Shown: positions 1-64,000 of the stretch, piece by piece
How positions within the stretch are numbered: the stretch's first letter is position 1
How the letters are laid out: each line of letters starts with the position of its first letter
Source of the DNA: Hoeflea prorocentri
GTDB lineage: Bacteria > Pseudomonadota > Alphaproteobacteria > Rhizobiales > Rhizobiaceae
Assembly (NCBI RefSeq): GCF_027944115.1
Contig: NZ_JAPJZI010000002.1
Coordinates: 186,001 to 250,000 of the forward strand
Reading direction: 5' to 3'
DNA length: 64,000 nt
Program-made: the position numbers and the translations under genes
Notes under the pieces: generated by a model
Databases searched by the model: none
The model's input: the letters and a program-made list of their open reading frames with translations, nothing else
Told to the model about the DNA's origin: nothing

Positions 1-157
1 CAAAGAGCGCCGGCTCAGCGAGAACGGGGCGACCCTGGAAGCGCTTGGGACAAGTCTCGGCATTTCCAAGGAACGCGTGCGCCAGATAGAGAACCGTGCG
101 CTGGAGAAGCTCAAGGTTGCTCTTGAGAAGGATTCCCCGGCCATCACCAGCATGTAG
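1..157 (+). CDS. rpoH: RNA polymerase sigma-32 factor RpoH, 3' end (partial)
   Basis: Only the last 51 codons are in the window, read from base 2 to a TAG stop at 155-157. The fragment is a sigma-70 family region 4: a helix-turn-helix whose recognition part reads LGISKERVRQIENRALEKL, which binds the -35 element. The short tail after the helix and the sequence RRLSENGATLEALG before it fit the heat-shock sigma factor RpoH better than RpoD, whose ending differs. The gene enters from the left edge and converges on the minus-strand protease gene, 12 bases away. The family call is secure. The RpoH paralogue (many rhizobia carry two) cannot be decided from the fragment. Confidence 0.8.
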   Translation, partial: KERRLSENGATLEALGTSLGISKERVRQIENRALEKLKVALEKDSPAITSM

Positions 158-178
158 ACCGGAACCGCCCTACCGGTC
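157..178. terminator. Small inverted repeat between convergent rpoH and protease genes
   Basis: GACCGG (157-162) and CCGGTC (173-178) can pair around a 10-base loop. The repeat begins in the rpoH stop codon and overlaps the end of the converging protease gene. There is no clear T-tract, so a terminator role on either strand is only a guess from position. Confidence 0.3.
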
Positions 179-1627
179 GGTCACGATCTTGACATCCTGG
201 CCGACCGACAAGCTGCTGCCCCGTGGCAGTGCATTGAGCAATCTGAACAGTTCCAGGCGCCGATTGGTGCCGCGCATTTTTCCGGCAAGGCTCGTGACGG
301 TATCGCCCGCTTTGACGGTTTCCGTGCGAATGCGCAGCGGTTTCAAAGCGGCAACCTCCGCCAAGGACAGTTTGCGGAACGAATCGCGCACAAGCCGGGC
401 TGTGGTTTCAAGGGATCTGCTCCCCTTCGGCGCAGCGGTCAAAAGCCGATAGATACGGTTTTTGACACGAATAACCGTGACATCGAAATCCCACTTGTCC
501 GCCGAAGCGCGCGCCGTTGCGGCGTCGAGGCCGTTGATTTTCGCCGAACGTACGGTTGAAGGAATAAGCCCGCTCACCCAGCCGCTTGTGATGTAGTTGG
601 TCAGTGCGGTGCGCCGGCGGTCCGTGACACCGTCGAACCGGATGGCCACATCGCCGGGACCGGTGGCCAGGACGGCCTGCGCGGTGTTGTCGATCTGGAA
701 GCCTTCCGGCACGCTGAAGCGGATGCCGAGATTTGGATGCAGGAAGGTCAGGCCTCTGACATAGCCTTCATTCGGGCTATCCCCGTAAAGCAGCCCGTTG
801 ATGCCTTTCAGATACATGTCGCGGTCGCGCGTGCCTGTTCCCGGCGGCCCGAACGCACGGGCATGTCGATTTGCCAGCTCAAGCCTTTTTGGGGCATCGG
901 GGTGGGTGGACAGAAAGTCCAGGCTCTGGTCCGAGGCGTCGGCGTCTCCGGCCCGGAAACGGCTGTAGGCTTCCATGGATTGCAGGAACCGGGCGGCGGC
1001 GTAGGGATCAAAGCCGGCTTCACCAAGCATGCGCACGCCAATGACGTCGGCCTGCAATTCCTGTTGGCGGGAGAAAGCGGCAAGGCGCAGTTTGCTGCGG
1101 GCCGTCACCTGACGCCCGTCGATCTCATCCGACAGGATTTCGTTGGCAACGCGGCCGGCAATCGCCTCGGCTTCCTCGGCACGTTGCCTTTGCAGGCCGT
1201 GATTGGCCGTAACATGGGCCATTTCATGCGCTATGACCGCCGCGACCTCGGAGGAATCATTGGCGAGCGCCAGCAGGCCGCGTGTCACATAGAGGTATCC
1301 GCCCGGCAAGGCGAAGGCATTGACCGATGGCGAGTTGAGGATCGTGATGCGGTAGGTCTGTTTCGGGTTTTCCGAAGCCAGTGTCAGCGCGCCGACGATG
1401 CGGGCAAGCAGCCGCTCGACCTGGGGATCGCTGTATTCACCGCCATAACTTGCCACAATCCGGGGATGTTCGCGGGCGCCAAGGCGGGCACGCGGATCGT
1501 TCTTTTCCAGACGGCCGACCGTTTGCGGGTTGTCGGAAGGACCCACCGGGGAGGAATAGGTTTCATTGAGAAGCGATTGGCAGCCGGCCAGCAACAGGCA
1601 CAGCCCGGCGATGCAGGCGGCCCGCAC
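170..1627 (-). CDS. M48 family zinc metalloprotease, lipoprotein
   Basis: A 485-residue periplasmic protease of the M48 (BepA/YfgC-like) family, expected to act in envelope protein quality control. The N-terminus is a lipoprotein signal with lipobox LLLAGC, so Cys16 would be lipidated. The zinc site HEMAH is at residues 134-138, and the third ligand lies in the ELQAD stretch near residue 190. The C-terminal 50 residues form a LysM-like module (KAGDTVTSLAGKMRG onward) that could bind peptidoglycan. The start is a GTG. The frame stays open about 28 codons upstream, including an arginine-rich stretch (RRQSRGR), but has no usual start codon there, so a non-standard upstream start cannot be fully excluded. 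No partner gene is adjacent. Confidence 0.88.
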   Translation of the reverse strand: MRAACIAGLCLLLAGCQSLLNETYSSPVGPSDNPQTVGRLEKNDPRARLGAREHPRIVASYGGEYSDPQVERLLARIVGALTLASENPKQTYRITILNSPSVNAFALPGGYLYVTRGLLALANDSSEVAAVIAHEMAHVTANHGLQRQRAEEAEAIAGRVANEILSDEIDGRQVTARSKLRLAAFSRQQELQADVIGVRMLGEAGFDPYAAARFLQSMEAYSRFRAGDADASDQSLDFLSTHPDAPKRLELANRHARAFGPPGTGTRDRDMYLKGINGLLYGDSPNEGYVRGLTFLHPNLGIRFSVPEGFQIDNTAQAVLATGPGDVAIRFDGVTDRRRTALTNYITSGWVSGLIPSTVRSAKINGLDAATARASADKWDFDVTVIRVKNRIYRLLTAAPKGSRSLETTARLVRDSFRKLSLAEVAALKPLRIRTETVKAGDTVTSLAGKMRGTNRRLELFRLLNALPRGSSLSVGQDVKIVTDR

Positions 1628-1775
1628 TGCAAGCCGCCCACGCGACTGGCGCCTCGGCGTTGTGCTCGAAGATCCTTCTATTTGAGACAGGTATGCGATC
1701 GGATCAGCGCCTCATGGGTTCATGGAGCATAACCAATGCCCCAATTTGAATGCTGGTGCCATAGTGTCGATACCA

Positions 1776-2492
1776 TCATTCTCCGTGGCCAAGATAGTCG
1801 GACAGTCCGGGAATGTCCTTGCGCTTGAAAAAACCTTCCGCCGGGCCCGCCGCAACGGATTTGCCTGCGTCCAGAAATATGATTTCATCTGCAATGTCGG
1901 CCGCCTCTTGCGGCTGGTGGGTAACAATCAAAACGGTCATCCCGGTTTCGATCTGCAATTGTTTCACCAATAGCAGCATATCGCGGCGTAATCGAGGCCC
2001 GAGCGCGGCAAAAGGTTCGTCCAGCAGGAGCACAGGCCGACGCCTGACGAGCGCCCGCGCAATGGCGACCCGCTGGCGTTCTCCGCCGGACAAGGTGCCG
2101 GGCATGCGCCGTTCGAAACCGGTCAGTCCGACACGCTCCAGCGCAGCGGAGACGGTTGCCAGATCACCCGTGTCAGCCGATAGCCGCGGTCTGATCCCCA
2201 AAAGGACATTGGTGGCGATATCGAGGTGGGAAAAAAGGTTGTTTTCCTGAAAGACCATCGAGACGGGACGGTCCGCCGGATCGGTTTTCGACATATCGGC
2301 TTCGCCGATGCGTATCGCGCCTTCTTCAATACGCTCAAAACCGGCAATGAGATTGAGAAGCGTTGTCTTGCCGGCGCCGGACGGCCCTATGAGCGCGGCA
2401 ATTTTTCCAGGCGCGATGTCGGCGTCGAAAACCATGCGATGTCCGTCGCGTTCCAGCGTTGCTGCCTTCAGGGATACGGACTGCCCGATCAT
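1776..2492 (-). CDS. thiQ: Thiamine ABC transporter ATP-binding protein ThiQ
   Basis: The ATPase of the thiamine/TPP importer ThiBPQ. From the chosen ATG the protein has 238 residues. Walker A GPSGAGKT is at about residues 36-43, the signature is LSGGERQRVA, and Walker B is LLLDEPFAALGP, followed by the switch histidine in VTHQPQEA. A longer frame (to 2552) exists, but the ATG at 2492 overlaps the thiP stop as ATGA, which indicates translational coupling and fits the usual family N-terminus. Last gene of the thiB-thiP-thiQ operon. Its expression should follow the TPP riboswitch in front of thiB. Confidence 0.93.
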   Translation of the reverse strand: MIGQSVSLKAATLERDGHRMVFDADIAPGKIAALIGPSGAGKTTLLNLIAGFERIEEGAIRIGEADMSKTDPADRPVSMVFQENNLFSHLDIATNVLLGIRPRLSADTGDLATVSAALERVGLTGFERRMPGTLSGGERQRVAIARALVRRRPVLLLDEPFAALGPRLRRDMLLLVKQLQIETGMTVLIVTHQPQEAADIADEIIFLDAGKSVAAGPAEGFFKRKDIPGLSDYLGHGE

Positions 2493-4120
2493 AGTTCGGA
2501 CCCGTGGCTGTTCGTGCGCCCGCGGTCTGCAAGGATCATGAGGACAAGGCACACAAGACCGAGCAGGAGCGCCAGCCCCGCCGCATCGCTTGTGCGGTAG
2601 CTGCCCATACGCTGGAGCAAAAGATAGGGAAGGGTAATGACATCCTGGCTGCCGAACAGCGCGATCGCTCCCAGATCGCCGAGCGACAGGGCCATGGCGA
2701 AGGCCATTGCCAGAAGCAGAGATCGGCGCAGGCCCGGCCAGTCGACAAGAACGAGACGGTTGATCCCGGCAATACCGAGTGATTGCACCAGTTTTGCGGT
2801 ACGCGCCATATGTGTGGTGTGAGCGGGTTCAAGCACCCGCATGACAAATGGCAGGGCCATGAGGGCATTGACGGCAATGACAATCACCGGCGCCATCGCA
2901 AAGACATCGACATGGCTGCGCAACAGGACAAACCAGCCGGCGCCCAGAACGATCGGCGGAACAAGAAGAACAAGGCTGGATGCACCGGTTGTTGAAAAAC
3001 GGAACAGGCGCGCCCAGGCATGCCGGGATGCAAATGGCAGCGCCGCATAGCGCGCCCGTATCAGGCAAAGGCCCATGGTAATCGAGATAAGGGCCGCGGC
3101 AAGTGCAATCGCCAGGCTGGTCGCGATGGCGCGCCAGACGATTGCCTCGTTCAGCAGCTGGGTGAAATCGGCCAGCAGTCCCGAGACAGCGACAGATACC
3201 AGGGGCGACAAGAGAAACAATGCCGATACGCAGATCAGGGAAAAATCGGTGATCAAAGAGGCTGAACCCTTCGCGGGGAAACGCTGCGACGCCTGACCGG
3301 AGGTTCCGCCTTCGCTCGGGGAGCCGCCCATCAATGCGAGCATTGCCAACAAAACCGAAGTCAGGGTGAGCTGGATGAGCGCGAGTGCGACGGCGCGTTG
3401 CGGATCGAAATCAAACCGCAGCGCCTGATAGATCGCCACTTCGATGGTGGTGGCGGCCGGTCCGCCGCCGAGCAGCAGCACCAAGGTAAAGCTGGTGACA
3501 CAAAGCATGAAGATAAGGCCGCAAACCGGCGCAAGGTTGCTGCGCATGAAAGGCCACTCTATCAGCCGAAAAACCGTCCAGGAACCAAGGCCAAGCTGGC
3601 TGGCATTGCGCCAGTATTCCGGCGGCACACGGTCGAGCTGGGCAAGAAGCAGGCGTGTTGCGAGCGGCATGTTGAAAAAGACATGGGCAATCAATATGCC
3701 GGCTAGCCCGTAGATCGATACCGGCTCGGACATGCCGGCAGACAGCAGCGCCGAGTTGATAATGCCCTGCCGGCCCCAGATCTCGATGATGCCAAGTGCC
3801 GCAACGATGGGTGGAAGGCCGATTGGCACGGCCAGCAGACGCACCAGCCAGCGGCGACCGGGAAAGCTTTGTCGGCGGGCAAGGGCGCGGGCCAGCGGGA
3901 TTGCCAGGCCGACGGACAGCACAGTCGACAGGCATGCCTGAAGAAGCGTGAATTGGGTGACCTTCCAGATATAGCTGCTAAACAGGGCGCTGCCCGTGGT
4001 TTCGAAGGTCGCGGCAGCGCCCATAAGAGCCAGTACGGCGGCGCCGATCACTCCGGCCATGACGCAAAGCACGAATATGCCTGCGCCTATCCCGGTGACC
4101 GTTTGCCGCCTGCCCAGCAT
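2489..4120 (-). CDS. thiP: Thiamine ABC transporter permease ThiP
   Basis: A 543-residue inner-membrane permease with two tandem binding-protein-dependent transport domains, as is normal for ThiP, which carries both halves of the channel in one chain. Each half shows an EAA-like loop that docks on ThiQ: one near residues 171-190 (RNASQLGLGSWTVFRLIEWP) and one near 442-463 (AKLVQSLGIAGINRLVLVDW). About twelve hydrophobic segments are visible. It starts 7 bases after thiB and overlaps thiQ by four bases, so the three genes are one transcript. Family assignment is firm from size, duplication and gene order. Confidence 0.92.
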   Translation of the reverse strand: MLGRRQTVTGIGAGIFVLCVMAGVIGAAVLALMGAAATFETTGSALFSSYIWKVTQFTLLQACLSTVLSVGLAIPLARALARRQSFPGRRWLVRLLAVPIGLPPIVAALGIIEIWGRQGIINSALLSAGMSEPVSIYGLAGILIAHVFFNMPLATRLLLAQLDRVPPEYWRNASQLGLGSWTVFRLIEWPFMRSNLAPVCGLIFMLCVTSFTLVLLLGGGPAATTIEVAIYQALRFDFDPQRAVALALIQLTLTSVLLAMLALMGGSPSEGGTSGQASQRFPAKGSASLITDFSLICVSALFLLSPLVSVAVSGLLADFTQLLNEAIVWRAIATSLAIALAAALISITMGLCLIRARYAALPFASRHAWARLFRFSTTGASSLVLLVPPIVLGAGWFVLLRSHVDVFAMAPVIVIAVNALMALPFVMRVLEPAHTTHMARTAKLVQSLGIAGINRLVLVDWPGLRRSLLLAMAFAMALSLGDLGAIALFGSQDVITLPYLLLQRMGSYRTSDAAGLALLLGLVCLVLMILADRGRTNSHGSEL

Positions 4121-4127
4121 GGTTCGG

Positions 4128-5144
4128 TCAGTCGCTCATGACGGCGAGCCATTCATCGACCCAGGCCTTGCGGTTTTGCGAGACTTCCTCGGAAGAAAAG
4201 AGCAGCGTCTTTCCCGGCTTCACCAGTTCCTCAAATGCAGCGGGAAGAGGCTCGGACAGTTTGCCTGCCGGATACATCCAGTTGGTTGTCGGAATGGCGT
4301 TCTGGAAACCGGGTCCGGTCATGAATGCAAGGAATTCACGGGCCAGGTCTTTTTGCTGTGACGATTTGACCAGACCGGCCACCTCGATCTGCATGTAGTG
4401 CCCCTCGTTGAAACGGGCCGCCTGATAGCGGTCGCTTTCCTCCGCGATCATGTGGTAGGCGGGCGACGTCGTATAGGACAGGACCATCGGCACTTCGCCG
4501 TTGGTGAAGAGGCCATAGGCTTCCGACCAGCCCGGCGTAACCGTCAAAACACGGTCTTTGAATGTCTCCCACGCCTTGGGCGCGTCGTCTCCATAGACCG
4601 ATTTCATCCACAAAAGCAGGCCGAGCCCCGGTGTCGAGGTGCGCGGGTCCTGGATGGCGATCTTGAGCGCCGGATCGCCTTCGACAAGCGCCTTCAGGCT
4701 TGCGGGCGGCGTTTCGATCGCTTCGGTATCGTAGACGACGGCAAAATAACCGAAGTCATAGGGAACAAAGACATCGTCGGACCAGCTGCCCGGCACATCG
4801 ACATTCGATTGATCGATACCGCTGGGCTCGAAGAGGCCGGTTTCCTTGGCTTCGGTGACAAGGTTGGTATCGAGGCCGAGCACGATGTCGGCTTTTGTGC
4901 CTTCGCCTTCAAGCTTGAGCCGGTTGAGCAGGGCAACGCCGTCGGCAATGCCGACCCAGTTGAGTGTGCAGTTGCAGTTTTCTTCAAAGGCCTTCTTGAC
5001 CACCGGCCCCGGTCCCCATTCGGCAACGAAACTGTCATAAGTGTAGACGGTCAATTCGCGGTCGTTCGCCATGGCCGCTGGTGCGAGGACCAGGCCGGCC
5101 GCGAGTGACAAGGCTGCGGACAAAATACGGGTCTTTACGGGCAT
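4128..5144 (-). CDS. thiB: Thiamine ABC transporter substrate-binding protein ThiB
   Basis: The periplasmic thiamine/TMP/TPP-binding protein, 338 residues. A signal peptide ([20 protein letters not shown], then cleavage about after AMA) precedes the mature [10 protein letters not shown] start typical of the family. The chosen ATG at 5144 is preceded by a strong ribosome binding site (GAAGGAGG at 5150-5157). The upstream in-frame ATG at 5159 lies before that site and is not used. First gene of thiBPQ, directly downstream of a TPP riboswitch, which itself supports the thiamine assignment over the related iron and putrescine binding proteins. Confidence 0.93.
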
Positions 5145-5192
5145 ATGCGCCTCCTTCATCTGTGTTTGCGGGAAAAAGGCGCTTTGATGCGT

Positions 5193-5282
5193 CTAATCCC
5201 TCCGCCGGTACAAGCCGGATCAGGTTCTTCGGGTTGGCTTTCAGCCTCTCAGCAAACCGCAGCCGCGGTCGGCACCCCGTTA
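5193..5282 (-). promoter_or_regulatory. TPP riboswitch (THI element) controlling thiBPQ
   Basis: Read on the minus strand, all conserved blocks of the TPP aptamer are present in order: GGGGTGCCGACCGCGGCT, CTGAGAGGCTGAAA, ACCCGAAGAACCTGATCCGG and GGCGGAGGGATTAG. Between aptamer and start codon, GCGCCTTTTTC (5182-5172) can pair over eleven positions, two of them G-U, with the ribosome binding region GAAGGAGGCGC (5157-5147). The likely mechanism is therefore masking of the Shine-Dalgarno sequence when TPP is bound, switching thiBPQ translation off. The aptamer is certain. The switching model is inferred from the pairing. Confidence 0.95.
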
Positions 5283-5353
5283 GAGCAAGAACCGTCATAG
5301 TCCGGCTTATCGGCGCTGGCAAGTGCGGCAAAAGCTGCTATGTGCATCGGTCA

Positions 5354-6007
5354 ATGACGCAGAAGACGACATTTTTGATCCTGCTGGGCGGCAGCCTTGA
5401 GAAGACGGCGCGTCTGCGCGGCCAGATTGACGGCGCACGGGTGATCGCCGCCGATGGCGGCATGTTTCATGCCCACGACCTTTCAGTGCAACCGGAATTG
5501 TGGGTCGGTGATTTTGATTCCTCGCCCGCATCCCTGCAGCAAAACTGGCCTGGAACGCCGCGAAAGGACTTTCCGGCGGAAAAGAATGCCACCGACGGCG
5601 AAATCGCCGTTGACGAGGCACTCGCGCTCGGCGCCAACAGGATCATTCTGGCCGGCGCGCTCGGCGGTGAGCGCAGCGATCATGCCTTCTTCCATATGGC
5701 TCTGGCCTGCCGGTTGAAATCGGAAGGCACCGATGTGCTGCTGACATCCGGCGTTGAAGAAGGTTGGACGCTTGGTCCGGGCAGCCAGACAATCGACCTG
5801 CCGCCAGCCTCGATGTTCTCGATCCTCAACTTTTCCGATGTCTCTTCACTTGATGTAGAGGGGGTGCGCTATCCGCTGAAAGAGTTCCATCTGCCGTTCG
5901 GATCTTCGCGCACGATCTCCAATGTTACCGAGGGGCCGGTATCGGTTCGCCTTGGCTCGGGCACTGCACTGCTGCTTGCCCGGCCATTCGATCTGTCAGG
6001 CACCTGA
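5354..6007 (+). CDS. thiN: Thiamine pyrophosphokinase (thiamine diphosphokinase)
   Basis: Transfers pyrophosphate from ATP to thiamine to make TPP, 217 residues. The signature blocks of the family are visible: ADGG near the N-terminus, the metal-binding GDFDSS, NATDGEIAVDEAL and GGERSDH. The frame extends upstream through the riboswitch region, but the ATG at 5354 (MTQKTTFLILLGGS) is where family similarity starts, so I use it. It is transcribed away from thiB. The two units together give thiamine salvage: import by ThiBPQ and direct pyrophosphorylation by this enzyme. It is followed after 3 bases by the ABC-F gene, so the two are probably co-transcribed. Confidence 0.9.
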   Translation: MTQKTTFLILLGGSLEKTARLRGQIDGARVIAADGGMFHAHDLSVQPELWVGDFDSSPASLQQNWPGTPRKDFPAEKNATDGEIAVDEALALGANRIILAGALGGERSDHAFFHMALACRLKSEGTDVLLTSGVEEGWTLGPGSQTIDLPPASMFSILNFSDVSSLDVEGVRYPLKEFHLPFGSSRTISNVTEGPVSVRLGSGTALLLARPFDLSGT

Positions 6008-6010
6008 AGC

Positions 6011-7837
6011 ATGGCGCCGCCGATCCTCAAACTCGACGGGATTGAGCTGACCTTCGGCGGTACGCCGCTGCTGGCCGGCGCGAATCTGCAGATTCTTCCC
6101 GGAGATCGTATTTGCCTTGTCGGCCGCAACGGATCGGGCAAGTCGACATTAATGAAGATTGCCGCCGGCATGGTCGAGCCGCAATCGGGCGAGGTGTTCA
6201 GGCATCCTTCCGCAACGGTCCGCTATCTGGAACAGGCGCCGGATTTTGACGTGTTCAAGAGCGTGCGAGACTATGCCGAAGCCGGCCTTGGGCCAGGTGA
6301 CGATCCGCATCGTGTCAGCTATCTGCTGGAACATCTCGGGCTCTCCGGCGATGAAGATCCTCAAAGGCTTTCCGGCGGCGAGGCGCGCCGTGCCGCTCTT
6401 GCCCGGGTGCTCGCTCCCGAGCCGGATATTCTCTTGCTGGATGAGCCGACCAATCATCTCGACCTTCCGGCGATCGAATGGCTCGAGGGAGAGTTGAAGC
6501 GAAGCCGCAGCGCATTGGTATTGATCTCCCACGACCGGCGGTTCCTTGAAAATGTGTCCCGCGCAACCGTTTGGCTGGACCGGGGTCAAACCCGCCGTCT
6601 CGACGAAGGATTTGGCGCCTTTGAGGCCTGGCGCGACCAGGTGCTGGAGGAAGAGGAGCGGGATCAGCACAAGCTTGGCCGTGCGATCGTGCGGGAGGAA
6701 CACTGGCTGCGTTACGGTGTGACGGCGCGACGCAAGCGCAATGTCAGGCGTCTTTCCGAATTGAAGGATATGCGTTCCCGTCTGCGTGCGCACCGTGGTC
6801 CGGTGGGTGGCATCGATGCGAGTGCGGCGGCGGCGCGAGAATCCGGAAAGCTGGTTGTCGAGGCCGAAGGCATCGGCAAGGCGTTCGGCGGACGGGAGAT
6901 TGTCACCGACTTTTCCATCCGCATTGCCCGGGGCGACCGTATCGGCCTCGTGGGACCAAACGGGGCGGGAAAAACGACGCTCCTGAAGCTTTTGACCGGT
7001 GGGCTTGCACCCGACAGCGGTCATATGCGGCTCGGTGCCAATCTCGAAATCTCCACACTTGATCAAAAACGCACCGAGCTGGACCCGAACGAAACGCTGG
7101 AGCATTTCCTGACCGGGGGTCGTGGCAACTCACTGGAAGTCGATGGGCGCCAGCGTCATGTCACCGGCTATATGAAGGATTTCCTGTTTCAGCCCGAACA
7201 GGCGCGCACGCCAATCCGTGAGCTTTCCGGCGGCGAAAGGGCGCGCCTGATCCTGGCGCGCAATCTTGCAAAACCCAGCAATTTCATTGTTCTGGACGAG
7301 CCGACCAACGATCTCGACATGGAGACGCTCGATCTGCTGCAGGAAATCGTCTCGTCCTTTTCCGGCACCGTCATTCTGGTAAGCCATGACCGTGATTTTC
7401 TCGATCGCACCGTGACCTCCGTCATTGCACCGCGCAATCCGGCCACGCCCGATGGGCAGTGGATCATCTATGCGGGCGGTTACAGCGATATGCTGGCCCA
7501 GCGCGGCGCGGATGAAGCCGCCCCAAAGGCCAGGGCGAAGGGGGGAGGATCTGTGCAAGGGCCGAAGCCTGAGCGGAGCGCGGACAAGAAAGCCAAGCTC
7601 TCCTACAAGCAGAAATTCGCGCTGGAAACGCTTCCGCAAAAGATCGAGGAGGCGCAGGGGCGTGTTGAGGAACTGGAGGCCGGCATGGCCGACCCGGATC
7701 TGTTCTCGCGCAATCCGGATGCGTTCAACCGTTTTGCCGCAGAGCTTTCGGCACTGCAGGACGGCATTGCAGCCATGGAAGAGGAATGGCTGGAGCTCGA
7801 AATGTTGCGCGAAACGCTTGAAAAGGGTGCTTCCTAA
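6011..7837 (+). CDS. uup: ABC-F family ATPase, Uup type
   Basis: A 608-residue soluble ABC-F protein with two nucleotide-binding domains and no membrane segment. The first Walker A is GRNGSGKST (about residues 38-46) with signature LSGGEARRAALARVL and LLLDEPTNHLDL. The second Walker A is GPNGAGKTT with signature LSGGERARLILARNL and VLDEPTNDLDM. The C-terminal 80 residues are charged and heptad-like, matching the coiled-coil DNA/ribosome-binding tail of Uup. ABC-F proteins act on the ribosome. Uup has been linked to resolving stalled ribosomes and transposon excision in E. coli. No antibiotic-resistance role is implied. Confidence 0.88.
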   Translation: MAPPILKLDGIELTFGGTPLLAGANLQILPGDRICLVGRNGSGKSTLMKIAAGMVEPQSGEVFRHPSATVRYLEQAPDFDVFKSVRDYAEAGLGPGDDPHRVSYLLEHLGLSGDEDPQRLSGGEARRAALARVLAPEPDILLLDEPTNHLDLPAIEWLEGELKRSRSALVLISHDRRFLENVSRATVWLDRGQTRRLDEGFGAFEAWRDQVLEEEERDQHKLGRAIVREEHWLRYGVTARRKRNVRRLSELKDMRSRLRAHRGPVGGIDASAAAARESGKLVVEAEGIGKAFGGREIVTDFSIRIARGDRIGLVGPNGAGKTTLLKLLTGGLAPDSGHMRLGANLEISTLDQKRTELDPNETLEHFLTGGRGNSLEVDGRQRHVTGYMKDFLFQPEQARTPIRELSGGERARLILARNLAKPSNFIVLDEPTNDLDMETLDLLQEIVSSFSGTVILVSHDRDFLDRTVTSVIAPRNPATPDGQWIIYAGGYSDMLAQRGADEAAPKARAKGGGSVQGPKPERSADKKAKLSYKQKFALETLPQKIEEAQGRVEELEAGMADPDLFSRNPDAFNRFAAELSALQDGIAAMEEEWLELEMLRETLEKGAS

Positions 7838-7941
7838 TCCAGATTCTGCGTTTTCCGGAGCCATGGCGGCCGGCTGAAACCGGACAAGTGTTTGCATTTG
7901 GGTAAAACATGCCTAATGTCCCGGCGCAAAACAGATGAGAG

Positions 7942-8793
7942 ATGAAGACCATGCGGTTTGAAGGCACAAGCGCCTATATTGCGGAGAAGGACCTCAAGGT
8001 TGCGGTCAACGCGGCCATTACCCTTGAGCGGCCTCTGCTGGTCAAGGGCGAGCCGGGCACGGGCAAAACCGAACTGGCCAAGCAGGTGGCTTCGGCCCTC
8101 GATCTCGACCTGATCGAGTGGCACATCAAATCGACGACCAAGGCGCAGCAGGGTCTTTACGAATATGATGCGGTCTCGCGTCTGAGAGACAGTCAGCTCG
8201 GCGACGACCGGGTCAATGATGTGCGCAACTACATCAAGCGCGGCAAGCTTTGGGACGCGTTCGCGACCGACAAGAAGGTCGTGCTTCTGATCGACGAAAT
8301 CGACAAGGCCGATATCGAGTTCCCGAACGACCTTCTGCAGGAACTCGACAAGATGGAGTTCTTTGTCTACGAGACCGGCGAGACGGTTCGTGCCAAGCAA
8401 CGGCCGGTCGTGATCATTACGTCAAACAATGAGAAAGAACTGCCGGACGCATTTTTGCGCCGTTGTTTTTTCCATTACATCAAGTTTCCGGATGCGCAGA
8501 CGCTGCAGCAGATCGTCGACGTACATTACCCGGGCATCAAGCAGGAGCTTGTGAGCGCGGCCCTTTCCCAGTTCTACGAGGTTCGCGATGTGCCCGGGCT
8601 GAAGAAGAAGCCGTCCACCTCCGAGGCTCTCGACTGGATCAGGCTGCTGGTTTCCGACGATATCGAGCCGGGCGATCTTCGCGGCAGCGTCAAGAACGCC
8701 CTGCCCCGGCTGCACGGGGCGCTTTTGAAAAACGAACAGGACGTACATCTGTTTGAACGCCTGGCGTTCATGTCGCGGCGCGACGGCGCCTAG
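7942..8793 (+). CDS. MoxR-family AAA+ ATPase
   Basis: A 283-residue AAA+ protein: Walker A GEPGTGKTEL, Walker B VVLLIDEIDKAD, sensor 1 at VVIITSNNEKELPDAFLRR and an arginine-rich sensor 2 region near the end. MoxR ATPases work with von Willebrand A proteins as chaperone pairs that insert metals or assemble complexes. Its expected partner is present but is not adjacent: the VWA gene at 9799 lies on the far side of metAA, same strand. ATG at 7942 has a GATGAGAG ribosome site; an internal ATG three codons later is also possible. The substrate of the pair is unknown. Confidence 0.88.
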   Translation: MKTMRFEGTSAYIAEKDLKVAVNAAITLERPLLVKGEPGTGKTELAKQVASALDLDLIEWHIKSTTKAQQGLYEYDAVSRLRDSQLGDDRVNDVRNYIKRGKLWDAFATDKKVVLLIDEIDKADIEFPNDLLQELDKMEFFVYETGETVRAKQRPVVIITSNNEKELPDAFLRRCFFHYIKFPDAQTLQQIVDVHYPGIKQELVSAALSQFYEVRDVPGLKKKPSTSEALDWIRLLVSDDIEPGDLRGSVKNALPRLHGALLKNEQDVHLFERLAFMSRRDGA

Positions 8794-8844
8794 TAGAAGA
8801 CGTAAACGCACCCTTTCGTTTTCAAGACAAAGATCGACAGTTCC

Positions 8845-9771
8845 ATGCCTATCAAGATTCCAGACCAACTTCCCGCGCGAAAAGTGCTTGAGGCGGAGGG
8901 TGTTACGGTGATGGCGGAGACGGCCGCCATTCGTCAGGATATCCGACCGCTGCAGATCGGCCTGCTCAATCTGATGCCAAACAAGATCCGCACCGAGTTG
9001 CAAATCGCGCGGCTCGTCGGTGCGACACCGCTGCAGGTGGAACTGTCGCTAGTGCGCATCGGCAAGCACAAGGCGAAAAACACGCCGGAAGACCATTTGC
9101 TGGCCTTCTACGAAACCTGGGAAGAGGTGGCCGACCGCAAGTTCGACGGGTTCATCATCACCGGCGCGCCCATCGAACTTCTGGAGTTCGAGGAGGTTGC
9201 CTATTGGGACGAGATGACCCGCATCCTCGACTGGACCGTGACCAATGTGCATTCCAGCATGAATGTGTGCTGGGGTGCGATGGCGGCGATCCACCATTTC
9301 CACGGCGTTCCGAAATACTCGCTCGATCAGAAGGCGTTCGGCGTCTACCGGCACCATAATCTGAACCCGGCATCGCCCTATCTCAACGGATTTTCCGACG
9401 ACTTCCAGATTCCGGTATCCCGCTGGACCGAGGTTCGCGACGAGGATATCGACCCGTCAGCCGGACTTGAGGTGCTGATGAAGTCGGATGAGACGGGTGT
9501 CTGTCTTGTTCATGAGCCCCACTGCAACCGTCTCTACATATTCAATCATATCGAATATGATTCCGTTTCGCTTGCCGAGGAGTATCATCGTGATGTCAGT
9601 CAGGGGAAGCCGATCCATATTCCGCACAACTATTTCCCGCATGACAATCCGGAGGCGGAGCCGCTCAACCGCTGGCGCAGCCATGCGCATCTTTTGTTCG
9701 GCAACTGGATCAACACGCTCTACCAATCGACGCCCTATGATATGGAGATGATCGGCGAGGGCCGGACTTAG
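8845..9771 (+). CDS. metAA: Homoserine O-acetyltransferase (MetA fold)
   Basis: A 308-residue enzyme of the homoserine transsuccinylase fold, first step of methionine synthesis from homoserine. The catalytic residues fall at the E. coli numbering: Cys142 in NVCWGAM, His235 and Glu237 in FNHIEYD. Residue 111 is glutamate (GAPIEL). In the published MetA work this position decides the acyl donor, with Glu favouring acetyl-CoA and Gly succinyl-CoA, so the product is more likely O-acetylhomoserine. I saw no SAM-II riboswitch in the 51 bases upstream, unlike many alphaproteobacterial metA genes. It sits between a MoxR gene and its VWA partner. Confidence 0.92.
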
Positions 9772-9798
9772 CGGCGCTCAACCGGAAAAGGACTGCGC

Positions 9799-10983
9799 AT
9801 GTTCATTCCATTCTTCCTTGAACTGAAGGCCGCGAAGATCCCGGTTTCGCTTCGTGAATACCTGACGCTTCTGGAAGGCATGGATGCGCACATCGTCAAT
9901 TATGATGTCGAAGGGTTTTACTTCCTCGCCCGCTCGGCGCTGATCAAGGACGAGCGTTTCATCGATCGGTTCGACCGGGTATTTTCACATGTCTTTCGCG
10001 GTGTTGAGGCGGTCTCTGGTGAAGCCGGGCCGCAGGCGGTCGAACTTCCGGAGGAATGGCTCAGAAGGCTTGCCGAAAAGCATCTGAGCGAAGAGGAAAA
10101 GGCGTTGATCGAGAGCCTTGGCGGCTTCGACAAGCTCATGGAAACGCTGAAGAAACGCCTGGAAGAACAAAAGGGTCGGCATCAGGGCGGAAGCAAATGG
10201 ATCGGAACGGCGGGAACCTCTCCCTTCGGCGCGTATGGCTACAATCCTGAGGGCATCCGCATCGGGCAGGACGGGAGCCGCAACAAACGTGCGGTCAAGG
10301 TATGGGACAAGCGGGAATTCAAGAACTTCGACGATTCGGTGGAACTTGGAACGCGCAACATCAAGGTGGCGCTGAAACGCCTGCGCCGCTGGATCCGTGC
10401 CGGCGCTGATGAAGAATTCGATCTGGATGGCACCATCCGCTCGACGGCCGAGCACGGATATCTTGACGTGCAAACGCGGCCGGAACGCCGCAACGCGATC
10501 AAGCTTTTGATGTTTTTTGATGTCGGCGGATCGATGGACGGCCATATCAAGGTGGTCGAGGAACTGTTTTCCGCAGTGCGTTCAGAGTTCAAGCACATGG
10601 AATATTATTACTTTCACAATTGCCTCTACGAGGGCGTGTGGAAGGATAATCGCCGACGCCACAGCGAGGTTCTGCCCACCTATGACGTGCTGCGCACCTA
10701 TGGACCTGACTACCGGGTTATTTTTGTCGGCGACGCTTCGATGAGCCCCTATGAGATCGTCTATCCCGGCGGCGCGGTTGAGCACTGGAACGAGGAAGCC
10801 GGGCAGATCTGGCTCGGCCGGATTCTGGATCATTTCTCAAGGGTTGTCTGGATCAACCCGACGCTTGAAAAACACTGGGGCTATACACATTCCATCGGTC
10901 TTATCAGGGAGATATTTTCCGATCGGATGTATCCGCTGACGCTGGCCGGCCTGGACGCTGCAACCCGTGAGCTGTCACGATGA
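9799..10983 (+). CDS. VWA domain protein, CoxE-like
   Basis: A 394-residue cytosolic protein with a C-terminal von Willebrand A domain (about residues 230-390). The MIDAS-type motif reads FFDVGGSMDGH, where the usual DxSxS has glycine in place of the first serine; this variant seems usual for the subfamily. The N-terminal half is alpha-helical and charged (DUF/CoxE region). Members of this family pair with MoxR ATPases, here at 7942, probably as a chaperone for assembling another complex. Start ATG at 9799 has a GGAAAAGGA ribosome site. Same strand and short gaps to metAA and the downstream epimerase suggest one transcript. Confidence 0.85.
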   Translation: MFIPFFLELKAAKIPVSLREYLTLLEGMDAHIVNYDVEGFYFLARSALIKDERFIDRFDRVFSHVFRGVEAVSGEAGPQAVELPEEWLRRLAEKHLSEEEKALIESLGGFDKLMETLKKRLEEQKGRHQGGSKWIGTAGTSPFGAYGYNPEGIRIGQDGSRNKRAVKVWDKREFKNFDDSVELGTRNIKVALKRLRRWIRAGADEEFDLDGTIRSTAEHGYLDVQTRPERRNAIKLLMFFDVGGSMDGHIKVVEELFSAVRSEFKHMEYYYFHNCLYEGVWKDNRRRHSEVLPTYDVLRTYGPDYRVIFVGDASMSPYEIVYPGGAVEHWNEEAGQIWLGRILDHFSRVVWINPTLEKHWGYTHSIGLIREIFSDRMYPLTLAGLDAATRELSR

Positions 10984-11002
10984 AAACGGATTGTTCCAAG
11001 CG

Positions 11003-12013
11003 ATGACGATAGAGACGTTCGGACAGACGGCAGATGGCGCAGATGTGCACCGGGTGACCATTCGGGGCGGCGGGCTGACGGCGCGGCTGATGGACTGGGG
11101 GGCGGCTGTTCAGGACCTTCGGCTCGAGGGGCATGCGCCGCCACTGGTGCTCGGCTTCGACCGGTTTGAGGACTACCCGGCCCATTCGCCCTATTTCGGC
11201 GCCACCGCCGGACGCTATGCCAATCGTATTGCTGAAGGACGGTTTCAGCTCGATGGTGCGTACTACCAGCTTGATCTGAACGAAAAGGGCCGCACACATT
11301 TGCATGGCGGCTCGCAAGGCATCGGGAAGCGGATCTGGGACATTGCCGAAAGCGGCGCGGATTTCGTCCGGTTCGAGCTTGTCGATGCGGACGGACATAT
11401 GGGGTATCCCGGAAACTGCCGTATGGCATGCACCTATCAGGTGAAGACCGGCGGTGTTCTTTCGGTTGTTCTGGAGGCGCAGACCGACCGGTCTACTATC
11501 TGCAACCTGACACACCACAGCTACTTCAATCTGGATGGCAATGCGTCGATTGACGCCCACGAGCTGATGATTGCGGCGGACCACTATCTGCCGGTGGATG
11601 GCGACCTCATTCCGACGGGCGAGATCACCCCGGTCGCGGGAACGGCATTCGATTTTACCGAAATGCGACCGACCATGTCCGACGAATACGGCCAGGCAGG
11701 CGGCTATGATCACAATTTCTGTCTGTCGGGCGGCCGGGAAAACAAGCGGGCCGTCGCATTGGCCCGCAGTCTCAATTCAGGCGTTGGAATGGAGGTTTGG
11801 ACCAGCGAGCCTGGACTGCAATTTTATACCGGTGCAAAAATTGACATTCCCGTTGATGGGCTAGACGGCAGAAAGTACGGGGCTTTTGCCGGATTTTGCC
11901 TTGAGGCACAGCTTTGGCCTGACAGTCCCAATCACAGCGATTTCCCGGATGCGATCTTAAGGCCCGGCGGCCTTTTGAGGCAGGAAACGGATTATATCTT
12001 CTCACTGAGCTGA
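11003..12013 (+). CDS. galM: Aldose 1-epimerase (mutarotase)
   Basis: A 336-residue galactose-mutarotase family enzyme that interconverts alpha and beta anomers of free sugars. The visible family residues are the NRI block with GRYANRIAEGRF, HLHGG, the catalytic histidine in LTHHSYFNLDG and the catalytic glutamate in AGFCLEAQ near residue 310. ATG at 11003 is used (a longer frame overlaps the VWA gene). It is 107 bases before the sulfosugar kinase, but the kinase has its own operator and promoter region, so this gene more likely belongs to the upstream transcript. In sulfoquinovose clusters a mutarotase (YihR) is common, so it may still serve that pathway; this is inference. Confidence 0.87.
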   Translation: MTIETFGQTADGADVHRVTIRGGGLTARLMDWGAAVQDLRLEGHAPPLVLGFDRFEDYPAHSPYFGATAGRYANRIAEGRFQLDGAYYQLDLNEKGRTHLHGGSQGIGKRIWDIAESGADFVRFELVDADGHMGYPGNCRMACTYQVKTGGVLSVVLEAQTDRSTICNLTHHSYFNLDGNASIDAHELMIAADHYLPVDGDLIPTGEITPVAGTAFDFTEMRPTMSDEYGQAGGYDHNFCLSGGRENKRAVALARSLNSGVGMEVWTSEPGLQFYTGAKIDIPVDGLDGRKYGAFAGFCLEAQLWPDSPNHSDFPDAILRPGGLLRQETDYIFSLS

Positions 12014-12070
12014 TTGCTGGTCCGGTGTGCGGACAGGCCGGGTCCGTATTTCAATTTTTCTAATCTTGTA

Positions 12071-12082
12071 TCTTATATAAGA
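12071..12082. promoter_or_regulatory. Palindromic operator upstream of sulfosugar kinase
   Basis: A perfect 12-bp palindrome, TCTTATATAAGA, lies 39 bases before the kinase start, inside the context TTGTATCTTATATAAGACTT. The same flanks (GTATCTTATA on the left, TATAAGACTTG on the right) occur before suyA at 18006-18031, with 7 extra bases in the middle. It overlaps the likely -10 region (TTATAT, 12073-12078) with only a weak -35 (near 12050), as expected for a repressor site. The GntR protein at 17212-17958 is the obvious candidate. Confidence 0.72.
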
Positions 12083-12120
12083 CTTGATAGATTGCAGCCG
12101 AAAGGAGCCCCTCCTCCATC

Positions 12121-13017
12121 ATGACAACCGTTCTAGCCGCCGGTTCCGCCGTCGTCGATTTTGTCTTCCAACTCAATGAAGCGCCGTCCCGGTCGGAAAA
12201 GCACCGGGCGCGGGACGCGACCATCGTTGGCGGTGGCTGCGCTGCGAACGCGGCCGTCGCAGTTTCACGCCTGGGTGGCCAGGCAGTCCTTGCCGCGCGC
12301 CTGGGAGACGATGTTATTGGCGACATGATCTTGACGGATCTGGACAAAGAGAAGGTCGATTGCTCGTTGGTCAGACGGTTTGAAGGCAAGCGCTCCTCTT
12401 ATTCATCCGTTCTTGTCGACCCGGAGGGCGAGCGCAGCATTGTCAATTTCCGGGATATGGAAATCGACTTCAGCGGCCGCTGGCTTGAAGAGGGTCCCCT
12501 GCCACGATTTGATGCGGCACTGGCCGACACGCGCTGGCCGGATGGCGCGCGTGCGATGATGCAGCTGGCGCGGCAGCGGGGCGTGCCGGGCATCATCGAT
12601 GGGGAGGCCCCGGTCCGGGAAGCAGAGGACGCCTTAAGGCTTGCCTCCCACATTGCTTTTTCCCAGTCGGGGCTGCGCGATTTTGACAATACGGATGACC
12701 TGGAAGCAGCGCTGCGGCGCGCTGGCAGTGAAACGGGGGCCTGGGTCTGCGTAACGATGGGCGCGGACGGCGTCTACTGGATCGAAGACGACCGGTTTCG
12801 GCATATGCCGGCCTTTGAGGTCAAGGCGGTGGATACGCTCGGTGCCGGCGACGTCTGGCATGGCGCGTTTGCGCTGATGCTGGCGCGCGGCAACGACGAG
12901 GAAACGGCAATCCGCTTCGCCAGCGCCACGTCCGCGCTCAAGTGCACGCGGTTCGGCGGCCGGCGCGGCACACCGACTGCAGATGAAGTTGAAGCATTTT
13001 TGATGGAGAGAGCTTGA
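12121..13017 (+). CDS. PfkB-family kinase, probable 6-deoxy-6-sulfofructose kinase
   Basis: A 298-residue ribokinase-fold sugar kinase, the same length as E. coli YihV (sulfofructose kinase). Recalling the YihV sequence, similarity is strong along the whole chain: VGGGCAANAAVAVSRLG, ADTRWPDGA, the ATP/anion-hole motif DTLGAGDVWHGA and the ending ALKCTRFGGRRG. The two YihV residues I remember as contacting the sulfonate, Asn109 and Arg138, are both present at the same numbers here (IVNF and DTRW). The reaction would be sulfofructose plus ATP to sulfofructose 1-phosphate. It overlaps the aldolase start as TGATG. The operator at 12071 lies just upstream. Specificity is inferred, not shown. Confidence 0.8.
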   Translation: MTTVLAAGSAVVDFVFQLNEAPSRSEKHRARDATIVGGGCAANAAVAVSRLGGQAVLAARLGDDVIGDMILTDLDKEKVDCSLVRRFEGKRSSYSSVLVDPEGERSIVNFRDMEIDFSGRWLEEGPLPRFDAALADTRWPDGARAMMQLARQRGVPGIIDGEAPVREAEDALRLASHIAFSQSGLRDFDNTDDLEAALRRAGSETGAWVCVTMGADGVYWIEDDRFRHMPAFEVKAVDTLGAGDVWHGAFALMLARGNDEETAIRFASATSALKCTRFGGRRGTPTADEVEAFLMERA

Positions 13018-14063
13018 TGCAACTGACACCCGGAAAACTTTGGGGTATGCGCCGCATGGCGGACGCTGCCGGGCGCTTCAAGATGACGGCGGTCGATCAG
13101 AGGCCGCCGATCAAGAATCCCATCGCGGCGCATTACGGGACCGATGAGGCGCCTTATGATGACGTTGCCCGTTTCAAGGCGCTTTTGACGGAAACCCTTC
13201 AGGATGAATCCTCGGCGATGCTGCTTGATCCGCACTACGCAATCCCGCGGGGCATCGGGTATTTGTCTCCGGCAAAGGGACTGATTGTCACGCTTGAAGA
13301 CTCGCTGTTCGAAGAGACCGAGGGCGGGCGTCTGTCGTTGCAGATCGATGACTGGTCGGTGGCCAAGATCAAGCGCATGGGCGGTGATGCAGTTAAAGTG
13401 CTGGCCTGGTACAGGCCCGATGCGTCGGATGCGGTCAATCGTCATCAGCAAGACTTCGTCAAACGGATCGGCGAAGCCTGCGCACATTGCGACATTCCGT
13501 TTCTGTTCGAGTTGCTGGTCTATCCGCTTGCCAGCGATGCGCACCAGACAAAGGACTATGTCGAACTGCAGGGTAAGAAGGCCGATGACGTGCTTGCCTC
13601 TGTCGAGGAGTTCGCCAAGGCCGATTATGGGGTTGATGTCTTCAAGCTTGAGAGCCCGGTCAATGCGGGAGATGTTCCGGGCGTCGGCAATGACGGCTGG
13701 GAAGAGGTTCAGCCTGTTTTTGACGAAATGGGACGGCTTGCAGGGCGGCCCTGGGTGATGCTGTCGGCGGGTGCCGGCAAGCCGCAGTTCCGCAATATTC
13801 TGACCCATGCTTTCCGCGCCGGTGCATCCGGTTATCTTGCCGGTCGGGCGATCTGGCTGGATGCCTTTTCCCGTTTTCCCGACTGGGGCGCCATGCGCGC
13901 CGGGCTGTCGGGTGAGTCAGTCGACTATATGAAGGATCTCAATGCGCTCACCGATGCTGACGCAATGGCCTGGCACGCACACTCGGTCTTTGTCGAAGGC
14001 GGTGCGACGTTCTCGCCGGATGATGCGTCATTCCGGCATCAATACGGAGACTTCGGATCGTGA
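13017..14063 (+). CDS. LacD-type class I aldolase, probable sulfofructose-1-phosphate aldolase
   Basis: A 348-residue class I aldolase of the tagatose-bisphosphate aldolase (LacD) family, which also contains E. coli YihT. The Schiff-base lysine is expected in VDVFKLESPVN. Other family blocks are TAVDQRPPI near the N-terminus, AVKVLAWYRPD, WVMLSAGAG and GASGYLAGRAIW, the arginine of the last being at the phosphate/sulfonate end. It is longer than YihT (292 residues), nearer to LacD length. In this context the reaction would be sulfofructose 1-phosphate to DHAP and (S)-sulfolactaldehyde. ATG at 13017 overlaps the kinase stop by one base, so the two are translationally coupled. A plain tagatose-bisphosphate aldolase is the alternative. 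Confidence 0.75.
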   Translation: MQLTPGKLWGMRRMADAAGRFKMTAVDQRPPIKNPIAAHYGTDEAPYDDVARFKALLTETLQDESSAMLLDPHYAIPRGIGYLSPAKGLIVTLEDSLFEETEGGRLSLQIDDWSVAKIKRMGGDAVKVLAWYRPDASDAVNRHQQDFVKRIGEACAHCDIPFLFELLVYPLASDAHQTKDYVELQGKKADDVLASVEEFAKADYGVDVFKLESPVNAGDVPGVGNDGWEEVQPVFDEMGRLAGRPWVMLSAGAGKPQFRNILTHAFRAGASGYLAGRAIWLDAFSRFPDWGAMRAGLSGESVDYMKDLNALTDADAMAWHAHSVFVEGGATFSPDDASFRHQYGDFGS

Positions 14064-14086
14064 TGACGTATCGGCGCCATTGGTGT

Positions 14087-14668
14087 CTAGTCGAGCAACA
14101 GGCGTGCGACGACATCGAGGGTCTGCGGATCGTCCCGCGATGGCGCGACGATGACAGCCTCGCCCTCGCGCGGTGTGATGCCGGTCAGCGCCTCGACGTT
14201 TTCCGGATGGGTCATCATCACCTGGTTTCCGGGCCCGCGAAAGGCGCGGATGATTTCCATCACCTCTGCGTTTTTTGCTTCCAGCGTTTCCGGGTCGTCC
14301 TCGACAAGATCGAGCGCCTCCAGCAGTTGGGCATCGACATCGCGGAACGCATTTTCAGCGGTTTCAAGCGTGCGGCACCACTGGCTGGAATAGACAGTGG
14401 AAATGGATACGGCGCGCGCCGCAAAACGCACCCCTCTGCGGCGTGCCTGCTGCCGTCCGCGATCGGAAAGGTTCCGTTGGGTCGCGCAGTCGCCCAGTTC
14501 AAAAAAGGGTGGATCGCCGACACCCGGTGCCAGCGCATGGGTCAAGAGGATCGTATAGCCGCCGGAGGCAAGCCGCGCCCAGGCAGCTTCCGTCGCCTTG
14601 GCCCCGGAGACTGCGAAACCGCAGATCAGCAGGACTGTTGCAACCAGGGCAAGTGGACGTCGTTTCAT
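14087..14668 (-). CDS. Exported histidine-phosphatase-fold protein with altered RHG motif
   Basis: A 193-residue protein with a signal peptide (MKRRPLALVATVLLICGFAV) and a histidine phosphatase domain. The canonical Arg-His at the start of the domain reads LLTHALAPGVGDP: the histidine that would be phosphorylated is kept, but the preceding arginine is threonine (codon ACC). Later blocks look normal, for example CATQRNLSDRGRQQARR, VYSSQWCRTLETAE and MMTHPENVEALTG. It lies on the minus strand between the aldolase and the isomerase, converging on the former and diverging from the latter, and so interrupts the sulfosugar gene series. Its role and whether it still hydrolyses phosphate are open. 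Confidence 0.8.
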   Translation of the reverse strand: MKRRPLALVATVLLICGFAVSGAKATEAAWARLASGGYTILLTHALAPGVGDPPFFELGDCATQRNLSDRGRQQARRRGVRFAARAVSISTVYSSQWCRTLETAENAFRDVDAQLLEALDLVEDDPETLEAKNAEVMEIIRAFRGPGNQVMMTHPENVEALTGITPREGEAVIVAPSRDDPQTLDVVARLLLD

Positions 14669-14711
14669 ATAGCGGCTCCGATAACGCATATACTAGGAGT
14701 TTAATCGGCAA

Positions 14712-16106
14712 ATGAAAGAGGTACAGACGCTCGGCGTCCTGCCACTCGGTCGGCCGACATTCGATGTGGCCTTTGCCGAAGAAAAACTCAAGGCCATGTT
14801 GGACGCTCTGGCTACATCGGGCAAGACATTGTGCGGCCCCGCGACGTTGTTGATGGATGAGGCGGCGACGAAGGAGGGCATCGAACAGATCAAAGCGGCC
14901 AAGCCGGATGCCGTTCTTATCCTCCAGGTCACCTTCACGGACGCCGGCGCCACCATGGCTGCCGCCTCGGCATTTGACATGCCGCTGGGGCTTTGGGCGG
15001 TGCCGGAACCCCGCATTGGCGGGCGGTTGCGGCTCAACGCCTTTTGTGGGCTCAACCTTGCCTCCCATGCGCTCGGGCGAGCAGGGCGACCGTTCTCCTG
15101 GATGTATACCGACCCGCAAAGCCCTGATATCGGGTCTGAGCTGCAGGCGCTTTTTCGCGGTGAGCGTATTGTCGCACCAATGGACGGCGTGTCGCTATCG
15201 CCGCAAACAAAGGGGAGTGAGGCTGTTGCGACGCTGGGCGGCAAGCGCATCGCCCGAATCGGCGCGCATCCCGACGGTTTCGACACCTGTCGCTATGATG
15301 CATCCAAATTGAAGGAGCTGACAGGGATCGAGGTGGAGGAGCTCGGCCTTGCCGGGCTGTTCGATACCGCCCGGGCCATGCCGGACGAGGTGGTTCAGGA
15401 TATCCGCGCAGCCGCCGAGCGCGATCTCGAAGGCCTGGAGAGCGTCAATCAGGAGGAACTCGACCGTTCGTTGCGGCTCAAGGCGGCGCTCTCTGCACTC
15501 AAGGATGATGGCGGGTATGACGCATTTGCCATTCGTTGCTGGCCGGAGACCTTTACTGAATATGGCGGCGCGGTCTGCGGACCCGTTTCCATGATGGGCG
15601 AAGCACGGGTGCCGTGCGCCTGCGAAGCAGATGTCTATGGCGCGGCGACCCAATTGCTGTTGCAGAGCGTGGCGGACAGCCCGGTTTTCCTGGTCGACAT
15701 GGTGGATATGGATGTCGCGGACGATACCGGTGTCGTGTGGCATTGCGGCCAGGCGCCGATATCCATGGCCGATCCGAAGAGCGATGCGCAGGCGACGATC
15801 CACACAAACCGAAAAATGCCGCTGCTTTACGAATTCGGGCTGCGCCCCGGGCGCGTCACGCTGATGCGGCTCAGTCAGGCACGCGGCCGGCACGTCATGA
15901 TCCTTGCGGGCGCCGAAATGCTGGAACGGCCGATGGCGTTTACCGGAACGTCCGGCGTCCTCCGGTTCGACCGACCGGTCTCATCGGTTCTGCCCGATAT
16001 CATGAACAGCGGGTTGGAACACCATATGGCGCTGGCTTACGGCGATCATGGCGAAGCGCTGATTGCCGCCGCCGCTGCGCTGAAACTTCCCGTCATCCGT
16101 CTTTGA
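14712..16106 (+). CDS. L-fucose/arabinose-isomerase-like protein, candidate sulfoquinovose isomerase
   Basis: A 464-residue protein of the L-fucose isomerase-like superfamily, which interconverts aldoses and ketoses with a Mn ion. Family blocks include RCWPETFTEYGGAVCGPVSM, then CACEADVYGA (metal-binding glutamate) and LVDMVDMDV (metal-binding aspartate). A histidine ligand should lie in the C-terminal third. The predicted step missing from this cluster is sulfoquinovose to sulfofructose, which E. coli does with YihS of an unrelated (AGE) family. This protein is the only isomerase in the locus. AGGAG at 14694-14698 is the ribosome site. The gene ends 13 bases before the Gfo/Idh gene. Family is clear, substrate is inferred. 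Confidence 0.72.
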   Translation: MKEVQTLGVLPLGRPTFDVAFAEEKLKAMLDALATSGKTLCGPATLLMDEAATKEGIEQIKAAKPDAVLILQVTFTDAGATMAAASAFDMPLGLWAVPEPRIGGRLRLNAFCGLNLASHALGRAGRPFSWMYTDPQSPDIGSELQALFRGERIVAPMDGVSLSPQTKGSEAVATLGGKRIARIGAHPDGFDTCRYDASKLKELTGIEVEELGLAGLFDTARAMPDEVVQDIRAAAERDLEGLESVNQEELDRSLRLKAALSALKDDGGYDAFAIRCWPETFTEYGGAVCGPVSMMGEARVPCACEADVYGAATQLLLQSVADSPVFLVDMVDMDVADDTGVVWHCGQAPISMADPKSDAQATIHTNRKMPLLYEFGLRPGRVTLMRLSQARGRHVMILAGAEMLERPMAFTGTSGVLRFDRPVSSVLPDIMNSGLEHHMALAYGDHGEALIAAAAALKLPVIRL

Positions 16107-16119
16107 AGGCAGCAGGCAT

Positions 16120-17205
16120 ATGAATACCATCCGTTATGGCATTATCGGTTCGGGCATGATGGGCCAGGAGCACATCAGGAACATCGCGCTGCTCGACGGG
16201 ACCGAGATCAGCGCTGTGGCTGATCCGAATACGGAGATGCAGCGCAGTGCGGCGACGCTTGCGGGACCGGCCTGCCGGACTTTTTCTCATCACGGCCGGC
16301 TGATTGAGGAGGGCGGTTTCGATGCGCTGGTGGTGGCCGCGCCGAACCATATGCACAAACCGATCCTTGATGATGTGCTGAAATGCGATGTGCCTGTGCT
16401 GGTGGAAAAGCCGCTCGGTATTGACGGCTCGCAATGCCGGGACATCATGGCGGGAGCAAACGGCAGGAAAGCTCCGGTATGGGTGGCGATGGAGTATCGC
16501 TACATGCCGCCGATTGCACGCTTACTGGAAGAAGTGCGGGCCGGCGCGGCAGGTGAGCCGAAGATGATCGCCATTCGCGAACACCGCTTTCCCTTTTTGA
16601 GCAAGGTCGGCGACTGGAACCGATTTCAGGATCAGACCGGCGGCACAATGATCGAAAAGTGCTGCCATTTTTTCGACCTGATGCGTCTTCTGTCCGGTTC
16701 GGAAGCCATCCGGGTTTTTGCGTCGGGTGCCATGGACGTTAACTTCAAGGACGAAATATTCAACGGCCGACGGGCGGATATTCTCGACAATGCCTTTGTG
16801 ATTGTCGATTTCGAGAACGGCATTCGGGCCATGCTGGATCTGTGCATGTTCGCCGAAGGGTCTTACTGGCAGGAAACCGTTACCGTTACCGGCGACCGGG
16901 CGCGCATCGATGCCCATGTGCCGGGACCGGCACGGTTTTCGCCGACGGGTGAGGAACGCTCGTCACGCCTCGTCCTGTCGCCGCGCGAGAGTAAAGTGCC
17001 GATTGCAGAGGACATCCATGTTGATCCGGCGATTTTGTCGGCGGGCGATCACCACGGATCCACCTTCTACCAGCATGAGAAGTTTCTTCACATGGTGCGC
17101 AATGGCGGCGCGCCGGAAGTCAGCATGCTGGATGGTGCCAAGTCGGTCGAAATCGGCGCAGCAGCCGAGGAATCGGCACGGACCGGTATGCCGGTGATGC
17201 TTTAG
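16120..17205 (+). CDS. Gfo/Idh/MocA family NAD(P)-dependent protein
   Basis: A 361-residue protein with an N-terminal Rossmann fold (IIGSGMMGQEHIRN) and the family motif VEKPLG with its catalytic lysine. The second half has GGTMIEKCCHFFDL, where the usual catalytic Asp four residues before His is glutamate. Most members are sugar or inositol dehydrogenases, but some are NAD-dependent glycosidases. A glycosidase family of this fold (GH188) was reported to release sulfoquinovose from its glycosides in clusters lacking the classic GH31 enzyme. The cluster here also lacks a GH31 gene. A dehydrogenase acting on the sulfosugar or sulfolactaldehyde is the alternative. Translated 13 bases after the isomerase. 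Confidence 0.72.
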   Translation: MNTIRYGIIGSGMMGQEHIRNIALLDGTEISAVADPNTEMQRSAATLAGPACRTFSHHGRLIEEGGFDALVVAAPNHMHKPILDDVLKCDVPVLVEKPLGIDGSQCRDIMAGANGRKAPVWVAMEYRYMPPIARLLEEVRAGAAGEPKMIAIREHRFPFLSKVGDWNRFQDQTGGTMIEKCCHFFDLMRLLSGSEAIRVFASGAMDVNFKDEIFNGRRADILDNAFVIVDFENGIRAMLDLCMFAEGSYWQETVTVTGDRARIDAHVPGPARFSPTGEERSSRLVLSPRESKVPIAEDIHVDPAILSAGDHHGSTFYQHEKFLHMVRNGGAPEVSMLDGAKSVEIGAAAEESARTGMPVML

Positions 17206-17211
17206 GCCGCT

Positions 17212-17958
17212 TCAGGGCAGGCTGACGGCGTAGTGCTGGTCGCTGGTCAGGCAGCGCGATGAACGCAGTTCCACCGGATTGCCTTCAAGATCGCGGGCTA
17301 TGCGCGTTATCAACAGCAAGGGCGTGCCGACCCCGCACCCCAGGGCCGCTGAATCGCGCGGTTCGCAAAGGATGGCTTTTACGCGCTCATCCGCCTTGGC
17401 GATGGTTATGCCCCAGCGCGATGAATAGAGCCGGTAGATATTGTTGGGAATTTCGTCCAGCTCCCTGAAGTCCGGAAAAGTCGCCGAGGGGATCGTAATG
17501 GTCTCGGCAATCACCGGTCTGCCGCCAAGTTCGCGCACGCGCTCGATACGCCAGACGGGTGCGCCGTCAGCAATGGAAAGCGACCGGGTTTCCTGCGCCG
17601 AGGCCTTTTCTTCGGACCAATCCAGTAGCCTTGATTCGGGAAATGTTTCCTTTTCGGCATGTTCGTCGGAGGTCAGCCGGAAAAACTGGAACAGGATGCG
17701 TGAATCCTCGGGTTCAGCAACAAATGTCCCGCGACCCTGATGGCGCACCAGAAGGCTTTCAGCGGTCATGGCATCGAGTGCCTTGCGCACCGTGCCCTGG
17801 CTGACATTGAGCTGGCGGGCCAGCTCCTGTTCGCTTGGTATGTTGGTGCCCGGTTGCCAGGTCCCGTCAACCAGCCGACGAATCAACTGGTCCTTGACCT
17901 GGGCGTAGAGCGGTTTGAAGCCGATGTTCGTGTCTGTTTCCTGCAAGGCCGCACCCAT
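17212..17958 (-). CDS. GntR-family repressor, HutC subfamily
   Basis: A 248-residue regulator. An N-terminal winged helix (residues about 18-85, with PSEQELARQLNVSQGTVRKALDAM) is followed by a UTRA effector-binding domain typical of the HutC branch. It is divergent from suyA, with its start 50 bases from a 19-bp palindrome. A near copy of that site precedes the kinase at 12121. The simplest model is a repressor of both halves of the sulfosugar/sulfolactate locus, released by a pathway intermediate such as sulfoquinovose, a sulfosugar phosphate or sulfolactate. Ligand and sites are inferred from position. It converges on the Gfo/Idh gene with 6 bases between stops. Confidence 0.87.
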   Translation of the reverse strand: MGAALQETDTNIGFKPLYAQVKDQLIRRLVDGTWQPGTNIPSEQELARQLNVSQGTVRKALDAMTAESLLVRHQGRGTFVAEPEDSRILFQFFRLTSDEHAEKETFPESRLLDWSEEKASAQETRSLSIADGAPVWRIERVRELGGRPVIAETITIPSATFPDFRELDEIPNNIYRLYSSRWGITIAKADERVKAILCEPRDSAALGCGVGTPLLLITRIARDLEGNPVELRSSRCLTSDQHYAVSLP

Positions 17959-17986
17959 TTAGATGGCTCTGTTTAGCCTGATCCGG

Positions 17987-18027
17987 TTGACAATGCCAGC
18001 ATAATGTATCTTATATATTATATAAGA
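17987..18027 (+). promoter_or_regulatory. suyA promoter with 19-bp palindromic operator
   Basis: A consensus -35 TTGACA (17987-17992) is followed after 18 bases by TTATAT (18011-18016). The -10 lies inside a perfect 19-bp palindrome, TCTTATATA-T-TATATAAGA (18009-18027). A regulator bound there would block RNA polymerase. The flanks GTATCTTATATA and AAGACTTG match the site at 12071, which looks like the same operator without one copy of a TTATATA heptamer. Confidence 0.75.
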
Positions 18028-18071
18028 CTTGGCGCTACGGCGCTCCCAATCCTGAAATTCTGGAGGCAGCC

Positions 18072-18359
18072 TTGAGTATCCCGCACTTGCTGGTGCACGA
18101 CCACAAGGACAATGTCGGCGTGGTTGTGATTGAAGACCTGACCGCCGGCACGAATATGACCTGTGTCGTGACCCATGATGATTCCGATTTTGAAATGACC
18201 TGCAGCAACGATGTGCCGATCGGGCACAAGGTCGCGCTGAAGGACCTCAACGAGGGCGACACGGTGATCAAATATGGCGAGGACATCGGCAAGGTGGTCG
18301 CGCCGATCAAGAAGGGCGAGCATGTGCACGTCCACAATGTGAAAACCAAGCGCTGGTAG
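18072..18359 (+). CDS. suyA: (R)-sulfolactate sulfo-lyase, small subunit SuyA
   Basis: A 95-residue SAF-domain protein homologous to the N-terminal part of altronate dehydratase. In SuyA/SuyB enzymes this piece is a separate subunit of just this size. The sequence ([20 protein letters not shown] onward) resembles Paracoccus SuyA as I remember it. The start is TTG at 18072 with TGGAGG at 18061-18066. With SuyB it would split (R)-sulfolactate into pyruvate and sulfite in the cytoplasm. The gene is first in a four-gene unit ending with two sulfolactate dehydrogenase genes, and that neighbourhood is what separates it from altronate or galactarate dehydratase. Confidence 0.85.
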
Positions 18360-18370
18360 GAGGCAAACCC

Positions 18371-19537
18371 ATGTCAAACAGGATCATGGCTTACCGGCGC
18401 GAGAATGGCCGGGTCGGTGTCCGCAATCACGTTGTCATCCTGCCGCTGGATGATATCTCCAATGCGGCCTGTGAAGCGGTTGCCAACAATATCAAAGGCA
18501 CGATGGCGTTGCCGCACGCCTATGGGCGGCTGCAGTTCGGGGAAGACCTCGATCTTCACTTCCGTACGATGATCGGCACCGGCGCGAACCCGAATGTCGC
18601 CGCCGTTGTTGTCATCGGTATCGAACCGGAATGGACGAAGGTCGTTGTCGACGGGATTGCCGAGACCGGCAAACCGGTGACCGGGCTGTCGATCGAACAG
18701 AACGGCGATATCGCAACCATTGCCGCCGCGTCGCGTGTCGCCAAGGAGTACGTACATTGGGCGACCGAGCTGCAGCGGGTGGAGTGTGACATCTCTGAGC
18801 TGTGGATTTCAACGAAGTGCGGCGAGAGCGACACGACGACCGGCCTGTCGTCCTGTCCGACGGTCGGCAACATGTACGACAAGCTTCTGCCTCAGGGCAT
18901 CTATGGGTGTTTCGGGGAAACGTCGGAGATTACCGGTGCGGAACATCTTTGCGCCAAGCGTGCGGCCAATCCGGAAGCCGGCGAAAAATTCATGAAGATC
19001 TGGCAGGCCTATCAGGACGACGTCATCGAGGCGCACAAGACATCCGACCTTTCGGACAGCCAGCCGACCAAGGGTAACATTCTCGGCGGCCTGACGACCA
19101 TCGAGGAAAAGGCGCTCGGCAATCTGGAAAAGATCGGCCGCACATCGACCTATGTGGATGCGCTCGGCCCCGCCGAAGCCCCGCAAAAGGGCAAGGGCCT
19201 CTACTTCATGGATACATCGTCTGCCGCTGCCGAATGCGTCACCTTGATGGGGGCAGCGGGATATGTGATCCACACCTTCCCGACAGGCCAGGGCAATGTC
19301 ATTGGCAACCCCATCGTGCCGGTGATCAAGATATCGGGCAATCCGCGTACGCTGCGGACCATGAGCGAGCACATTGATGTTGACGTCACCGGTGTGTTGC
19401 GCCGCGATATGACGATCGATCAGGCCGGCGATGCGCTGATCGACATGATCGCCCGCACCGCCAATGGCCGCAATACGGCGGCCGAAGCGCTTGGTCACCG
19501 CGAGTTTGTCATGACCAAGCTTTACCGCAGCGCCTGA
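18371..19537 (+). CDS. suyB: (R)-sulfolactate sulfo-lyase, large subunit SuyB
   Basis: A 388-residue protein of the UxaA/altronate-dehydratase C-terminal family, the size known for SuyB. It has the family block [20 protein letters not shown] (about residues 147-166) and the late block [20 protein letters not shown]. These enzymes are iron-dependent lyases; with SuyA this one would release sulfite from (R)-sulfolactate. The start ATG follows a strong TAGGAGG, 11 bases after suyA. Database pipelines may label it altronate hydrolase. The linked slcC and comC genes argue for sulfolactate. A hairpin without T-tract follows the gene. Confidence 0.85.
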
Positions 19538-19553
19538 GTGCTGCACTGTATCG

Positions 19554-19578
19554 GAACGGGCTCCTTGCGGGCCCGTTC
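19554..19578 (+). promoter_or_regulatory. Intercistronic hairpin between suyB and slcC
   Basis: GAACGGGC (19554-19561) and GCCCGTTC (19571-19578) form a perfect 8-bp stem around a 9-base loop. No T-run follows, so full termination is unlikely. Such hairpins often stabilise the upstream mRNA or reduce downstream expression, which would favour SuyAB over SlcC/ComC. Confidence 0.5.
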
Positions 19579-19601
19579 ACGAACACGACCGGACTTCTTC
19601 A

Positions 19602-20540
19602 ATGGCCAAGATCGTTATTACCGAGTTCATGGACGATGCGGCGGTGGCCCTGTTGTCTGATCATCACGAGACCCATTATGACCGCGGCCTTGCCGACCGG
19701 CAGGAGGATATCCCGTCTTTGACCGGCGATGCGTCCGCGCTCATCGTACGCAACCGGACACAGGTCAACACCGCGCTCCTTGATGCAACGCCCGGGCTCA
19801 AATGTGTCGGCCGGCTTGGTGTCGGTCTCGACAATATCGACCTTGAGGCGTGCAAGGCGCGGGGCGTTGCCGTGTTTCCCGCCACGGGTGCCAACAATCA
19901 GAGCGTCGCCGAATATGTGATTGCCAATGCGATGCTGCTGCTGCGGGGCGCATACCACTCAAGCGATGCAATGCTGAGCGGGGCTTGGCCGCGCCAGCAA
20001 CTGATGGGTCGCGAGCTCGCGGGCCGAACCATGGGGCTCGTCGGTTTTGGCGCCATAGCCCGGGAGGTCGCGCTGCGCGCCAGCGTGCTGGGCATGGATA
20101 TCGTTGCCTATGACCCCTTCTGCATGGCGGATGATCCGGGTTGGCAGCTGGCCCGCAACGTTTCCCTCGACGGTCTGCTGGAATTGTCCGATGTGGTCAG
20201 CCTTCATACGCCTCTGAATGACAAGACGCGGCATATGATCAACGCCGACGCCCTGTCGAAGATGAAGCCGGATGCGGTGATCATCAACGCGGCCCGGGGC
20301 GGGGTCGTTGACGAGGACGCGCTTGCAGCCGCGCTTTCGGGCGGCCGGCTTGCCGGCGCCGCCCTTGATGTTTTTGAGGTGGAGCCGTTGACGGCGGAGG
20401 CCGCCAAAAAGTTCGCCGGCATCGGCAATGTTGTGCTGACCCCGCATATAGCCGGGGTGACGGACGAATCCAATGTGCGCGTCAGCGCGATGACGGCAAA
20501 ATCCGTTCTGGACCATCTGGCGGGTGCCGGACATGGCTGA
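19602..20540 (+). CDS. slcC: (S)-sulfolactate dehydrogenase, D-isomer-specific 2-hydroxyacid dehydrogenase family
   Basis: A 312-residue NAD-dependent 2-hydroxyacid dehydrogenase. The cofactor motif GLVGFGAIAREV is in the middle, the substrate arginine in NAARGGVVDEDAL, and the catalytic histidine in LTPHIAGVT. In Chromohalobacter, SlcC oxidises (S)-sulfolactate to 3-sulfopyruvate, and ComC then reduces this to the (R) form used by SuyAB. The presence of a ComC-type gene overlapping its 3' end (8 bases) makes this assignment much better than phosphoglycerate or other 2-hydroxyacid dehydrogenases. Confidence 0.8.
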   Translation: MAKIVITEFMDDAAVALLSDHHETHYDRGLADRQEDIPSLTGDASALIVRNRTQVNTALLDATPGLKCVGRLGVGLDNIDLEACKARGVAVFPATGANNQSVAEYVIANAMLLLRGAYHSSDAMLSGAWPRQQLMGRELAGRTMGLVGFGAIAREVALRASVLGMDIVAYDPFCMADDPGWQLARNVSLDGLLELSDVVSLHTPLNDKTRHMINADALSKMKPDAVIINAARGGVVDEDALAAALSGGRLAGAALDVFEVEPLTAEAAKKFAGIGNVVLTPHIAGVTDESNVRVSAMTAKSVLDHLAGAGHG

Positions 20541-21540
20541 CGGGGAAATGCGGCTGAGCCCTGATGCCGTCCATGTCTTGATCGTGGATGCGCTGCGAAG
20601 ATCAGAAACATCGCCTGACAATGCCGATGCTGTAGCGCGGGCGCTTGTTGCTGCCGAACTGGCCGGCCAGCGCGGACATGGGCTGCGTCGGGTCGGTTCC
20701 TACGCAGCGCAGGCAGCCTGCGGGAAGGTTGATGGTCACGCGCGTCCGTCCCTGGCCCAGCACAAACCGGCAGCAGCGCTGATCGATGCTGCAAACGGTT
20801 TTGCTTACCCGGCTATTGAAATGGCCCAGAACTGGCTTGGCGAAACCTGTCCGGCTCAGGGTATCGCCATCGTCGGCATCACCCGGTCGCACCATTGCGG
20901 TGTCGCGGGCGTGGTTGTTGAAGCGCTGGCGGATAAGGGGCTAGTCGCGATGCTGTTTGCCAATACGCCTGGCGCCATGGCGCCCTGGGGTGGCAGAAGA
21001 GCGCTCTTCGGCACCAATCCGATCGCGTTCTCGGCGCCCGTCAAAGGTGATGATCCGGTCACGGTTGACATCTCGCTTTCCAAGGTTGCGCGCGGCAAGA
21101 TCATGGCTGCTAATCAAAGCGGCGAAAGCATCCCCGAGGGTTGGGCCTTCGATGCCGACGGCGTGCCCACGACGGATCCGGCGGCTGCGCTTTCCGGCAC
21201 CATGGCGCCGATGGGCGATGCCAAGGGCACGGTGCTGGCGTTGATGGTTGAACTCCTCAGCGCCGGGCTGACGGGCGCGCACTACAGTTTCGAGCAAAGT
21301 TCTTTCCTCAATGCGCAAGGGGATCCGCCGGGAGCCGGTCAGACCCTTGTGGCCATCGATCCGACAGCGTTCGGTCACGATGCGACTGCCCGTTTTGTGC
21401 ACATGGCTGCAAAGATCGGGGATGATGACGGGGCAAGACTGCCGGGTCGTCGCCGACAGGCGCTTCGCGAGGCATTTCGGCGCGACGGAGTTCCGGTCGA
21501 TGCCGGCCTGGTGGCCGACATCGAGGCGATCGGGGCCTGA
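20533..21540 (+). CDS. comC: (R)-sulfolactate dehydrogenase ComC, malate/L-lactate dehydrogenase family
   Basis: A 335-residue NAD(P)-dependent enzyme of the LDH2/MDG2 family, unrelated in fold to SlcC. Landmarks are GHGLRRV near the N-terminus, the catalytic-histidine block ITRSHHCGVAG and the block GTNPIAFSAP. ComC-type enzymes reduce 3-sulfopyruvate to (R)-sulfolactate. ATG at 20533 overlaps the slcC stop, so the pair is coupled and would act as a two-step epimerase for sulfolactate. It is the last gene of the suy unit and converges on the AraC-type gene with 9 bases between stops. Confidence 0.82.
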   Translation: MADGEMRLSPDAVHVLIVDALRRSETSPDNADAVARALVAAELAGQRGHGLRRVGSYAAQAACGKVDGHARPSLAQHKPAAALIDAANGFAYPAIEMAQNWLGETCPAQGIAIVGITRSHHCGVAGVVVEALADKGLVAMLFANTPGAMAPWGGRRALFGTNPIAFSAPVKGDDPVTVDISLSKVARGKIMAANQSGESIPEGWAFDADGVPTTDPAAALSGTMAPMGDAKGTVLALMVELLSAGLTGAHYSFEQSSFLNAQGDPPGAGQTLVAIDPTAFGHDATARFVHMAAKIGDDDGARLPGRRRQALREAFRRDGVPVDAGLVADIEAIGA

Positions 21541-21549
21541 TCGAATCGT

Positions 21550-22383
21550 TCAGGCTGCGAGCGGGAGGTAGATCTCGGTCAGCAGGTCCTCGGGTTTGGT
21601 TTCTGCCGGATTGTTGAGATAGACTTCGTAGCAGGGCGAGTCCGCGGGCTCGCGGCCGGATTCCGGCAGCCAGCGGCCGAACAGGTGATCATAGGCGACC
21701 CTGATGTCCTCATAGGGCCCTTTGTAGGTCAGGATTGCGTAATCGCCGGCCTTCAGGGTTACATCGTCAAGCCCCTTCGGCAAATCTGTGTTGTCGGCGA
21801 CCAGAAAGCCGGCGCAGCTTTTAAGATCGGCTTCCGCAACTAAACTCGGATCGTCATAATAGACTGCGGCGACACCGCGTATGTTCGATCCGAGTTGTGG
21901 TGCGAAGGCTCCCAGTTTCTGGAATTGCGCACCGATCCCGGTATACGGCCCATGATGGTGCAGGGCTGCCAGATGCTGGTTTTCGGCTTTTTTGACTTCG
22001 ACGTCGAACACTTTGTTTTCTCCTTTAGAGCGTGCTGGTTTGGTCAGGCTTGAAAAGCCATCCTTGCGGAACGATCGGGGAGAAACGCCGTACTGATCCT
22101 GAAAGGCGCGTGTGAAGCTTTTGACATTGGGATATCCCACCTTTGCCGCAATGGCGGAAACCGGCCAGTCCTTGCCGATCAGCCACAAGGCGGCGCGGTG
22201 AAGCCGCAGCCGGCGGGCAGCCTGGGCGCAGGTCTCACCGGTCATGGCGTTAAAGATCCGATGCCAGTGAAACCTGGACATGGCCGCCACATCGGCAAGT
22301 GCGTCCAGCGACAGGTCGCCGGCGGGATTGTCGTGAATATGTCTCAAGACACGCATGATACGCTTCTCATAATCGTTCGACAC
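21550..22383 (-). CDS. AraC-family regulator with GyrI-like effector domain
   Basis: A 277-residue regulator. The AraC-type double helix-turn-helix is at the N-terminus (residues 1-105; LDALADVAAMSRFHWHRIF and AIAAKVGYPNVKSFTRAF). A GyrI-like/SOUL-type small-molecule binding domain follows (about 120-277), as in Rob and SoxS-like multidrug regulators. It is divergent from the giant autotransporter across 441 bases and convergent with comC. There is no evidence tying it to either. Ligands of such domains are usually amphipathic or cationic compounds. Confidence 0.87.
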   Translation of the reverse strand: MSNDYEKRIMRVLRHIHDNPAGDLSLDALADVAAMSRFHWHRIFNAMTGETCAQAARRLRLHRAALWLIGKDWPVSAIAAKVGYPNVKSFTRAFQDQYGVSPRSFRKDGFSSLTKPARSKGENKVFDVEVKKAENQHLAALHHHGPYTGIGAQFQKLGAFAPQLGSNIRGVAAVYYDDPSLVAEADLKSCAGFLVADNTDLPKGLDDVTLKAGDYAILTYKGPYEDIRVAYDHLFGRWLPESGREPADSPCYEVYLNNPAETKPEDLLTEIYLPLAA

Positions 22384-22824
22384 CGTTCACTCCCTGCTTT
22401 GTTCCACCGTCACCTTGCCCCAGGGCCGATCCACAAATCTTGCTGAATTGGCGGTTTGCATGCCGGATGGTCGTGGATCGACACAGTGAGACGAAGAAAA
22501 GTGGCGATGTGGTTTCACCTTGATGGAAGCGTGGCTGCATTTTCGCCAGCGCCGGGTTTCAGACACAAAGCTCCGCCGGATTTCCGGGTTCGGCACGGTT
22601 CGGTTTGCACAATCTGTGGGTGCAATGATGTGAATCTGCAACAGTCCATCGGATTCGATCCCTACCACAGGTTGATAACCTACAATGTGAATTGAACCAA
22701 AACGCGATGTCCAAATAGCATTATCTCAGCGGGCTTATTTCGCTCCGGACTACCTAGAACAGTTTCAGCAGCCATAGCTACTATCACCAATTCGACCGCA
22801 GCGTCGTTAAGTGAGGACGTTATA
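22384..22824. other. Intergenic region before the autotransporter, no gene seen
   Basis: The 441 bases between the divergent AraC-type and autotransporter genes hold no convincing coding frame. A small inverted repeat, AGGTT-GAT-AACCT, lies at 22669-22681, in the AT-richer half next to the autotransporter. GAGGACG at 22812-22818 is the likely ribosome site for the ATG at 22825. No clear promoter hexamers were identified. Confidence 0.5.
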
Positions 22825-25800
22825 ATGGGGTATGCATCGCGTCAGGGATTGAAGTCCAATCTTCTCAAATTAACCCTTGGTATCGGTGCTTTGCCGGCTA
22901 TCAGCCTGGCCGGTGGTGCGTTTGCGCAGACGGTGCTTCCTCCGGGTGAAAGCGGTATCGATATTCTTGAGACCGGCGATCCAGCAAATTCGATCACTGT
23001 CGAAAACGCTGGGGGTTTTTCGGTTCTTACGCTGACAATACCGGGTCCTCCATTTCCGGTCTCGATACCGGCTTTCGGCGTCAATGTCCGCAGCGCCGGT
23101 GACGACGGTGAGCTGCGCTCCGGAAGTCCGAGGTTGCCAGGTCCATCCGGTAACGGCGGAACAGTGGAGGTGACCAATTCCGGCATTATCGAAGCGGCGG
23201 GCTTGATGTCGGGTGGTATTCGCGCCGTCAGTCAGGGCGGTGACGGCGTGGAGGGCTTCGACAACGCCGGTGCGTCGAATGATTTTGGTGGCGACGGCGG
23301 CAACGGGGCCGATGTGACCGTATCGAACAGCGGCGTCCTGACGACCTCTGGCCAGTCCGGCGTTGGCCTGTTTGCCGCCAGCCTCGGTGGTGATGGGGGC
23401 GACGGCGCGGATTCCGATGCAGGTCTTGGTGGTAATGCCGGGTCGGCCGGCATCGTCATGGTCGAGAACATCGCCAAAATCACAACCAATGCGGCCAGGG
23501 CAAACGGCATCAGTGCCATCAGTCAGGGTGGTGACGGCGGCCAAGGCGGCGACGAAACAGACGACATCATTGGAGGAACCGGTGGGACCGGCGGGCTTGG
23601 CGGGGCCGGCTCCGATGTCTTTGTGACCAACCACGGCTTGGTGGAAACTTTCGGCAATGATGCTTTCGCGGTCTTTGCATCCTCGACCGGAGGGGCCGGA
23701 GGGGCCGGCGGCAAAGGCGGCGGTGTTCTGCCCATCGTGGTCAATGGCGGTTCCGCCAACAATGGCGGACGCGCAGGTGATGTTGACGTGACCAATTTCG
23801 GAACCTTGACCACATCCGGTGTCGGATCCAGCGCGCTTTTTGTTCAGTCCGTTGGCGGCGGTGGCGGTGTGGCGGGAACGGCCGGCAATCTCAGAACTCT
23901 GGTCAGCCTTGCCGGATCCGGCGGTGCGGGGGCCGATGCGGGCGACGTTTCGGTCGACAATTACGGGCAGATCGAGACAAGGGGAGCCGGTGCGCACGGT
24001 CTCCTGCTACAATCCATCGGTGGTGGCGGTGGATCGGCGGGGTTTGCTGTCGGTCTTATCAGTATCGGCGGTACGAGCGGCGATGACGACGAAGCGGGCG
24101 GCGCCGATGGGGGCCGCGTCAATGGCGTAAACCATGGCACCATTACAACGGAAGCATCCTATGCCTATGGCGTGATCGCTCAATCAGTTGGCGGCGGCGG
24201 TGGCGGCGGCGGGTTTAACGTTGGAGCGATTGCAATTGGTGGGGAGGGTAGCACCGGTGGTGATGCAGGCGCGGTCGAGTTCGAGAATAGCGGCATCATC
24301 AGGACGTCAGGCGACTTCTCGGGTGCGTTGCTCGCGCAGTCGACCGGCGGCGGTGGCGGCGTCGGGGGCGGTGCCGTCAGCATCTTCTCCATCGGCGGCA
24401 GCGGCAGTTTCGGCGGCGATGCAAAACAGGTTGACGTCACCAACACAGCCGACCTTGCGACCGGCGGACATGTTTCATTCGGGGTCAAGGCTCAATCGAT
24501 TGGCGGCGGCGGCGGCGCAGGTGGCTTTGGAGTAAGTGCCGGTCTGTTGGGATCGACAGCCATCGGCGGGTCGGGCGGCTCAGGCGGCAGCGGCTCGGTG
24601 GTGAATCTGTCTAACGCGGGTTCGGTCGTTACGGACGGAGCCCTGTCCCATGCGGTTGTCGCCCAATCCATTGGCGGCGGCGGTGGAACAGGCGGGTTCG
24701 CAGTAGCCGGATCGATCGGGATCGGCGTTGCGGTGTCTTCGGCATTCGGCGGCCGGGGTGGCGACGGCGGAGACGGCGGTGCCGTCACGCTCGTTAATGA
24801 CGGTATGGTTCAGACGATGGGTGCCGGCGCGCTCGGAGTTCTTGCCCAGTCAGCCGGCGGTGGTGGTGGCGCCGGCGGGTTTGCCGCCGCCGGCGCGGTG
24901 TCGATCGGTGTCAGCAAGATTTCGGCCACCTCGGTGACACTGGCCCTCGGCGGGAGCGGCGGAGGGGGCGGCTCGTCGGATGCGGTGATCCTTGAAAACA
25001 ATGGATCTGTGTCGACCAGCGGCGACCGCGCTCATGCGATCGTAGCCCAATCGGTTGGCGGTGGTGGCGGATCGGGCGGCTTTACCGGGTCGGCGTCTGT
25101 CGCGATCGGCGTCGGAACAAAGTTGCCGAATTTCGCAGTGAGTGTTGGAATCGGCGGGACGGGCGGCGATGGCGGTCATGGCAAGACTGTTTCAGCGACC
25201 AGCACGGCAGCGCTGATCCATACGAGCGGGCGTGATGCAGACGGCATTTTGGCGCAATCCGTCGGCGGTGGTGGCGGTGAGGGTGGTTTTGCACTTGGAG
25301 GCGCGGCGGGCGGTCAGAAATCCTTCAACGTGACCGTGCAGGTTGGCGGTGAGGGCGGTGCCGGCGGAAACAGCGACCGGGTGCAGGTGTCCAACAGTAG
25401 CCGTATTGTGACGGAAGGCCTCTCTTCTGTCGGGCTTGTGGCGCAATCCGTTGGCGGTGGCGGCGGCAGCGGTGGCTTTGTCGGCGGCATCGCGTTCGGT
25501 CTTAAGGAGTCCGTCAATGTTGCGGTTACCGTTGGTGGCAAGGGCGGCGACGGTGGTAACGGCGGCACTGTGTTTGTCGAAAATGACGGCGTTATCTCTA
25601 CAGGTGGAGAACTCTCGTCGGCCCTCTTGGCTCAATCGGTGGGTGGCGGGGGCGGGACCGGAGGTGCCGCCGGTATCGACGAAGACGCCGTTACAGCGCT
25701 TCTAACCGATCTTGTCGGAGTTACCGACGATACGGCCGAAGACGGCCTGCCGGATCTCGGTGGTGCCGGCTCATTTGGATTTGGCGCTCAGGTATTCAAT

Positions 25801-28800
25801 GCGAGTGTGACGGTCGGCGGCACGGGGGGCAAGGGCGGTGATGGCAATGATGTCGTTGTCCAGAACGCCGCGGCATTATCGACCAGCGGTGCCCAGTCCG
25901 CTGTCATTTTCCTGCAGTCGGTCGGCGGAGGTGGTGGCCAGGGCGGCGTTGCCACCGCGGTCAGTGCAAGCTTCGGCTCGTCAAATGGCGGAGTGCTGAC
26001 CATCGGCATTGGCGGCAAGGGGGGCGCTGCGGGTGTAGGCAAAACGGTATCCTTGGACAATTCCGGGAACCTTATCTCCCTAGCGGATGGTTCGTCCGGG
26101 ATCTTTGCGCAATCGGTCGGCGGTGGAGGCGGCCAGGGCGGGTCCGTGCGCGGTATGCCCCGTGTCAGCCTGGAAAAGAAAACTCGTGAATCCCAGAAAT
26201 CCTTGTCGCTTGCCGTCACGGTCGGCGGGCGCGGTGGTGGTGGCGGCGCCGGCGGAACCGTAGATGTTCTAAACAGCGGCATCATCACAACGGAGGGTGC
26301 TCTCGCACACGGCATTGATGCCCAGTCCGTCGGTGGCGGGGGCGGGACTGGCGGAGATGCTGAGGCGTCCGCATCGTCATCAACCGGACTGACTGCTGTA
26401 TCCGTTGCGGTCGGCGGTTTCGGAGGATCAGCCAGCAATGGCGGGTCGGTTGGTGTTCAAAACACGGCAGCGGTGGCCACAAAAGGCATCATCAGCAACG
26501 CGATCCGGGCACAGTCTGTGGGCGGTGGCGGTGGGGCCGGCGGGCGCGGAAACGCGTCGCAGGGTGGAACCGTTGCTATCGGTGGATTTGGTGGCGCAGT
26601 CGGTGACGGCGGCCTTGTCGAGGTGACGAACAGCGGTGCTTTAAGCACCGGCAACAACCTGTCGCACGGCATTTTCGCCCAGTCCGTTGGCGGCGGTGGC
26701 GGTGATGGCGGCAACGCTGTGTTCAATCCAATCTACGGCGCTCTTCTGGCCTTCGGCGAGGACGGAGGCGAAGGTTTTGAACAATTCGGCGAGGCTGCAG
26801 GCGTTGCGGGATTTGTCAACAATATAAAGAAACCGTCATTCGGAATTGGCGTCGGAGGTTTTGGCGGAGCGTCCGGCAGTGGCGGTTCGGTTTCGGTTAA
26901 CAATGAAGGCAGCATTTTCACACAAGGCGCACACGCGGACGGCATATTCATCCAGTCGGTGGGCGGCGGCGGCGGCGTTGGCGGCGATGGTGTTGTCTTC
27001 CGGACCGGACAGATCGTTATTGGCGGCATCGGCGGCAGCTCAGGGAACGGCGGCTCCGTGTCGGTTGTTCATGACGGGACTATCCAGGCAGCGGGCATCG
27101 CGTCCGCCGGTATTCGCGCGCAATCGGTGGGCGGCGGTGGCGGTGTTGGCGGAGCAACGGCCATCGGCATCGATCCGTTTGGTGTTGAACTGTTCGAAAA
27201 TCCTTTCGCCGGTGGCCATGGTGACGGTGGTGCCGTGTCAATCACGACGAGTGGCAGCATTGAGGCACTAGGCGGAGCCTCCCCTGAAAACCTGGAAAAC
27301 GGTCTTGCGGGTATCGGAATCCTGGCGCAGTCAATCGGCGGTGGCGGCGGGATCATCGGCACAGAGAGCGGGATAGCAAATCTCGGCTCTCTGCATGGCA
27401 ACGGTGCAGGCGGTGCCGTGTCAATCGATCACACCGGCAATATCCTGGCCATGGGTGTCAACAGCATGGCGGTTCTGGCGCAAAGCGAAGGCGGTACCGG
27501 CAGTGATGATATTTCCATTGCGTTGAACGGCGGGACCGTGATCGGCGGTTCCGGCTTCCTGGGTGGCGGCGTTTTCATTCTTGACGGTGCGAACAACACG
27601 TTCGTTAACTCAGCAGCCTTGTCGGCATTGAACAACAAGGCGCTCGTCGCAACGAGCGGCAACGACACGGTGCGAAACCTCGGCTCGATAACCGGTGACA
27701 TTGATCTGGGTTCTGGAACCAACAGTTTTACGACAAAGAGCGGCGGCACCGTCACCAGCACCGGAATATTGGATATGGGCGGTGGCACGTTCACAAATGA
27801 GGGCCATCTCCAGGCCGGCCTTGATGGCCAGCGCTCGATCAATGTTGATTTGACGGGCCATTTCGTTCAGTCCGGCACTGGCAACCTCCTGCTTGATCTC
27901 AGCCTGGATCAGGACAAGAGCGAAGGGGAGATTGTGCGTGTGTCCGGGACAGCGGACGTTGATGGTGTTGTAGCGGTGAACGTTTTCAATCCGCTTGCCG
28001 GCGAACAAAGGCGGACGATCATTGAAGCTACCGGCGGAGTAACGGACAGGGGGCTTGCCGTAAACGCGAGCCCTGTTCTCAATGCAGAGCTCGCCTTTGA
28101 GGACGGGACTGACGTCGTGTTCGTGACTGATCTCAGTTTTTCTGAACCGGGCATCGGTCTGACCTCGAACCAGGCCGGCGTAGCGGCCGCGTTGGACTTT
28201 GCCGTAAGTAACGGCCTTGACGGTTTCGATGTGCTTTTCGATGAGCTGTTGGCGAATGACATTTCTGCTGATGACATCGTCAAGGCTTACTCAAGTCTGA
28301 GCGGGGAGGTCTATTCAACAACACATTCCGCCTTGAACTCCAACGGCCTGATGCTTGGCAGTATCTTGTCGAACATTACCCTGGGTGCAGGCGGCGGATC
28401 ACCCGATACCAGTACGGCGGCGTTCCAGTTTCTCCCATACGCGCCGGTAGCGACAACAAGCAATAGCTTTCCGTCCGAGGCGCTTTCCGCAGACGCGGCA
28501 ACAGGGCTGGCGCAGTCGAGGCCGTTCGTGTTCGCGCAGGGTCTTTACCGCCGGCTGTCCATCGATTCCGATGGAAACGGTGCGGCGAGCCGCACGATCA
28601 ACTCGGGTATTCTCGGCGGAGGCGGGTTTCAGGTTGATGGTCGCCTGATCACAGGTCTTGCGGTCGGCTATCTGCGAACCGATTCAGATGTTGGCTCCCT
28701 GGGTAGCCGGGTCGACGGCAACAGCGCCGTTGTCGCGGGATTTGCCAGCATAAAGGACGGTGCGATCGATCTCAGTGCCAACCTTGGGTATGTGTATAGC

Positions 28801-29346
28801 GATCTTGACAGCAGTCGTGCCGTCACGGTCGGAAACCTTGCAGCGACGGCAAGCGCCGATTTTACCGCAAACAGCGGCTTCGGCTATGTCGAGGCTGGAT
28901 ATTCGTTTGATCTTGACGACGTCAAAATCCGGCCGTTTGCAGCGGGCGGCTTTTCCGTGACCCGCAACAACCGGTTTTCTGAGACCGGCGCCGGGGCCGC
29001 GAATTTGACCGTCGGCGCACAGACTTCAGCGCTCGGCCAACTCCTTCTTGGCATCGGTGTTCACACGAAGGTCATGGTCAATACGGTTCAGTTTACGCCG
29101 CATATCGAGGCGGCATTCCAGCAGGAACTGGGAAATCTCGGTCCGGATACGGCGGTAACTCTGCAACCTGGCGGTCTGACCTTCACAACGGCCGGGACTG
29201 AAGCATCCCGTCAAAAGGCTGTGCTCCGCAGCGGCTTCCTTGCCGAATTCAACGATCAGTCGAGCGCCTTTGTGAATTATGAGGGAGCGTTCTCACATCG
29301 CGAAACCGAGCACAACATCCAGGCCGGTTTCAAATTCAGGTTCTGA
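22825..29346 (+). CDS. Giant glycine-rich autotransporter (type Va secretion)
   Basis: A 2173-residue outer-membrane/surface protein. A signal peptide ends near residue 35 (ISLAGGAFAQ). The passenger contains about 24 repeats of 55-65 residues between residues 130 and 1560. Nineteen of these carry a QS-x-GGGGG core, for example AQSVGGGGGSGG, followed by an IGGxGGxGG loop and a strand VxVxNxGxIxTxG, as expected for a beta-helix. Residues about 1560-1890 are non-repetitive. A C-terminal beta-barrel (about 1899-2173, RPFVFAQGLYRRL onward) ends in phenylalanine (FKFRF), the usual signal for outer-membrane insertion. Such proteins serve in adhesion or aggregation. Only sequence type, not ligand, can be stated. 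Confidence 0.92.
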   Translation: MGYASRQGLKSNLLKLTLGIGALPAISLAGGAFAQTVLPPGESGIDILETGDPANSITVENAGGFSVLTLTIPGPPFPVSIPAFGVNVRSAGDDGELRSGSPRLPGPSGNGGTVEVTNSGIIEAAGLMSGGIRAVSQGGDGVEGFDNAGASNDFGGDGGNGADVTVSNSGVLTTSGQSGVGLFAASLGGDGGDGADSDAGLGGNAGSAGIVMVENIAKITTNAARANGISAISQGGDGGQGGDETDDIIGGTGGTGGLGGAGSDVFVTNHGLVETFGNDAFAVFASSTGGAGGAGGKGGGVLPIVVNGGSANNGGRAGDVDVTNFGTLTTSGVGSSALFVQSVGGGGGVAGTAGNLRTLVSLAGSGGAGADAGDVSVDNYGQIETRGAGAHGLLLQSIGGGGGSAGFAVGLISIGGTSGDDDEAGGADGGRVNGVNHGTITTEASYAYGVIAQSVGGGGGGGGFNVGAIAIGGEGSTGGDAGAVEFENSGIIRTSGDFSGALLAQSTGGGGGVGGGAVSIFSIGGSGSFGGDAKQVDVTNTADLATGGHVSFGVKAQSIGGGGGAGGFGVSAGLLGSTAIGGSGGSGGSGSVVNLSNAGSVVTDGALSHAVVAQSIGGGGGTGGFAVAGSIGIGVAVSSAFGGRGGDGGDGGAVTLVNDGMVQTMGAGALGVLAQSAGGGGGAGGFAAAGAVSIGVSKISATSVTLALGGSGGGGGSSDAVILENNGSVSTSGDRAHAIVAQSVGGGGGSGGFTGSASVAIGVGTKLPNFAVSVGIGGTGGDGGHGKTVSATSTAALIHTSGRDADGILAQSVGGGGGEGGFALGGAAGGQKSFNVTVQVGGEGGAGGNSDRVQVSNSSRIVTEGLSSVGLVAQSVGGGGGSGGFVGGIAFGLKESVNVAVTVGGKGGDGGNGGTVFVENDGVISTGGELSSALLAQSVGGGGGTGGAAGIDEDAVTALLTDLVGVTDDTAEDGLPDLGGAGSFGFGAQVFNASVTVGGTGGKGGDGNDVVVQNAAALSTSGAQSAVIFLQSVGGGGGQGGVATAVSASFGSSNGGVLTIGIGGKGGAAGVGKTVSLDNSGNLISLADGSSGIFAQSVGGGGGQGGSVRGMPRVSLEKKTRESQKSLSLAVTVGGRGGGGGAGGTVDVLNSGIITTEGALAHGIDAQSVGGGGGTGGDAEASASSSTGLTAVSVAVGGFGGSASNGGSVGVQNTAAVATKGIISNAIRAQSVGGGGGAGGRGNASQGGTVAIGGFGGAVGDGGLVEVTNSGALSTGNNLSHGIFAQSVGGGGGDGGNAVFNPIYGALLAFGEDGGEGFEQFGEAAGVAGFVNNIKKPSFGIGVGGFGGASGSGGSVSVNNEGSIFTQGAHADGIFIQSVGGGGGVGGDGVVFRTGQIVIGGIGGSSGNGGSVSVVHDGTIQAAGIASAGIRAQSVGGGGGVGGATAIGIDPFGVELFENPFAGGHGDGGAVSITTSGSIEALGGASPENLENGLAGIGILAQSIGGGGGIIGTESGIANLGSLHGNGAGGAVSIDHTGNILAMGVNSMAVLAQSEGGTGSDDISIALNGGTVIGGSGFLGGGVFILDGANNTFVNSAALSALNNKALVATSGNDTVRNLGSITGDIDLGSGTNSFTTKSGGTVTSTGILDMGGGTFTNEGHLQAGLDGQRSINVDLTGHFVQSGTGNLLLDLSLDQDKSEGEIVRVSGTADVDGVVAVNVFNPLAGEQRRTIIEATGGVTDRGLAVNASPVLNAELAFEDGTDVVFVTDLSFSEPGIGLTSNQAGVAAALDFAVSNGLDGFDVLFDELLANDISADDIVKAYSSLSGEVYSTTHSALNSNGLMLGSILSNITLGAGGGSPDTSTAAFQFLPYAPVATTSNSFPSEALSADAATGLAQSRPFVFAQGLYRRLSIDSDGNGAASRTINSGILGGGGFQVDGRLITGLAVGYLRTDSDVGSLGSRVDGNSAVVAGFASIKDGAIDLSANLGYVYSDLDSSRAVTVGNLAATASADFTANSGFGYVEAGYSFDLDDVKIRPFAAGGFSVTRNNRFSETGAGAANLTVGAQTSALGQLLLGIGVHTKVMVNTVQFTPHIEAAFQQELGNLGPDTAVTLQPGGLTFTTAGTEASRQKAVLRSGFLAEFNDQSSAFVNYEGAFSHRETEHNIQAGFKFRF
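23150..27515 (+). repeat. Tandem degenerate repeats in the autotransporter passenger
   Basis: About 24 in-frame units of roughly 165-195 bases. The first four units and the last have degenerate cores (SQGGDG, SLGGDG, STGGAG, SEGGTG). The 19 in between share an almost invariant GGCGGYGGYGGY-type pentaglycine core. DNA identity is highest at the cores, which offers short homology for recombination and change of unit number. Confidence 0.88.
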
Positions 29347-29444
29347 AAGCGTGTGCCTTTTCTGCGTCCAATGGTCTTTGCAGTTGTTGGCCAAAGGCCC
29401 ACGCTCTGATGAGCGAACGCGTTTGCCCGGGTTTTGCAAGCCGC

Positions 29445-30155
29445 TCAGGCGTCCGGATCGTAAACGTAGCCTATGCCGCGGACGGTCTTGATGATCGCCG
29501 GCTTTTCCGGGTTTCGTTCTATCTTGCGCCGTAACCGGGATATGCGGATGTCAATGGAGCGGTCGAAAGGATCCCAGCTGCGGTCATGGGCCTGCTCAAG
29601 GATCTGGTCGCGGTTGAGAACACGGCCCTTGTTTTCGGCAAAGGCTTTGAGAAGATTGAATTCCATGGCGGTCAACGCAACCTCCTCGCCCTCCTTGTCG
29701 AGCATTTTGGCGGCCTCAAGATCGAGCACATAGTCGCCGAAACGGGCCGATCCAGGTTTGCTCTTATCGGCTGGCGCTTCCGCTGACTTGCGCCTCAGCA
29801 CCGCCTTTATCCGCGCTTCGAGTTCGCGCAGGTCGACCGGTTTTCCGAGATAGTCGTCGGCGCCCATCTCCAGCCCGATGATCCGGTCGACCACCTCGCC
29901 AGCGGCAGTCAGCATCACCACCGGTGTCTGGTCTTCCGTGCGCAGCGAGCGCAGTGTAGTCAACCCGTCCTCGCGCGGCATATTGATGTCGAGGATGATC
30001 AGGTCGATCCGGTTTGCGCCAAGCACCGTGCGCAGCTCGTCGCTGCTGGCGGCCTTGGAGACATTGAATCCGCGTTTGCGCAGATATTCCTGCACCATGT
30101 CGCGAACATCCCGTTCGTCGTCGCAGATCACAAGGTGATAGTGGCTGTTTTCCAT
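29445..30155 (-). CDS. OmpR-family response regulator
   Basis: A 236-residue regulator: an N-terminal receiver with phospho-accepting Asp56 (LIILDINMP) and acidic pocket at residues 12-13, the conserved lysine in YLGKPVD, and a C-terminal winged helix (about 140-236; TAMEFNLLKAF and DIRISRLRRKIE). It directly follows the hybrid kinase gene with no base between them (kinase stop at 30156), so kinase and regulator are one operon. Targets are unknown. Repeated TGTTTCA heptamers upstream of the kinase are a candidate self-regulation site. Confidence 0.92.
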   Translation of the reverse strand: MENSHYHLVICDDERDVRDMVQEYLRKRGFNVSKAASSDELRTVLGANRIDLIILDINMPREDGLTTLRSLRTEDQTPVVMLTAAGEVVDRIIGLEMGADDYLGKPVDLRELEARIKAVLRRKSAEAPADKSKPGSARFGDYVLDLEAAKMLDKEGEEVALTAMEFNLLKAFAENKGRVLNRDQILEQAHDRSWDPFDRSIDIRISRLRRKIERNPEKPAIIKTVRGIGYVYDPDA

Positions 30156-33071
30156 TTAACCGTCGTCTTTTTCACTCTTCAGGATACCATATACAAGTTC
30201 GCGCAGTTCGGCCGGCGATACCGGTTTTTCGAGATACGCGCATTGTGATTCCCGAAGCAGGCTCTGGGAAGCGACGCCCATCGTGTCGCCGGTGATAAAT
30301 GCCGTTCTTTCCAGCAAATCCGGATATTCGTCCCGGACGATTTCAAACAGTCCGCGCCCGTCGATGCCCGGCATGTTGAGATCGCTGAGCAGAAGGCCGT
30401 AGCGGTTCTCGCGCAATCTTTGCGCCGCTTCGTCGCCCGTATGAGCCAGATCGACCCGGAAACCTTCCTTTTTCAGTATTTCGGCGATCAGTTCGGCGAC
30501 CTCCACCTCATCATCCACAATCAGTGCTCTCACGCCGACGCGGTTGCGTTCGGCGTCGCCGTCTTCCGCCGGTTCGCTTTCGGCCTGTTTTGAAACGGGA
30601 AGCTGGATGACAAAGCGGCTGCCGGAAAGATATTCGGCGTCGACCCAGATATGCCCGCCATGGGAATGGATGATGCGGTGGCAAAAGGCCAGACCGATGC
30701 CGGTTCCATCGCCGACGTCCTTGGTGGTGAAGAACGGCTCGAATATGCGGGCCATGATGTTTTGCGGAATGCCAGGACCATCGTCCTCAACAATGATTTC
30801 CACGGCGTCTTCCGACTTCGACAGGCCTGTTGAAACCGTGATGCGCTTGCCCTTTCCGGCCGTCATGATGGCCTGTTCGGCATTGATGATCAGATTGATG
30901 ATGACCTGGGTGATCTGATCGGCATCGGCAATGATGTCGGGGATTTCGCGGTCAAGCGTGCAATCGATTTCAAGGCCCTCGCCATGTTTGCCGTAGCCGG
31001 CGACATCGACCGCCGTCGAGATCAAGGCGTTGACATCGGTGTTCTCCATCTTTGTGGGCTGTTGCCGTGCCATGGCCAGGAAGGTCTTGACGATCTTGGC
31101 GCACCGTTCGGCCGCGGCGCTGATTTTTTCGATACGTGCAATGCTGTCCGGGTCCGTCGCCTCTTCCCGCAGCATCAGAGAATGGCCGACAACGATCGAC
31201 AGCGGATTGTTGAGTTCATGCGCGACGCCGGCCAAAAGTTCGCCGAGTGCGGACATTTTCTCATTCTGAAACAAAAGCTCGCGCTGGCTGGATAGTTCGT
31301 CCTGCAAGGCAAGTTCGCCGGTCAAGTCGCGCGTATTGGAGACAATCACGTCTTCGCCGTTAAACTCAATCAGGCGTGCCGAGATGGAGCCCCAGAATTC
31401 CTCGCCCTTGGCGTTCAGCAGCTTGACCTTGTGTTCGTCGACCCAGCCTTTTTTGTGCAGAATGTCGATATAGGCCTGCCGTTCTCCTGCATCGACATAA
31501 TAATCCCCTGCGATTTCCACCGGTCCAAAAAGGGCGGTGGTTTCGGGACTGCGGAACAGCAGCCTGCCGGTTTCGGCATTGGTCATCTGAACGGGAACCG
31601 GGCATGCCTCCAGCACCTTGCGGATCATCGCCTCGGCTTCGTTGAGCCGGGTCAGATCGATGGTTGTCGTGACGACGACCTCCTCGCCTTTGTATTCGGC
31701 AAGGCGGCCATAGGCGGAAGCGGGAAACTCGTCGCCGTCCCTGTTGATCAGGGTGAGCTTGTAATCATCGACATGACCGTCCGCCAGGAGTGTGGTGATA
31801 TAGTCGGCCCGGTCGTCGATACTGACATAAAACTCGGTGGCGGCCTTGACCTTGCCGAACAGTTCCGCAGCGGCCGGATTGCGGTAGAGAATGCGGCCAT
31901 CACCGACGCGGGCCATGACGACCGGCGCGGGACTTGCCTCAAGAACCTGGCGGATCAGGAGATCGCCGTCCCGTTCGGCTGCCTCGGCCAGCTTGCGTTC
32001 CGTCACGTCGGTGCGCGTTACGACAAAGCCGCCCAGCTTGGTCGGATGCACGGAGACGAGGTAGCAGGTGCCGTCCGTGTGCCTGAGTTCGTAGTCCTGG
32101 ATATATTCGATGCCGTTCTCAATGCGCCCGGATACCCATTCGTCCTCATGGCCGACGGCATCGGCGTAGATGCCGCGCCGCGCGGTTTCACGCATCAGGA
32201 TTTCCCAGTCGAGCCCCGGCTCAAGGATATCCGCGACGGCGTGGTTCATTTCCTTGTAGCGTTCGTTGAACATGACGAGGCGGTTGTCTTCGTCATAAAG
32301 CGCAAACCCCTCCGACAAGGACTCGATTGCATCGCGCAGCATATCGCGGGCCTTGACCGTATCTTCCTCAAGCTCGGTGCGATCCATCAGATCCTGGATG
32401 GCATTGAGAACGATTTCATCACCGCCCCGCTCAGTCAAAACCGCACAACCGCGCACCAGGATTTCCTTGCCGGAGTCGGATTTCGTCTTAACCGGATAAT
32501 TTTCAATCGAGCCTTTGAGCTGGAGCTTGCGTAGCATTTCGATGCTGTCGTCGGTATCAAAGAAGAATTCCGAGATGGTCCGATCGTCGAGCGCGTCCGG
32601 CTTGACGTTGTAAAGCCGGTTCGAAGCCGAGTTGGAATAGAGCACTTCGCCGGTTTCGATGCGGTTGACCCACATCGGAAGCGGGATGTTTTCGACAAGG
32701 AACTGCATCAGGCTGTGCTTGTCTTTTTGCCCGGTTATATCGACGCTTATATAAAGTGTGCCGCCGTCCTGTGCGGGGCAGCTGGACAAAAGGCGCCACC
32801 GGCCATCCTTCATCCGTGCTTCCAGCGGGGCGCCACGATGGCCCTGCCAGAGCGCGGCGGCCCGTAGCCTGTCATCGGTCGTTTGTCCGATGTCGCTCTG
32901 ATTTATGCTGTCGAACCGTTCAAGATATTCGCACAGCACATCATCCCGCCCGGCCCTGCCTGAGACAATGCCGGCCAAGGTCTCGAATTCGCCGCTGGCT
33001 TCTGCAAGGGCGCCATGGGCATCAAACCGCACGAAGGCGGCACTATGGTCGATCGTCGCGTGCCTGGACAT
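30156..33071 (-). CDS. Multi-PAS hybrid sensor histidine kinase
   Basis: A 971-residue soluble kinase with no clear membrane segment. The order is: a short PAS-like N-terminus (to ~115); PAS at about 120-235; PAS at 245-365; two closely similar PAS domains at 370-475 and 480-590; a dimerisation domain with His618 (VAHELNNPLS); an ATPase domain with NLIINAEQAI and DDGPGIP; and a receiver with Asp897 (LLLSDLNMPG). PAS ligands cannot be read from sequence. No separate Hpt domain is encoded nearby, so phosphate flow from the kinase to the OmpR-type partner is not obvious. The ATG at 33071 has only a weak ribosome site. Confidence 0.92.
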   Translation of the reverse strand: MSRHATIDHSAAFVRFDAHGALAEASGEFETLAGIVSGRAGRDDVLCEYLERFDSINQSDIGQTTDDRLRAAALWQGHRGAPLEARMKDGRWRLLSSCPAQDGGTLYISVDITGQKDKHSLMQFLVENIPLPMWVNRIETGEVLYSNSASNRLYNVKPDALDDRTISEFFFDTDDSIEMLRKLQLKGSIENYPVKTKSDSGKEILVRGCAVLTERGGDEIVLNAIQDLMDRTELEEDTVKARDMLRDAIESLSEGFALYDEDNRLVMFNERYKEMNHAVADILEPGLDWEILMRETARRGIYADAVGHEDEWVSGRIENGIEYIQDYELRHTDGTCYLVSVHPTKLGGFVVTRTDVTERKLAEAAERDGDLLIRQVLEASPAPVVMARVGDGRILYRNPAAAELFGKVKAATEFYVSIDDRADYITTLLADGHVDDYKLTLINRDGDEFPASAYGRLAEYKGEEVVVTTTIDLTRLNEAEAMIRKVLEACPVPVQMTNAETGRLLFRSPETTALFGPVEIAGDYYVDAGERQAYIDILHKKGWVDEHKVKLLNAKGEEFWGSISARLIEFNGEDVIVSNTRDLTGELALQDELSSQRELLFQNEKMSALGELLAGVAHELNNPLSIVVGHSLMLREEATDPDSIARIEKISAAAERCAKIVKTFLAMARQQPTKMENTDVNALISTAVDVAGYGKHGEGLEIDCTLDREIPDIIADADQITQVIINLIINAEQAIMTAGKGKRITVSTGLSKSEDAVEIIVEDDGPGIPQNIMARIFEPFFTTKDVGDGTGIGLAFCHRIIHSHGGHIWVDAEYLSGSRFVIQLPVSKQAESEPAEDGDAERNRVGVRALIVDDEVEVAELIAEILKKEGFRVDLAHTGDEAAQRLRENRYGLLLSDLNMPGIDGRGLFEIVRDEYPDLLERTAFITGDTMGVASQSLLRESQCAYLEKPVSPAELRELVYGILKSEKDDG

Positions 33072-33092
33072 GGCAAAGTCCTATCCCGCCAG

Positions 33093-33239
33093 TGTTTCAG
33101 TCGGTTTTCATTTCTGCGGCCGATTGTTTCAATTGTTTCAGCCAATGACAAATTCCGGCGCGAACGAAAACCTAAATCATTGAAACTGCGAGCGCTTTGA
33201 GTTCGCGCCGTTGCCGTTCGTTGGGCAACAAATGAAACA
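33093..33239. promoter_or_regulatory. Cluster of TGTTTCA heptamers in the kinase/hydrolase intergenic region
   Basis: TGTTTCA occurs at 33093-33099, 33125-33131 and 33134-33140, and as its reverse complement TGAAACA at 33233-33239. Copies two and three are 9 bases apart, close to one helical turn, like the tandem half-sites of OmpR-type regulators. The region lies between the divergent kinase and hydrolase genes. Binding by the linked response regulator is inference. Confidence 0.45.
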
Positions 33240-33320
33240 CGGAACGGGCTGATCTGAAAACGAAACGAAACCTGCAAGCTGCAAATAGCGGTCAAACGAA
33301 CACACGACAGGAACAGTCCG

Positions 33321-34157
33321 ATGACCGTACGTCTTTCCAGCCCCGCCCATGCGAACGCACCCATCGTTGCGCTTCATTCGTCCGCGTCGAGCGGTGCACA
33401 GTGGAGCAGCCTTGGCGAAGACCTGCATGGCCGCTTTGATGTCATGGCGCCCGATCTGCCCGGATATGGCGCACCGTCCCTTGATGATGCGGGTTCGGCC
33501 GGTACGCAGCCGATTGCAGAGCGGATTGTCCGGCAGGTCGAGACATTTGGCGTTCCCGTTCACCTGGTCGGTCATTCCTTTGGGGCGACGGTCGCCCTGA
33601 AGATCGCGTTGATGCGGCCCGATCTGATCAAGAGCCTGACACTTTATGAGCCGGCTGCCTTTCATTTTCTGCAGTGGGGCGGTGAGGAAGAGCTGCGTCT
33701 CGGTACAACGATCAAAGCAGTCCGGGATGCATTGGCGGCCCATGTCGCCGAGGGCGCGCCGGAAGCGGGAATGCGGGCCTTTATCGATTTCTGGAACGGC
33801 GCCGGGGCTTTCGACAGTTTCGGCTCGAAGACGCAGGAAAGGTTCGCCGCGATGGCCGGGTCCATCCTGGACGACTTTGCCTGCGGGTTTTCCGAAAGCT
33901 GGACGCTTGAAGACCTAAGCGCTCTCAAAATGCCGACACTGATGATGATGGGGATGGAGTCGCCTGCTATTGCGCAGCACGTGGCCATCGAGATCGCCGG
34001 TGCGATCCGGGACGCTAGGCTTGCGATGCTGCCGGGACTTGGACACATGGCGCCGGTCTTTGAGCCGGGCTGGGTCAATCCGCGCATTTTTGAACATATC
34101 GCCGGAACCGAACGCCCGGTTGCCAATTGCTACTGGCCCGAAAGGTCAGCGGCGTAA
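33321..34157 (+). CDS. Alpha/beta-fold hydrolase
   Basis: A 278-residue alpha/beta hydrolase. The nucleophile elbow is GHSFG with Ser86, the oxyanion-hole region is LHSSASSG, and the general base histidine is in PGLGHMAPV near residue 250. The third acid residue may be the glutamate in MGMESP instead of the more common aspartate. Size and motifs resemble haloperoxidase- or esterase-type members, but the substrate is not recognisable. It is followed after 67 bases by a methyltransferase gene with its own good ribosome site; the two may be co-transcribed. It diverges from the hybrid kinase gene. Confidence 0.82.
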   Translation: MTVRLSSPAHANAPIVALHSSASSGAQWSSLGEDLHGRFDVMAPDLPGYGAPSLDDAGSAGTQPIAERIVRQVETFGVPVHLVGHSFGATVALKIALMRPDLIKSLTLYEPAAFHFLQWGGEEELRLGTTIKAVRDALAAHVAEGAPEAGMRAFIDFWNGAGAFDSFGSKTQERFAAMAGSILDDFACGFSESWTLEDLSALKMPTLMMMGMESPAIAQHVAIEIAGAIRDARLAMLPGLGHMAPVFEPGWVNPRIFEHIAGTERPVANCYWPERSAA

Positions 34158-34224
34158 CACCTCACGCCCATCCAGGGATGAACCAAAGGGGACAAGGCCC
34201 CACTCACCGCGAAAGGAGAACACA

Positions 34225-35055
34225 ATGAACATCATAGCACCTGTCAGGGAAGCTCCCGACTTTGCCGCAATCAAGCAAAAGCAGAATGCGGCCTGGTCGT
34301 CCGGAGATTACAAACGGATCGGAGTGACTTTGCAGCTCACCGGTGAAGAGCTTGCCGAGGTTGTCGACATGGCGCCCGGTTCCAAAGTTCTCGATGTTGC
34401 GGCCGGCAATGGCAATGCGACGCTGGCCTTTGCGCGCCGTTGGTGCGATGTCACATCGACGGACTATGTCGGGACGCTGCTTGAGGGCGGGCGCCAAAGG
34501 GCCGATGCCGAAGGTCTTGATGTGAGCTTCAAGGTTGCGGATGCGGAGGACCTTCCCTTCGCCGACGGTTCATTCGATGCGGTTGTGTCGACCTTCGGGG
34601 TGATGTTTACGCCAAATCAGGATCAGTCGGCCTCGGAACTGGTTCGCGTTTGCCGCTGTGGCGGGAAGATCGCGATGGCCAACTGGACGCCGGACAGTTT
34701 TATCGGTGCCCTGTTCCGCACGCTTGGCAAACATGTCCCGCCGCCGGCAGGCGTGCAGTCTCCGGCGCTTTGGGGAGACCGCAAGTGGATCGGCGAAACA
34801 TTTGCAAAAAGCGCCCAGTCGATTTCCACGACGGTGAAGCGTTTCAACTTCCGCTATCATTCGCCGCAGCAATTCATCGGTTTCTTCCGAACCTATTACG
34901 GCCCGGTGCACAAGGCATTTGCCGCCGTGGGCAAGGAAGGTCAGATCGCATTGAATGACGACATCCTGGAAACGATAGCGCAATTCGATGTCGCGAAGGA
35001 CGGTACAATGCATGTGCCTTCGGACTATGCCGAAATCGTCATCGAAAAGGCCTGA
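34225..35055 (+). CDS. Class I SAM-dependent methyltransferase
   Basis: A 276-residue methyltransferase of the UbiE/methyltransferase_11 type. Motif I is VLDVAAGNGNATLAFA (about residues 55-70). The post-motif acidic residues and FADGSFDAVVSTFGVMF follow at the usual spacing. The substrate is unknown. The start ATG at 34225 follows GAAAGGAG; a longer frame runs back through the hydrolase gene and is not used. A GC-rich hairpin follows the gene. Confidence 0.85.
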   Translation: MNIIAPVREAPDFAAIKQKQNAAWSSGDYKRIGVTLQLTGEELAEVVDMAPGSKVLDVAAGNGNATLAFARRWCDVTSTDYVGTLLEGGRQRADAEGLDVSFKVADAEDLPFADGSFDAVVSTFGVMFTPNQDQSASELVRVCRCGGKIAMANWTPDSFIGALFRTLGKHVPPPAGVQSPALWGDRKWIGETFAKSAQSISTTVKRFNFRYHSPQQFIGFFRTYYGPVHKAFAAVGKEGQIALNDDILETIAQFDVAKDGTMHVPSDYAEIVIEKA

Positions 35056-35063
35056 TTTGCGTT

Positions 35064-35085
35064 CCCCGGCGGAACTCCGCCGGGG
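35064..35085 (+). terminator. Hairpin after the methyltransferase gene
   Basis: CCCCGGCGG (35064-35072) and CCGCCGGGG (35077-35085) form a 9-bp stem with an AACT loop, starting 8 bases after the stop. No clean T-run follows, so it may act with Rho or only mark the transcript end. Confidence 0.55.
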
Positions 35086-35145
35086 CCGCTCCCGATTTCG
35101 CAACTTACGCTTGGTTTCAGTATTTGTGGTTTTTGGTAAAGATCG

Positions 35146-35159
35146 TTGAAATAACTCAA
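35146..35159. promoter_or_regulatory. FNR/FixK-type box upstream of hemoglobin-cyclase unit
   Basis: TTGAAATAACTCAA matches the Crp/Fnr half-sites TTGA-N6-TCAA exactly. A TACAGT -10-like hexamer lies at 35181-35186. A start of transcription near 35193-35194 would put the box centre at about -41.5, the standard class II activator position. The hemoglobin ATG follows at 35213. This points to control by oxygen limitation or nitric oxide. Confidence 0.7.
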
Positions 35160-35212
35160 CAATTCAATCAAATAGAAATTTACAGTGGTTTCGGTCATGG
35201 GAGCACCGAATA

Positions 35213-35572
35213 ATGAATGAGCAAAGTCTTTTCGAGAAATATGGCGGCTTCGCAAGAATTAGCCGTGTTGTCCTGAGTTTCTATGACACGCTGCTCGACA
35301 GCGACGATATCGGACCGTTCTTTGACGATATCGACATGTCCCGCATGGTTGATCATCAGACCAAATTCATCGCTTCGCTTCTCGGAGGCCCGGCCTCCTA
35401 CACCGACAATCAGCTTCGTCAGTTGCATTCGCATCTTCCGATCGAGGACGACCATTTCGACGAACTCAAAGTTGTCCTGGGCGCGACCCTCAAGGACCAT
35501 GAATTCACCGATCCGGATATAATCGCCGTCCTGCAGGAATTTGAGAAGCGGCGAGGCCTCATCGTAGGATAA
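35213..35572 (+). CDS. Truncated hemoglobin, group I-like
   Basis: A 119-residue 2-on-2 globin. The B10 tyrosine is Tyr24 (LSFYDTLL), the E-helix region MVDHQTKFIASLLGGP follows, and the proximal heme histidine is His72 (LRQLHSHLPI). Family members bind O2, NO or CO and may detoxify NO or serve as sensors. The gene ends 3 bases before a PAS-cyclase gene, so both are made from one message. An FNR/FixK box lies 54 bases upstream. I infer that the globin and the cyclase work together, which would be a heme-gas sensor split over two proteins. Confidence 0.88.
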   Translation: MNEQSLFEKYGGFARISRVVLSFYDTLLDSDDIGPFFDDIDMSRMVDHQTKFIASLLGGPASYTDNQLRQLHSHLPIEDDHFDELKVVLGATLKDHEFTDPDIIAVLQEFEKRRGLIVG

Positions 35573-35575
35573 GAG

Positions 35576-36631
35576 ATGTCCATCGAAACCATAAATGAAC
35601 AGTTGCTACGTGCCATCGGTGTCGGAGTGGCTCTTCTGGACGGCAACAGTTTCAATTTTCGTTTTCACAACGACACGTTCGAGGAATGGTTCGGCAAACC
35701 CGAGGCGGATGCGCGGCTGGGCGATGTTTTCAGCGAGCTGGATATTGACGCGTTGCGCAAGGGCCTGAAGGAGAACGGCGGCTATACCGGCGAAACCCGG
35801 TTCAAGAAAAAGCGCCGAACGATGGCGGTTGCGCTGGATTTTACTCTGACCGAAGAGGGCGGCCAGGAGATTGCCGTCCTGGTGTGCCAGAACATAACCC
35901 GCATCCGCGAGCTGGAATCGATGATCGATTCCTATTCCATGATGGTCGAGCGCAACAATCGGGAATTGAAGCGCGAAAAGGAGCAGGTGGAAAAGCTGCT
36001 TTTGAACATCATGCCGCGGGCCGTCTATGAAGAATTCAAGACCTTTGGCGTCGTGACACCGCAGCTCTACGACCCTGTGTCCGTCCTGATGCTCGATTTT
36101 GTCGGCTTCACCGATATGGTCGCGTCCGCCGATCCAAGTGTGACGGTGACGGAACTCAACGACATCTACAGCGCCTTTGACCGGATCGGCGAGCAGTTCG
36201 GCTGCGAGCGGATCAAGACGATCGGCGATGCCTATATCACTGTCGCCGGCCTTCCCGATCCGACACCCGATCATTCAAAGGCCGCCGCCAATGCCGCGAT
36301 CCGGTTTATCCGTTACCTGGAACGGCGCAATTCGTCTCACCCGAACCAGTGGCGTTGCCGTATCGGCCTTGCGACCGGCGCGGTGGTCGGCTCTGTCGTC
36401 GGCATCCAGAAATATGTCTATGATATTTTCGGCCCGGCAGTGAACCTTGCAACACGGCTGCAGGAGTTTTCCGAACCGATGCAGATCAGCGTTCAGGACG
36501 AAATGGCGGCTACGTTGCGCGAGCACTTTGAGCTTGCCAATCTCGGATCGCGCGATATCCGCGGTTTCGGCCAGAAGGATGTGTGGCATTTGCTTGATAC
36601 GGCCAAGACCATGAAAAAGGCCGGCAAATAG
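35576..36631 (+). CDS. PAS and coiled-coil class III adenylate cyclase
   Basis: A 351-residue soluble cyclase. Residues 1-110 form a PAS-like sensor, 110-150 a heptad-type signalling helix ending LLLNIMPRAVYEEF as in soluble guanylate cyclases, and 165-340 the class III catalytic domain. Catalytic residues are complete: metal-binding Asp174 and Asp218, and Asn290 and Arg294 (NLATR). The base-selecting pair is Lys214 (RIKTIGDAY) and Asp283 (VYDIFG), which predicts ATP as substrate and cAMP as product. It is coupled to the truncated hemoglobin gene 3 bases upstream. Heme-gas control of the cyclase through that globin is inference. Confidence 0.9.
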   Translation: MSIETINEQLLRAIGVGVALLDGNSFNFRFHNDTFEEWFGKPEADARLGDVFSELDIDALRKGLKENGGYTGETRFKKKRRTMAVALDFTLTEEGGQEIAVLVCQNITRIRELESMIDSYSMMVERNNRELKREKEQVEKLLLNIMPRAVYEEFKTFGVVTPQLYDPVSVLMLDFVGFTDMVASADPSVTVTELNDIYSAFDRIGEQFGCERIKTIGDAYITVAGLPDPTPDHSKAAANAAIRFIRYLERRNSSHPNQWRCRIGLATGAVVGSVVGIQKYVYDIFGPAVNLATRLQEFSEPMQISVQDEMAATLREHFELANLGSRDIRGFGQKDVWHLLDTAKTMKKAGK

Positions 36632-36764
36632 GGATGACGGCCCGGGCGCGTTTGAACTCTGTGTTTCGCGTACATGGCAACTTAAAAGGGTTTTCAATAA
36701 TCTTTCGGTAAGACTCTTGGCCTAATTCTGATGCAACTTAATGTTGTGCGGTTGGATTCGGGCG

Positions 36765-37568
36765 ATGGAAGACCAGCAGTTTCGCAAGTCTGTCCTTGTG
36801 TGGACCAGTCTGCTCGTCCTTGTCCTTCTCCTCCATCCTTACATTGCCGCCGCCCCGGACCATGCATCGATCTGCGGATCGTTCGTCCGCACCTGTCGAT
36901 CGGCTGGAGAGGTCATCGCCATGTTCGGACGACCGGTGGCGGTCTTCCTGATCGGCTCTTTCCTTCTGCGTGCCGTCTTTTTTCGAGTACGCTGGCTTGA
37001 GATCAGCATGGGCTGGGCAATCCTGGCGCTGCTCTGGCTCCTGGGTTCTGCCCCGTTTCTGATTGGTACGTTTATCGTGCCCGGAGCGAACATAGCGCTT
37101 GGAAATGCGCCCGTCGCGGTACCGACCTTGCTGTTGTTCTTTGTGGCGTTGATCGGCTTTCTGGCCTTTGTCGAATTTCCTTTCGCGCGACATCTGGATG
37201 CCATGGGTCATGTCGCCTGGGTGACGGCATTTGTGGTCGCCTGTCATGCAACCCTGTTACTGGCGGGTTCCATTTTTACCGGATTGACGCTCATACCCTA
37301 TATGGCCGGCCTGATAGGCGTCTCCGGTCTGGCCGGCCTCTCACAGATCAAGCTCTACTTCGTTTATCTCGCGCAAGCGCTGTTGTTTGGCTTGCCCTTC
37401 AAGCTCTTTATCCTGATCGATCTGGCGGTTTTTACCGCCGCCCTGATCTTCGTCCTCGCGCGGCAGGGAGGCGAAAGCAAGTCTGTCCAGGTTTCAGGCG
37501 TTCCAAGCCGCTGGGACAATCCGGACGGTCAGGCAAGAAGCAGCTTTGGACGGCTCGGCGAGGGCTGA
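36765..37568 (+). CDS. Multi-pass membrane protein of unknown function
   Basis: A 267-residue inner-membrane protein with about six to seven hydrophobic segments and no motif I recognise. The N-terminus is short and cytosolic (MEDQQFRKS). The C-terminal 35 residues are polar, with SRWDNPDGQARSS. The ATG at 36765 is chosen because the eight upstream in-frame codons give a less likely membrane start; the annotated start could be 36741. It lies 133 bases after the cyclase gene on the same strand and converges on an NTF2-like gene. No function is proposed. Confidence 0.65.
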   Translation: MEDQQFRKSVLVWTSLLVLVLLLHPYIAAAPDHASICGSFVRTCRSAGEVIAMFGRPVAVFLIGSFLLRAVFFRVRWLEISMGWAILALLWLLGSAPFLIGTFIVPGANIALGNAPVAVPTLLLFFVALIGFLAFVEFPFARHLDAMGHVAWVTAFVVACHATLLLAGSIFTGLTLIPYMAGLIGVSGLAGLSQIKLYFVYLAQALLFGLPFKLFILIDLAVFTAALIFVLARQGGESKSVQVSGVPSRWDNPDGQARSSFGRLGEG

Positions 37569-37586
37569 TGACCCGGTTGCCAATGG

Positions 37587-37967
37587 TCAGTACTCCATGA
37601 ACTCCGTTGCCTTGCCGTTTTTGAACAGCCACAGGTCAATCTTGGGGCCTCGGACTTTTCGGCCGGTCTGACGGTGAGTGAATGAACATTCCCCGAGCGC
37701 TATGACCCGCTCGCCACGGGCGATGAATTCGTTGACGCGGAAGAAGTCCATGGACCATTCACTGGCCAGCTCTTCGTAGTGTTTGATGACTTCCTGCTTC
37801 GGTGCGCGCTGGCGTGTGAAAACCAGTTCCGGCATCGCCTCCATGGACGAGCCCCAATCCAGCCGATCGGCAAATACGTCCGACCAGACCCTGGTGTCAC
37901 CCCCGGTTTCGTGCCACGCATTGTAGGCGTTGCGCAGAATCTCTACGTTGATTTCTTCTTCAGCCAT
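37587..37967 (-). CDS. NTF2/SnoaL-like protein
   Basis: A 126-residue single-domain protein with the cone-shaped NTF2-like fold signature: an N-terminal helix (ILRNAYNAWHETGG), a strand-rich middle and the final pair KIDLWLFKNGKATEFMEY. Such domains occur in isomerases, hydratases, polyketide cyclases and stress proteins, and specific function cannot be assigned. It stands alone, convergent with the membrane protein gene. Confidence 0.72.
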   Translation of the reverse strand: MAEEEINVEILRNAYNAWHETGGDTRVWSDVFADRLDWGSSMEAMPELVFTRQRAPKQEVIKHYEELASEWSMDFFRVNEFIARGERVIALGECSFTHRQTGRKVRGPKIDLWLFKNGKATEFMEY

Positions 37968-38113
37968 GGAATCCGCCCTGCGAAGGTTTTTTCACCAGCA
38001 GGTTTCAAAACAAAAAAACCAAAGTCTGTGTGATAACTCACACAAACGGAAAAAACCGAGCGGTTACGTTGCCTGGCCCGACCGAAATCAACGGATTGGC
38101 CGCAAAGCGGGCC

Positions 38114-39388
38114 TCAGGCGCCCGTCTTTTGTGCCTTTGGAAAGCGAAGTGCGGCCGCTGCGTAAATCAATAATGCTGCGCAGCCCGCAGCAGCGCAAAA
38201 AAACGGGATGCGCAAGGCCATGTCCCGGCCCAGCCCGGGCTCAACCATCGTTACGATCACGCCGCCCGCCACCGCGCCAAGCGGCATCATACCCCAGCCG
38301 AAGAACCGGTAAATGCTGTTGACCCGGCCGAGCAGGTCCTCGGGGATGGTACGCTGCCTGTAGGAGACCGTGACAACGTTCCACAAGAGTGCCGCGAACA
38401 TCTCGACGAAGAGTGCAAGAGCGACGACGGTCGGCGATGCGGTAAGGGCAATCGCCAGATAGGGGAGCGGGAAAATCGCAAGCGCGGCAAAAAGGCTGTT
38501 CCTGCCTCCGATGCGTGACGCAAGTGCCGGGCAGACCAATCCGCCGATGACGCCGCCGGCCGCCCCCGCCGTCAGCAGGACCCCATAGCCGAAGGCGGAG
38601 AGGCCAAGACTTTCCTGCACGAACAGGACCATGATCGCCAGCGTCATCGTGTGGAGGGCATTGAGAAGGCCGAGCATGACGGCCAGCCTGAAAATCAGCC
38701 GGTGGGCGAAGATCCATGACAGGCCGGCCTTCAGATCGGTCCAGAATTTCTGCCGCACGCGTGTGGCGGTGCGGGCGGGAAAGCCGATCTGCCAAAGGCA
38801 CCAGGCCGACAGGGCAAACATGACCGCGTCAAAACCGAAGGGTGCCGGAACCGCCAGGGCAATCAGCAGTCCGGCGAGCGGCGGGCCGATGAAGGAGCCC
38901 ATTACCTGTTCGATGCTCCAGATCTGGCCATTCGCCTGCTCCAGTTGGCGCGACTCAACCAGTTGCGGCAGAACCGTCTGCGCAGTGTTGTCGCGAAAAA
39001 CCTCAGCCGTGCCGAGCAGGAAGGCCAGGATCCCCAGCGCCAGGATAAAGACGCTTTGCAGGCCGGAGCCGTCAGGCAGGGGCAAGGATGGGGAACTCAG
39101 GATCAGCCCGACAACGCCTAGGCTGAGGAACAGGCGCGCCATATCGGCACGGACCATCAGCTTTTGCCGGTTTGCCCGATCGGTAACGACCCCGACGGGC
39201 AATGCCAGCAGGAACCAGGGCAACCGCGTGGCGAAAGCGACAAATGAGATATGGAGCGGATCCCGGCTGATCATTGTTGCCAGCCAGGGAAATGCCAGGG
39301 CGGCCACGCCGTCACCCAGATTGGACAGGGCGCTGCCAGAAAACAGAAGCCGGTAGTTCCGGTTGTGTCGAAGCAATCGTGTGTTCAC
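38114..39388 (-). CDS. MFS transporter, MFS_3 (enterobactin/macrolide exporter-like)
   Basis: A 424-residue major facilitator with about twelve hydrophobic helices. The opening LLRHNRNYRLLFSGSALSNLGDGV is typical of the MFS_3 branch, which includes exporters of siderophores and macrolides. The loop between helices 2 and 3 reads GVVTDRANRQKLM. The substrate is unknown. It is a single gene, divergent from the YcaQ-type glycosylase gene across 146 bases. Confidence 0.88.
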   Translation of the reverse strand: MNTRLLRHNRNYRLLFSGSALSNLGDGVAALAFPWLATMISRDPLHISFVAFATRLPWFLLALPVGVVTDRANRQKLMVRADMARLFLSLGVVGLILSSPSLPLPDGSGLQSVFILALGILAFLLGTAEVFRDNTAQTVLPQLVESRQLEQANGQIWSIEQVMGSFIGPPLAGLLIALAVPAPFGFDAVMFALSAWCLWQIGFPARTATRVRQKFWTDLKAGLSWIFAHRLIFRLAVMLGLLNALHTMTLAIMVLFVQESLGLSAFGYGVLLTAGAAGGVIGGLVCPALASRIGGRNSLFAALAIFPLPYLAIALTASPTVVALALFVEMFAALLWNVVTVSYRQRTIPEDLLGRVNSIYRFFGWGMMPLGAVAGGVIVTMVEPGLGRDMALRIPFFCAAAGCAALLIYAAAALRFPKAQKTGA

Positions 39389-39534
39389 GGACGACCTGTC
39401 CTATCGGATTGGTGGGCCACTGATCGTGATTGAGCCTATGTCATCGACAACCATATGCAAGGACCCTTTCATCCGGCGGCAAAGCGGGTTAAGAATGTTC
39501 ATGGTTTGTTTTCAAATGGCTTGGGAGGCGGCGG

Positions 39535-40764
39535 GTGTCTGATAGCAGTGGCAAGGCGTTGTTGCGTGTGTCCAATGCGACGGCACGCGGGCTGTTTCTG
39601 GAGCGCCACGGCCTTTGCGACGACCCGTCGCGGAAAATCGGCAAAGGCGATTTGCAGGCGCTGATCGAACGGCTCGGCTTCGTTCAGGTGGACAGTATCA
39701 ACACCGTTGCGCGGGCGCATGATCTTATCCTTTTTTCCCGCCGGCAGGGCTACCGGCCAAAACAGCTGAAAGCTTTGCTGGAAAAGGAACGCTCGCTGTT
39801 TGAACATTGGACGCATGATGCCTCGGTCATCCCGACGCAGTTCTATCCCTATTGGGAATTGCGGTTCGACCGATACCGGGAGCGGCTGATCAAGCGCTGG
39901 CGCGAATGGCGGCGGGACGGGTTCGAAGAAAAAATCGATGATGTGCTTGCGCATATCGCGCAGAACGGGCCCGCCATGTCACGGGAGATGGGAGGAGACG
40001 AAAAGAAGAACAGCGGCGGCTGGTGGGACTGGCACCCTTCCAAAACGGCGCTGGAGTATCTGTGGCGCACCGGACAACTCGCCGTTTGCCGCAGGGACGG
40101 TTTTCAGAAAGTCTATGATCTGTGTGAGCGGGTGATTGCCGAAGAACACCGCTCGGACCGCTACAGCGTGGAGGAAACAGTCGACTGGGCCTGTTCCAGC
40201 GCATTGGACCGCCTCGGATTTGCGACATCGGGAGAGATCGCCGCCTTTTGGGAGGGCATCACGCCGGCGGAGGCAAAAATGTGGTGTGCGGAACGGCTTG
40301 GCAGCGAGCTGATTGAAATCGAAATCGAGACGGCGCAGGGCGGGCGGCCGCACCGGGTGTTTGCCCGAGCTGATATCGAGACACATCTGGAGGCGGTTGC
40401 CGACGCACCCAGCCGTCTCCGGGTGCTCAGCCCCTTCGATCCCGCCATCCGTGACCGCAAGCGCGCCGAGCGGCTCTTCGGGTTCAACTACCGCATCGAA
40501 GTGTTCGTGCCGGAGCCGAAGCGCCGATACGGCTATTATGTCTTCCCGCTGCTTGAAGGAGACCGGCTGATCGGGCGCATCGATATGAAATGCCGCCGCG
40601 ATACAGGCGTCCTTGATGTCACGGCCCTTTGGCCGGAGCCGAAGGTCAAGCTCGGGCGCGGGCGTCTTGCCCGTCTTGAGGCGGAACTCGACCGGATCCG
40701 GCGCTTTACCGGCTGCGAACGGGTGGACTATGCCGACGGATGGATTCGTGACCCGCTGCCTTAG
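39535..40764 (+). CDS. YcaQ/AlkX-type winged-helix DNA glycosylase
   Basis: A 409-residue protein of the HTH_42 family whose studied members (Streptomyces AlkZ, E. coli YcaQ/AlkX) excise bulky alkylation adducts and unhook interstrand crosslinks. The catalytic Gln-x-Asp motif is Gln51-Val-Asp53 (FVQVDSINTV). LFEHWTHDASVIP and the C-terminal strand IGRIDMKCRRDTGVLDV are further family blocks. The start is GTG at 39535, 6 bases after the GGGAGG-type site. It is a stand-alone gene; no natural-product cluster is nearby, which fits a housekeeping YcaQ role rather than self-resistance. Confidence 0.85.
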   Translation: MSDSSGKALLRVSNATARGLFLERHGLCDDPSRKIGKGDLQALIERLGFVQVDSINTVARAHDLILFSRRQGYRPKQLKALLEKERSLFEHWTHDASVIPTQFYPYWELRFDRYRERLIKRWREWRRDGFEEKIDDVLAHIAQNGPAMSREMGGDEKKNSGGWWDWHPSKTALEYLWRTGQLAVCRRDGFQKVYDLCERVIAEEHRSDRYSVEETVDWACSSALDRLGFATSGEIAAFWEGITPAEAKMWCAERLGSELIEIEIETAQGGRPHRVFARADIETHLEAVADAPSRLRVLSPFDPAIRDRKRAERLFGFNYRIEVFVPEPKRRYGYYVFPLLEGDRLIGRIDMKCRRDTGVLDVTALWPEPKVKLGRGRLARLEAELDRIRRFTGCERVDYADGWIRDPLP

Positions 40765-40773
40765 CCGCCCGCA

Positions 40774-42096
40774 CTAATAGAGCCAGCGCACAAGCCCGAG
40801 CGTGATGAACGGGAACAGCGCCAGGATGACAACCCGCAGCAGATCGGTGGCAACAAAGGGAAAGACGCCGCGATAGGTCTGGCTGAGCGGAACGTCGGGC
40901 GCCATGGAGTTGATGACAAAGAGGTTCATGCCCACCGGTGGCGTTATCAGCCCGACTTCGACGACGATCAGCACGAGGATGCCGAACCACAGGGCGAATT
41001 CTTCCGGCGAAAGTCCGAAGTCGAGACCAATCACGATCGGAAAGAAGATTGGAACCGTCAGCAGGATCATCGACAGCGAATCCATGACGCAGCCAAAAAT
41101 CAGATACAGAAGAAGGATGATCGACAGGATCAGCCAGGGAGAAAGCCCCTGTTCTGTGACGTAAAGCGCTGCTTCCTGAGGCAACTGCGAAAGTGCCAGA
41201 AAGCCGTTATATATCGCAGCGCCCAGGATAATCAGGAAGATCATGCCGGTGGAATTGGCCGTATCGAGGATTGATGATTTAAGCGTCGACCATGTCAGCC
41301 CGCCATTGACCAATGCGATGAGGCCGGTGCCGGCTGCTCCGACAGCGGCAGCCTCGGTCGGAGTGAAGATACCCATATAGATGCCACCGACCACGAGCAG
41401 GAAGACGGCGAGAACCGGCCAGACCGCCAGCAGGGCGCGAAAGCGCTCGGCATAGGGCACGCGCTCGCGGGTGCCGGCCGAATTCGGCCGGATACGCACG
41501 TAGATCGAAATGGCGAGCATATAGCCGAGTGCTGCAAGGATGCCCGGGACAACAGCTGCGACAAAGAGCTTGGCGATGTTCTGCTCTGTGAGGATTGCGT
41601 AGATCACCAGGACCACCGAGGGCGGTATGAGAATGCCGAGCGTTCCGCCGGCTGCGAGCGTGCCGGTCGCGAGCGGGCCGGAGAAGCCGTAGCGTTTGAG
41701 TTCCGGAAGGGCGACCTGACCCATTGTGGCGGCCGTTGCGAGAGAGGACCCGCATATGGACCCGAAGCCGGCGCAGGCGCCGACGGCAGCCATTGCGACA
41801 CCGCCGCGCCGATGACCTAGCCATGTCTCTGCCGCCTTGAAGAGCGCCGTCGACATGCCGCCCAGCCGGGCAAACTGGCCCATCAGAAGAAACAGCGGCA
41901 CGATGGAGAGCGAATAGCTGGAGAAGGTTCCGTAGGTCTGGTTCTTCAATTGCCCGAAGATCATCAGGAAGGAACCGTTGATCATGTAGCTTCCGAGCAC
42001 GCCGACGGCCAGCATGGCAAGGCCGATCGGAATGCGAAGAAAAATCAGAAGAAGCAGAACTGGAAACGACCAGATGCCGATCTCGAGATTGCTCAC
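40774..42096 (-). CDS. TRAP transporter large permease (DctM)
   Basis: A 440-residue membrane protein of the TRAP large-subunit family, which drives Na+-coupled uptake of organic acids. The N-terminus (FPVLLLLIFLRIPIGLAMLAVG) and the block GSICGSSLATAATMGQVALPELKRYGF are characteristic. Its start overlaps the end of dctQ as ATGA, so the two membrane subunits are co-translated. The substrate is set by the binding protein at 42887. No catabolic gene is linked, so the substrate remains unknown. Confidence 0.93.
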   Translation of the reverse strand: MSNLEIGIWSFPVLLLLIFLRIPIGLAMLAVGVLGSYMINGSFLMIFGQLKNQTYGTFSSYSLSIVPLFLLMGQFARLGGMSTALFKAAETWLGHRRGGVAMAAVGACAGFGSICGSSLATAATMGQVALPELKRYGFSGPLATGTLAAGGTLGILIPPSVVLVIYAILTEQNIAKLFVAAVVPGILAALGYMLAISIYVRIRPNSAGTRERVPYAERFRALLAVWPVLAVFLLVVGGIYMGIFTPTEAAAVGAAGTGLIALVNGGLTWSTLKSSILDTANSTGMIFLIILGAAIYNGFLALSQLPQEAALYVTEQGLSPWLILSIILLLYLIFGCVMDSLSMILLTVPIFFPIVIGLDFGLSPEEFALWFGILVLIVVEVGLITPPVGMNLFVINSMAPDVPLSQTYRGVFPFVATDLLRVVILALFPFITLGLVRWLY

Positions 42097-42623
42097 GACA
42101 ATTCTCCGCCGATCACCACACTGGAACCTGTCCGGTACTCACGGATGCTGCGCCAGAAACACCATGCCGCGACGATCACAAAAACCACGGCACCGAAGAG
42201 GCCGGCCGCATAGGCCCACCAGATGGGAAACTGCAGGATGAACGTCGTTTCGCTGTAATTGTACTTGTCGATGGTGCCGAGCCAGTGGCGCCAGCAGATC
42301 AGAGCGGCAAACAGCAGCATGAGGAAATTGGCAACCATCTCGATGAGGCGATTGAGATTGTCGCTGAAATGCATGGTGAGGATTTCAACGACGGCGTTGC
42401 CGCGCCGCAAATGACACCAGGGCAGGAAGGCGAAGACGGCAAATGCCGTTCCGGCTTCCACCAGTTCAAAATCGCCGGGAACAGGAGCAAGGCCGGCAAA
42501 TACGAGTGCGCGTCCGGTCACGGAGATTACCGTAACGATGATCAGTGCGGTCAGGACCAGACCGCCGGCAAGGGCCGTCAGGCGTGCAAGAGCCTGGATC
42601 CAGCGTTCAATTCGCTCCGACAT
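42093..42623 (-). CDS. TRAP transporter small permease (DctQ)
   Basis: A 176-residue four-helix membrane subunit that associates with the large permease. The region FLPWCHLRRGNAVVEIL is the typical conserved segment (PWCHLRRGNV in many DctQ). It lies between the binding-protein gene, 263 bases upstream with a strong hairpin in between, and dctM, which it overlaps by four bases. Confidence 0.9.
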   Translation of the reverse strand: MSERIERWIQALARLTALAGGLVLTALIIVTVISVTGRALVFAGLAPVPGDFELVEAGTAFAVFAFLPWCHLRRGNAVVEILTMHFSDNLNRLIEMVANFLMLLFAALICWRHWLGTIDKYNYSETTFILQFPIWWAYAAGLFGAVVFVIVAAWCFWRSIREYRTGSSVVIGGELS

Positions 42624-42846
42624 TTTCGTATCCCATCCGGCTTGTGCCGCCCCTCTTGACGCGGCCAGCTATCATCACTTTGCGTTCCGCCTGTCATTTA
42701 TCGCGCTGTTGGCGGGCCGTGACAATGCTGCGATCCGGTTATCCAATGGCTGGTCCGGCATGGCCATGTGTCCTGTTCCGGACGCAATGGTCGGATCCGT
42801 GCCGGCGCAAGCCGCCTCAAATGGTCCTGGTGGTTGAAGTATGGCG

Positions 42847-42878
42847 GAACGGGCGGTCAGGTGTCTGACCGCCCGTTC
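42847..42878 (-). promoter_or_regulatory. Strong hairpin between TRAP binding-protein and permease genes
   Basis: GAACGGGCGGTCAG (42847-42860) and its exact complement (42865-42878) form a 14-bp stem with a four-base loop, 8 bases after the binding-protein stop. There is no T-run. It probably protects or partly ends the message so that the periplasmic binding protein outnumbers the permease, a common arrangement in transport operons. Confidence 0.7.
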
Positions 42879-42886
42879 GTTCGCAC

Positions 42887-43936
42887 CTAGTTTGTGTTCT
42901 TGTCGATCGCCGCTTTGGCGCGGTCATAAAGATCGCGGGCATCGATGCCCTTGGCATCCATTTCGGCAATCCAATTGTCGATGACCGGCTGAGCCGCCGC
43001 CTTCCAGCGCGCCACTTCGGCATCGTCCAGAACGATGATGGCGTTACCGGCCTTTTCAGCGATTTCGCGGCCCGGCGCGTCGAATTCCTGCATGGTGCGG
43101 CCGGCGAAGGCCGAGAATTCCAGTCCGGAATTGTCATCGATCACTTTCTTCAGATCATCCGGCAGGCTGTCATATTTCGCCTTGTTCATGGCAAGGACGA
43201 AGACGGCCGTATAAAGCGCCCGGTCGCCGGAGAACTCCGTATGCGTGCTGACGAGTTCCGGAATCTTCAGGGCAGGCGTTACCTCCCACGGGATAACGGT
43301 ACCGTCGATCACACCCTTTGAGAGCGCTTCGGGAATGGCGGGAACGGGCATGCCGACAGGCGTGGCGCCCATTTCGGACAGAAGCCCGTTGATGACCCTG
43401 GTCGGACCGCGCAGCTTTTTACCCTGCATATCCTCAAGCTTGGTTACGCCGTCCCCTTGCACGTGGAACATGCCGGGACCGTGCATCCAGGTGCCGAGGA
43501 TTTTGAAATCCTTGAAATCCGTGTCCTTCATGTCGGACTCGAATATCTCCCAATAGGCCCGCGATCCGGCCTCTGCATTGGTCATCATGAAAGGCAGTTC
43601 AAAAACCTCGGCCCGTGGGAAACGACCGGGCGAATAGCCGGGCAGCGTCCAGACAATATCGACGACCCCGTCGCGGGCCTGGTCGATAAGCTGAGGCGGC
43701 GTTCCACCGAGAGCCATGGCGCTGAAAACATCAACCTTGATGCGTCCGTCGGAAGCTTTCTCAATGCTCTCGGCCCAGGGCATCAGAACATTTTTCGGCA
43801 CATTGGCCTGCGGCGGCAGGAACTGGTGCAAGCGCAGCGTTACTTCCTGCGCCATTGAAGGCAGCATGCTTGCTCCGAGCCCCGCTGCGACAACCGCGGC
43901 TGCCGCAAATGATTTCATCAGTGTGCGTTTCTTCAT
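42887..43936 (-). CDS. TRAP transporter substrate-binding protein (DctP)
   Basis: A 349-residue periplasmic binding protein of the DctP family. A signal peptide (about residues 1-29, ending SMAQ) precedes EVTLRLHQFLPPQ. The arginine of KLRGPTRVINGLL (about 170) normally binds the substrate carboxylate. The family takes up C4-dicarboxylates, keto acids, sugar acids and similar anions, and the sequence does not tell which. It is the first gene of the unit and is separated from dctQ by a hairpin. A 9-bp inverted repeat about 170 bases upstream (44106-44129) may be its operator. Confidence 0.92.
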   Translation of the reverse strand: MKKRTLMKSFAAAAVVAAGLGASMLPSMAQEVTLRLHQFLPPQANVPKNVLMPWAESIEKASDGRIKVDVFSAMALGGTPPQLIDQARDGVVDIVWTLPGYSPGRFPRAEVFELPFMMTNAEAGSRAYWEIFESDMKDTDFKDFKILGTWMHGPGMFHVQGDGVTKLEDMQGKKLRGPTRVINGLLSEMGATPVGMPVPAIPEALSKGVIDGTVIPWEVTPALKIPELVSTHTEFSGDRALYTAVFVLAMNKAKYDSLPDDLKKVIDDNSGLEFSAFAGRTMQEFDAPGREIAEKAGNAIIVLDDAEVARWKAAAQPVIDNWIAEMDAKGIDARDLYDRAKAAIDKNTN

Positions 43937-44346
43937 CAGTATCCTCCCTGAAATCCCGAAACGAGTTGGGTCCTATGGTTTGGCGGCCCCGCAAAAGCGA
44001 TGACCGAAATCTGGTGTTTCATTTTTCTCCGCCTGCTTTCTGCACGCATCCCGATGTGCATGAAAGCAGTTTCAATGGTGGAGGTAAAATGAAAAGTAGC
44101 TGCTCATCCATATCTGGTCTGATATGGATTGTCGCCGTCAAACGGCCTGGCCGGACGGCTCGCTCGTGTTTTGAAATACCCCTTTTAACTCCTGCGGGCT
44201 TTGCGCCGTTTTCTTCATGAGTGCCTTCGGGTTTGATCCTGCAGGCGGCGGCATTGAAATGGCTTATTTTTGTAACTGTCTAGAGCGAATCCGGAGCGGA
44301 TTGCCGCAATTGCAGCCGGACCGGCGCGAAGACGTTGTTTCACCGG
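43937..44346. other. Intergenic region between TRAP and Lrp genes
   Basis: The 410 bases carry no convincing gene. They contain the leader of the TRAP unit, an operator-like inverted repeat at 44106-44129, and near 44280 the sequence CTAGAGCGAATCCGGAGCGG, which resembles the small interspersed palindromic elements common between genes in Hyphomicrobiales. Only the inverted repeat is well supported. Confidence 0.5.
44106..44129. promoter_or_regulatory. Operator-like inverted repeat upstream of TRAP binding-protein gene
   Basis: ATCCATATC (44106-44114) and GATATGGAT (44121-44129) are exact complements around TGGTCT. The spacing suits a dimeric helix-turn-helix repressor such as an FCD-type GntR protein. 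No matching regulator gene is adjacent. Confidence 0.5.
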
Positions 44347-44805
44347 CTAATTCAACGGTAAAGCGTGCGTGTCCTTGATCGTTTCAAGAACAATGGCCGA
44401 TTTGACATGTCTGACCGATTCATGCGGCAAGAGGATATCGTTGACGAATCCTGACAGGGCCTTGAGATCCGCGGTCACGACCTTGAGCATATAATCCATC
44501 TCGCCGGTCAGTGTGTGGGCCTCCAATACTTCAGGAAGCCGGTTGACGAGCTCGGCGAATTGTCTGGCGTTGTCGCGGTTGTGGGTGTCCAGGGTCACGG
44601 TGATGATATTGACGATCCCAAGATTGAGCCGCATGCGGTCGAGGCTGGCGAAATAGCCGCGGATATATCCTTCCTCTTCAAGCCGCATGCGCCTCCGGGA
44701 ACATTGCGAAGGGGAGAGATTCACGCGCTCCGACAGTTCACCATTGGTCAGGCGTGCATCATTCTGGAGTTCATCGAGAATTCTCCGGTCAAACTGATCA
44801 AGCAT
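44347..44805 (-). CDS. Lrp/AsnC-family regulator
   Basis: A 152-residue feast/famine regulator. The N-terminal winged helix (MLDQFDRRILDELQNDARL, then LSERVNLSPSQCSRRRMRLE) is followed by a RAM/AsnC ligand domain ending in VKSAIVLETIKDTHALPL. It is divergent from the 4-hydroxyphenylpyruvate dioxygenase gene with 132 bases between starts, so it probably controls tyrosine/phenylalanine catabolism with an aromatic amino acid as effector. An imperfect AT-rich repeat (ATAATTCG... and CGAATAATTAT) between the two starts may be the site. Confidence 0.9.
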   Translation of the reverse strand: MLDQFDRRILDELQNDARLTNGELSERVNLSPSQCSRRRMRLEEEGYIRGYFASLDRMRLNLGIVNIITVTLDTHNRDNARQFAELVNRLPEVLEAHTLTGEMDYMLKVVTADLKALSGFVNDILLPHESVRHVKSAIVLETIKDTHALPLN

Positions 44806-44937
44806 AATTCGTGCGCCATTTAATCATCGTGTGCATGTTCTGTGCGAATAATTATGAAATTCAGTCTGTTTTGCAACCTTTGTGCGGAGATTTTGCGCGA
44901 TAATGGCGTCAATATAACACAGATGAGGAGTGCTCCC

Positions 44938-46050
44938 ATGGGTCCGTTTCCGCATAATGCGCCGCCCGCCAAAATCGATGAGAACAACCCGGCAGGTACA
45001 GATGGTTTCGAATTTGTAGAGTTTGCTCACCCGGAGCCGGAAAAGCTCGAGGAACTGTTTTCACGCATGGGATTTGCGCCCGTCGCACGGCACAAAAATA
45101 AGAACATCACTGTCTGGCGTCAGGGCGATGTCAATTACATCCTGAATGCACAAAAAGGGTCCTTTGCCGACCGGTTCATTGATCTGCACGGACCTTGCGC
45201 GCCGTCCATGGCCTGGCGGGTTGTTGATGCCGATCACGCGTTCCGGCACGCCGTGTCCAAGGGCGCGACGCCTTACGAAGGCGACGACAAGGCGCTTGAT
45301 GCGCCAGCCATCGTCGGCATCGGCGGGTCGCTGCTTTATTTCATCGATACCTATGGCGAAAAAGGCTCTCCCTATGAGGGCGAGTTTGAGTGGCTGGGCA
45401 AAAAGGACCCGAAGCCCGAAGGTGTCGGCTTCTATTACCTTGACCACCTCACCCACAATGTCTTTCGCGGCAATATGGACAAATGGTGGGACTTTTACCG
45501 CGAGATGTTCGGCTTCAAGCAGATCCATTTCTTCGATATCGAAGGAAAGATGACCGGCCTTGTCTCCCGTGCGATCACCAGCCCTTGCGACAAAATCCGC
45601 ATCCCGCTCAACGAGTCGACCGACGACAAGAGCCAGATCGAGGAATTCCTGCGCAAGTATAAGGGTGAAGGCATTCAGCACATCGCCGTCGGTACCGAGA
45701 GTATTTACGATGCGACCGACAAGCTTGCCGCGAACGGGCTCAAATTCATGCCAGGCCCTCCGCAGACCTATTACGAGAAATCACAGGAACGGGTGAACGG
45801 CCACGACGAGCCGCTGGACCGGATGGCCAAACACGGCATTCTGATCGACGGCGAAGGTGTGGTCGACGGCGGCATGACCAAGATCCTGCTGCAGATTTTT
45901 TCCAAGACCGTTATCGGGCCGATCTTCTTCGAGTTCATCCAGCGCAAGGGCGACGAGGGCTTCGGTGAGGGCAATTTCCGCGCCCTGTTCGAATCGATTG
46001 AGGAAGACCAGATCCGACGTGGCGAACTCACGGTCGACGCCGCCGAATAG
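44938..46050 (+). CDS. hpd: 4-Hydroxyphenylpyruvate dioxygenase
   Basis: A 370-residue non-heme iron dioxygenase that converts 4-hydroxyphenylpyruvate to homogentisate in tyrosine breakdown. The protein has two VOC halves. Iron ligands fit His170 (YLDHLTHNV), His248 (GIQHIAV) and Glu332 (FFEFIQRKG). The C-terminal block GDEGFGEGNFRALFESIEEDQ is characteristic. The ATG at 44938 is chosen because GAGGAG lies just before it; the 32 extra upstream codons lack family similarity. Homogentisate dioxygenase is not in the window. A maleylacetoacetate isomerase-like gene occurs 17 kb away but in a different operon. Confidence 0.95.
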   Translation: MGPFPHNAPPAKIDENNPAGTDGFEFVEFAHPEPEKLEELFSRMGFAPVARHKNKNITVWRQGDVNYILNAQKGSFADRFIDLHGPCAPSMAWRVVDADHAFRHAVSKGATPYEGDDKALDAPAIVGIGGSLLYFIDTYGEKGSPYEGEFEWLGKKDPKPEGVGFYYLDHLTHNVFRGNMDKWWDFYREMFGFKQIHFFDIEGKMTGLVSRAITSPCDKIRIPLNESTDDKSQIEEFLRKYKGEGIQHIAVGTESIYDATDKLAANGLKFMPGPPQTYYEKSQERVNGHDEPLDRMAKHGILIDGEGVVDGGMTKILLQIFSKTVIGPIFFEFIQRKGDEGFGEGNFRALFESIEEDQIRRGELTVDAAE

Positions 46051-46074
46051 GTTATACAGTTTCCGAAAAACGCA

Positions 46075-46105
46075 CCCCGCCGCCATCCCGACGGCGGGGT
46101 TTTTT
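46075..46105 (+). terminator. Rho-independent terminator after hpd
   Basis: CCCCGCCG (46075-46082) and CGGCGGGG (46092-46099) form an 8-bp GC stem with a 9-base loop, followed directly by six T residues (46100-46105). Position 25 bases after the hpd stop is ideal. Confidence 0.92.
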
Positions 46106-46216
46106 GTTGCCTCAAAAGATCGCTGGTTTGGGGCACGTGTGGCGGTGAGTCGTCAAACGCTTCTTGTTTGGTTATGGTTTGAGGGTCCCGGACAAGGAGA
46201 CAGGGAGGGCCTTTGC

Positions 46217-46972
46217 ATGAATTTGACCAGTCATGAAGCAAATCTGGTCTTTTCCATCATGCGCGATTTGAGCGGCGACTATGATCATGTCGAAGTGCGC
46301 CAGCGGGTCGGGCAACGGCTGCTTGAGCTTTTGCGGGCGGATTATTTTGCCTCATATATCTGGGACGAAAACACCAAGACGTTCGTTTCGGCGGTCCAGG
46401 TCAATATGAGCTGGGACAATCTGGAGCGGTACGAGAACTATTACCAGTTCCGCGATCCGATCACTCCGACGCTGCAAAGACGGCGCAAGGCAACGCCGGT
46501 CAGCCAGATTATGCGGCACGAAAAACTGGTGCGGACCGAATTCTTCAACGACTTCCTGAAACGGGACGGGCTTTGCTACGGGATGAATTATTTCGCCTAT
46601 GACCGCGGCGCCAATATCGGCGACATGCGGATCTGGCGCGGTGAGCGCGGCGAGGACTTTACCGAGCGCGACGCCTTTATTGTCGATGCCATTGGTCCCA
46701 GTTTCGTCAATGCCTTGATCCGTGCACAGAAATTCGGCTCCAAGTCCCAGGCTCTGCGGTTTTGCGAGTTGAGGGACCGGTTGAACTTCACGGCCCGTGA
46801 GGCGGAAATCGCGGATATGCTGGTCATCGGATCCACCGATGAGGAGATCTGCGAAAAACTGCTGATCTCAAAGCCGACGTTGAGAACACATATCAGCGCG
46901 ATTTTCCGTAAATCGGGCCTCAATCGCCGCACGCAACTGGCGCAATATCTGGCAGACCAAAATCATCATTAG
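46217..46972 (+). CDS. LuxR-type helix-turn-helix regulator
   Basis: A 251-residue regulator with an N-terminal sensor domain (about 1-165) and a C-terminal LuxR-type helix-turn-helix (LNFTAREAEIADMLVIGSTDEEICEKLL onward). The sensor has YYQFRDPITPTLQ, reminiscent of the Asp-Pro of autoinducer-binding domains, but tryptophans typical of acyl-homoserine lactone receptors are not well matched and no luxI gene is nearby. I consider it a metabolite-responsive regulator of the amidase/ABC operon that begins 59 bases downstream. The ATG at 46217 is used; the frame is open farther upstream but lies in the hpd terminator region. Confidence 0.8.
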   Translation: MNLTSHEANLVFSIMRDLSGDYDHVEVRQRVGQRLLELLRADYFASYIWDENTKTFVSAVQVNMSWDNLERYENYYQFRDPITPTLQRRRKATPVSQIMRHEKLVRTEFFNDFLKRDGLCYGMNYFAYDRGANIGDMRIWRGERGEDFTERDAFIVDAIGPSFVNALIRAQKFGSKSQALRFCELRDRLNFTAREAEIADMLVIGSTDEEICEKLLISKPTLRTHISAIFRKSGLNRRTQLAQYLADQNHH

Positions 46973-47031
46973 TGATGATGCCGCCCGTTTGGCATCTTAG
47001 CTAGGCTTCCTTCTCGTCATAGGAGGAAGAT

Positions 47032-48420
47032 ATGGCACGATCGTCTGAAATCGGCGCCGCCGAACTGTTGCGCCGCCTCGATGCCGGGCAGATTTCCGCG
47101 CAGGAATACGCTCAGGAGATTGTCAGGAGCTGCCGGGAACTGGCCGAGCTGAACGCTGTGTCTTTCTTCGACCCGGACCTGCTTGCGGAGTTTGCGCGCG
47201 GCGCGGACGAAAAACGCTCGAAGGGCGAAGGCGGTCGGCTTTGCGGACTACCGCTGATTGTCAAGGACAACATCAATACCACCGCCTATCCGACGACGGG
47301 CGGCACCGGCGCCCTTCAGAACTGTACCCCCGAGACCAATGCCGGTGTGATTTCACGGCTGCTTGGTGAAGACGCAATCATCGGCGCCAAGTCGGGCATG
47401 CACGAACTGGCCTTCGGCATCACGTCGAACAATGCCGTGACGGGAGCGGTGCGCAACCCGCATGACACTTCGAAGATACCGGGCGGTTCCTCCGGCGGAA
47501 CCGCTGCCGCCGTTGCAGCAGGCATGTTTCCGGCCGGGCTTGGGACCGATACCGGTGGCTCTTGCAGAATTCCGGCGGCGCTTTGCGGCGTTGTCGGCTT
47601 TCGGCCCACGCACGGACGATATGCCGGTGACGGTATTGTTCCCATATCCCATACGCGCGACACGGCCGGGCCGCTGGCGCGATGTGTTGAAGACATATCC
47701 CTGCTCGATGGCGTGTTGAGCGGTGAGGAGGTGAAGACCGCGCAGGTCAATCCGGCCGACATGCGGCTTGGCGTTCCCGCCGAGGTTTTTTTCGACAATC
47801 TCGAGCCGGAGGTAGAGGCTGGTGTACAGGAAAGCCTTCGCGCCCTGGAGAAGGCCGGCGCAACGCTGGTTGATGTATCCTTCGCCGATATCTGGTCACA
47901 CAATGAAGCCTTCAGTTTTCCCGTGGTCTTCTACGAGGTGATGCGCGACCTGCCGGCCTATCTTCAAAAACATGCTCCGCATGTGACACTCGGTTCCCTG
48001 GTCGAGCAGATCGGCTCGCCGGATGTGGCCGGTGCGATCGGCAGCCAGCTCGGCGAAGATGCAATGCCACAAGAGGCCTATCGCGCCGCGATGGACGTTC
48101 ACCGCCCGGCCATGCGGAAGATCTACGAAGATGTCTTCAGGACGTCCGGGCTTGCTGCGATCGTCTTTCCCACCACGCCGCTTCGCGCGCGCGACATCGG
48201 TCTGGACGAGACCGTAGAACTCAATGGCGCGCAGGTCCCGACATTTCCCACCTACATCCGCAATACCGATCTTGGCTCCAATCTCGGCGTGCCCGGGATT
48301 TCATTGCCTTGCCGGAGCGTTGCCGGCCTTCCGGTCGGGATCGAGTTTGACGGGATGGCGGGAGCCGATGCCGGTCTGCTTTCGCTCGCCCGGGCTGCGG
48401 AAGCAGTGCTCTCACAATAA
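47032..48420 (+). CDS. Amidase (amidase-signature family)
   Basis: A 462-residue amidase-signature enzyme. The Ser-cisSer-Lys triad is visible: Lys78 (PLIVKDNINT), Ser153 (GGSSGG) and Ser177 (GTDTGGSCRIP). Family members hydrolyse amides, carbamates, allophanate or the amide of Gln-tRNA precursors. As the first structural gene before an amide/urea-type ABC importer, this one probably hydrolyses the imported amide. The GatA alternative is unlikely because gatB/gatC are absent. A strong AGGAGGAAG precedes the ATG. Confidence 0.87.
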   Translation: MARSSEIGAAELLRRLDAGQISAQEYAQEIVRSCRELAELNAVSFFDPDLLAEFARGADEKRSKGEGGRLCGLPLIVKDNINTTAYPTTGGTGALQNCTPETNAGVISRLLGEDAIIGAKSGMHELAFGITSNNAVTGAVRNPHDTSKIPGGSSGGTAAAVAAGMFPAGLGTDTGGSCRIPAALCGVVGFRPTHGRYAGDGIVPISHTRDTAGPLARCVEDISLLDGVLSGEEVKTAQVNPADMRLGVPAEVFFDNLEPEVEAGVQESLRALEKAGATLVDVSFADIWSHNEAFSFPVVFYEVMRDLPAYLQKHAPHVTLGSLVEQIGSPDVAGAIGSQLGEDAMPQEAYRAAMDVHRPAMRKIYEDVFRTSGLAAIVFPTTPLRARDIGLDETVELNGAQVPTFPTYIRNTDLGSNLGVPGISLPCRSVAGLPVGIEFDGMAGADAGLLSLARAAEAVLSQ

Positions 48421-48444
48421 CCAGGGGAACAGGAGGAATACGAC

Positions 48445-49593
48445 ATGACATCAACAATAATCAAAACCGTACTTGCAGCCGCGCTGGCGACAACAGCGCT
48501 GGCGGGAGCCGCCCTTGCCGACATCAAGGTCGGTGTGCTTGTGCCGGATTCGGGGCCGGGTGGCCTTTTTGGTCCGTCTTCCAGAAATTCGGCAATGTTG
48601 GCCGCCAAGGAAATCAATGCCGCCGGCGGCATTAATGGCGAGAAAATCGAACTGGTCTTTGCGGATGTGGGTGTACCGCCGGCGGAAGCCGCGCAGGCCG
48701 CGCTCAAATTGTGGAAGGGCGAGGGTGTCGAGGCCTTTGTCGGTATGCACGATTCAGCCGTCCGTTCGGCGCTGATGGGGCTATTCAAGGGTCAGGTTCC
48801 CTATGTCTACACGCCCGTTTACGAAGGCAATGCCTGCGGCGACGGCCTTTATGTGACCGGCGAGACACCCAGCCAGCAGCTTGCGCCGGTCATTCCGCAT
48901 CTGATGGAAGAGAAGGGAGCCAGCAAATGGTATCTGATCGGCCACGACTATAACTGGCCGCGCGACACCAATGCGCTGGCCAAAACCTATATCGCCGAGG
49001 CGGGCGGTGAAGTGGTGGGAGAAGAGTATCTTCCCTTCACTGTTTCCGATTTCGACTCCTCGCTGCAGAAGATCAAGGAAAGCGGCGCGGACGGGGTGCT
49101 GATCACGCTGGTCGGCGGCGGCTCCGTTGGCTTTAACGTGGCGTTTGCCGGTTTCGGCCTCGACAAGCAGGCGATACGGCTTGGAACACTGATCGAAGAA
49201 AACACACTTGCCGGTATCGGCGCGGCGAATGCAGACGGGCTCTATTCGTCAGCCGGCTACTTTGCTTCGATCGACACGGATACCGCTAGGGATTTCGCCG
49301 CGGCTTATGCCAGCGAGTTTGGCGATGATGCCGCGCCGCTCAATACGCTGGGCCAATCGGCCTATGATGGGCTGAAACTTCTGGCCGCCATCGCCGACAA
49401 GGCCGGCAGTCTGGATGTTGCGGCCATGGATGCGGCAGCTGAGGGGACGACGTATAGCTCGCCACGCGGTGAAGGCATGTTGAAGGGCGGCCACGTCACC
49501 CAGACCATTTACCTGGCTGAGGGAACAGGCGGTTCGTTCAATGTCGTCCGGTCCTTTCCGGGCGTGGCGACGTCCGAAGGGTGTTCGAACTAG
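48445..49593 (+). CDS. ABC transporter substrate-binding protein, amide/urea type
   Basis: A 382-residue periplasmic binding protein of the type I fold used by the branched-chain amino acid, urea (UrtA) and amide (AmiC) systems. A signal peptide ends near ALA-DIKVGVLVPDSG. The block VPYVYTPVYEGNACGDG (about residues 128-145) is close to the urea/short amide branch. It lies 24 bases after the amidase and 12 before the first permease, so it is part of the same operon. The substrate is inferred to be an amide that the linked amidase can open. Confidence 0.88.
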   Translation: MTSTIIKTVLAAALATTALAGAALADIKVGVLVPDSGPGGLFGPSSRNSAMLAAKEINAAGGINGEKIELVFADVGVPPAEAAQAALKLWKGEGVEAFVGMHDSAVRSALMGLFKGQVPYVYTPVYEGNACGDGLYVTGETPSQQLAPVIPHLMEEKGASKWYLIGHDYNWPRDTNALAKTYIAEAGGEVVGEEYLPFTVSDFDSSLQKIKESGADGVLITLVGGGSVGFNVAFAGFGLDKQAIRLGTLIEENTLAGIGAANADGLYSSAGYFASIDTDTARDFAAAYASEFGDDAAPLNTLGQSAYDGLKLLAAIADKAGSLDVAAMDAAAEGTTYSSPRGEGMLKGGHVTQTIYLAEGTGGSFNVVRSFPGVATSEGCSN

Positions 49594-49605
49594 AGCCCTG
49601 CGGAC

Positions 49606-50451
49606 ATGTCAGCCGTTCTGATCCTCAATGTGCTTTGGCAGGTCAGCGTTCTTGCAATGGTAACGCTCGGCCTTGCCATTGTGTTCGGCCAGTTGAAGAT
49701 CATGAACATGGCCCATGGCGAACTTGTGATGATCGGGGCTTATGCTCCGGTCATCACCGCCAATATGGGGCTTCCGGCGATCTTTCAGGTCCCGGTCTGC
49801 ATCCTGACCGTCGCACTGACGGCGCTCGTGCTGGAGCGCACGATTGTGCGGCACTTTTATGCGCGGCCATTCGACAGCCTGCTGGCGACCTGGGGCATCT
49901 CCATTCTGCTGCGCGAGATCGTCGAACTGATCTTCGGTCGCGGATATCAGTCTGTCGCCTCGCCGCTGCCGGGAACCATGTCGGTTTTCGGAACGGACTA
50001 TCCCGTTTACAGGGTCGTGGTTATGCTCGGCATCCTGGCGTTTTTTGTCGTCCTTGCTCTTTGGTATCGCCGCTCGTCCATCGGAACGAAAATCAAGGCC
50101 ATGGTCGAAAACCCGGAACTGGCACGCGCCTGCGGGATCAATACGGACAGGCTCTCCACCATCTGTTTTGTTTTTGGTGCCGTCACGGCCGGTATCGCCG
50201 GCATGGTGCTTGCGCCGACCATTCGCATCGAGCCGATGATGGGCCTCGACTATCTCGTGCGCTCGTTCTTTTCCCTTGTTGTCGGCGGCCTTGGCAGCCT
50301 TGAAGGCCTGTTCGTGGGCGTCGGAATCATAGGCGGGACGCAGTCGGTGTTCAGCGCTCTCTTCAATCAGACTTACGGGTATCTCTTCATTCTCTTTCTT
50401 TCCATCGTGTTTTTGTGGTTGCGGCCCCATGGCATCCATCGCGCTCGTTAA
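49606..50451 (+). CDS. Branched-chain/urea-type ABC permease (LivH/UrtB family)
   Basis: A 281-residue inner-membrane permease with about eight hydrophobic segments. The N-terminal block VFGQLKIMNMAHGELVMIGAY and the EAA-like part MVENPELARACGINTDRLS are characteristic of the LivH/UrtB family. It pairs with the permease part of the fused protein encoded next. It overlaps that gene by 23 bases, which suggests coupled translation. Confidence 0.9.
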   Translation: MSAVLILNVLWQVSVLAMVTLGLAIVFGQLKIMNMAHGELVMIGAYAPVITANMGLPAIFQVPVCILTVALTALVLERTIVRHFYARPFDSLLATWGISILLREIVELIFGRGYQSVASPLPGTMSVFGTDYPVYRVVVMLGILAFFVVLALWYRRSSIGTKIKAMVENPELARACGINTDRLSTICFVFGAVTAGIAGMVLAPTIRIEPMMGLDYLVRSFFSLVVGGLGSLEGLFVGVGIIGGTQSVFSALFNQTYGYLFILFLSIVFLWLRPHGIHRAR

Positions 50452-52174
50452 TACGGCTCTGCTGGCCGTGTTGCTGGCCGTGCCGTTCCTGTTCGACATG
50501 TTTTTCGCCTATCAGATCGGCCTCTATCTGATTTACGGCATTGCGGCTCAGGGTATCGGCTATCTTTGGGGTCGTGCCGGCATCCTGCCATTGGGGCAGG
50601 CCATGTTCTTCGGTCTGAGCGCCTATGCCTGCGCCATCATTCTCCTGCATGTGGATGGGCTTGGCCTTCAGATCCTGCTGCTTTTGTGTGTTCTCATCAG
50701 CGCCGGTCTCTTGGCACTTGTCATTGCGTCCCTGATCTTCAAGGGACGCGCCGACAGCGGTCCGTTCTTCTCGCTGATCACACTTGCCCTTGTCATGATC
50801 TGTGAGCAGGTCGCGGGAACCGCAACGGGCGTGACGGGCGGTTTCAACGGGCTGAGCGGCTTTGGAACCATTGCCGGACTGGATCAGTTCGGCGGGTTTT
50901 ACTACGTCATCGTCCTGGCTGTTGTATTGTCAACCGTGGCCTTAATGGTGCTGGATCGCCTGCCGGCCGGGCTTGTCAGCCGGGCGGTCGCGGATAATGA
51001 ACAACGTCTGCAGCTCCTGGGTTTCAGAACCCATATCGTCAAGGGCGCCGCCTTTGCACTTGCCGCGGTCCTGGCCGGGCTTGCTGGCATTCTCTTTGCC
51101 AATCATCAGGGCATTGTCACGCCGACATCGACGGGTTTTTTGTTATCCGCAAATCTGGTGATCTGGACCGCGGTTGGGGGCCGCTATCATGTTCTCGGTC
51201 CGCTTCTGGGGGCCGTTCTGATCGGCTATCTATCTTCGGAGTTGCGCGACAGTTTTCTGTATTGGGAGGTGTTGCTGGCCTGCCTTTTCATATTGGTGGT
51301 CCTCAAGGCTCCCGGGGGACTGGCGGACCTCGTCAGTGCATCCCTGTCACGGTTTCTTCCGGCAAAGACCGCCATTGTCCGGCAGTCGGATAATGTTCCC
51401 CCCACCGGATTTGATGGCGGGGCAAAGGCGGTCCGCTTCGATGGGGTAAGGGTCAGGGCCGGGCGGGTCCGGATCCTCAATGGCGTAGACTACACCACTC
51501 CAGACAAGGGGATCGTGTGTATCATCGGTCCGAACGGGGCGGGTAAGACATCCTTGCTGAACTCGATCACCGGCGGCTTGCCTGTTTCCGGCGGCTCCAT
51601 TTCCTTGCGCGGTGAGACGATCGCCAACCGTCCGCCCCATATGGCGCTTCGAAGCGGCATCGGCAGAAAGCTGCAAGTGCCTTCTGTTTTCCAGTCTCTG
51701 ACCGTTTCGGAAAATCTCAGTCTTGCAATGCTGGCGGGCCGGGCTGCGCCCGGCGATTTCTTTCTGCCATCCGCTCTCGGCTGGGGAAGTGGGCAACTTG
51801 ATGAGATGCTGTCGACACGGGGCTTCCCTCTGGCCGAAACACTGGACGATCCGGCATCGGCTCTTGCCCAGGGACACCGGCAGTTTCTTGAACTTGCCAT
51901 GACCATTGCGGCCGAGCCTCCGGTGCTGCTTCTCGATGAACCCTGTGCTGGTCTTTCGCCCGACGAAACACACCTGATGACGCGGCTCGTCAAACGCTTC
52001 CAGGAGCAAAATGATGGCCTGATCCTGCTCATTGAACACGATATGAGCATCGTGAAATCGCTCTCTAACCAGGTCATGGTGCTTCATCAGGGAGAGGTGC
52101 TGGCGCAGGGAACATATGAAGAGATCAGCGCAAACCCGGCGGTGCAGAACGTCTACTCGGGAGGCACGAAATAA
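50429..52174 (+). CDS. Fused ABC permease-ATPase (LivM-LivG type)
   Basis: A 581-residue fusion. Residues about 1-305 are a LivM/UrtC-type permease (LIYGIAAQGIGYLWGRAGILPLGQ). After a linker near 305-335, a LivG/UrtD-type ATPase follows with Walker A GPNGAGKTS, Walker B VLLLDEPCAGLSP and switch LLIEHDMSIV. In most systems these are two genes; fusions are known but less common. The signature loop reads LAQGHRQFLELAM, as in UrtD. It overlaps the upstream permease by 23 bases and shares one base with the downstream ATPase gene. Confidence 0.88.
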   Translation: MASIALVNTALLAVLLAVPFLFDMFFAYQIGLYLIYGIAAQGIGYLWGRAGILPLGQAMFFGLSAYACAIILLHVDGLGLQILLLLCVLISAGLLALVIASLIFKGRADSGPFFSLITLALVMICEQVAGTATGVTGGFNGLSGFGTIAGLDQFGGFYYVIVLAVVLSTVALMVLDRLPAGLVSRAVADNEQRLQLLGFRTHIVKGAAFALAAVLAGLAGILFANHQGIVTPTSTGFLLSANLVIWTAVGGRYHVLGPLLGAVLIGYLSSELRDSFLYWEVLLACLFILVVLKAPGGLADLVSASLSRFLPAKTAIVRQSDNVPPTGFDGGAKAVRFDGVRVRAGRVRILNGVDYTTPDKGIVCIIGPNGAGKTSLLNSITGGLPVSGGSISLRGETIANRPPHMALRSGIGRKLQVPSVFQSLTVSENLSLAMLAGRAAPGDFFLPSALGWGSGQLDEMLSTRGFPLAETLDDPASALAQGHRQFLELAMTIAAEPPVLLLDEPCAGLSPDETHLMTRLVKRFQEQNDGLILLIEHDMSIVKSLSNQVMVLHQGEVLAQGTYEEISANPAVQNVYSGGTK

Positions 52175-52857
52175 TGTCCGCTGCACTCCAGTTCGAAAAC
52201 CTGACAGGCGGCTATGGCGGTGTGGAAATCCTTCACGGGGTTTCGGGAGAGGTGAGGGCCGGCCATGTGTTGGGTGTTTTTGGCCGCAACGGCGTCGGCA
52301 AAACGACGCTTGCGCGGATGCTGACGGGCTCTCTTCCAGTTGCGAGCGGTTCGGTTCTCTTGTCGGGCAGGACTGTGAACGATATGGCGGCGTTTGAACG
52401 CCGCAGGGCCGGTTTGGGTTACATGCCGCAGACATCGATGGTGTTTGACGGTCTGACCGTTTTGGAAAACCTCTCCATGGCGGGAAGCAGTTCCCGGCTT
52501 GCCGGTCTTTATGAACTGTTCCCACGCATGCGCGAAAGAAAGGATCAGAACGCGGGGTCGATGTCAGGCGGCGAACGCAAGATCGTCGCCTTTACCCGCA
52601 CCATGCTTGAAGACACCGATGTGATCGTCCTAGACGAGCCCTCGGAAGGCGTGCAGCCAGAGAACATAGCTCATATGGAAACTTTCATCTCCCGGCGGCG
52701 GGATGAGGGATGCGCCATTGTGCTGATCGAGCAGAACCTGAATATGCTGCTCGGGTTGGCAGACAGTTTTCTCGGGCTGGATTCCGGGCGCATCGTTTAC
52801 CAGGGCGCGAGGAAAGAGGTGACCCGCGAGCAGCTTCTGGACGTCTTGCTGGTCTGA
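52174..52857 (+). CDS. ABC transporter ATPase, LivF/UrtE type
   Basis: A 227-residue ATPase, the second nucleotide-binding subunit of the amide/urea-type importer. Walker A is FGRNGVGKTTLA, the signature MSGGERKIVAFTRTM, and Walker B IVLDEPSEGVQPENI, the last typical of LivF/UrtE (EGLQPxxI). It starts within the stop region of the fused gene. It ends the operon and converges on the SorC-type regulator gene, 42 bases away. Confidence 0.92.
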   Translation: MSAALQFENLTGGYGGVEILHGVSGEVRAGHVLGVFGRNGVGKTTLARMLTGSLPVASGSVLLSGRTVNDMAAFERRRAGLGYMPQTSMVFDGLTVLENLSMAGSSSRLAGLYELFPRMRERKDQNAGSMSGGERKIVAFTRTMLEDTDVIVLDEPSEGVQPENIAHMETFISRRRDEGCAIVLIEQNLNMLLGLADSFLGLDSGRIVYQGARKEVTREQLLDVLLV

Positions 52858-52899
52858 GCCTACTCCGCGACGCAGCACTCGCGCTGATGCCGACCACGG

Positions 52900-53871
52900 T
52901 CAGGCTGCTTCAAGCAAAGCTTCCGCGGTTTGCGAGCACGTTGCGACATGGGTTGCAAAGCCGCCCTTGATGGCCGCCCGCATCGGCTCGACCTTGTCAG
53001 GACCCGCTGAGGCCAGAAGACCCAACTCCTTGCCCAACATCGTATCGAGCGTGGCGCCGATAATCCGGTCGTCAATTTCGCCGGGGATCGGCCGGCCGTT
53101 ACCATCGATGAAACGCCCGCAGACCACAGCCTTGGCACCCTTTTTCAGATAGTTGGAAAGGGTTTCGTCGCTGACCAGGCCATTTTGCACCACATGGCTT
53201 TCGGCGTCGCATGAGCCGGCCGCAAACAATGTCTTGTTGCAGTTTTTTATGGCCGTAAACTGTTCGGCAATGACCGGCTCCTGCTTGAGCAGGCTTGCAA
53301 GCTCCGGGTTTTGAACAATCAGCGGAGCGTGGAGGTTAATGCAGAGCGCGCCGAAACGCTCGGCAAGGTTCGACGAACATGCCTCGGCTGCAAAGCCAAG
53401 TGGTGTTGCCCGCGAACCCACGAGCTGAACAATCTGAAGGTCCGGCATGTCGATGCGTTCGGCCGCGACCGAAATCTTGAAGACCGTCTCGCCCCAGGAG
53501 ACACCCAGCCGGTCGCCGGGAGACAGCAGTGATGGCAGCCAATCGGCCGTCGCCCTTGCCACCCGGGTCAACGATTGCGCCGCATCGTCTGCAACAGCCG
53601 GCACAACGAGCGCATCGCGCAGACCGAAACGGGATTTGAGGGCTTCGGCGATTTCCCGTTCCGTAAAGACATTCGGGCGCAAGGATACACGGACATAATC
53701 CCGCGCCCGTGCCTCGGCCAGATAGTTGACCACAGTCGACCGCGAGATGTTCAGTTTTTCAGCGATCTCCGCCTGGTTGAGGTCCTGGTGAAAATAATAC
53801 CAGGCAACTTCAAGGATCTGATCCTCGATCCGTGACCGTTTGCGGCTACCGTTTCGCGTCACACTGCTCAA
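52900..53871 (-). CDS. SorC/DeoR-like sugar-phosphate-binding regulator
   Basis: A regulator of about 323 residues. An N-terminal helix-turn-helix (WYYFHQDLNQAEIAEKLNISRSTVVNYLAEAR) is followed by a SorC-type sugar-phosphate-binding domain (SWGETVFKI near 130, LTNYLKKGAKAV-like block near 235). The start is uncertain: a TTG at 53871 is 12 bases after GGGAGG and just downstream of the mtnA stop; a GTG at 53862 and an ATG at 53925 overlapping mtnA are alternatives. It is the third gene after mtnK-mtnA, so it probably senses a methylthioribose phosphate and controls that operon. Confidence 0.82.
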   Translation of the reverse strand: MSSVTRNGSRKRSRIEDQILEVAWYYFHQDLNQAEIAEKLNISRSTVVNYLAEARARDYVRVSLRPNVFTEREIAEALKSRFGLRDALVVPAVADDAAQSLTRVARATADWLPSLLSPGDRLGVSWGETVFKISVAAERIDMPDLQIVQLVGSRATPLGFAAEACSSNLAERFGALCINLHAPLIVQNPELASLLKQEPVIAEQFTAIKNCNKTLFAAGSCDAESHVVQNGLVSDETLSNYLKKGAKAVVCGRFIDGNGRPIPGEIDDRIIGATLDTMLGKELGLLASAGPDKVEPMRAAIKGGFATHVATCSQTAEALLEAA

Positions 53872-53875
53872 GGTG

Positions 53876-54976
53876 TCAGACTGCCTCCCGGTGTTCGGAA
53901 AAGAGCCGAAGCATGTCTTCCTCATTGGCCTTGGCGATGCCGCGTTCGGTAATCAGCCCGGTCACCAGCCGCGCCGGCGTGACGTCAAATGCGGGATTGC
54001 CGGCGGGCGTGCCGTCGGGACTGACTTGAACCTGCTCGACATTGCCCTCATCGTTTCGGCCCCAGATATGGGTGGTTTCGCGATGATCGCGTTCCTCGAT
54101 GGGGATTTCGGCGATGCCGTCGCGCACGGTCCAGTCGATCGTCGGCGATGGAAGGGCGGCGTAGAACGGGATATCGTTGTCATGGGCGGCCAGCGCCTTC
54201 AGGTAAGTCCCGATCTTGTTGCAGATATCGCCTTGGCGCGTCGCCCGGTCGACACCCACCAGAACCATGTCGACCTGACCGTGTTGCATCAGGTGCCCGC
54301 CGGCATTGTCCGTCAGATAGGTGTGGGGCACGCCGTGATGTCCCAGTTCCCAGGCCGTCAGGACACCCTGGTTGCGGGGCCGTGTTTCACCCACCCATAT
54401 ATGAACCGGTATGCCTGCATCATGGGCCTGATACATGGGGCTCGTTGCCGTTCCCCAGTCCACGGTGGCGATCCAACCGGCATTGCAGTGGGTGAGAATA
54501 CGGACCGGCTCGCCATCTGCCTTGTCTGCCGCGATTTTCCTGATGAGGTCCAGGCCATGAACGCCGATCATCCGGTTGATCTCCACGTCCTCATCGGAAA
54601 TGTCGTGTGCAAGCTGCAGCGCTGCCGTTGCCCGGTCCGAGGGCGCCAGTGGAGCAAGGTGCGCCTGGCATCGGTCCAGCGCCCATTTGAGGTTGATGGC
54701 GGTCGGTCGCGTCTGGATCAGCACGTCCCTCGCATGATCGAGGCTTGCGTCGGAGGCGTCTTTGCCCATCTGATGGGCCACGCCATAGGCCGCCGTCGCG
54801 CCGATCAGCGGCGCGCCGCGTACGCGCATCTCCTTGATGGCTGCGGCATAGTCTTCCAGCGTTGGCACCGCCTGGACGACAAATTTGTGCGGTAGCCAGC
54901 GCTGATCGATAATTTTGAGAACCGCTTCGTCGTGATCGTACCAGAGCGAGCGATAATGGGTTCCGTCGACCTTCAT
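53876..54976 (-). CDS. mtnA: 5-Methylthioribose-1-phosphate isomerase MtnA
   Basis: A 366-residue isomerase converting methylthioribose 1-phosphate to methylthioribulose 1-phosphate in methionine salvage, related to the eIF2B alpha family. Typical blocks are MRVRGAPLIGATAAYG, the catalytic cysteine in LTHCNAGWIATVDWGTA and the catalytic aspartate in VLVGVDRATRQGDICNKIGTY. It overlaps mtnK by four bases and is followed by the SorC-type regulator. Later salvage genes (mtnB, mtnC, mtnD) are not in the window. Confidence 0.93.
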   Translation of the reverse strand: MKVDGTHYRSLWYDHDEAVLKIIDQRWLPHKFVVQAVPTLEDYAAAIKEMRVRGAPLIGATAAYGVAHQMGKDASDASLDHARDVLIQTRPTAINLKWALDRCQAHLAPLAPSDRATAALQLAHDISDEDVEINRMIGVHGLDLIRKIAADKADGEPVRILTHCNAGWIATVDWGTATSPMYQAHDAGIPVHIWVGETRPRNQGVLTAWELGHHGVPHTYLTDNAGGHLMQHGQVDMVLVGVDRATRQGDICNKIGTYLKALAAHDNDIPFYAALPSPTIDWTVRDGIAEIPIEERDHRETTHIWGRNDEGNVEQVQVSPDGTPAGNPAFDVTPARLVTGLITERGIAKANEEDMLRLFSEHREAV

Positions 54977-56232
54977 AGGACGTCCTCCTCAGCATAACGG
55001 GATGCCAGTGTTTCGATCAGTTGCGCCGGGTCCGATCCGGAGCGTTGCAGGACGAGGTCGCGCCCCATCATCAGGTTGCGCGCCTCAAGTTTCCCACGCT
55101 CTTCGATATTCTCGATTGTTTCGAAATCGGCATTGTGTGCCAGAGACAATACGCGCCGGTGCATCTCGATGCCACAAATGCCGAGCGCATCGTGCCAAAT
55201 GCCGTCAAGCACCGCCTGCAGCGCAGGCTGGCTGCTGTGGCCCTGATCCTCAAACAGCGCAGCCGGGTAGAGCATGCCGGTCCTTTCGCTGTCCCACAGC
55301 CTCGTGAACTCCTCGTCGAACCGGCTGATAACGGTCATGATCTGCGCCATGAGCCAGCCCTGATAGTCAGACAGATCCGCAGATTTGCGGTGAGCAGGCT
55401 GGCTGAAAAAACTCATCAGAAAATTTGCAATCAGCATGCCGACATCAAAGCCCATCGGGCCGTATTGAGAAAACTCCGGATCGATGACCTTGCTTTCCCT
55501 ATCCGTGCACATGACAGAGCCGGAATGGAGATCGCCATGCACCATTGTTTCGGTGTTGGAGGCAAAGGCCTGAAGCATCTGCTGCGCCGCGACCTTGAGC
55601 GCGACATCGCTGCGCAGGGCTGTGACTAAAGGGTCGAGAACGGCGTTGTGATGGTTCATTTCAGCCGGGTAATAGGGATCGGTGAACACCAGCGCCTCGG
55701 TTATGGCCGGGATTGCGACGTTGCCGCTGAAAACGCCGACATCGGCTTTCTTGTCGGCGCTTTGCATGCTCAATTCCGAACCGCGAAAGGCGGTTCGTGC
55801 GCAGAATTTGCCAAGAAACTCGCCGAGGCCCTCGACACGTTCGCCTTCAATGAGTTTCTTTCTCAGGATCGTGTGGGGTGTCAGATATTCCATCGCGATG
55901 AGCGCCTGGTTCTCATCGAAATGAATCACTTCAGGAACCGAGCCGGGGTCGCGTTCTGCCTGACGGACAAGCGCATGATGCTCATAGGTGGCCCGGTACA
56001 AAGGCAGCGGCCAGCTATCGCCGACCATGCGTACATAGGGCAGGGCCTGCTTGACGATGACGGTGTCCAGCGTTCCCCTTACGATGAACACGAGATTGAG
56101 ATTTCCGTCACCCACCTCCTCGATTGACCAGCCGGACGGATCGCCCCCAAGCCTTTGCGCGATGGGTTTGATTGCCCCGATGCGGCTGCTGAGTGTCTCC
56201 TCCGTCAAGGCGGCGTACTGTATCGATGCCAT
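54973..56232 (-). CDS. mtnK: 5-Methylthioribose kinase MtnK
   Basis: A 419-residue kinase that phosphorylates 5-methylthioribose with ATP. It has a choline/aminoglycoside-kinase fold with catalytic loop HGDLHSGSVMC and metal-binding DPEFSQYGPMGFDVG. The ATG at 56232 (MASIQYAALTEE) follows ACGGAG. Twenty-six further upstream codons are open but look non-coding. It heads the mtnK-mtnA-regulator operon. A palindrome upstream (56320-56331) is a candidate operator. Using a kinase implies that methylthioribose is taken up or produced by a nucleosidase rather than by MtnP. Confidence 0.93.
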   Translation of the reverse strand: MASIQYAALTEETLSSRIGAIKPIAQRLGGDPSGWSIEEVGDGNLNLVFIVRGTLDTVIVKQALPYVRMVGDSWPLPLYRATYEHHALVRQAERDPGSVPEVIHFDENQALIAMEYLTPHTILRKKLIEGERVEGLGEFLGKFCARTAFRGSELSMQSADKKADVGVFSGNVAIPAITEALVFTDPYYPAEMNHHNAVLDPLVTALRSDVALKVAAQQMLQAFASNTETMVHGDLHSGSVMCTDRESKVIDPEFSQYGPMGFDVGMLIANFLMSFFSQPAHRKSADLSDYQGWLMAQIMTVISRFDEEFTRLWDSERTGMLYPAALFEDQGHSSQPALQAVLDGIWHDALGICGIEMHRRVLSLAHNADFETIENIEERGKLEARNLMMGRDLVLQRSGSDPAQLIETLASRYAEEDVL

Positions 56233-56319
56233 ATGGCGACTCCGTTTTACCGCGGGCCGGCGGCGAGACGTCCGGTGCGTTGTGGCGAAAACAGTAGCGA
56301 AACGTAGCATTATGTCAAT

Positions 56320-56331
56320 TATGTCGACATA
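56320..56331. promoter_or_regulatory. Palindrome upstream of mtnK
   Basis: TATGTCGACATA is a perfect 12-bp palindrome, flanked by GTCA (56314-56317) and TGAC (56332-56335) that extend the dyad imperfectly. It lies 88 bases before mtnK in an AT-rich stretch and may be the site of the SorC-type regulator of this operon. Confidence 0.5.
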
Positions 56332-56423
56332 TGACTAAATTAGCCAATTGCTTTTGGACGCGAGGTGTAAATCAGTCGTCACGCATCAGAGGCCGGCGGC
56401 GCATCTCACTTTGAACCTGTTTC

Positions 56424-57311
56424 TCAGCCTTTCAGAAAACTGAAGAAACTCTCGGCGGTTCCTGTGAACGCCATGCCTGCGCGACGGATTATGCCGAGAG
56501 GGCGGTAAAACTGGGGATGGTCGAAATCCAGAAAGACCAACTCATCCTCCAGGTAAGGCGCCGTGGTGGCCCTTGGCATGGTTGTAATCAGGTCGGTGCT
56601 TGCGACAATTTCCAGAACCGAGCGGATTGAATCTGTTTCGACAGCGATATGGACGGTTTTTATGCCGGAAGCGATGAGGGCGGTTTCGGTTTGCTGGCGC
56701 AGGAGACTTCCTCTTGAATGTGCGAGCCAGGTCTGCGCTTCAAGGTCTGACGGAAGGATGTTCTGGCGGCCGGCCAGGACGTGTGCGACCCTGCAAAGGA
56801 CGCCGACCCGGTCGTCGATCAGGTGCTGGAACTCCAGCCCGTCAGCCGGGCCGGCCAGGCTCCTCGGGCCGAGCACAAGATCGATCTGTCCTCGCTCCAG
56901 CATCGAACGCAGTTCGTGAACGAGCCCGGTTCGCAGTTCAATACTGCAATTGGGATTGGCCACGATAAAACGTGACAGGGCATCTGTGAGAAATCGTCCC
57001 GCGACGATCGGCGGCGCGCCGATGCGCAGCTCGCCCGTCGCGCCTTTTGCGGATTGATCGGCAACAACACTTGCCTGTTCTTCGGCGACACGGATGGCAA
57101 GCCCGTTGCGCGCAAGCCGTAGCCCAAGCTTGTTGGGAATCGACCGGCGGCCTTCCCGGGAAAACAGCGGCGTTCCGAGGCGCTGCTCCAGGGTGCGCAT
57201 GTTGCGGCTGAGTGCGGGCTGCGTCAGCCCAAGTCTGTCCGCGGCCGCCTGGAACGATCCCGCTTCGACAATAACCGAAAGCTGCGAAAGGTGTTTGGGA
57301 TCAAGTTTCAT
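56424..57311 (-). CDS. LysR-family regulator
   Basis: A 295-residue LysR-type regulator. The N-terminal winged helix reads LSQLSVIVEAGSFQAAADRLGLTQPALSRNMRTLEQ, and the rest is a two-lobed effector domain. It is divergent from the TAXI-TRAP/sulfatase unit, the standard arrangement for a LysR activator and its target. The shared 99-base region holds an inverted repeat of TTTATCTA. The effector is probably the transported sulfated compound or its product. Confidence 0.92.
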   Translation of the reverse strand: MKLDPKHLSQLSVIVEAGSFQAAADRLGLTQPALSRNMRTLEQRLGTPLFSREGRRSIPNKLGLRLARNGLAIRVAEEQASVVADQSAKGATGELRIGAPPIVAGRFLTDALSRFIVANPNCSIELRTGLVHELRSMLERGQIDLVLGPRSLAGPADGLEFQHLIDDRVGVLCRVAHVLAGRQNILPSDLEAQTWLAHSRGSLLRQQTETALIASGIKTVHIAVETDSIRSVLEIVASTDLITTMPRATTAPYLEDELVFLDFDHPQFYRPLGIIRRAGMAFTGTAESFFSFLKG

Positions 57312-57319
57312 ACCAATAA

Positions 57320-57358
57320 TTTATCTATTCGGTCTGATATTTAATTATTCTAGATAAA
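57320..57358. promoter_or_regulatory. Inverted repeat between LysR and TAXI-TRAP genes
   Basis: TTTATCTA (57320-57327) and TAGATAAA (57351-57358) are exact complements separated by 23 AT-rich bases, between the two divergent starts. LysR proteins bind interrupted dyads in such regions, so this is a candidate site. Confidence 0.45.
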
Positions 57359-57410
57359 ATGAAACCGATAAGCTAACGGAAAAATTCAGGAGGGATACCG
57401 GGAGGAAATC

Positions 57411-58418
57411 GTGTTTATTCCACGCAAAATTGTTTTTTCACTGCTCGTTGCAGCCTGTGCTGTTGTTGCGCCGTCCATCGGTGCTGCTCAAATTTTCAAG
57501 GGAGAGACCGCCGGTGTCGGTGACCCGGTGCACACAATGTTCGTCGCATTCACAAACCAGGCCGGCAAGGCCGGCGTCAATATAGAGGTGAATGCCGGGC
57601 AGACCCTGACAAGATCCATGCTCAAGGGGGCGAAGGGTGAGATTGGCTTCTTCTCCACGGTCCCTTCGCTTGTCAATCTGATGGCCGGTCAGAAACGGAT
57701 GTATGAGAAGGTCGAAGGTGCGCCGGAATTGGCGAAGAACCTCAGAGCGCTTGTTGGCTTCAAGGCCGGCGCTTACCATCCGGTTACGCTCAAGGGCTCG
57801 GGAATTGAAGACTGGGCCGACATCAAGGGCAAGACCGTCTTTACGGGACCGCCTGCCGGATCTGCCTCCGCGACTTCCGAAGCGCTGATCAAGATCATCA
57901 CCGGCTATGAAGCCGGAAAGGACTACAAGGCTGTTCGTCTCGGCTGGGGCGAGGGCTATACGGCGCTCGCCGACGGTAAAATTGACATGATGATCCGCCC
58001 GGCGGAAATCGGATCCGCCAATATCGAGCGCTTCGGCTTGTCGGGTGAATTCCGCATCCTTTCCATTCCTGAAGATGCTGTCGGCAGCGAAGCCATGCAG
58101 GCCCTCTTTGGACGGCCGGGACGCGGGATGCTGCAGTTTGAGGGCGATATCTATAAAGGCCAACTGACAGAGGGCGGCATCACCGCATTGGGCTTTACCC
58201 AGTTCATCGGTACCCATGCCGATATTTCCGACGACGTCGTCTATGCCGCCACCAAGGCGTTTTGGGACAATCTCGACGAGGTGCAGGCAACGGCTTTCTT
58301 CCTGAAAGACGTCACTCCGGAAACGGCGTTCACCTCTATCAACGTTCCGTTGCACCCGGGCGCTTTGCGGTACTATGAGGAAGCAGGGTTTGAGGTTCCG
58401 GACGCCATTCGTCCATAA
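57411..58418 (+). CDS. TAXI-family TRAP substrate-binding protein
   Basis: A 335-residue periplasmic binding protein of the TAXI class. A signal peptide (about residues 1-26) precedes the mature QIFKGETAGVGDP. The GTG start at 57411 is well placed after GGGAGGAAATC. TAXI proteins work with fused DctQM permeases such as the one that follows 64 bases later. A sulfatase gene is coupled to the permease, so the ligand may be a sulfate ester, but the class also takes dicarboxylates and amino acids. Confidence 0.88.
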   Translation: MFIPRKIVFSLLVAACAVVAPSIGAAQIFKGETAGVGDPVHTMFVAFTNQAGKAGVNIEVNAGQTLTRSMLKGAKGEIGFFSTVPSLVNLMAGQKRMYEKVEGAPELAKNLRALVGFKAGAYHPVTLKGSGIEDWADIKGKTVFTGPPAGSASATSEALIKIITGYEAGKDYKAVRLGWGEGYTALADGKIDMMIRPAEIGSANIERFGLSGEFRILSIPEDAVGSEAMQALFGRPGRGMLQFEGDIYKGQLTEGGITALGFTQFIGTHADISDDVVYAATKAFWDNLDEVQATAFFLKDVTPETAFTSINVPLHPGALRYYEEAGFEVPDAIRP

Positions 58419-58482
58419 AACCTGATTTGCCACCGCGGGCCGGCCGCCGATCGTACCCGGCTCGCGCTCTCATCCCTCGCGA

Positions 58483-60426
58483 ATGAGATTTGCACCCATG
58501 ACCGCTACGTCGCAAAACTCCGGCGCGGCAGCTCTTGTCTTTGCAGCTGTTTGCGCTCTGGCCAGTGCCGCTCTCGGCGCCATGGCCCTCTATAGCTCGG
58601 GCGTCGGATTGATAGATCCGAAATTACATCGCGCTGCGGGATTTGCCCTGGCGCTTGTTGTCGCCGTTGCCGTTTCCCGCGCCCGCCGCGATACGTCAAA
58701 GCAAAGTGGCGGCGCGGCTTTGCTGTTGCTGCTTTTGGATGTCGCCCTGATTGTCCTGGGACTGTGGTCGATCTGGTCGTTCTATTTTGTCCAGACCGAG
58801 ATGGAGACGGCGCTCTATGATGTGACGAACAGGGATGCCTGGCCTGCCCTGGCAGGCTTGATCGTGTTTCTTGAGCTGTGTCGCCGCCTTTGGGGATGGG
58901 GGCTCTTTGGCGTCGGCGTGTTTGGTGTCGTCTATCTCCTGTTTGGCCAGGACCTTCCCGGACTGCTTGCCCATTCCGGCTTTTCGTTAAGGGAAGTCTC
59001 AGAGGCGCTCTGGTACAACACCAACAAAGGTGTGTTCGGCTCGATCACCAACATTGTGCTGAGCACGGTGTTCATCTTCATTATTTTCGGCGTGCTGCTG
59101 GAAGGGACCGGCGCCGGCGATACGCTTTTGAAATTCGCATTCCTGGTTACACGGCGGACCCGCGGCGGACCCGCTCATGCGGCAATCCTGGCCTCGTCAA
59201 TGTTCGGAACGATGTCAGGTTCGACGGTCGCGAATATCGTCGGCACGGGCACCTTCACCATACCGATGATCAAAAAGAGAGGTTTCTCGCCAACCTTTGC
59301 CGCCGGTATCGAGGCCACCGCGTCATCCGGCGGGCAGATCATGCCGCCCATCATGGGAGCCGCTGCTCTGGTTATGGCGGATCTGACCGGTGTCGGTTAT
59401 CTCAACATCATCGTGGCGGCGTTGCTTCCGGCCTTGTTTTACTATTTCAGCCTGTTCTCGGCGGTCACAGTTGAAGCCCGGCGCCAGGGCATCAAGGTCG
59501 AACCGCTGACGATCGACGACAAGATCACCCGCGTCGACCTGGTTAACTCCCTGCTTTTTGTCTGCCCGATCCTGACGGTCATCGGTTCGCTGATTGCTGG
59601 GCTCTCTACTTCGGCGGCTGGGTTTTACGCCATCGTCGTTCTGCTCCTGCTGTGTGTTATCAATCCGGAGGTCCGCAGGGATCCGGCACGGGTTGGCCGC
59701 TCGTTCCTGAAGGGCGCCGAATCGGGCGCGACGCTGTTGATCGCCATCGCGGCCATTGGAATTCTGGTCGGCGCGCTCGATTCAACGGGGCTCGGTCTCA
59801 AGCTGGCGAATGTCATTGCGTCGATCCGCGGTGAAAGCCTGTTTTCGGCTTTGCTGGTGGCCATGGCCGGAGCGCTGATCCTCGGCATGGGCATGCCGAC
59901 CCTCCCGGCCTATCTGATCATCATTCTTGTCATGGGTCCCGCCATCCAGGCGCTGGGTCTGTCGATGCTAACGGCCCATATGTTTGTTTTCTACTACGGC
60001 GTTGCCTCTTCTCTGACGCCGCCCGTGGCCATTGCGGCCTATGCGGCGGCACCTATAGCAGGAGCAAATCCGCTGATGACGGCCTTCATGTCTTTCCGGC
60101 TCGGAATGGCAAAATTCATCATTCCGTTTGTCTTCGCGTTTTATCCGGCAGTACTGATTATCGAGGAGTTCAGCCTGCTGCCCTTCCTCTGGATTGTCGC
60201 CAGGACCTGTTTCTGTATCTGGCTGTTTTCCTCGGCTCTTTCCGGCTTCGACCGGCGCAAACTCACAATGGCCGAGATCGTCCTTCGCTTTGTCGTGGCT
60301 TTTGCATGCCTTGCCGTCAGCCCGGCTGTGTACCTGCCAGCCATCGCGATCGGTCTTGTCCTCATAGCGGTTGACGTTCGCGTTGCCTCCTCAAGCGGGC
60401 GGCGGCAGGAGCCCGTCCATGACTAA
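58483..60426 (+). CDS. TRAP transporter permease, fused small and large subunits
   Basis: A 647-residue membrane protein of the 4TM/12TM fusion type that accompanies TAXI binding proteins. The N-terminal 180 residues form the DctQ-like part (with a WALWSIWSF-like helix and WGWGLFGVGVFGVVYLLFG). The remainder is the DctM-like channel with MFGTMSGSTVANIVGTGTFTIPMIKKRGF and PPIMGAAALVMADLTG. An ATG 15 bases later (58498) is an equally possible start, since neither has a strong ribosome site. It overlaps the sulfatase gene by 8 bases. Confidence 0.92.
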   Translation: MRFAPMTATSQNSGAAALVFAAVCALASAALGAMALYSSGVGLIDPKLHRAAGFALALVVAVAVSRARRDTSKQSGGAALLLLLLDVALIVLGLWSIWSFYFVQTEMETALYDVTNRDAWPALAGLIVFLELCRRLWGWGLFGVGVFGVVYLLFGQDLPGLLAHSGFSLREVSEALWYNTNKGVFGSITNIVLSTVFIFIIFGVLLEGTGAGDTLLKFAFLVTRRTRGGPAHAAILASSMFGTMSGSTVANIVGTGTFTIPMIKKRGFSPTFAAGIEATASSGGQIMPPIMGAAALVMADLTGVGYLNIIVAALLPALFYYFSLFSAVTVEARRQGIKVEPLTIDDKITRVDLVNSLLFVCPILTVIGSLIAGLSTSAAGFYAIVVLLLLCVINPEVRRDPARVGRSFLKGAESGATLLIAIAAIGILVGALDSTGLGLKLANVIASIRGESLFSALLVAMAGALILGMGMPTLPAYLIIILVMGPAIQALGLSMLTAHMFVFYYGVASSLTPPVAIAAYAAAPIAGANPLMTAFMSFRLGMAKFIIPFVFAFYPAVLIIEEFSLLPFLWIVARTCFCIWLFSSALSGFDRRKLTMAEIVLRFVVAFACLAVSPAVYLPAIAIGLVLIAVDVRVASSSGRRQEPVHD

Positions 60427-61990
60427 AAAGCCGAATTTCCTTTTCATCATAACCGATCAGCACCGCGCCGATCATCTGGGCTGCTATGGGAACCCGACGG
60501 TCCGCACGCCTCACATAGACAGGCTTGCGAAACATGGACGCAGATGGGACAGGTTCTATGTCGCCAACCCGATCTGCATGCCCAACAGGGCCTCCATCAT
60601 GACCGGCCGCATGTGTTCCGTGCATGGTGCGCGGCACAACGGCATCGCCTTGTCGAAGGATCAGACAACGTTCGTCGAACTGCTGCGCGATGCGGGCTAC
60701 CGCACGGGGCTGATCGGCAAATCACACCTGCAGAGTTTCACAGGGCTACCCGCCACCAACCGGTTCACGCCCGCTCCCGGACGCACAACGCCATCGCCGC
60801 ACCTTCGCGATGCACAGAAAAACAACCGGCACGGTTCTGACTATGATCTGGAGATTGTTCCCGACTGGGAGACGCCGCTGGCCTCGCGCATCGACGGGGA
60901 TTTTTATGGGTTTGAGCATGTCGAGGTCGTGGCCGATCACGGTGATCAGGCATCCGGAGACTATCTTTTGTGGGCCCGGGAGAAATGTCCTGACTTTGAC
61001 AGTCTGACGGGACCGGACAATGCACTGCCGGACAATCGTATCAAGGCACCGCAAGCCTGGCGCACCGCCGTTCCGGAAGACCTTTATTCGACATCCTGGA
61101 TCGCGGACCGGTCAGCCGATTGGCTCGGTCAAAGGGCCGAGGACGGTGAGCCGTTTTTCCTGCAGATGTCCTTTCCCGACCCACACCACCCGTTTACCCC
61201 GCCTGGGCACTATTGGGATATGTACGATCCCGGCGACATGAAGCTGCCGGCATCCTTCGGAAAGGGCGATCTGCCGCCTATCAGGGCAATGCGCGAGGCT
61301 TTGCAAAACAACACGGATCCAAGGAACAATCAGAACCCGTTTGCGGTGACACAGGACGAGGCACGTTCAATTATCGCGCTGACCTATGGCATGATCAGCA
61401 TGATCGATGATGCGATCGGCCGGGTCGTTGCGCAATTGGAAGCCCTTGGTCTTGCCGACGATACCATTGTTGTCTTTACCGCTGACCACGGCGATTACAT
61501 GGGCGATCATGGTCTGATGCTGAAGCTCCTGCTTCACTATCAAAGCATTATCCGCGTGCCTTTCATCTGGATGGATCCAAGAGAAGGGTCCGAGGCTGTG
61601 TCGGATCATGGTTTGGCCTCGTCGATTGATATTTCGGCCACTGTTTTGGCGCGGGCGGGCATTCAGCCCTACAACGGCATCCAGGGCCGGGATCTTCTTT
61701 CAACACAATCACCGTCTGCCATTGTCGTGGAAGAAGACAGTCAACGGCCGATGACCGGTTTCGAACGTCCGCAAAGGGTGCGAACCCTGGTTACGGAACG
61801 CTATCGCATGTCGTTGCGCGAGGGAGAGGACTGGAACGAGTTGTACGATCTGCAGGCCGATCCCCATGAGCTGAGCAATCTTTATGATCGGTCCGGTTCC
61901 GCTGCTGCCCGACATGAGCTGACCGAATTGATGTTAAGGCGCCTGATTGAGCTTCAGGATCGCTCACCCCTGCCCGCCTATCGGGCCTAA
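60419..61990 (+). CDS. Sulfatase (formylglycine-dependent)
   Basis: A 523-residue alkaline-phosphatase-superfamily sulfatase. The Cys-x-Pro-x-Arg signature is CMPNR, so Cys53 would become formylglycine (NPICMPNRASIMTGR). N-terminal metal ligands are in FIITDQH and later ones in FTADHGDYMGDHG. There is no signal peptide, so it acts in the cytoplasm on an imported substrate. ATG at 60419 lies within the end of the TRAP permease gene, and translation is probably coupled. Choline sulfatase, other alkyl/aryl sulfatases and phosphonate monoester hydrolases share this signature, and the substrate cannot be read. The stop codon overlaps that of the convergent maiA-like gene. Confidence 0.88.
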   Translation: MTKKPNFLFIITDQHRADHLGCYGNPTVRTPHIDRLAKHGRRWDRFYVANPICMPNRASIMTGRMCSVHGARHNGIALSKDQTTFVELLRDAGYRTGLIGKSHLQSFTGLPATNRFTPAPGRTTPSPHLRDAQKNNRHGSDYDLEIVPDWETPLASRIDGDFYGFEHVEVVADHGDQASGDYLLWAREKCPDFDSLTGPDNALPDNRIKAPQAWRTAVPEDLYSTSWIADRSADWLGQRAEDGEPFFLQMSFPDPHHPFTPPGHYWDMYDPGDMKLPASFGKGDLPPIRAMREALQNNTDPRNNQNPFAVTQDEARSIIALTYGMISMIDDAIGRVVAQLEALGLADDTIVVFTADHGDYMGDHGLMLKLLLHYQSIIRVPFIWMDPREGSEAVSDHGLASSIDISATVLARAGIQPYNGIQGRDLLSTQSPSAIVVEEDSQRPMTGFERPQRVRTLVTERYRMSLREGEDWNELYDLQADPHELSNLYDRSGSAAARHELTELMLRRLIELQDRSPLPAYRA

Positions 61991-62625
61991 CCGGCGGCGT
62001 TGACGCGATCGGGGTGTGCCGCGGCAAACGCTTCGAGCCGGGCGCAGTTCTCCGCTATCTCTTTGATGCGTGACAGGTCGGCGATATCCGCGCCCCAACG
62101 CTCGGCGTTGTAGAGCTGCGGGACGAGGCAGATATCAGCCATGGTTGGTGCGTCGCCGTGGCAGAATGTGCCGCCTTGTCCGTCGCCCAGGCGTTTTTCG
62201 AAGGCGGCGAGACCCTTGCGGATATAAGTTTTCATCCAGTCGACACGCACGGCTTCGTCTCCGCCGGTCCGCGCCATGATATCGGCAGCGACGGAGGAGT
62301 TGCAGATCGGGTGGATTTCCATGGCGATGATATAGGAGAGCGTGCGTACCCTTGATCGTTCCAGCGCCGCATCGGGCAGGAATGTGACCGGTCGTGTCTC
62401 GTTCAGGTACTCGATAATCGCCAGCGACTGGGTGAGGGTCTGTCCGTCGATATCGAGCGCAGGCACGAAGCCCTGGGGGTTGCGCGACAGGTGCGCGTTT
62501 TCCAGATGTTCGCCCTTCAGGAGGTCGACCGACGTTGTGTCATATTCGATTTCAGCCAGGTTGAGCGCGATGCGCACCCGGTAGCTCGCCGACGAGCGCC
62601 AATAATCATAAAGAACCGGCGTCAT
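61987..62625 (-). CDS. maiA: Maleylacetoacetate isomerase-like zeta-class glutathione transferase
   Basis: A 212-residue zeta-class GST. The thioredoxin-fold N-terminus reads LYDYWRSSASYRVRIALNL, with the SSxSxRVR motif that binds glutathione and catalyses cis-trans isomerisation. LLKGEHLENAHLSRNPQGFVPAL follows. ATG at 62625 has GGAGGGATAAA in front; the upstream extension is not used. The enzyme would isomerise maleylacetoacetate or maleylpyruvate. Last gene of the minus-strand aromatic degradation operon, which leaves open whether it serves the homogentisate or the gentisate type of ring cleavage. Confidence 0.88.
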   Translation of the reverse strand: MTPVLYDYWRSSASYRVRIALNLAEIEYDTTSVDLLKGEHLENAHLSRNPQGFVPALDIDGQTLTQSLAIIEYLNETRPVTFLPDAALERSRVRTLSYIIAMEIHPICNSSVAADIMARTGGDEAVRVDWMKTYIRKGLAAFEKRLGDGQGGTFCHGDAPTMADICLVPQLYNAERWGADIADLSRIKEIAENCARLEAFAAAHPDRVNAAG

Positions 62626-62685
62626 TTTATCCCTCCAGAAGGAGCGGCGTCCTTTTGATCCGGACGCCGCTATTGCCATTGCCTT

Positions 62686-63225
62686 CTATTTACCGAGTTC
62701 TTTGGCGTGCAACCAGTCGGCATGGTTGGGAGCCTTTTTGGTTTTTGTCCATTCTTCGAGCATGTCCCATTTGACAGCGTCGAGGCGCTCAAGCATGGCG
62801 TCTTCATCCGGATCCGGGCAGGCCAGTTCGATGCGGTGGCCGTTGGGATCGAAAAAGTAGATCGAATGGAAGATGGAATGGTCGGTGACGCCGAGGACTT
62901 CCACGCCGTTCTTTTCCAGATGATCCTTGTATTCAAGCAGCGTGTCGCGGTCCTTGACCTTGAACGCGATGTGCTGGACCCAGATCGGGGTGTTTTCGTC
63001 GCGGCCCATCTGCGGCTTTGTCGGCAGTTCGAAGAAGGCAAGTACGTTGCCGTTGCCGGCATCGAGGAACAGGTGCATGTAGGGATCAGGCTCGTGGGTG
63101 GACGGCACCTTGTCTTCGGCGATCGCCAGGACAAAATCCATGTTGAGCATCTTTGTGTACCAGTCCACGGTTTCCTTGGCATCCTTGCAGCGATAGGCGA
63201 CGTGGTGGATTTGTTCGATCTTCAT
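62686..63225 (-). CDS. VOC-superfamily protein (glyoxalase/extradiol-dioxygenase fold)
   Basis: A 179-residue vicinal-oxygen-chelate protein. Possible metal ligands are the histidine of IHHVAYRC near residue 6, the histidine of VQHIAF in the middle and the glutamate of NGHRIELA near 130. Its size is that of a single glyoxalase module. ATG at 63225 is chosen: the ATG at 63234 abuts the GGGAG ribosome site and is too close. Between the hydroxylase/DUF2783 pair and the maiA-like gene, it is a candidate ring-cleavage or isomerisation enzyme, but this is inference. Confidence 0.83.
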   Translation of the reverse strand: MKIEQIHHVAYRCKDAKETVDWYTKMLNMDFVLAIAEDKVPSTHEPDPYMHLFLDAGNGNVLAFFELPTKPQMGRDENTPIWVQHIAFKVKDRDTLLEYKDHLEKNGVEVLGVTDHSIFHSIYFFDPNGHRIELACPDPDEDAMLERLDAVKWDMLEEWTKTKKAPNHADWLHAKELGK

Positions 63226-63321
63226 TAAGTGCATCTCCCTTGTTCAGTTGGGCGAACCATAATAGTTACGAATGTAACTATCTAGCTCTGGTTCGCCGTT
63301 TTCGCCGGCCCTGCCTGCGGT

Positions 63322-63513
63322 CTATGTGTTTGCTGCCGCCTCTAACGCCTCGCTGAGGGTTTCGCGTTCACCGATATGGTTGGCGAGTATGAGGATGAGG
63401 CGGGCGTTGAATGCGTCGCTCTCGTCCTTGCTCAAACCCTCATGGGCGGCGAGCAGTTCGGCGTAAAAATCGTCGGGGCTACTGATGTTCTTGTGGGTGT
63501 TGAGTTTGCTCAT
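63322..63513 (-). CDS. DUF2783 small protein
   Basis: A 63-residue acidic protein (SSPDDFYAELLAAHEGLSKDES onward) of the DUF2783 family. Genes of this family are regularly found directly after FAD-dependent aromatic hydroxylases, as here with 9 bases in between. Function is unknown; an accessory or stabilising role for the hydroxylase is a guess from linkage. Confidence 0.8.
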   Translation of the reverse strand: MSKLNTHKNISSPDDFYAELLAAHEGLSKDESDAFNARLILILANHIGERETLSEALEAAANT

Positions 63514-63522
63514 GACATGTCC

Positions 63523-64000
63523 TCACGACCTGGCCGTTGCGGTATTGAGCGCGGCGCGCACAAGGGCTTCGTCATACCCGGTCCAGCGTGCGGCGACATG
63601 CTGGTCGGGCCGGAAAAGATAGATGGCCTGCTCCTCGTCTCCGAGATAGCGTTTTTGAATGTGCCCGTCCGGATCGTCGATTGTATTGATCCGCAGTCCC
63701 TCAACGGCGACGCCGTCAATGTCGAGGTTTTCGGGAACGTTCGTATTGATGCCGAGGAGCTGGAAACGGTTGCCGAGCAGATCGGACAGCCAGTTGGTGC
63801 CCACCGGCGCATCGACAACCGGTGCGCCTGGCCGGGTGCGCGGCGGCAGCTGCGCATTATCGTCGCCGTTCAGTGGTGAGCCGTCATAGACGCTCGGCAC
63901 CGACAGGCGGCCGGAATTCACCAGCGGGCGGGCAAATTCATATTGCTCGGCGAGATCAAGGACGGCATTGCGAAACACCCGGCTGATCTCCGATTTCGGC
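63523..64000 (-). CDS. FAD-dependent aromatic hydroxylase, C-terminal part (partial)
   Basis: The last 159 codons are present; the gene runs off the right edge. The sequence (PPRTRPGAPVVDAPVG near the middle, then a thioredoxin-like tail ending WTGYDEALVRAAL) matches the C-terminal region of MhpA/PheA-type flavin monooxygenases that hydroxylate phenolic rings. The flavin- and NADH-binding motifs would lie outside the window. It is first in the operon with DUF2783, the VOC protein and the maiA-like gene, consistent with hydroxylation followed by ring cleavage and isomerisation. The exact phenol is unknown. Confidence 0.8.
   Translation of the reverse strand, partial: PKSEISRVFRNAVLDLAEQYEFARPLVNSGRLSVPSVYDGSPLNGDDNAQLPPRTRPGAPVVDAPVGTNWLSDLLGNRFQLLGINTNVPENLDIDGVAVEGLRINTIDDPDGHIQKRYLGDEEQAIYLFRPDQHVAARWTGYDEALVRAALNTATARS

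Follow-up and report, generated by a model that had tools for sequence, protein, structure and literature searches.

A conserved gene pair encoding a truncated hemoglobin and a PAS-containing class III cyclase is a candidate split heme gas sensor

A group-1 truncated hemoglobin and a PAS-containing class III adenylate cyclase are encoded next to each other in the window, by which we mean the whole 64,000-nucleotide stretch of Hoeflea prorocentri DNA that we analyzed. Judged from sequence and predicted structure, the two proteins are likely to constitute a split heme sensor-cyclase whose sensor position is taken by a truncated globin, and a regulatory link from the globin to the cyclase is likely as well. 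The pair itself is old. Beyond the preliminary description of this DNA, which had proposed a gas-regulated cyclase with its sensor in trans, we found a histidine at position E10 of the globin, a hybrid histidine kinase and response regulator that accompany the pair, wide conservation, and a sub-clade in which the cyclase is degenerate.

The two genes are separated by 3 bases, and their coordinates, lengths, and spacing are exact. The globin open reading frame begins with an ATG at 35213 and ends with a TAA at 35570-35572, a GAG spacer follows, and the cyclase frame runs from an ATG at 35576 to 36631. These coordinates, together with Pfam, bear out the preliminary description's outline of a 119-residue globin, a 3-base gap, and a PAS/coiled-coil cyclase. 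No fused globin-cyclase frame was found among the loci examined, and the window has two frames with a stop between them. The gene before the pair encodes a SAM-dependent methyltransferase (34225..35055, plus strand) and ends 157 bases before the globin gene, and a perfect 10-bp GC-rich hairpin 3' of it (35064..35085) may separate it from the globin-cyclase unit. Given this hairpin and the 157-base spacing, the globin and cyclase may form their own transcription unit. The hairpin is absent from the terminator scan's list, the promoter and terminator scan gave results near chance, and five aligned sequences had no clear regulator site in common in the 160 bases 5' of the globin. The base composition of the window is unremarkable except for a dip in G+C to 51.9% at 35000-35999.

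A globin scan of GTDB contigs yielded 41 related loci. In all 41, the cyclase lies directly 3' of the globin on the same strand, with a gap of -11 to +7 bases (most commonly 3, in 17 loci, followed by 4 and -11, in 9 each); one cyclase, that of L042, is cut by a contig end and was left out of the cyclase counts. For whole genomes, we used N-terminal residues 1 to 160 of the cyclase as the query, which were picked to avoid ordinary cyclases. This profile matched in 8 of 199 genomes of the family, and the same 8 had an adjacent globin of at least 140 bits; five further family genomes had weak globin matches only (at most 62.3 bits) and no such cyclase. In the class sample, 17 of 385 genomes matched, each with a globin match beside the cyclase (one of them, G225, a broken pair). 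Because the window's genome belongs to both samples, these are 24 distinct genomes. A globin of at least 98 bits was present in 18 class genomes, 16 of which have the cyclase. For the globins of G237 (128.7 bits) and G508 (98.7 bits), no such cyclase was found nearby or elsewhere in the genome at the thresholds used, and the frame adjoining the G237 globin encodes a Rieske-type oxygenase. The cyclase of G406 has one stop. In G225 (L112 and L116), the adjacent globin and cyclase genes are each broken, so that both partners have decayed together. The phylum sample (398 genomes), which was searched with the globin only, gave matches above 100 bits in three, namely the window's genome, G352, and G812, the latter two both of the window's class and both with the cyclase. 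For haloarchaeal plasmid truncated hemoglobins (30-38% identity), no cyclase was seen in the 1 of 21 neighborhoods viewed.

The preliminary description had named an unlinked pair in relatives as the finding that would tell against its proposal. We looked for this and found the cyclase beside the globin in 8 of 8 family genomes, 17 of 17 class genomes, and 41 of 41 loci, counts that also led us to reject chance adjacency of the two genes. Conservation across genomes, the check it had suggested, gave a cyclase that adjoins a globin wherever the cyclase was found, in neighborhoods that change between lineages. That the pair is kept merely as part of a conserved locus was likewise rejected: in 16 divergent pair loci (L114-L129), no neighbor family apart from the pair and overlapping frames is common to more than 6. 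Locus-wide conservation does hold in part for the closer relatives, in which the kinase is found in 40 of 41 loci and a hydrolase in 29 of 41. The family present in 6 of the 16 divergent loci (by single linkage) includes a winged-helix/TPR regulator. In a genome of the same genus, two such regulators lie close to its divergent pair (L114:3780-5309 and L114:8160-9728); L118 and L121 have relatives of them nearby, and L115 has a weaker one. The globin and cyclase trees have distance correlations of 0.86-0.90, which we rejected as evidence for partnership because linkage alone would give such values.

The globin (35213..35572, plus strand, 119 amino acids) is confirmed as a group-1 (TrHbN) truncated hemoglobin. 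It scored 52 bits against the Bac_globin profile (cut-off, 21), and its model (pLDDT, 82.6) has the 2-over-2 globin fold, with Foldseek TM scores of 0.83-0.89 to HbN and Tetrahymena truncated hemoglobin chains (0.88 to Mycobacterium tuberculosis HbN); the nearest solved structures are the TrHbN proteins of Tetrahymena, Synechocystis, and M. tuberculosis. Binding of heme and of a gas is predicted. The key residues are Tyr24 (B10), Met45 (E7), His48 (E10), Gln49 (E11), and His72 (F8). His72 and Tyr24, which had been put forward as heme-ligating, align with F8 and B10; these two, His48, and Gln49 do not vary among the 54 distinct paired globins. In assembling this set, nine rows were dropped as repeats of another globin's first 110 residues; one of these, L045, has a degenerate cyclase, so that the 54-globin set and the tree described below understate degeneracy. 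The broken pair of G225 was kept out of the residue counts.

We compared these 54 globins with 64 unpaired truncated hemoglobin matches from the same genome samples, a control that leans on one phylum family (f188) and is phylogenetically unbalanced. His at E10 is found in 54 of 54 paired and 2 of 64 unpaired globins, the latter having Lys in 53, Met in 6, Arg in 2, and another residue in 1. The same holds for further positions: Asp47 (54 paired versus 1 unpaired), Lys51 (54 versus 0), Thr50 (52 versus 2), Tyr10 (51 versus 0), Phe13 (53 versus 0), and Arg113 (52 versus 0). The helix-E motif D-H-Q-T-K (codons 47-51; 35351..35365, plus strand) is a signature of the cyclase-paired globin clade. 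The comparison omits L136 as well as L088 and L090, two clade globins without a cyclase that both have His at E10. These two globins, which stand outside both sets, differ at the Thr50 and Lys51 positions. Since the G237 and G508 globins keep this His without a cyclase, it marks the clade and not pairing alone. Also outside the 54 is the globin of Novosphingobium pentaromativorans US6-1, which carries Gln in place of Lys51.

In the alignment, His48 falls opposite a His of Synechocystis GlbN that we take to be the sixth heme ligand of that protein, His46. Position E10 may supply a ligand to the heme iron, and cyanobacterial GlbN is hexacoordinate via its distal His, the release of which is coupled to a conformational change (PMC11904497, in excerpt); in Chlamydomonas THB1, Lys E10 is the distal heme ligand (PMC7082302, in excerpt). 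Because the E10 His is a known sixth ligand in GlbN, a ligand-displacement switch is likely here, and His48 is likely to be the sixth ligand of the window's globin, as predicted from the alignment. Tyr at B10 together with Gln at E11 favors O2. The gas for this globin is most likely O2, and NO is possible. M. tuberculosis HbN has a high O2 affinity (PMC7082302, in excerpt).

HbN, a TrHbN, also has high NO dioxygenase activity according to the same excerpt (PMC7082302), which is a reason to ask whether the window's globin is an enzyme, such as an NO dioxygenase or a redox protein. It would then be co-expressed with a cyclase that senses otherwise, via its PAS domain, with no contact between the two proteins. 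Possible electron donors exist, in that part of the 41 loci have an alternative setting with an OsmC-like protein and FAD enzymes, one type of FAD oxidoreductase lying near the pair in 12 of 41 loci and a second type in 6 of 41, as well as in US6-1. However, none of the five window neighbors scanned is a reductase, in the sampled genomes this type of cyclase was seen only together with the globin even as neighborhoods changed, and the surface residues of helix E and the C terminus are conserved solely in the paired clade. We therefore consider an enzymatic globin with an independent cyclase unlikely.

Other truncated hemoglobins turned up in the same samples. The second one of the window's own genome (L002) scored 20.1 bits with the paired-globin profile. 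An unpaired one adjoins a 2Fe-2S/FAD/NAD oxidoreductase (L097:495-1493), which suggests an enzymatic truncated hemoglobin with its own reductase. Several genomes of the window's class encode a CheA with a truncated hemoglobin domain, Met at E10, between the Hpt and dimerization domains (L095:970-3354, L099:1057-2427, and L100:1033-3354; L101 is located by its start and L096 by match position only). This globin is possibly a built-in gas sensor of the chemotaxis kinase, and our literature search found nothing relevant to the arrangement. Additionally, the open frames L139:1782-2729 and L145:1372-2238, from phylum genomes outside the window's class, each encode two truncated-globin domains arranged in tandem.

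The cyclase (35576..36631, plus strand, 351 amino acids) has three parts. A PAS-type sensor or docking domain covers residues about 8-106 (35597..35893), by the model and by a Pfam PAS_8 match to residues 8-59 (24.2 bits; cut-off, 21.8); a single long helix in the model, the signaling helix or coiled coil, covers residues 107-145 (35894..36010); and the class III catalytic domain covers residues 161-338 (36056..36589), all on the plus strand. The protein scored 141.6 bits against the Guanylate_cyc profile (cut-off, 21.9), and the six catalytic residues D174, K214, D218, D283, N290, and R294 are all present. We take D174 and D218 to be the metal-binding Asp residues, K214 and D283 the purine-selecting pair, and N290 and R294 the transition-state pair. 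Lys214/Asp283 is presumably the adenylate-type pair that marks an ATP user; what we take to be the guanine-selecting signature, Glu/Cys, is not present. The best sequence matches are adenylate cyclases, e.g., AC8 and Rv1625c. By profile and residues, then, the protein is assigned to the class III adenylate cyclases, with cAMP as its predicted product. In the whole genome labeled G000 (5 Mb), there are twenty class III cyclase matches, and cAMP signaling may therefore be highly branched in this organism.

Residues 3-342 of the cyclase model could be aligned with residues 274-660 of human soluble guanylate cyclase (sGC) alpha, with a Z of 22.3 and an rmsd of 7.2 for 316 residues. Since the alignment spans nearly the whole chain, PAS domain, coiled coil, and cyclase domain come in the same order as in sGC. 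For the catalytic domain alone, other cyclases gave better scores (Z up to 25.2), and an sGC chain ranked third among the Foldseek matches. The preliminary description had likened the signaling helix to the sGC linker. The HNOBA profile agrees to the extent that it matches 21 of 21 cyclase members at E values up to 0.1 (best, 6.1e-5), but the match in the window's protein (the end of the profile, on residues 97-152, 17.1 bits) falls below the cut-off of 23.4, and signaling helices of this kind are widespread (PMC1592074, in excerpt). LLLNIMPRAVYEEF was rejected as proof of sGC kinship, the motif alone not being diagnostic of sGC. The wider comparison with sGC stands for the architecture, as the model alignment shows, and does not extend to the adenylate-type residues or to the best matches. 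Because Pfam found no HNOB (H-NOX) domain in either protein at E values up to 1, the likeness to sGC is one of architecture and not of membership.

PAS domains often bind cofactors, and the true sensor could be the PAS domain of the cyclase, the globin merely supplying heme, O2, or redox equivalents. Such a role would fit the invariance of the N terminus and of Cys104 in the 41 closer cyclases, though several divergent pairs do not have Cys104. Pfam named just a general PAS family, and the globin's own signature argues that the globin is the sensor; we regard sensing by the PAS domain as very improbable.

The reading that we prefer, and hold to be reasonably probable, is that the two proteins form a split heme gas sensor in which the globin acts in trans and a displacement switch at His48 alters cAMP synthesis. 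The truncated hemoglobin would be the sensor subunit, its resting heme likely held by His72 (F8) and His48 (E10). When a gas binds, in all likelihood O2 with Tyr24 and Gln49 holding it, His48 would be displaced, and the release of His48 would shift helix E so that the conserved surface of D47, T50, and K51 meets the partner differently. Movement of helix E is proposed on the GlbN precedent, and the residues neighboring His48 are those that mark the paired clade. The partner would be the class III adenylate cyclase, probably as a homodimer, with its PAS domain as the likely docking site in physical contact with the globin. The long signaling helix would then pass the change to the catalytic dimer, and cAMP synthesis would be altered, whether up or down. 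In favor of a split sensor are the linkage in 41 of 41 loci, the changing neighbors, the signature of the paired globins, the GlbN precedent, the sGC alignment, and the precedent of H-NOX proteins acting in trans. Against it are the two clade globins without a cyclase, the catalytic losses in one sub-clade, and the Gln at the Lys51 position in US6-1.

In the closer relatives, a two-component system accompanies the pair. A hybrid PAS histidine kinase (30156..33071, minus strand, 971 amino acids) is found in 40 of 41 related loci, with identity of at least 39%; the exception, L032, has just 478 upstream bases. An OmpR-type response regulator (29445..30155, minus strand, 236 amino acids) occurs in 27 of the 41; many of the remaining loci break off within the kinase. 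Between kinase and pair lie an alpha/beta hydrolase (33321..34157, plus strand) and the methyltransferase, the latter in 27 of 41 loci. The intergenic region between kinase and hydrolase (33072..33320) contains TGTTTCA-type repeats, possible regulator sites (e.g., 33125-33140), which are conserved in five of five aligned loci, window included, and are candidates for binding sites of the response regulator. Over the whole window, TGTTTCA-N3-GTTTCA with up to 3 mismatches is not enriched (14 versus 12.0 expected), and the sole exact copy in the window is inside this conserved region. On plasmid pLA3 of US6-1, an example of the alternative setting, the order is OsmC, two FAD oxidoreductases, globin (WP_007014575.1), cyclase (WP_007014576.1), an ATP-binding protein that we have taken as the kinase, and the regulator.

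Such constancy raises the question of whether the cyclase serves as an adaptor, relaying the state of the globin to the kinase, with cAMP secondary or absent. Of the 199 family genomes, 6 have a match to the window's kinase of at least 1000 bits, and each of these carries the pair; in US6-1 a cyclase with Ile at 290 and Gln at 294 is directly followed by kinase and regulator. The other two family genomes with the pair have a kinase of 428.9 bits beside it (G025) and one of 394.6 bits elsewhere (G085). However, the next best family kinase (634 bits) belongs to G114, which lacks the pair, and a second kinase copy of G066 lies away from the pair. Furthermore, kinase and regulator are both present in one of the 16 divergent loci (L125), with distant kinase matches in two, within about 6 kb. 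The window's cyclase also keeps all six catalytic residues, and most cyclases in the tree keep the transition-state pair. We thus consider a purely adaptor-like cyclase distinctly improbable. Because the kinase is rare in divergent loci and is so distributed in the family, we interpret the pair as the more ancient core, which the kinase module joined afterwards.

We next consider the cyclases that have lost catalytic residues. We aligned 41 cyclases, that of the window and those of 40 loci. All of them have Asp218 and Asp283, and 40 retain Asp174. Position 214 carries Lys in 37 and Arg in 4, Asn290 is retained in 32 (lost in 9), and Arg294 in 35. In a 55-row tree, made by a quick search and with a midpoint root only, Asn and Arg are both kept in 45 rows; the ten rows with a loss require two changes and fall within the clade that bears the kinase, and the deep lineages keep both residues. 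The loss therefore looks derived. The rows with a loss all keep the globin's four key residues, and in L048, L050, L051, L052, L054, and US6-1 the kinase is 3' of the cyclase on the same strand. Either a reduced set of residues is enough for the degenerate cyclases, or there is another output of the complex, possibly through the kinase; in this derived sub-clade, the function may be something other than cAMP synthesis. We put forward tentatively, and with more doubt than belief, that the pair is a globin-based counterpart of sGC whose cyclase became a pseudo-enzyme in one lineage (US6-1, Croceicoccus, Defluviimonas, Pseudohalocynthiibacter, and others), where a complex of gas-responsive globin and dead cyclase would signal via the adjoining histidine kinase. 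If so, a class III cyclase would have been converted to serve as the receptor scaffold of a two-component pathway. The sub-clade is a natural experiment on what the complex does without catalytic residues.

Truncated hemoglobins are common in bacteria, and to our knowledge few have a known partner or pathway. The pair gives one sub-family of them a conserved partner gene and a helix-E signature, which makes a role as a gas sensor directly testable, and it offers a compact model for work on in-trans control of a cyclase by a heme protein. We know of no dedicated signaling partner for the hexacoordinate TrHbN proteins GlbN and THB1. These have the fold and an endogenous distal ligand in common with the pair's globin, His in GlbN and Lys in THB1 (PMC11904497 and PMC7082302, in excerpt), whereas the pair's globin carries the paired-clade residues D47, T50, K51, and R113. 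Our literature search, with subscription journals mostly outside its coverage, found no recognizable description of a bacterial truncated hemoglobin-cyclase pair, and the portion of a survey of truncated hemoglobin evolution available to us mentions none (PMC4720485). The claim that no such system had been described thus appears to hold for the bacterial pair and has to be qualified for HemAC-Lm, a globin-coupled adenylate cyclase of Leishmania major (PMC4534343, in excerpt). HemAC-Lm likewise joins a globin to an adenylate cyclase, but it is one eukaryotic protein, whereas the pair is two bacterial genes with a PAS domain in the cyclase. The HemAC-Lm globin is not known to be of the truncated kind.

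Bacterial globin-coupled sensors (e.g., DgcO/YddV) also tie globin-based O2 sensing to a second-messenger enzyme; they have a 3-over-3 globin and a diguanylate cyclase in one chain (PMC8846402, in excerpt), whereas the truncated globin of the pair is 2-over-2 and would act in trans. Regulation in trans is known for H-NOX proteins with diguanylate cyclases and kinases, e.g., H-NOX and Dgc1 of Dinoroseobacter shibae (PMC8846402, in excerpt). As in the pair, the heme sensor gene in those systems is separate from, and adjacent to, the gene of its enzyme; the pair differs in using a globin and not H-NOX, and a class III cyclase in place of a GGDEF protein or kinase. With sGC, the pair has in common a PAS domain, a coiled coil, and a class III catalytic domain in identical order and, as we propose, heme-based gas sensing. 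If the proposal is true, two heme folds without kinship, the H-NOX of sGC and the globin of the pair, have each become linked to a PAS/coiled-coil class III cyclase. The pair differs from sGC in having no H-NOX domain, its sensor being a globin on a separate polypeptide, and in having one cyclase gene, the product of which is probably a homodimer with Lys/Asp residues of the adenylate type.
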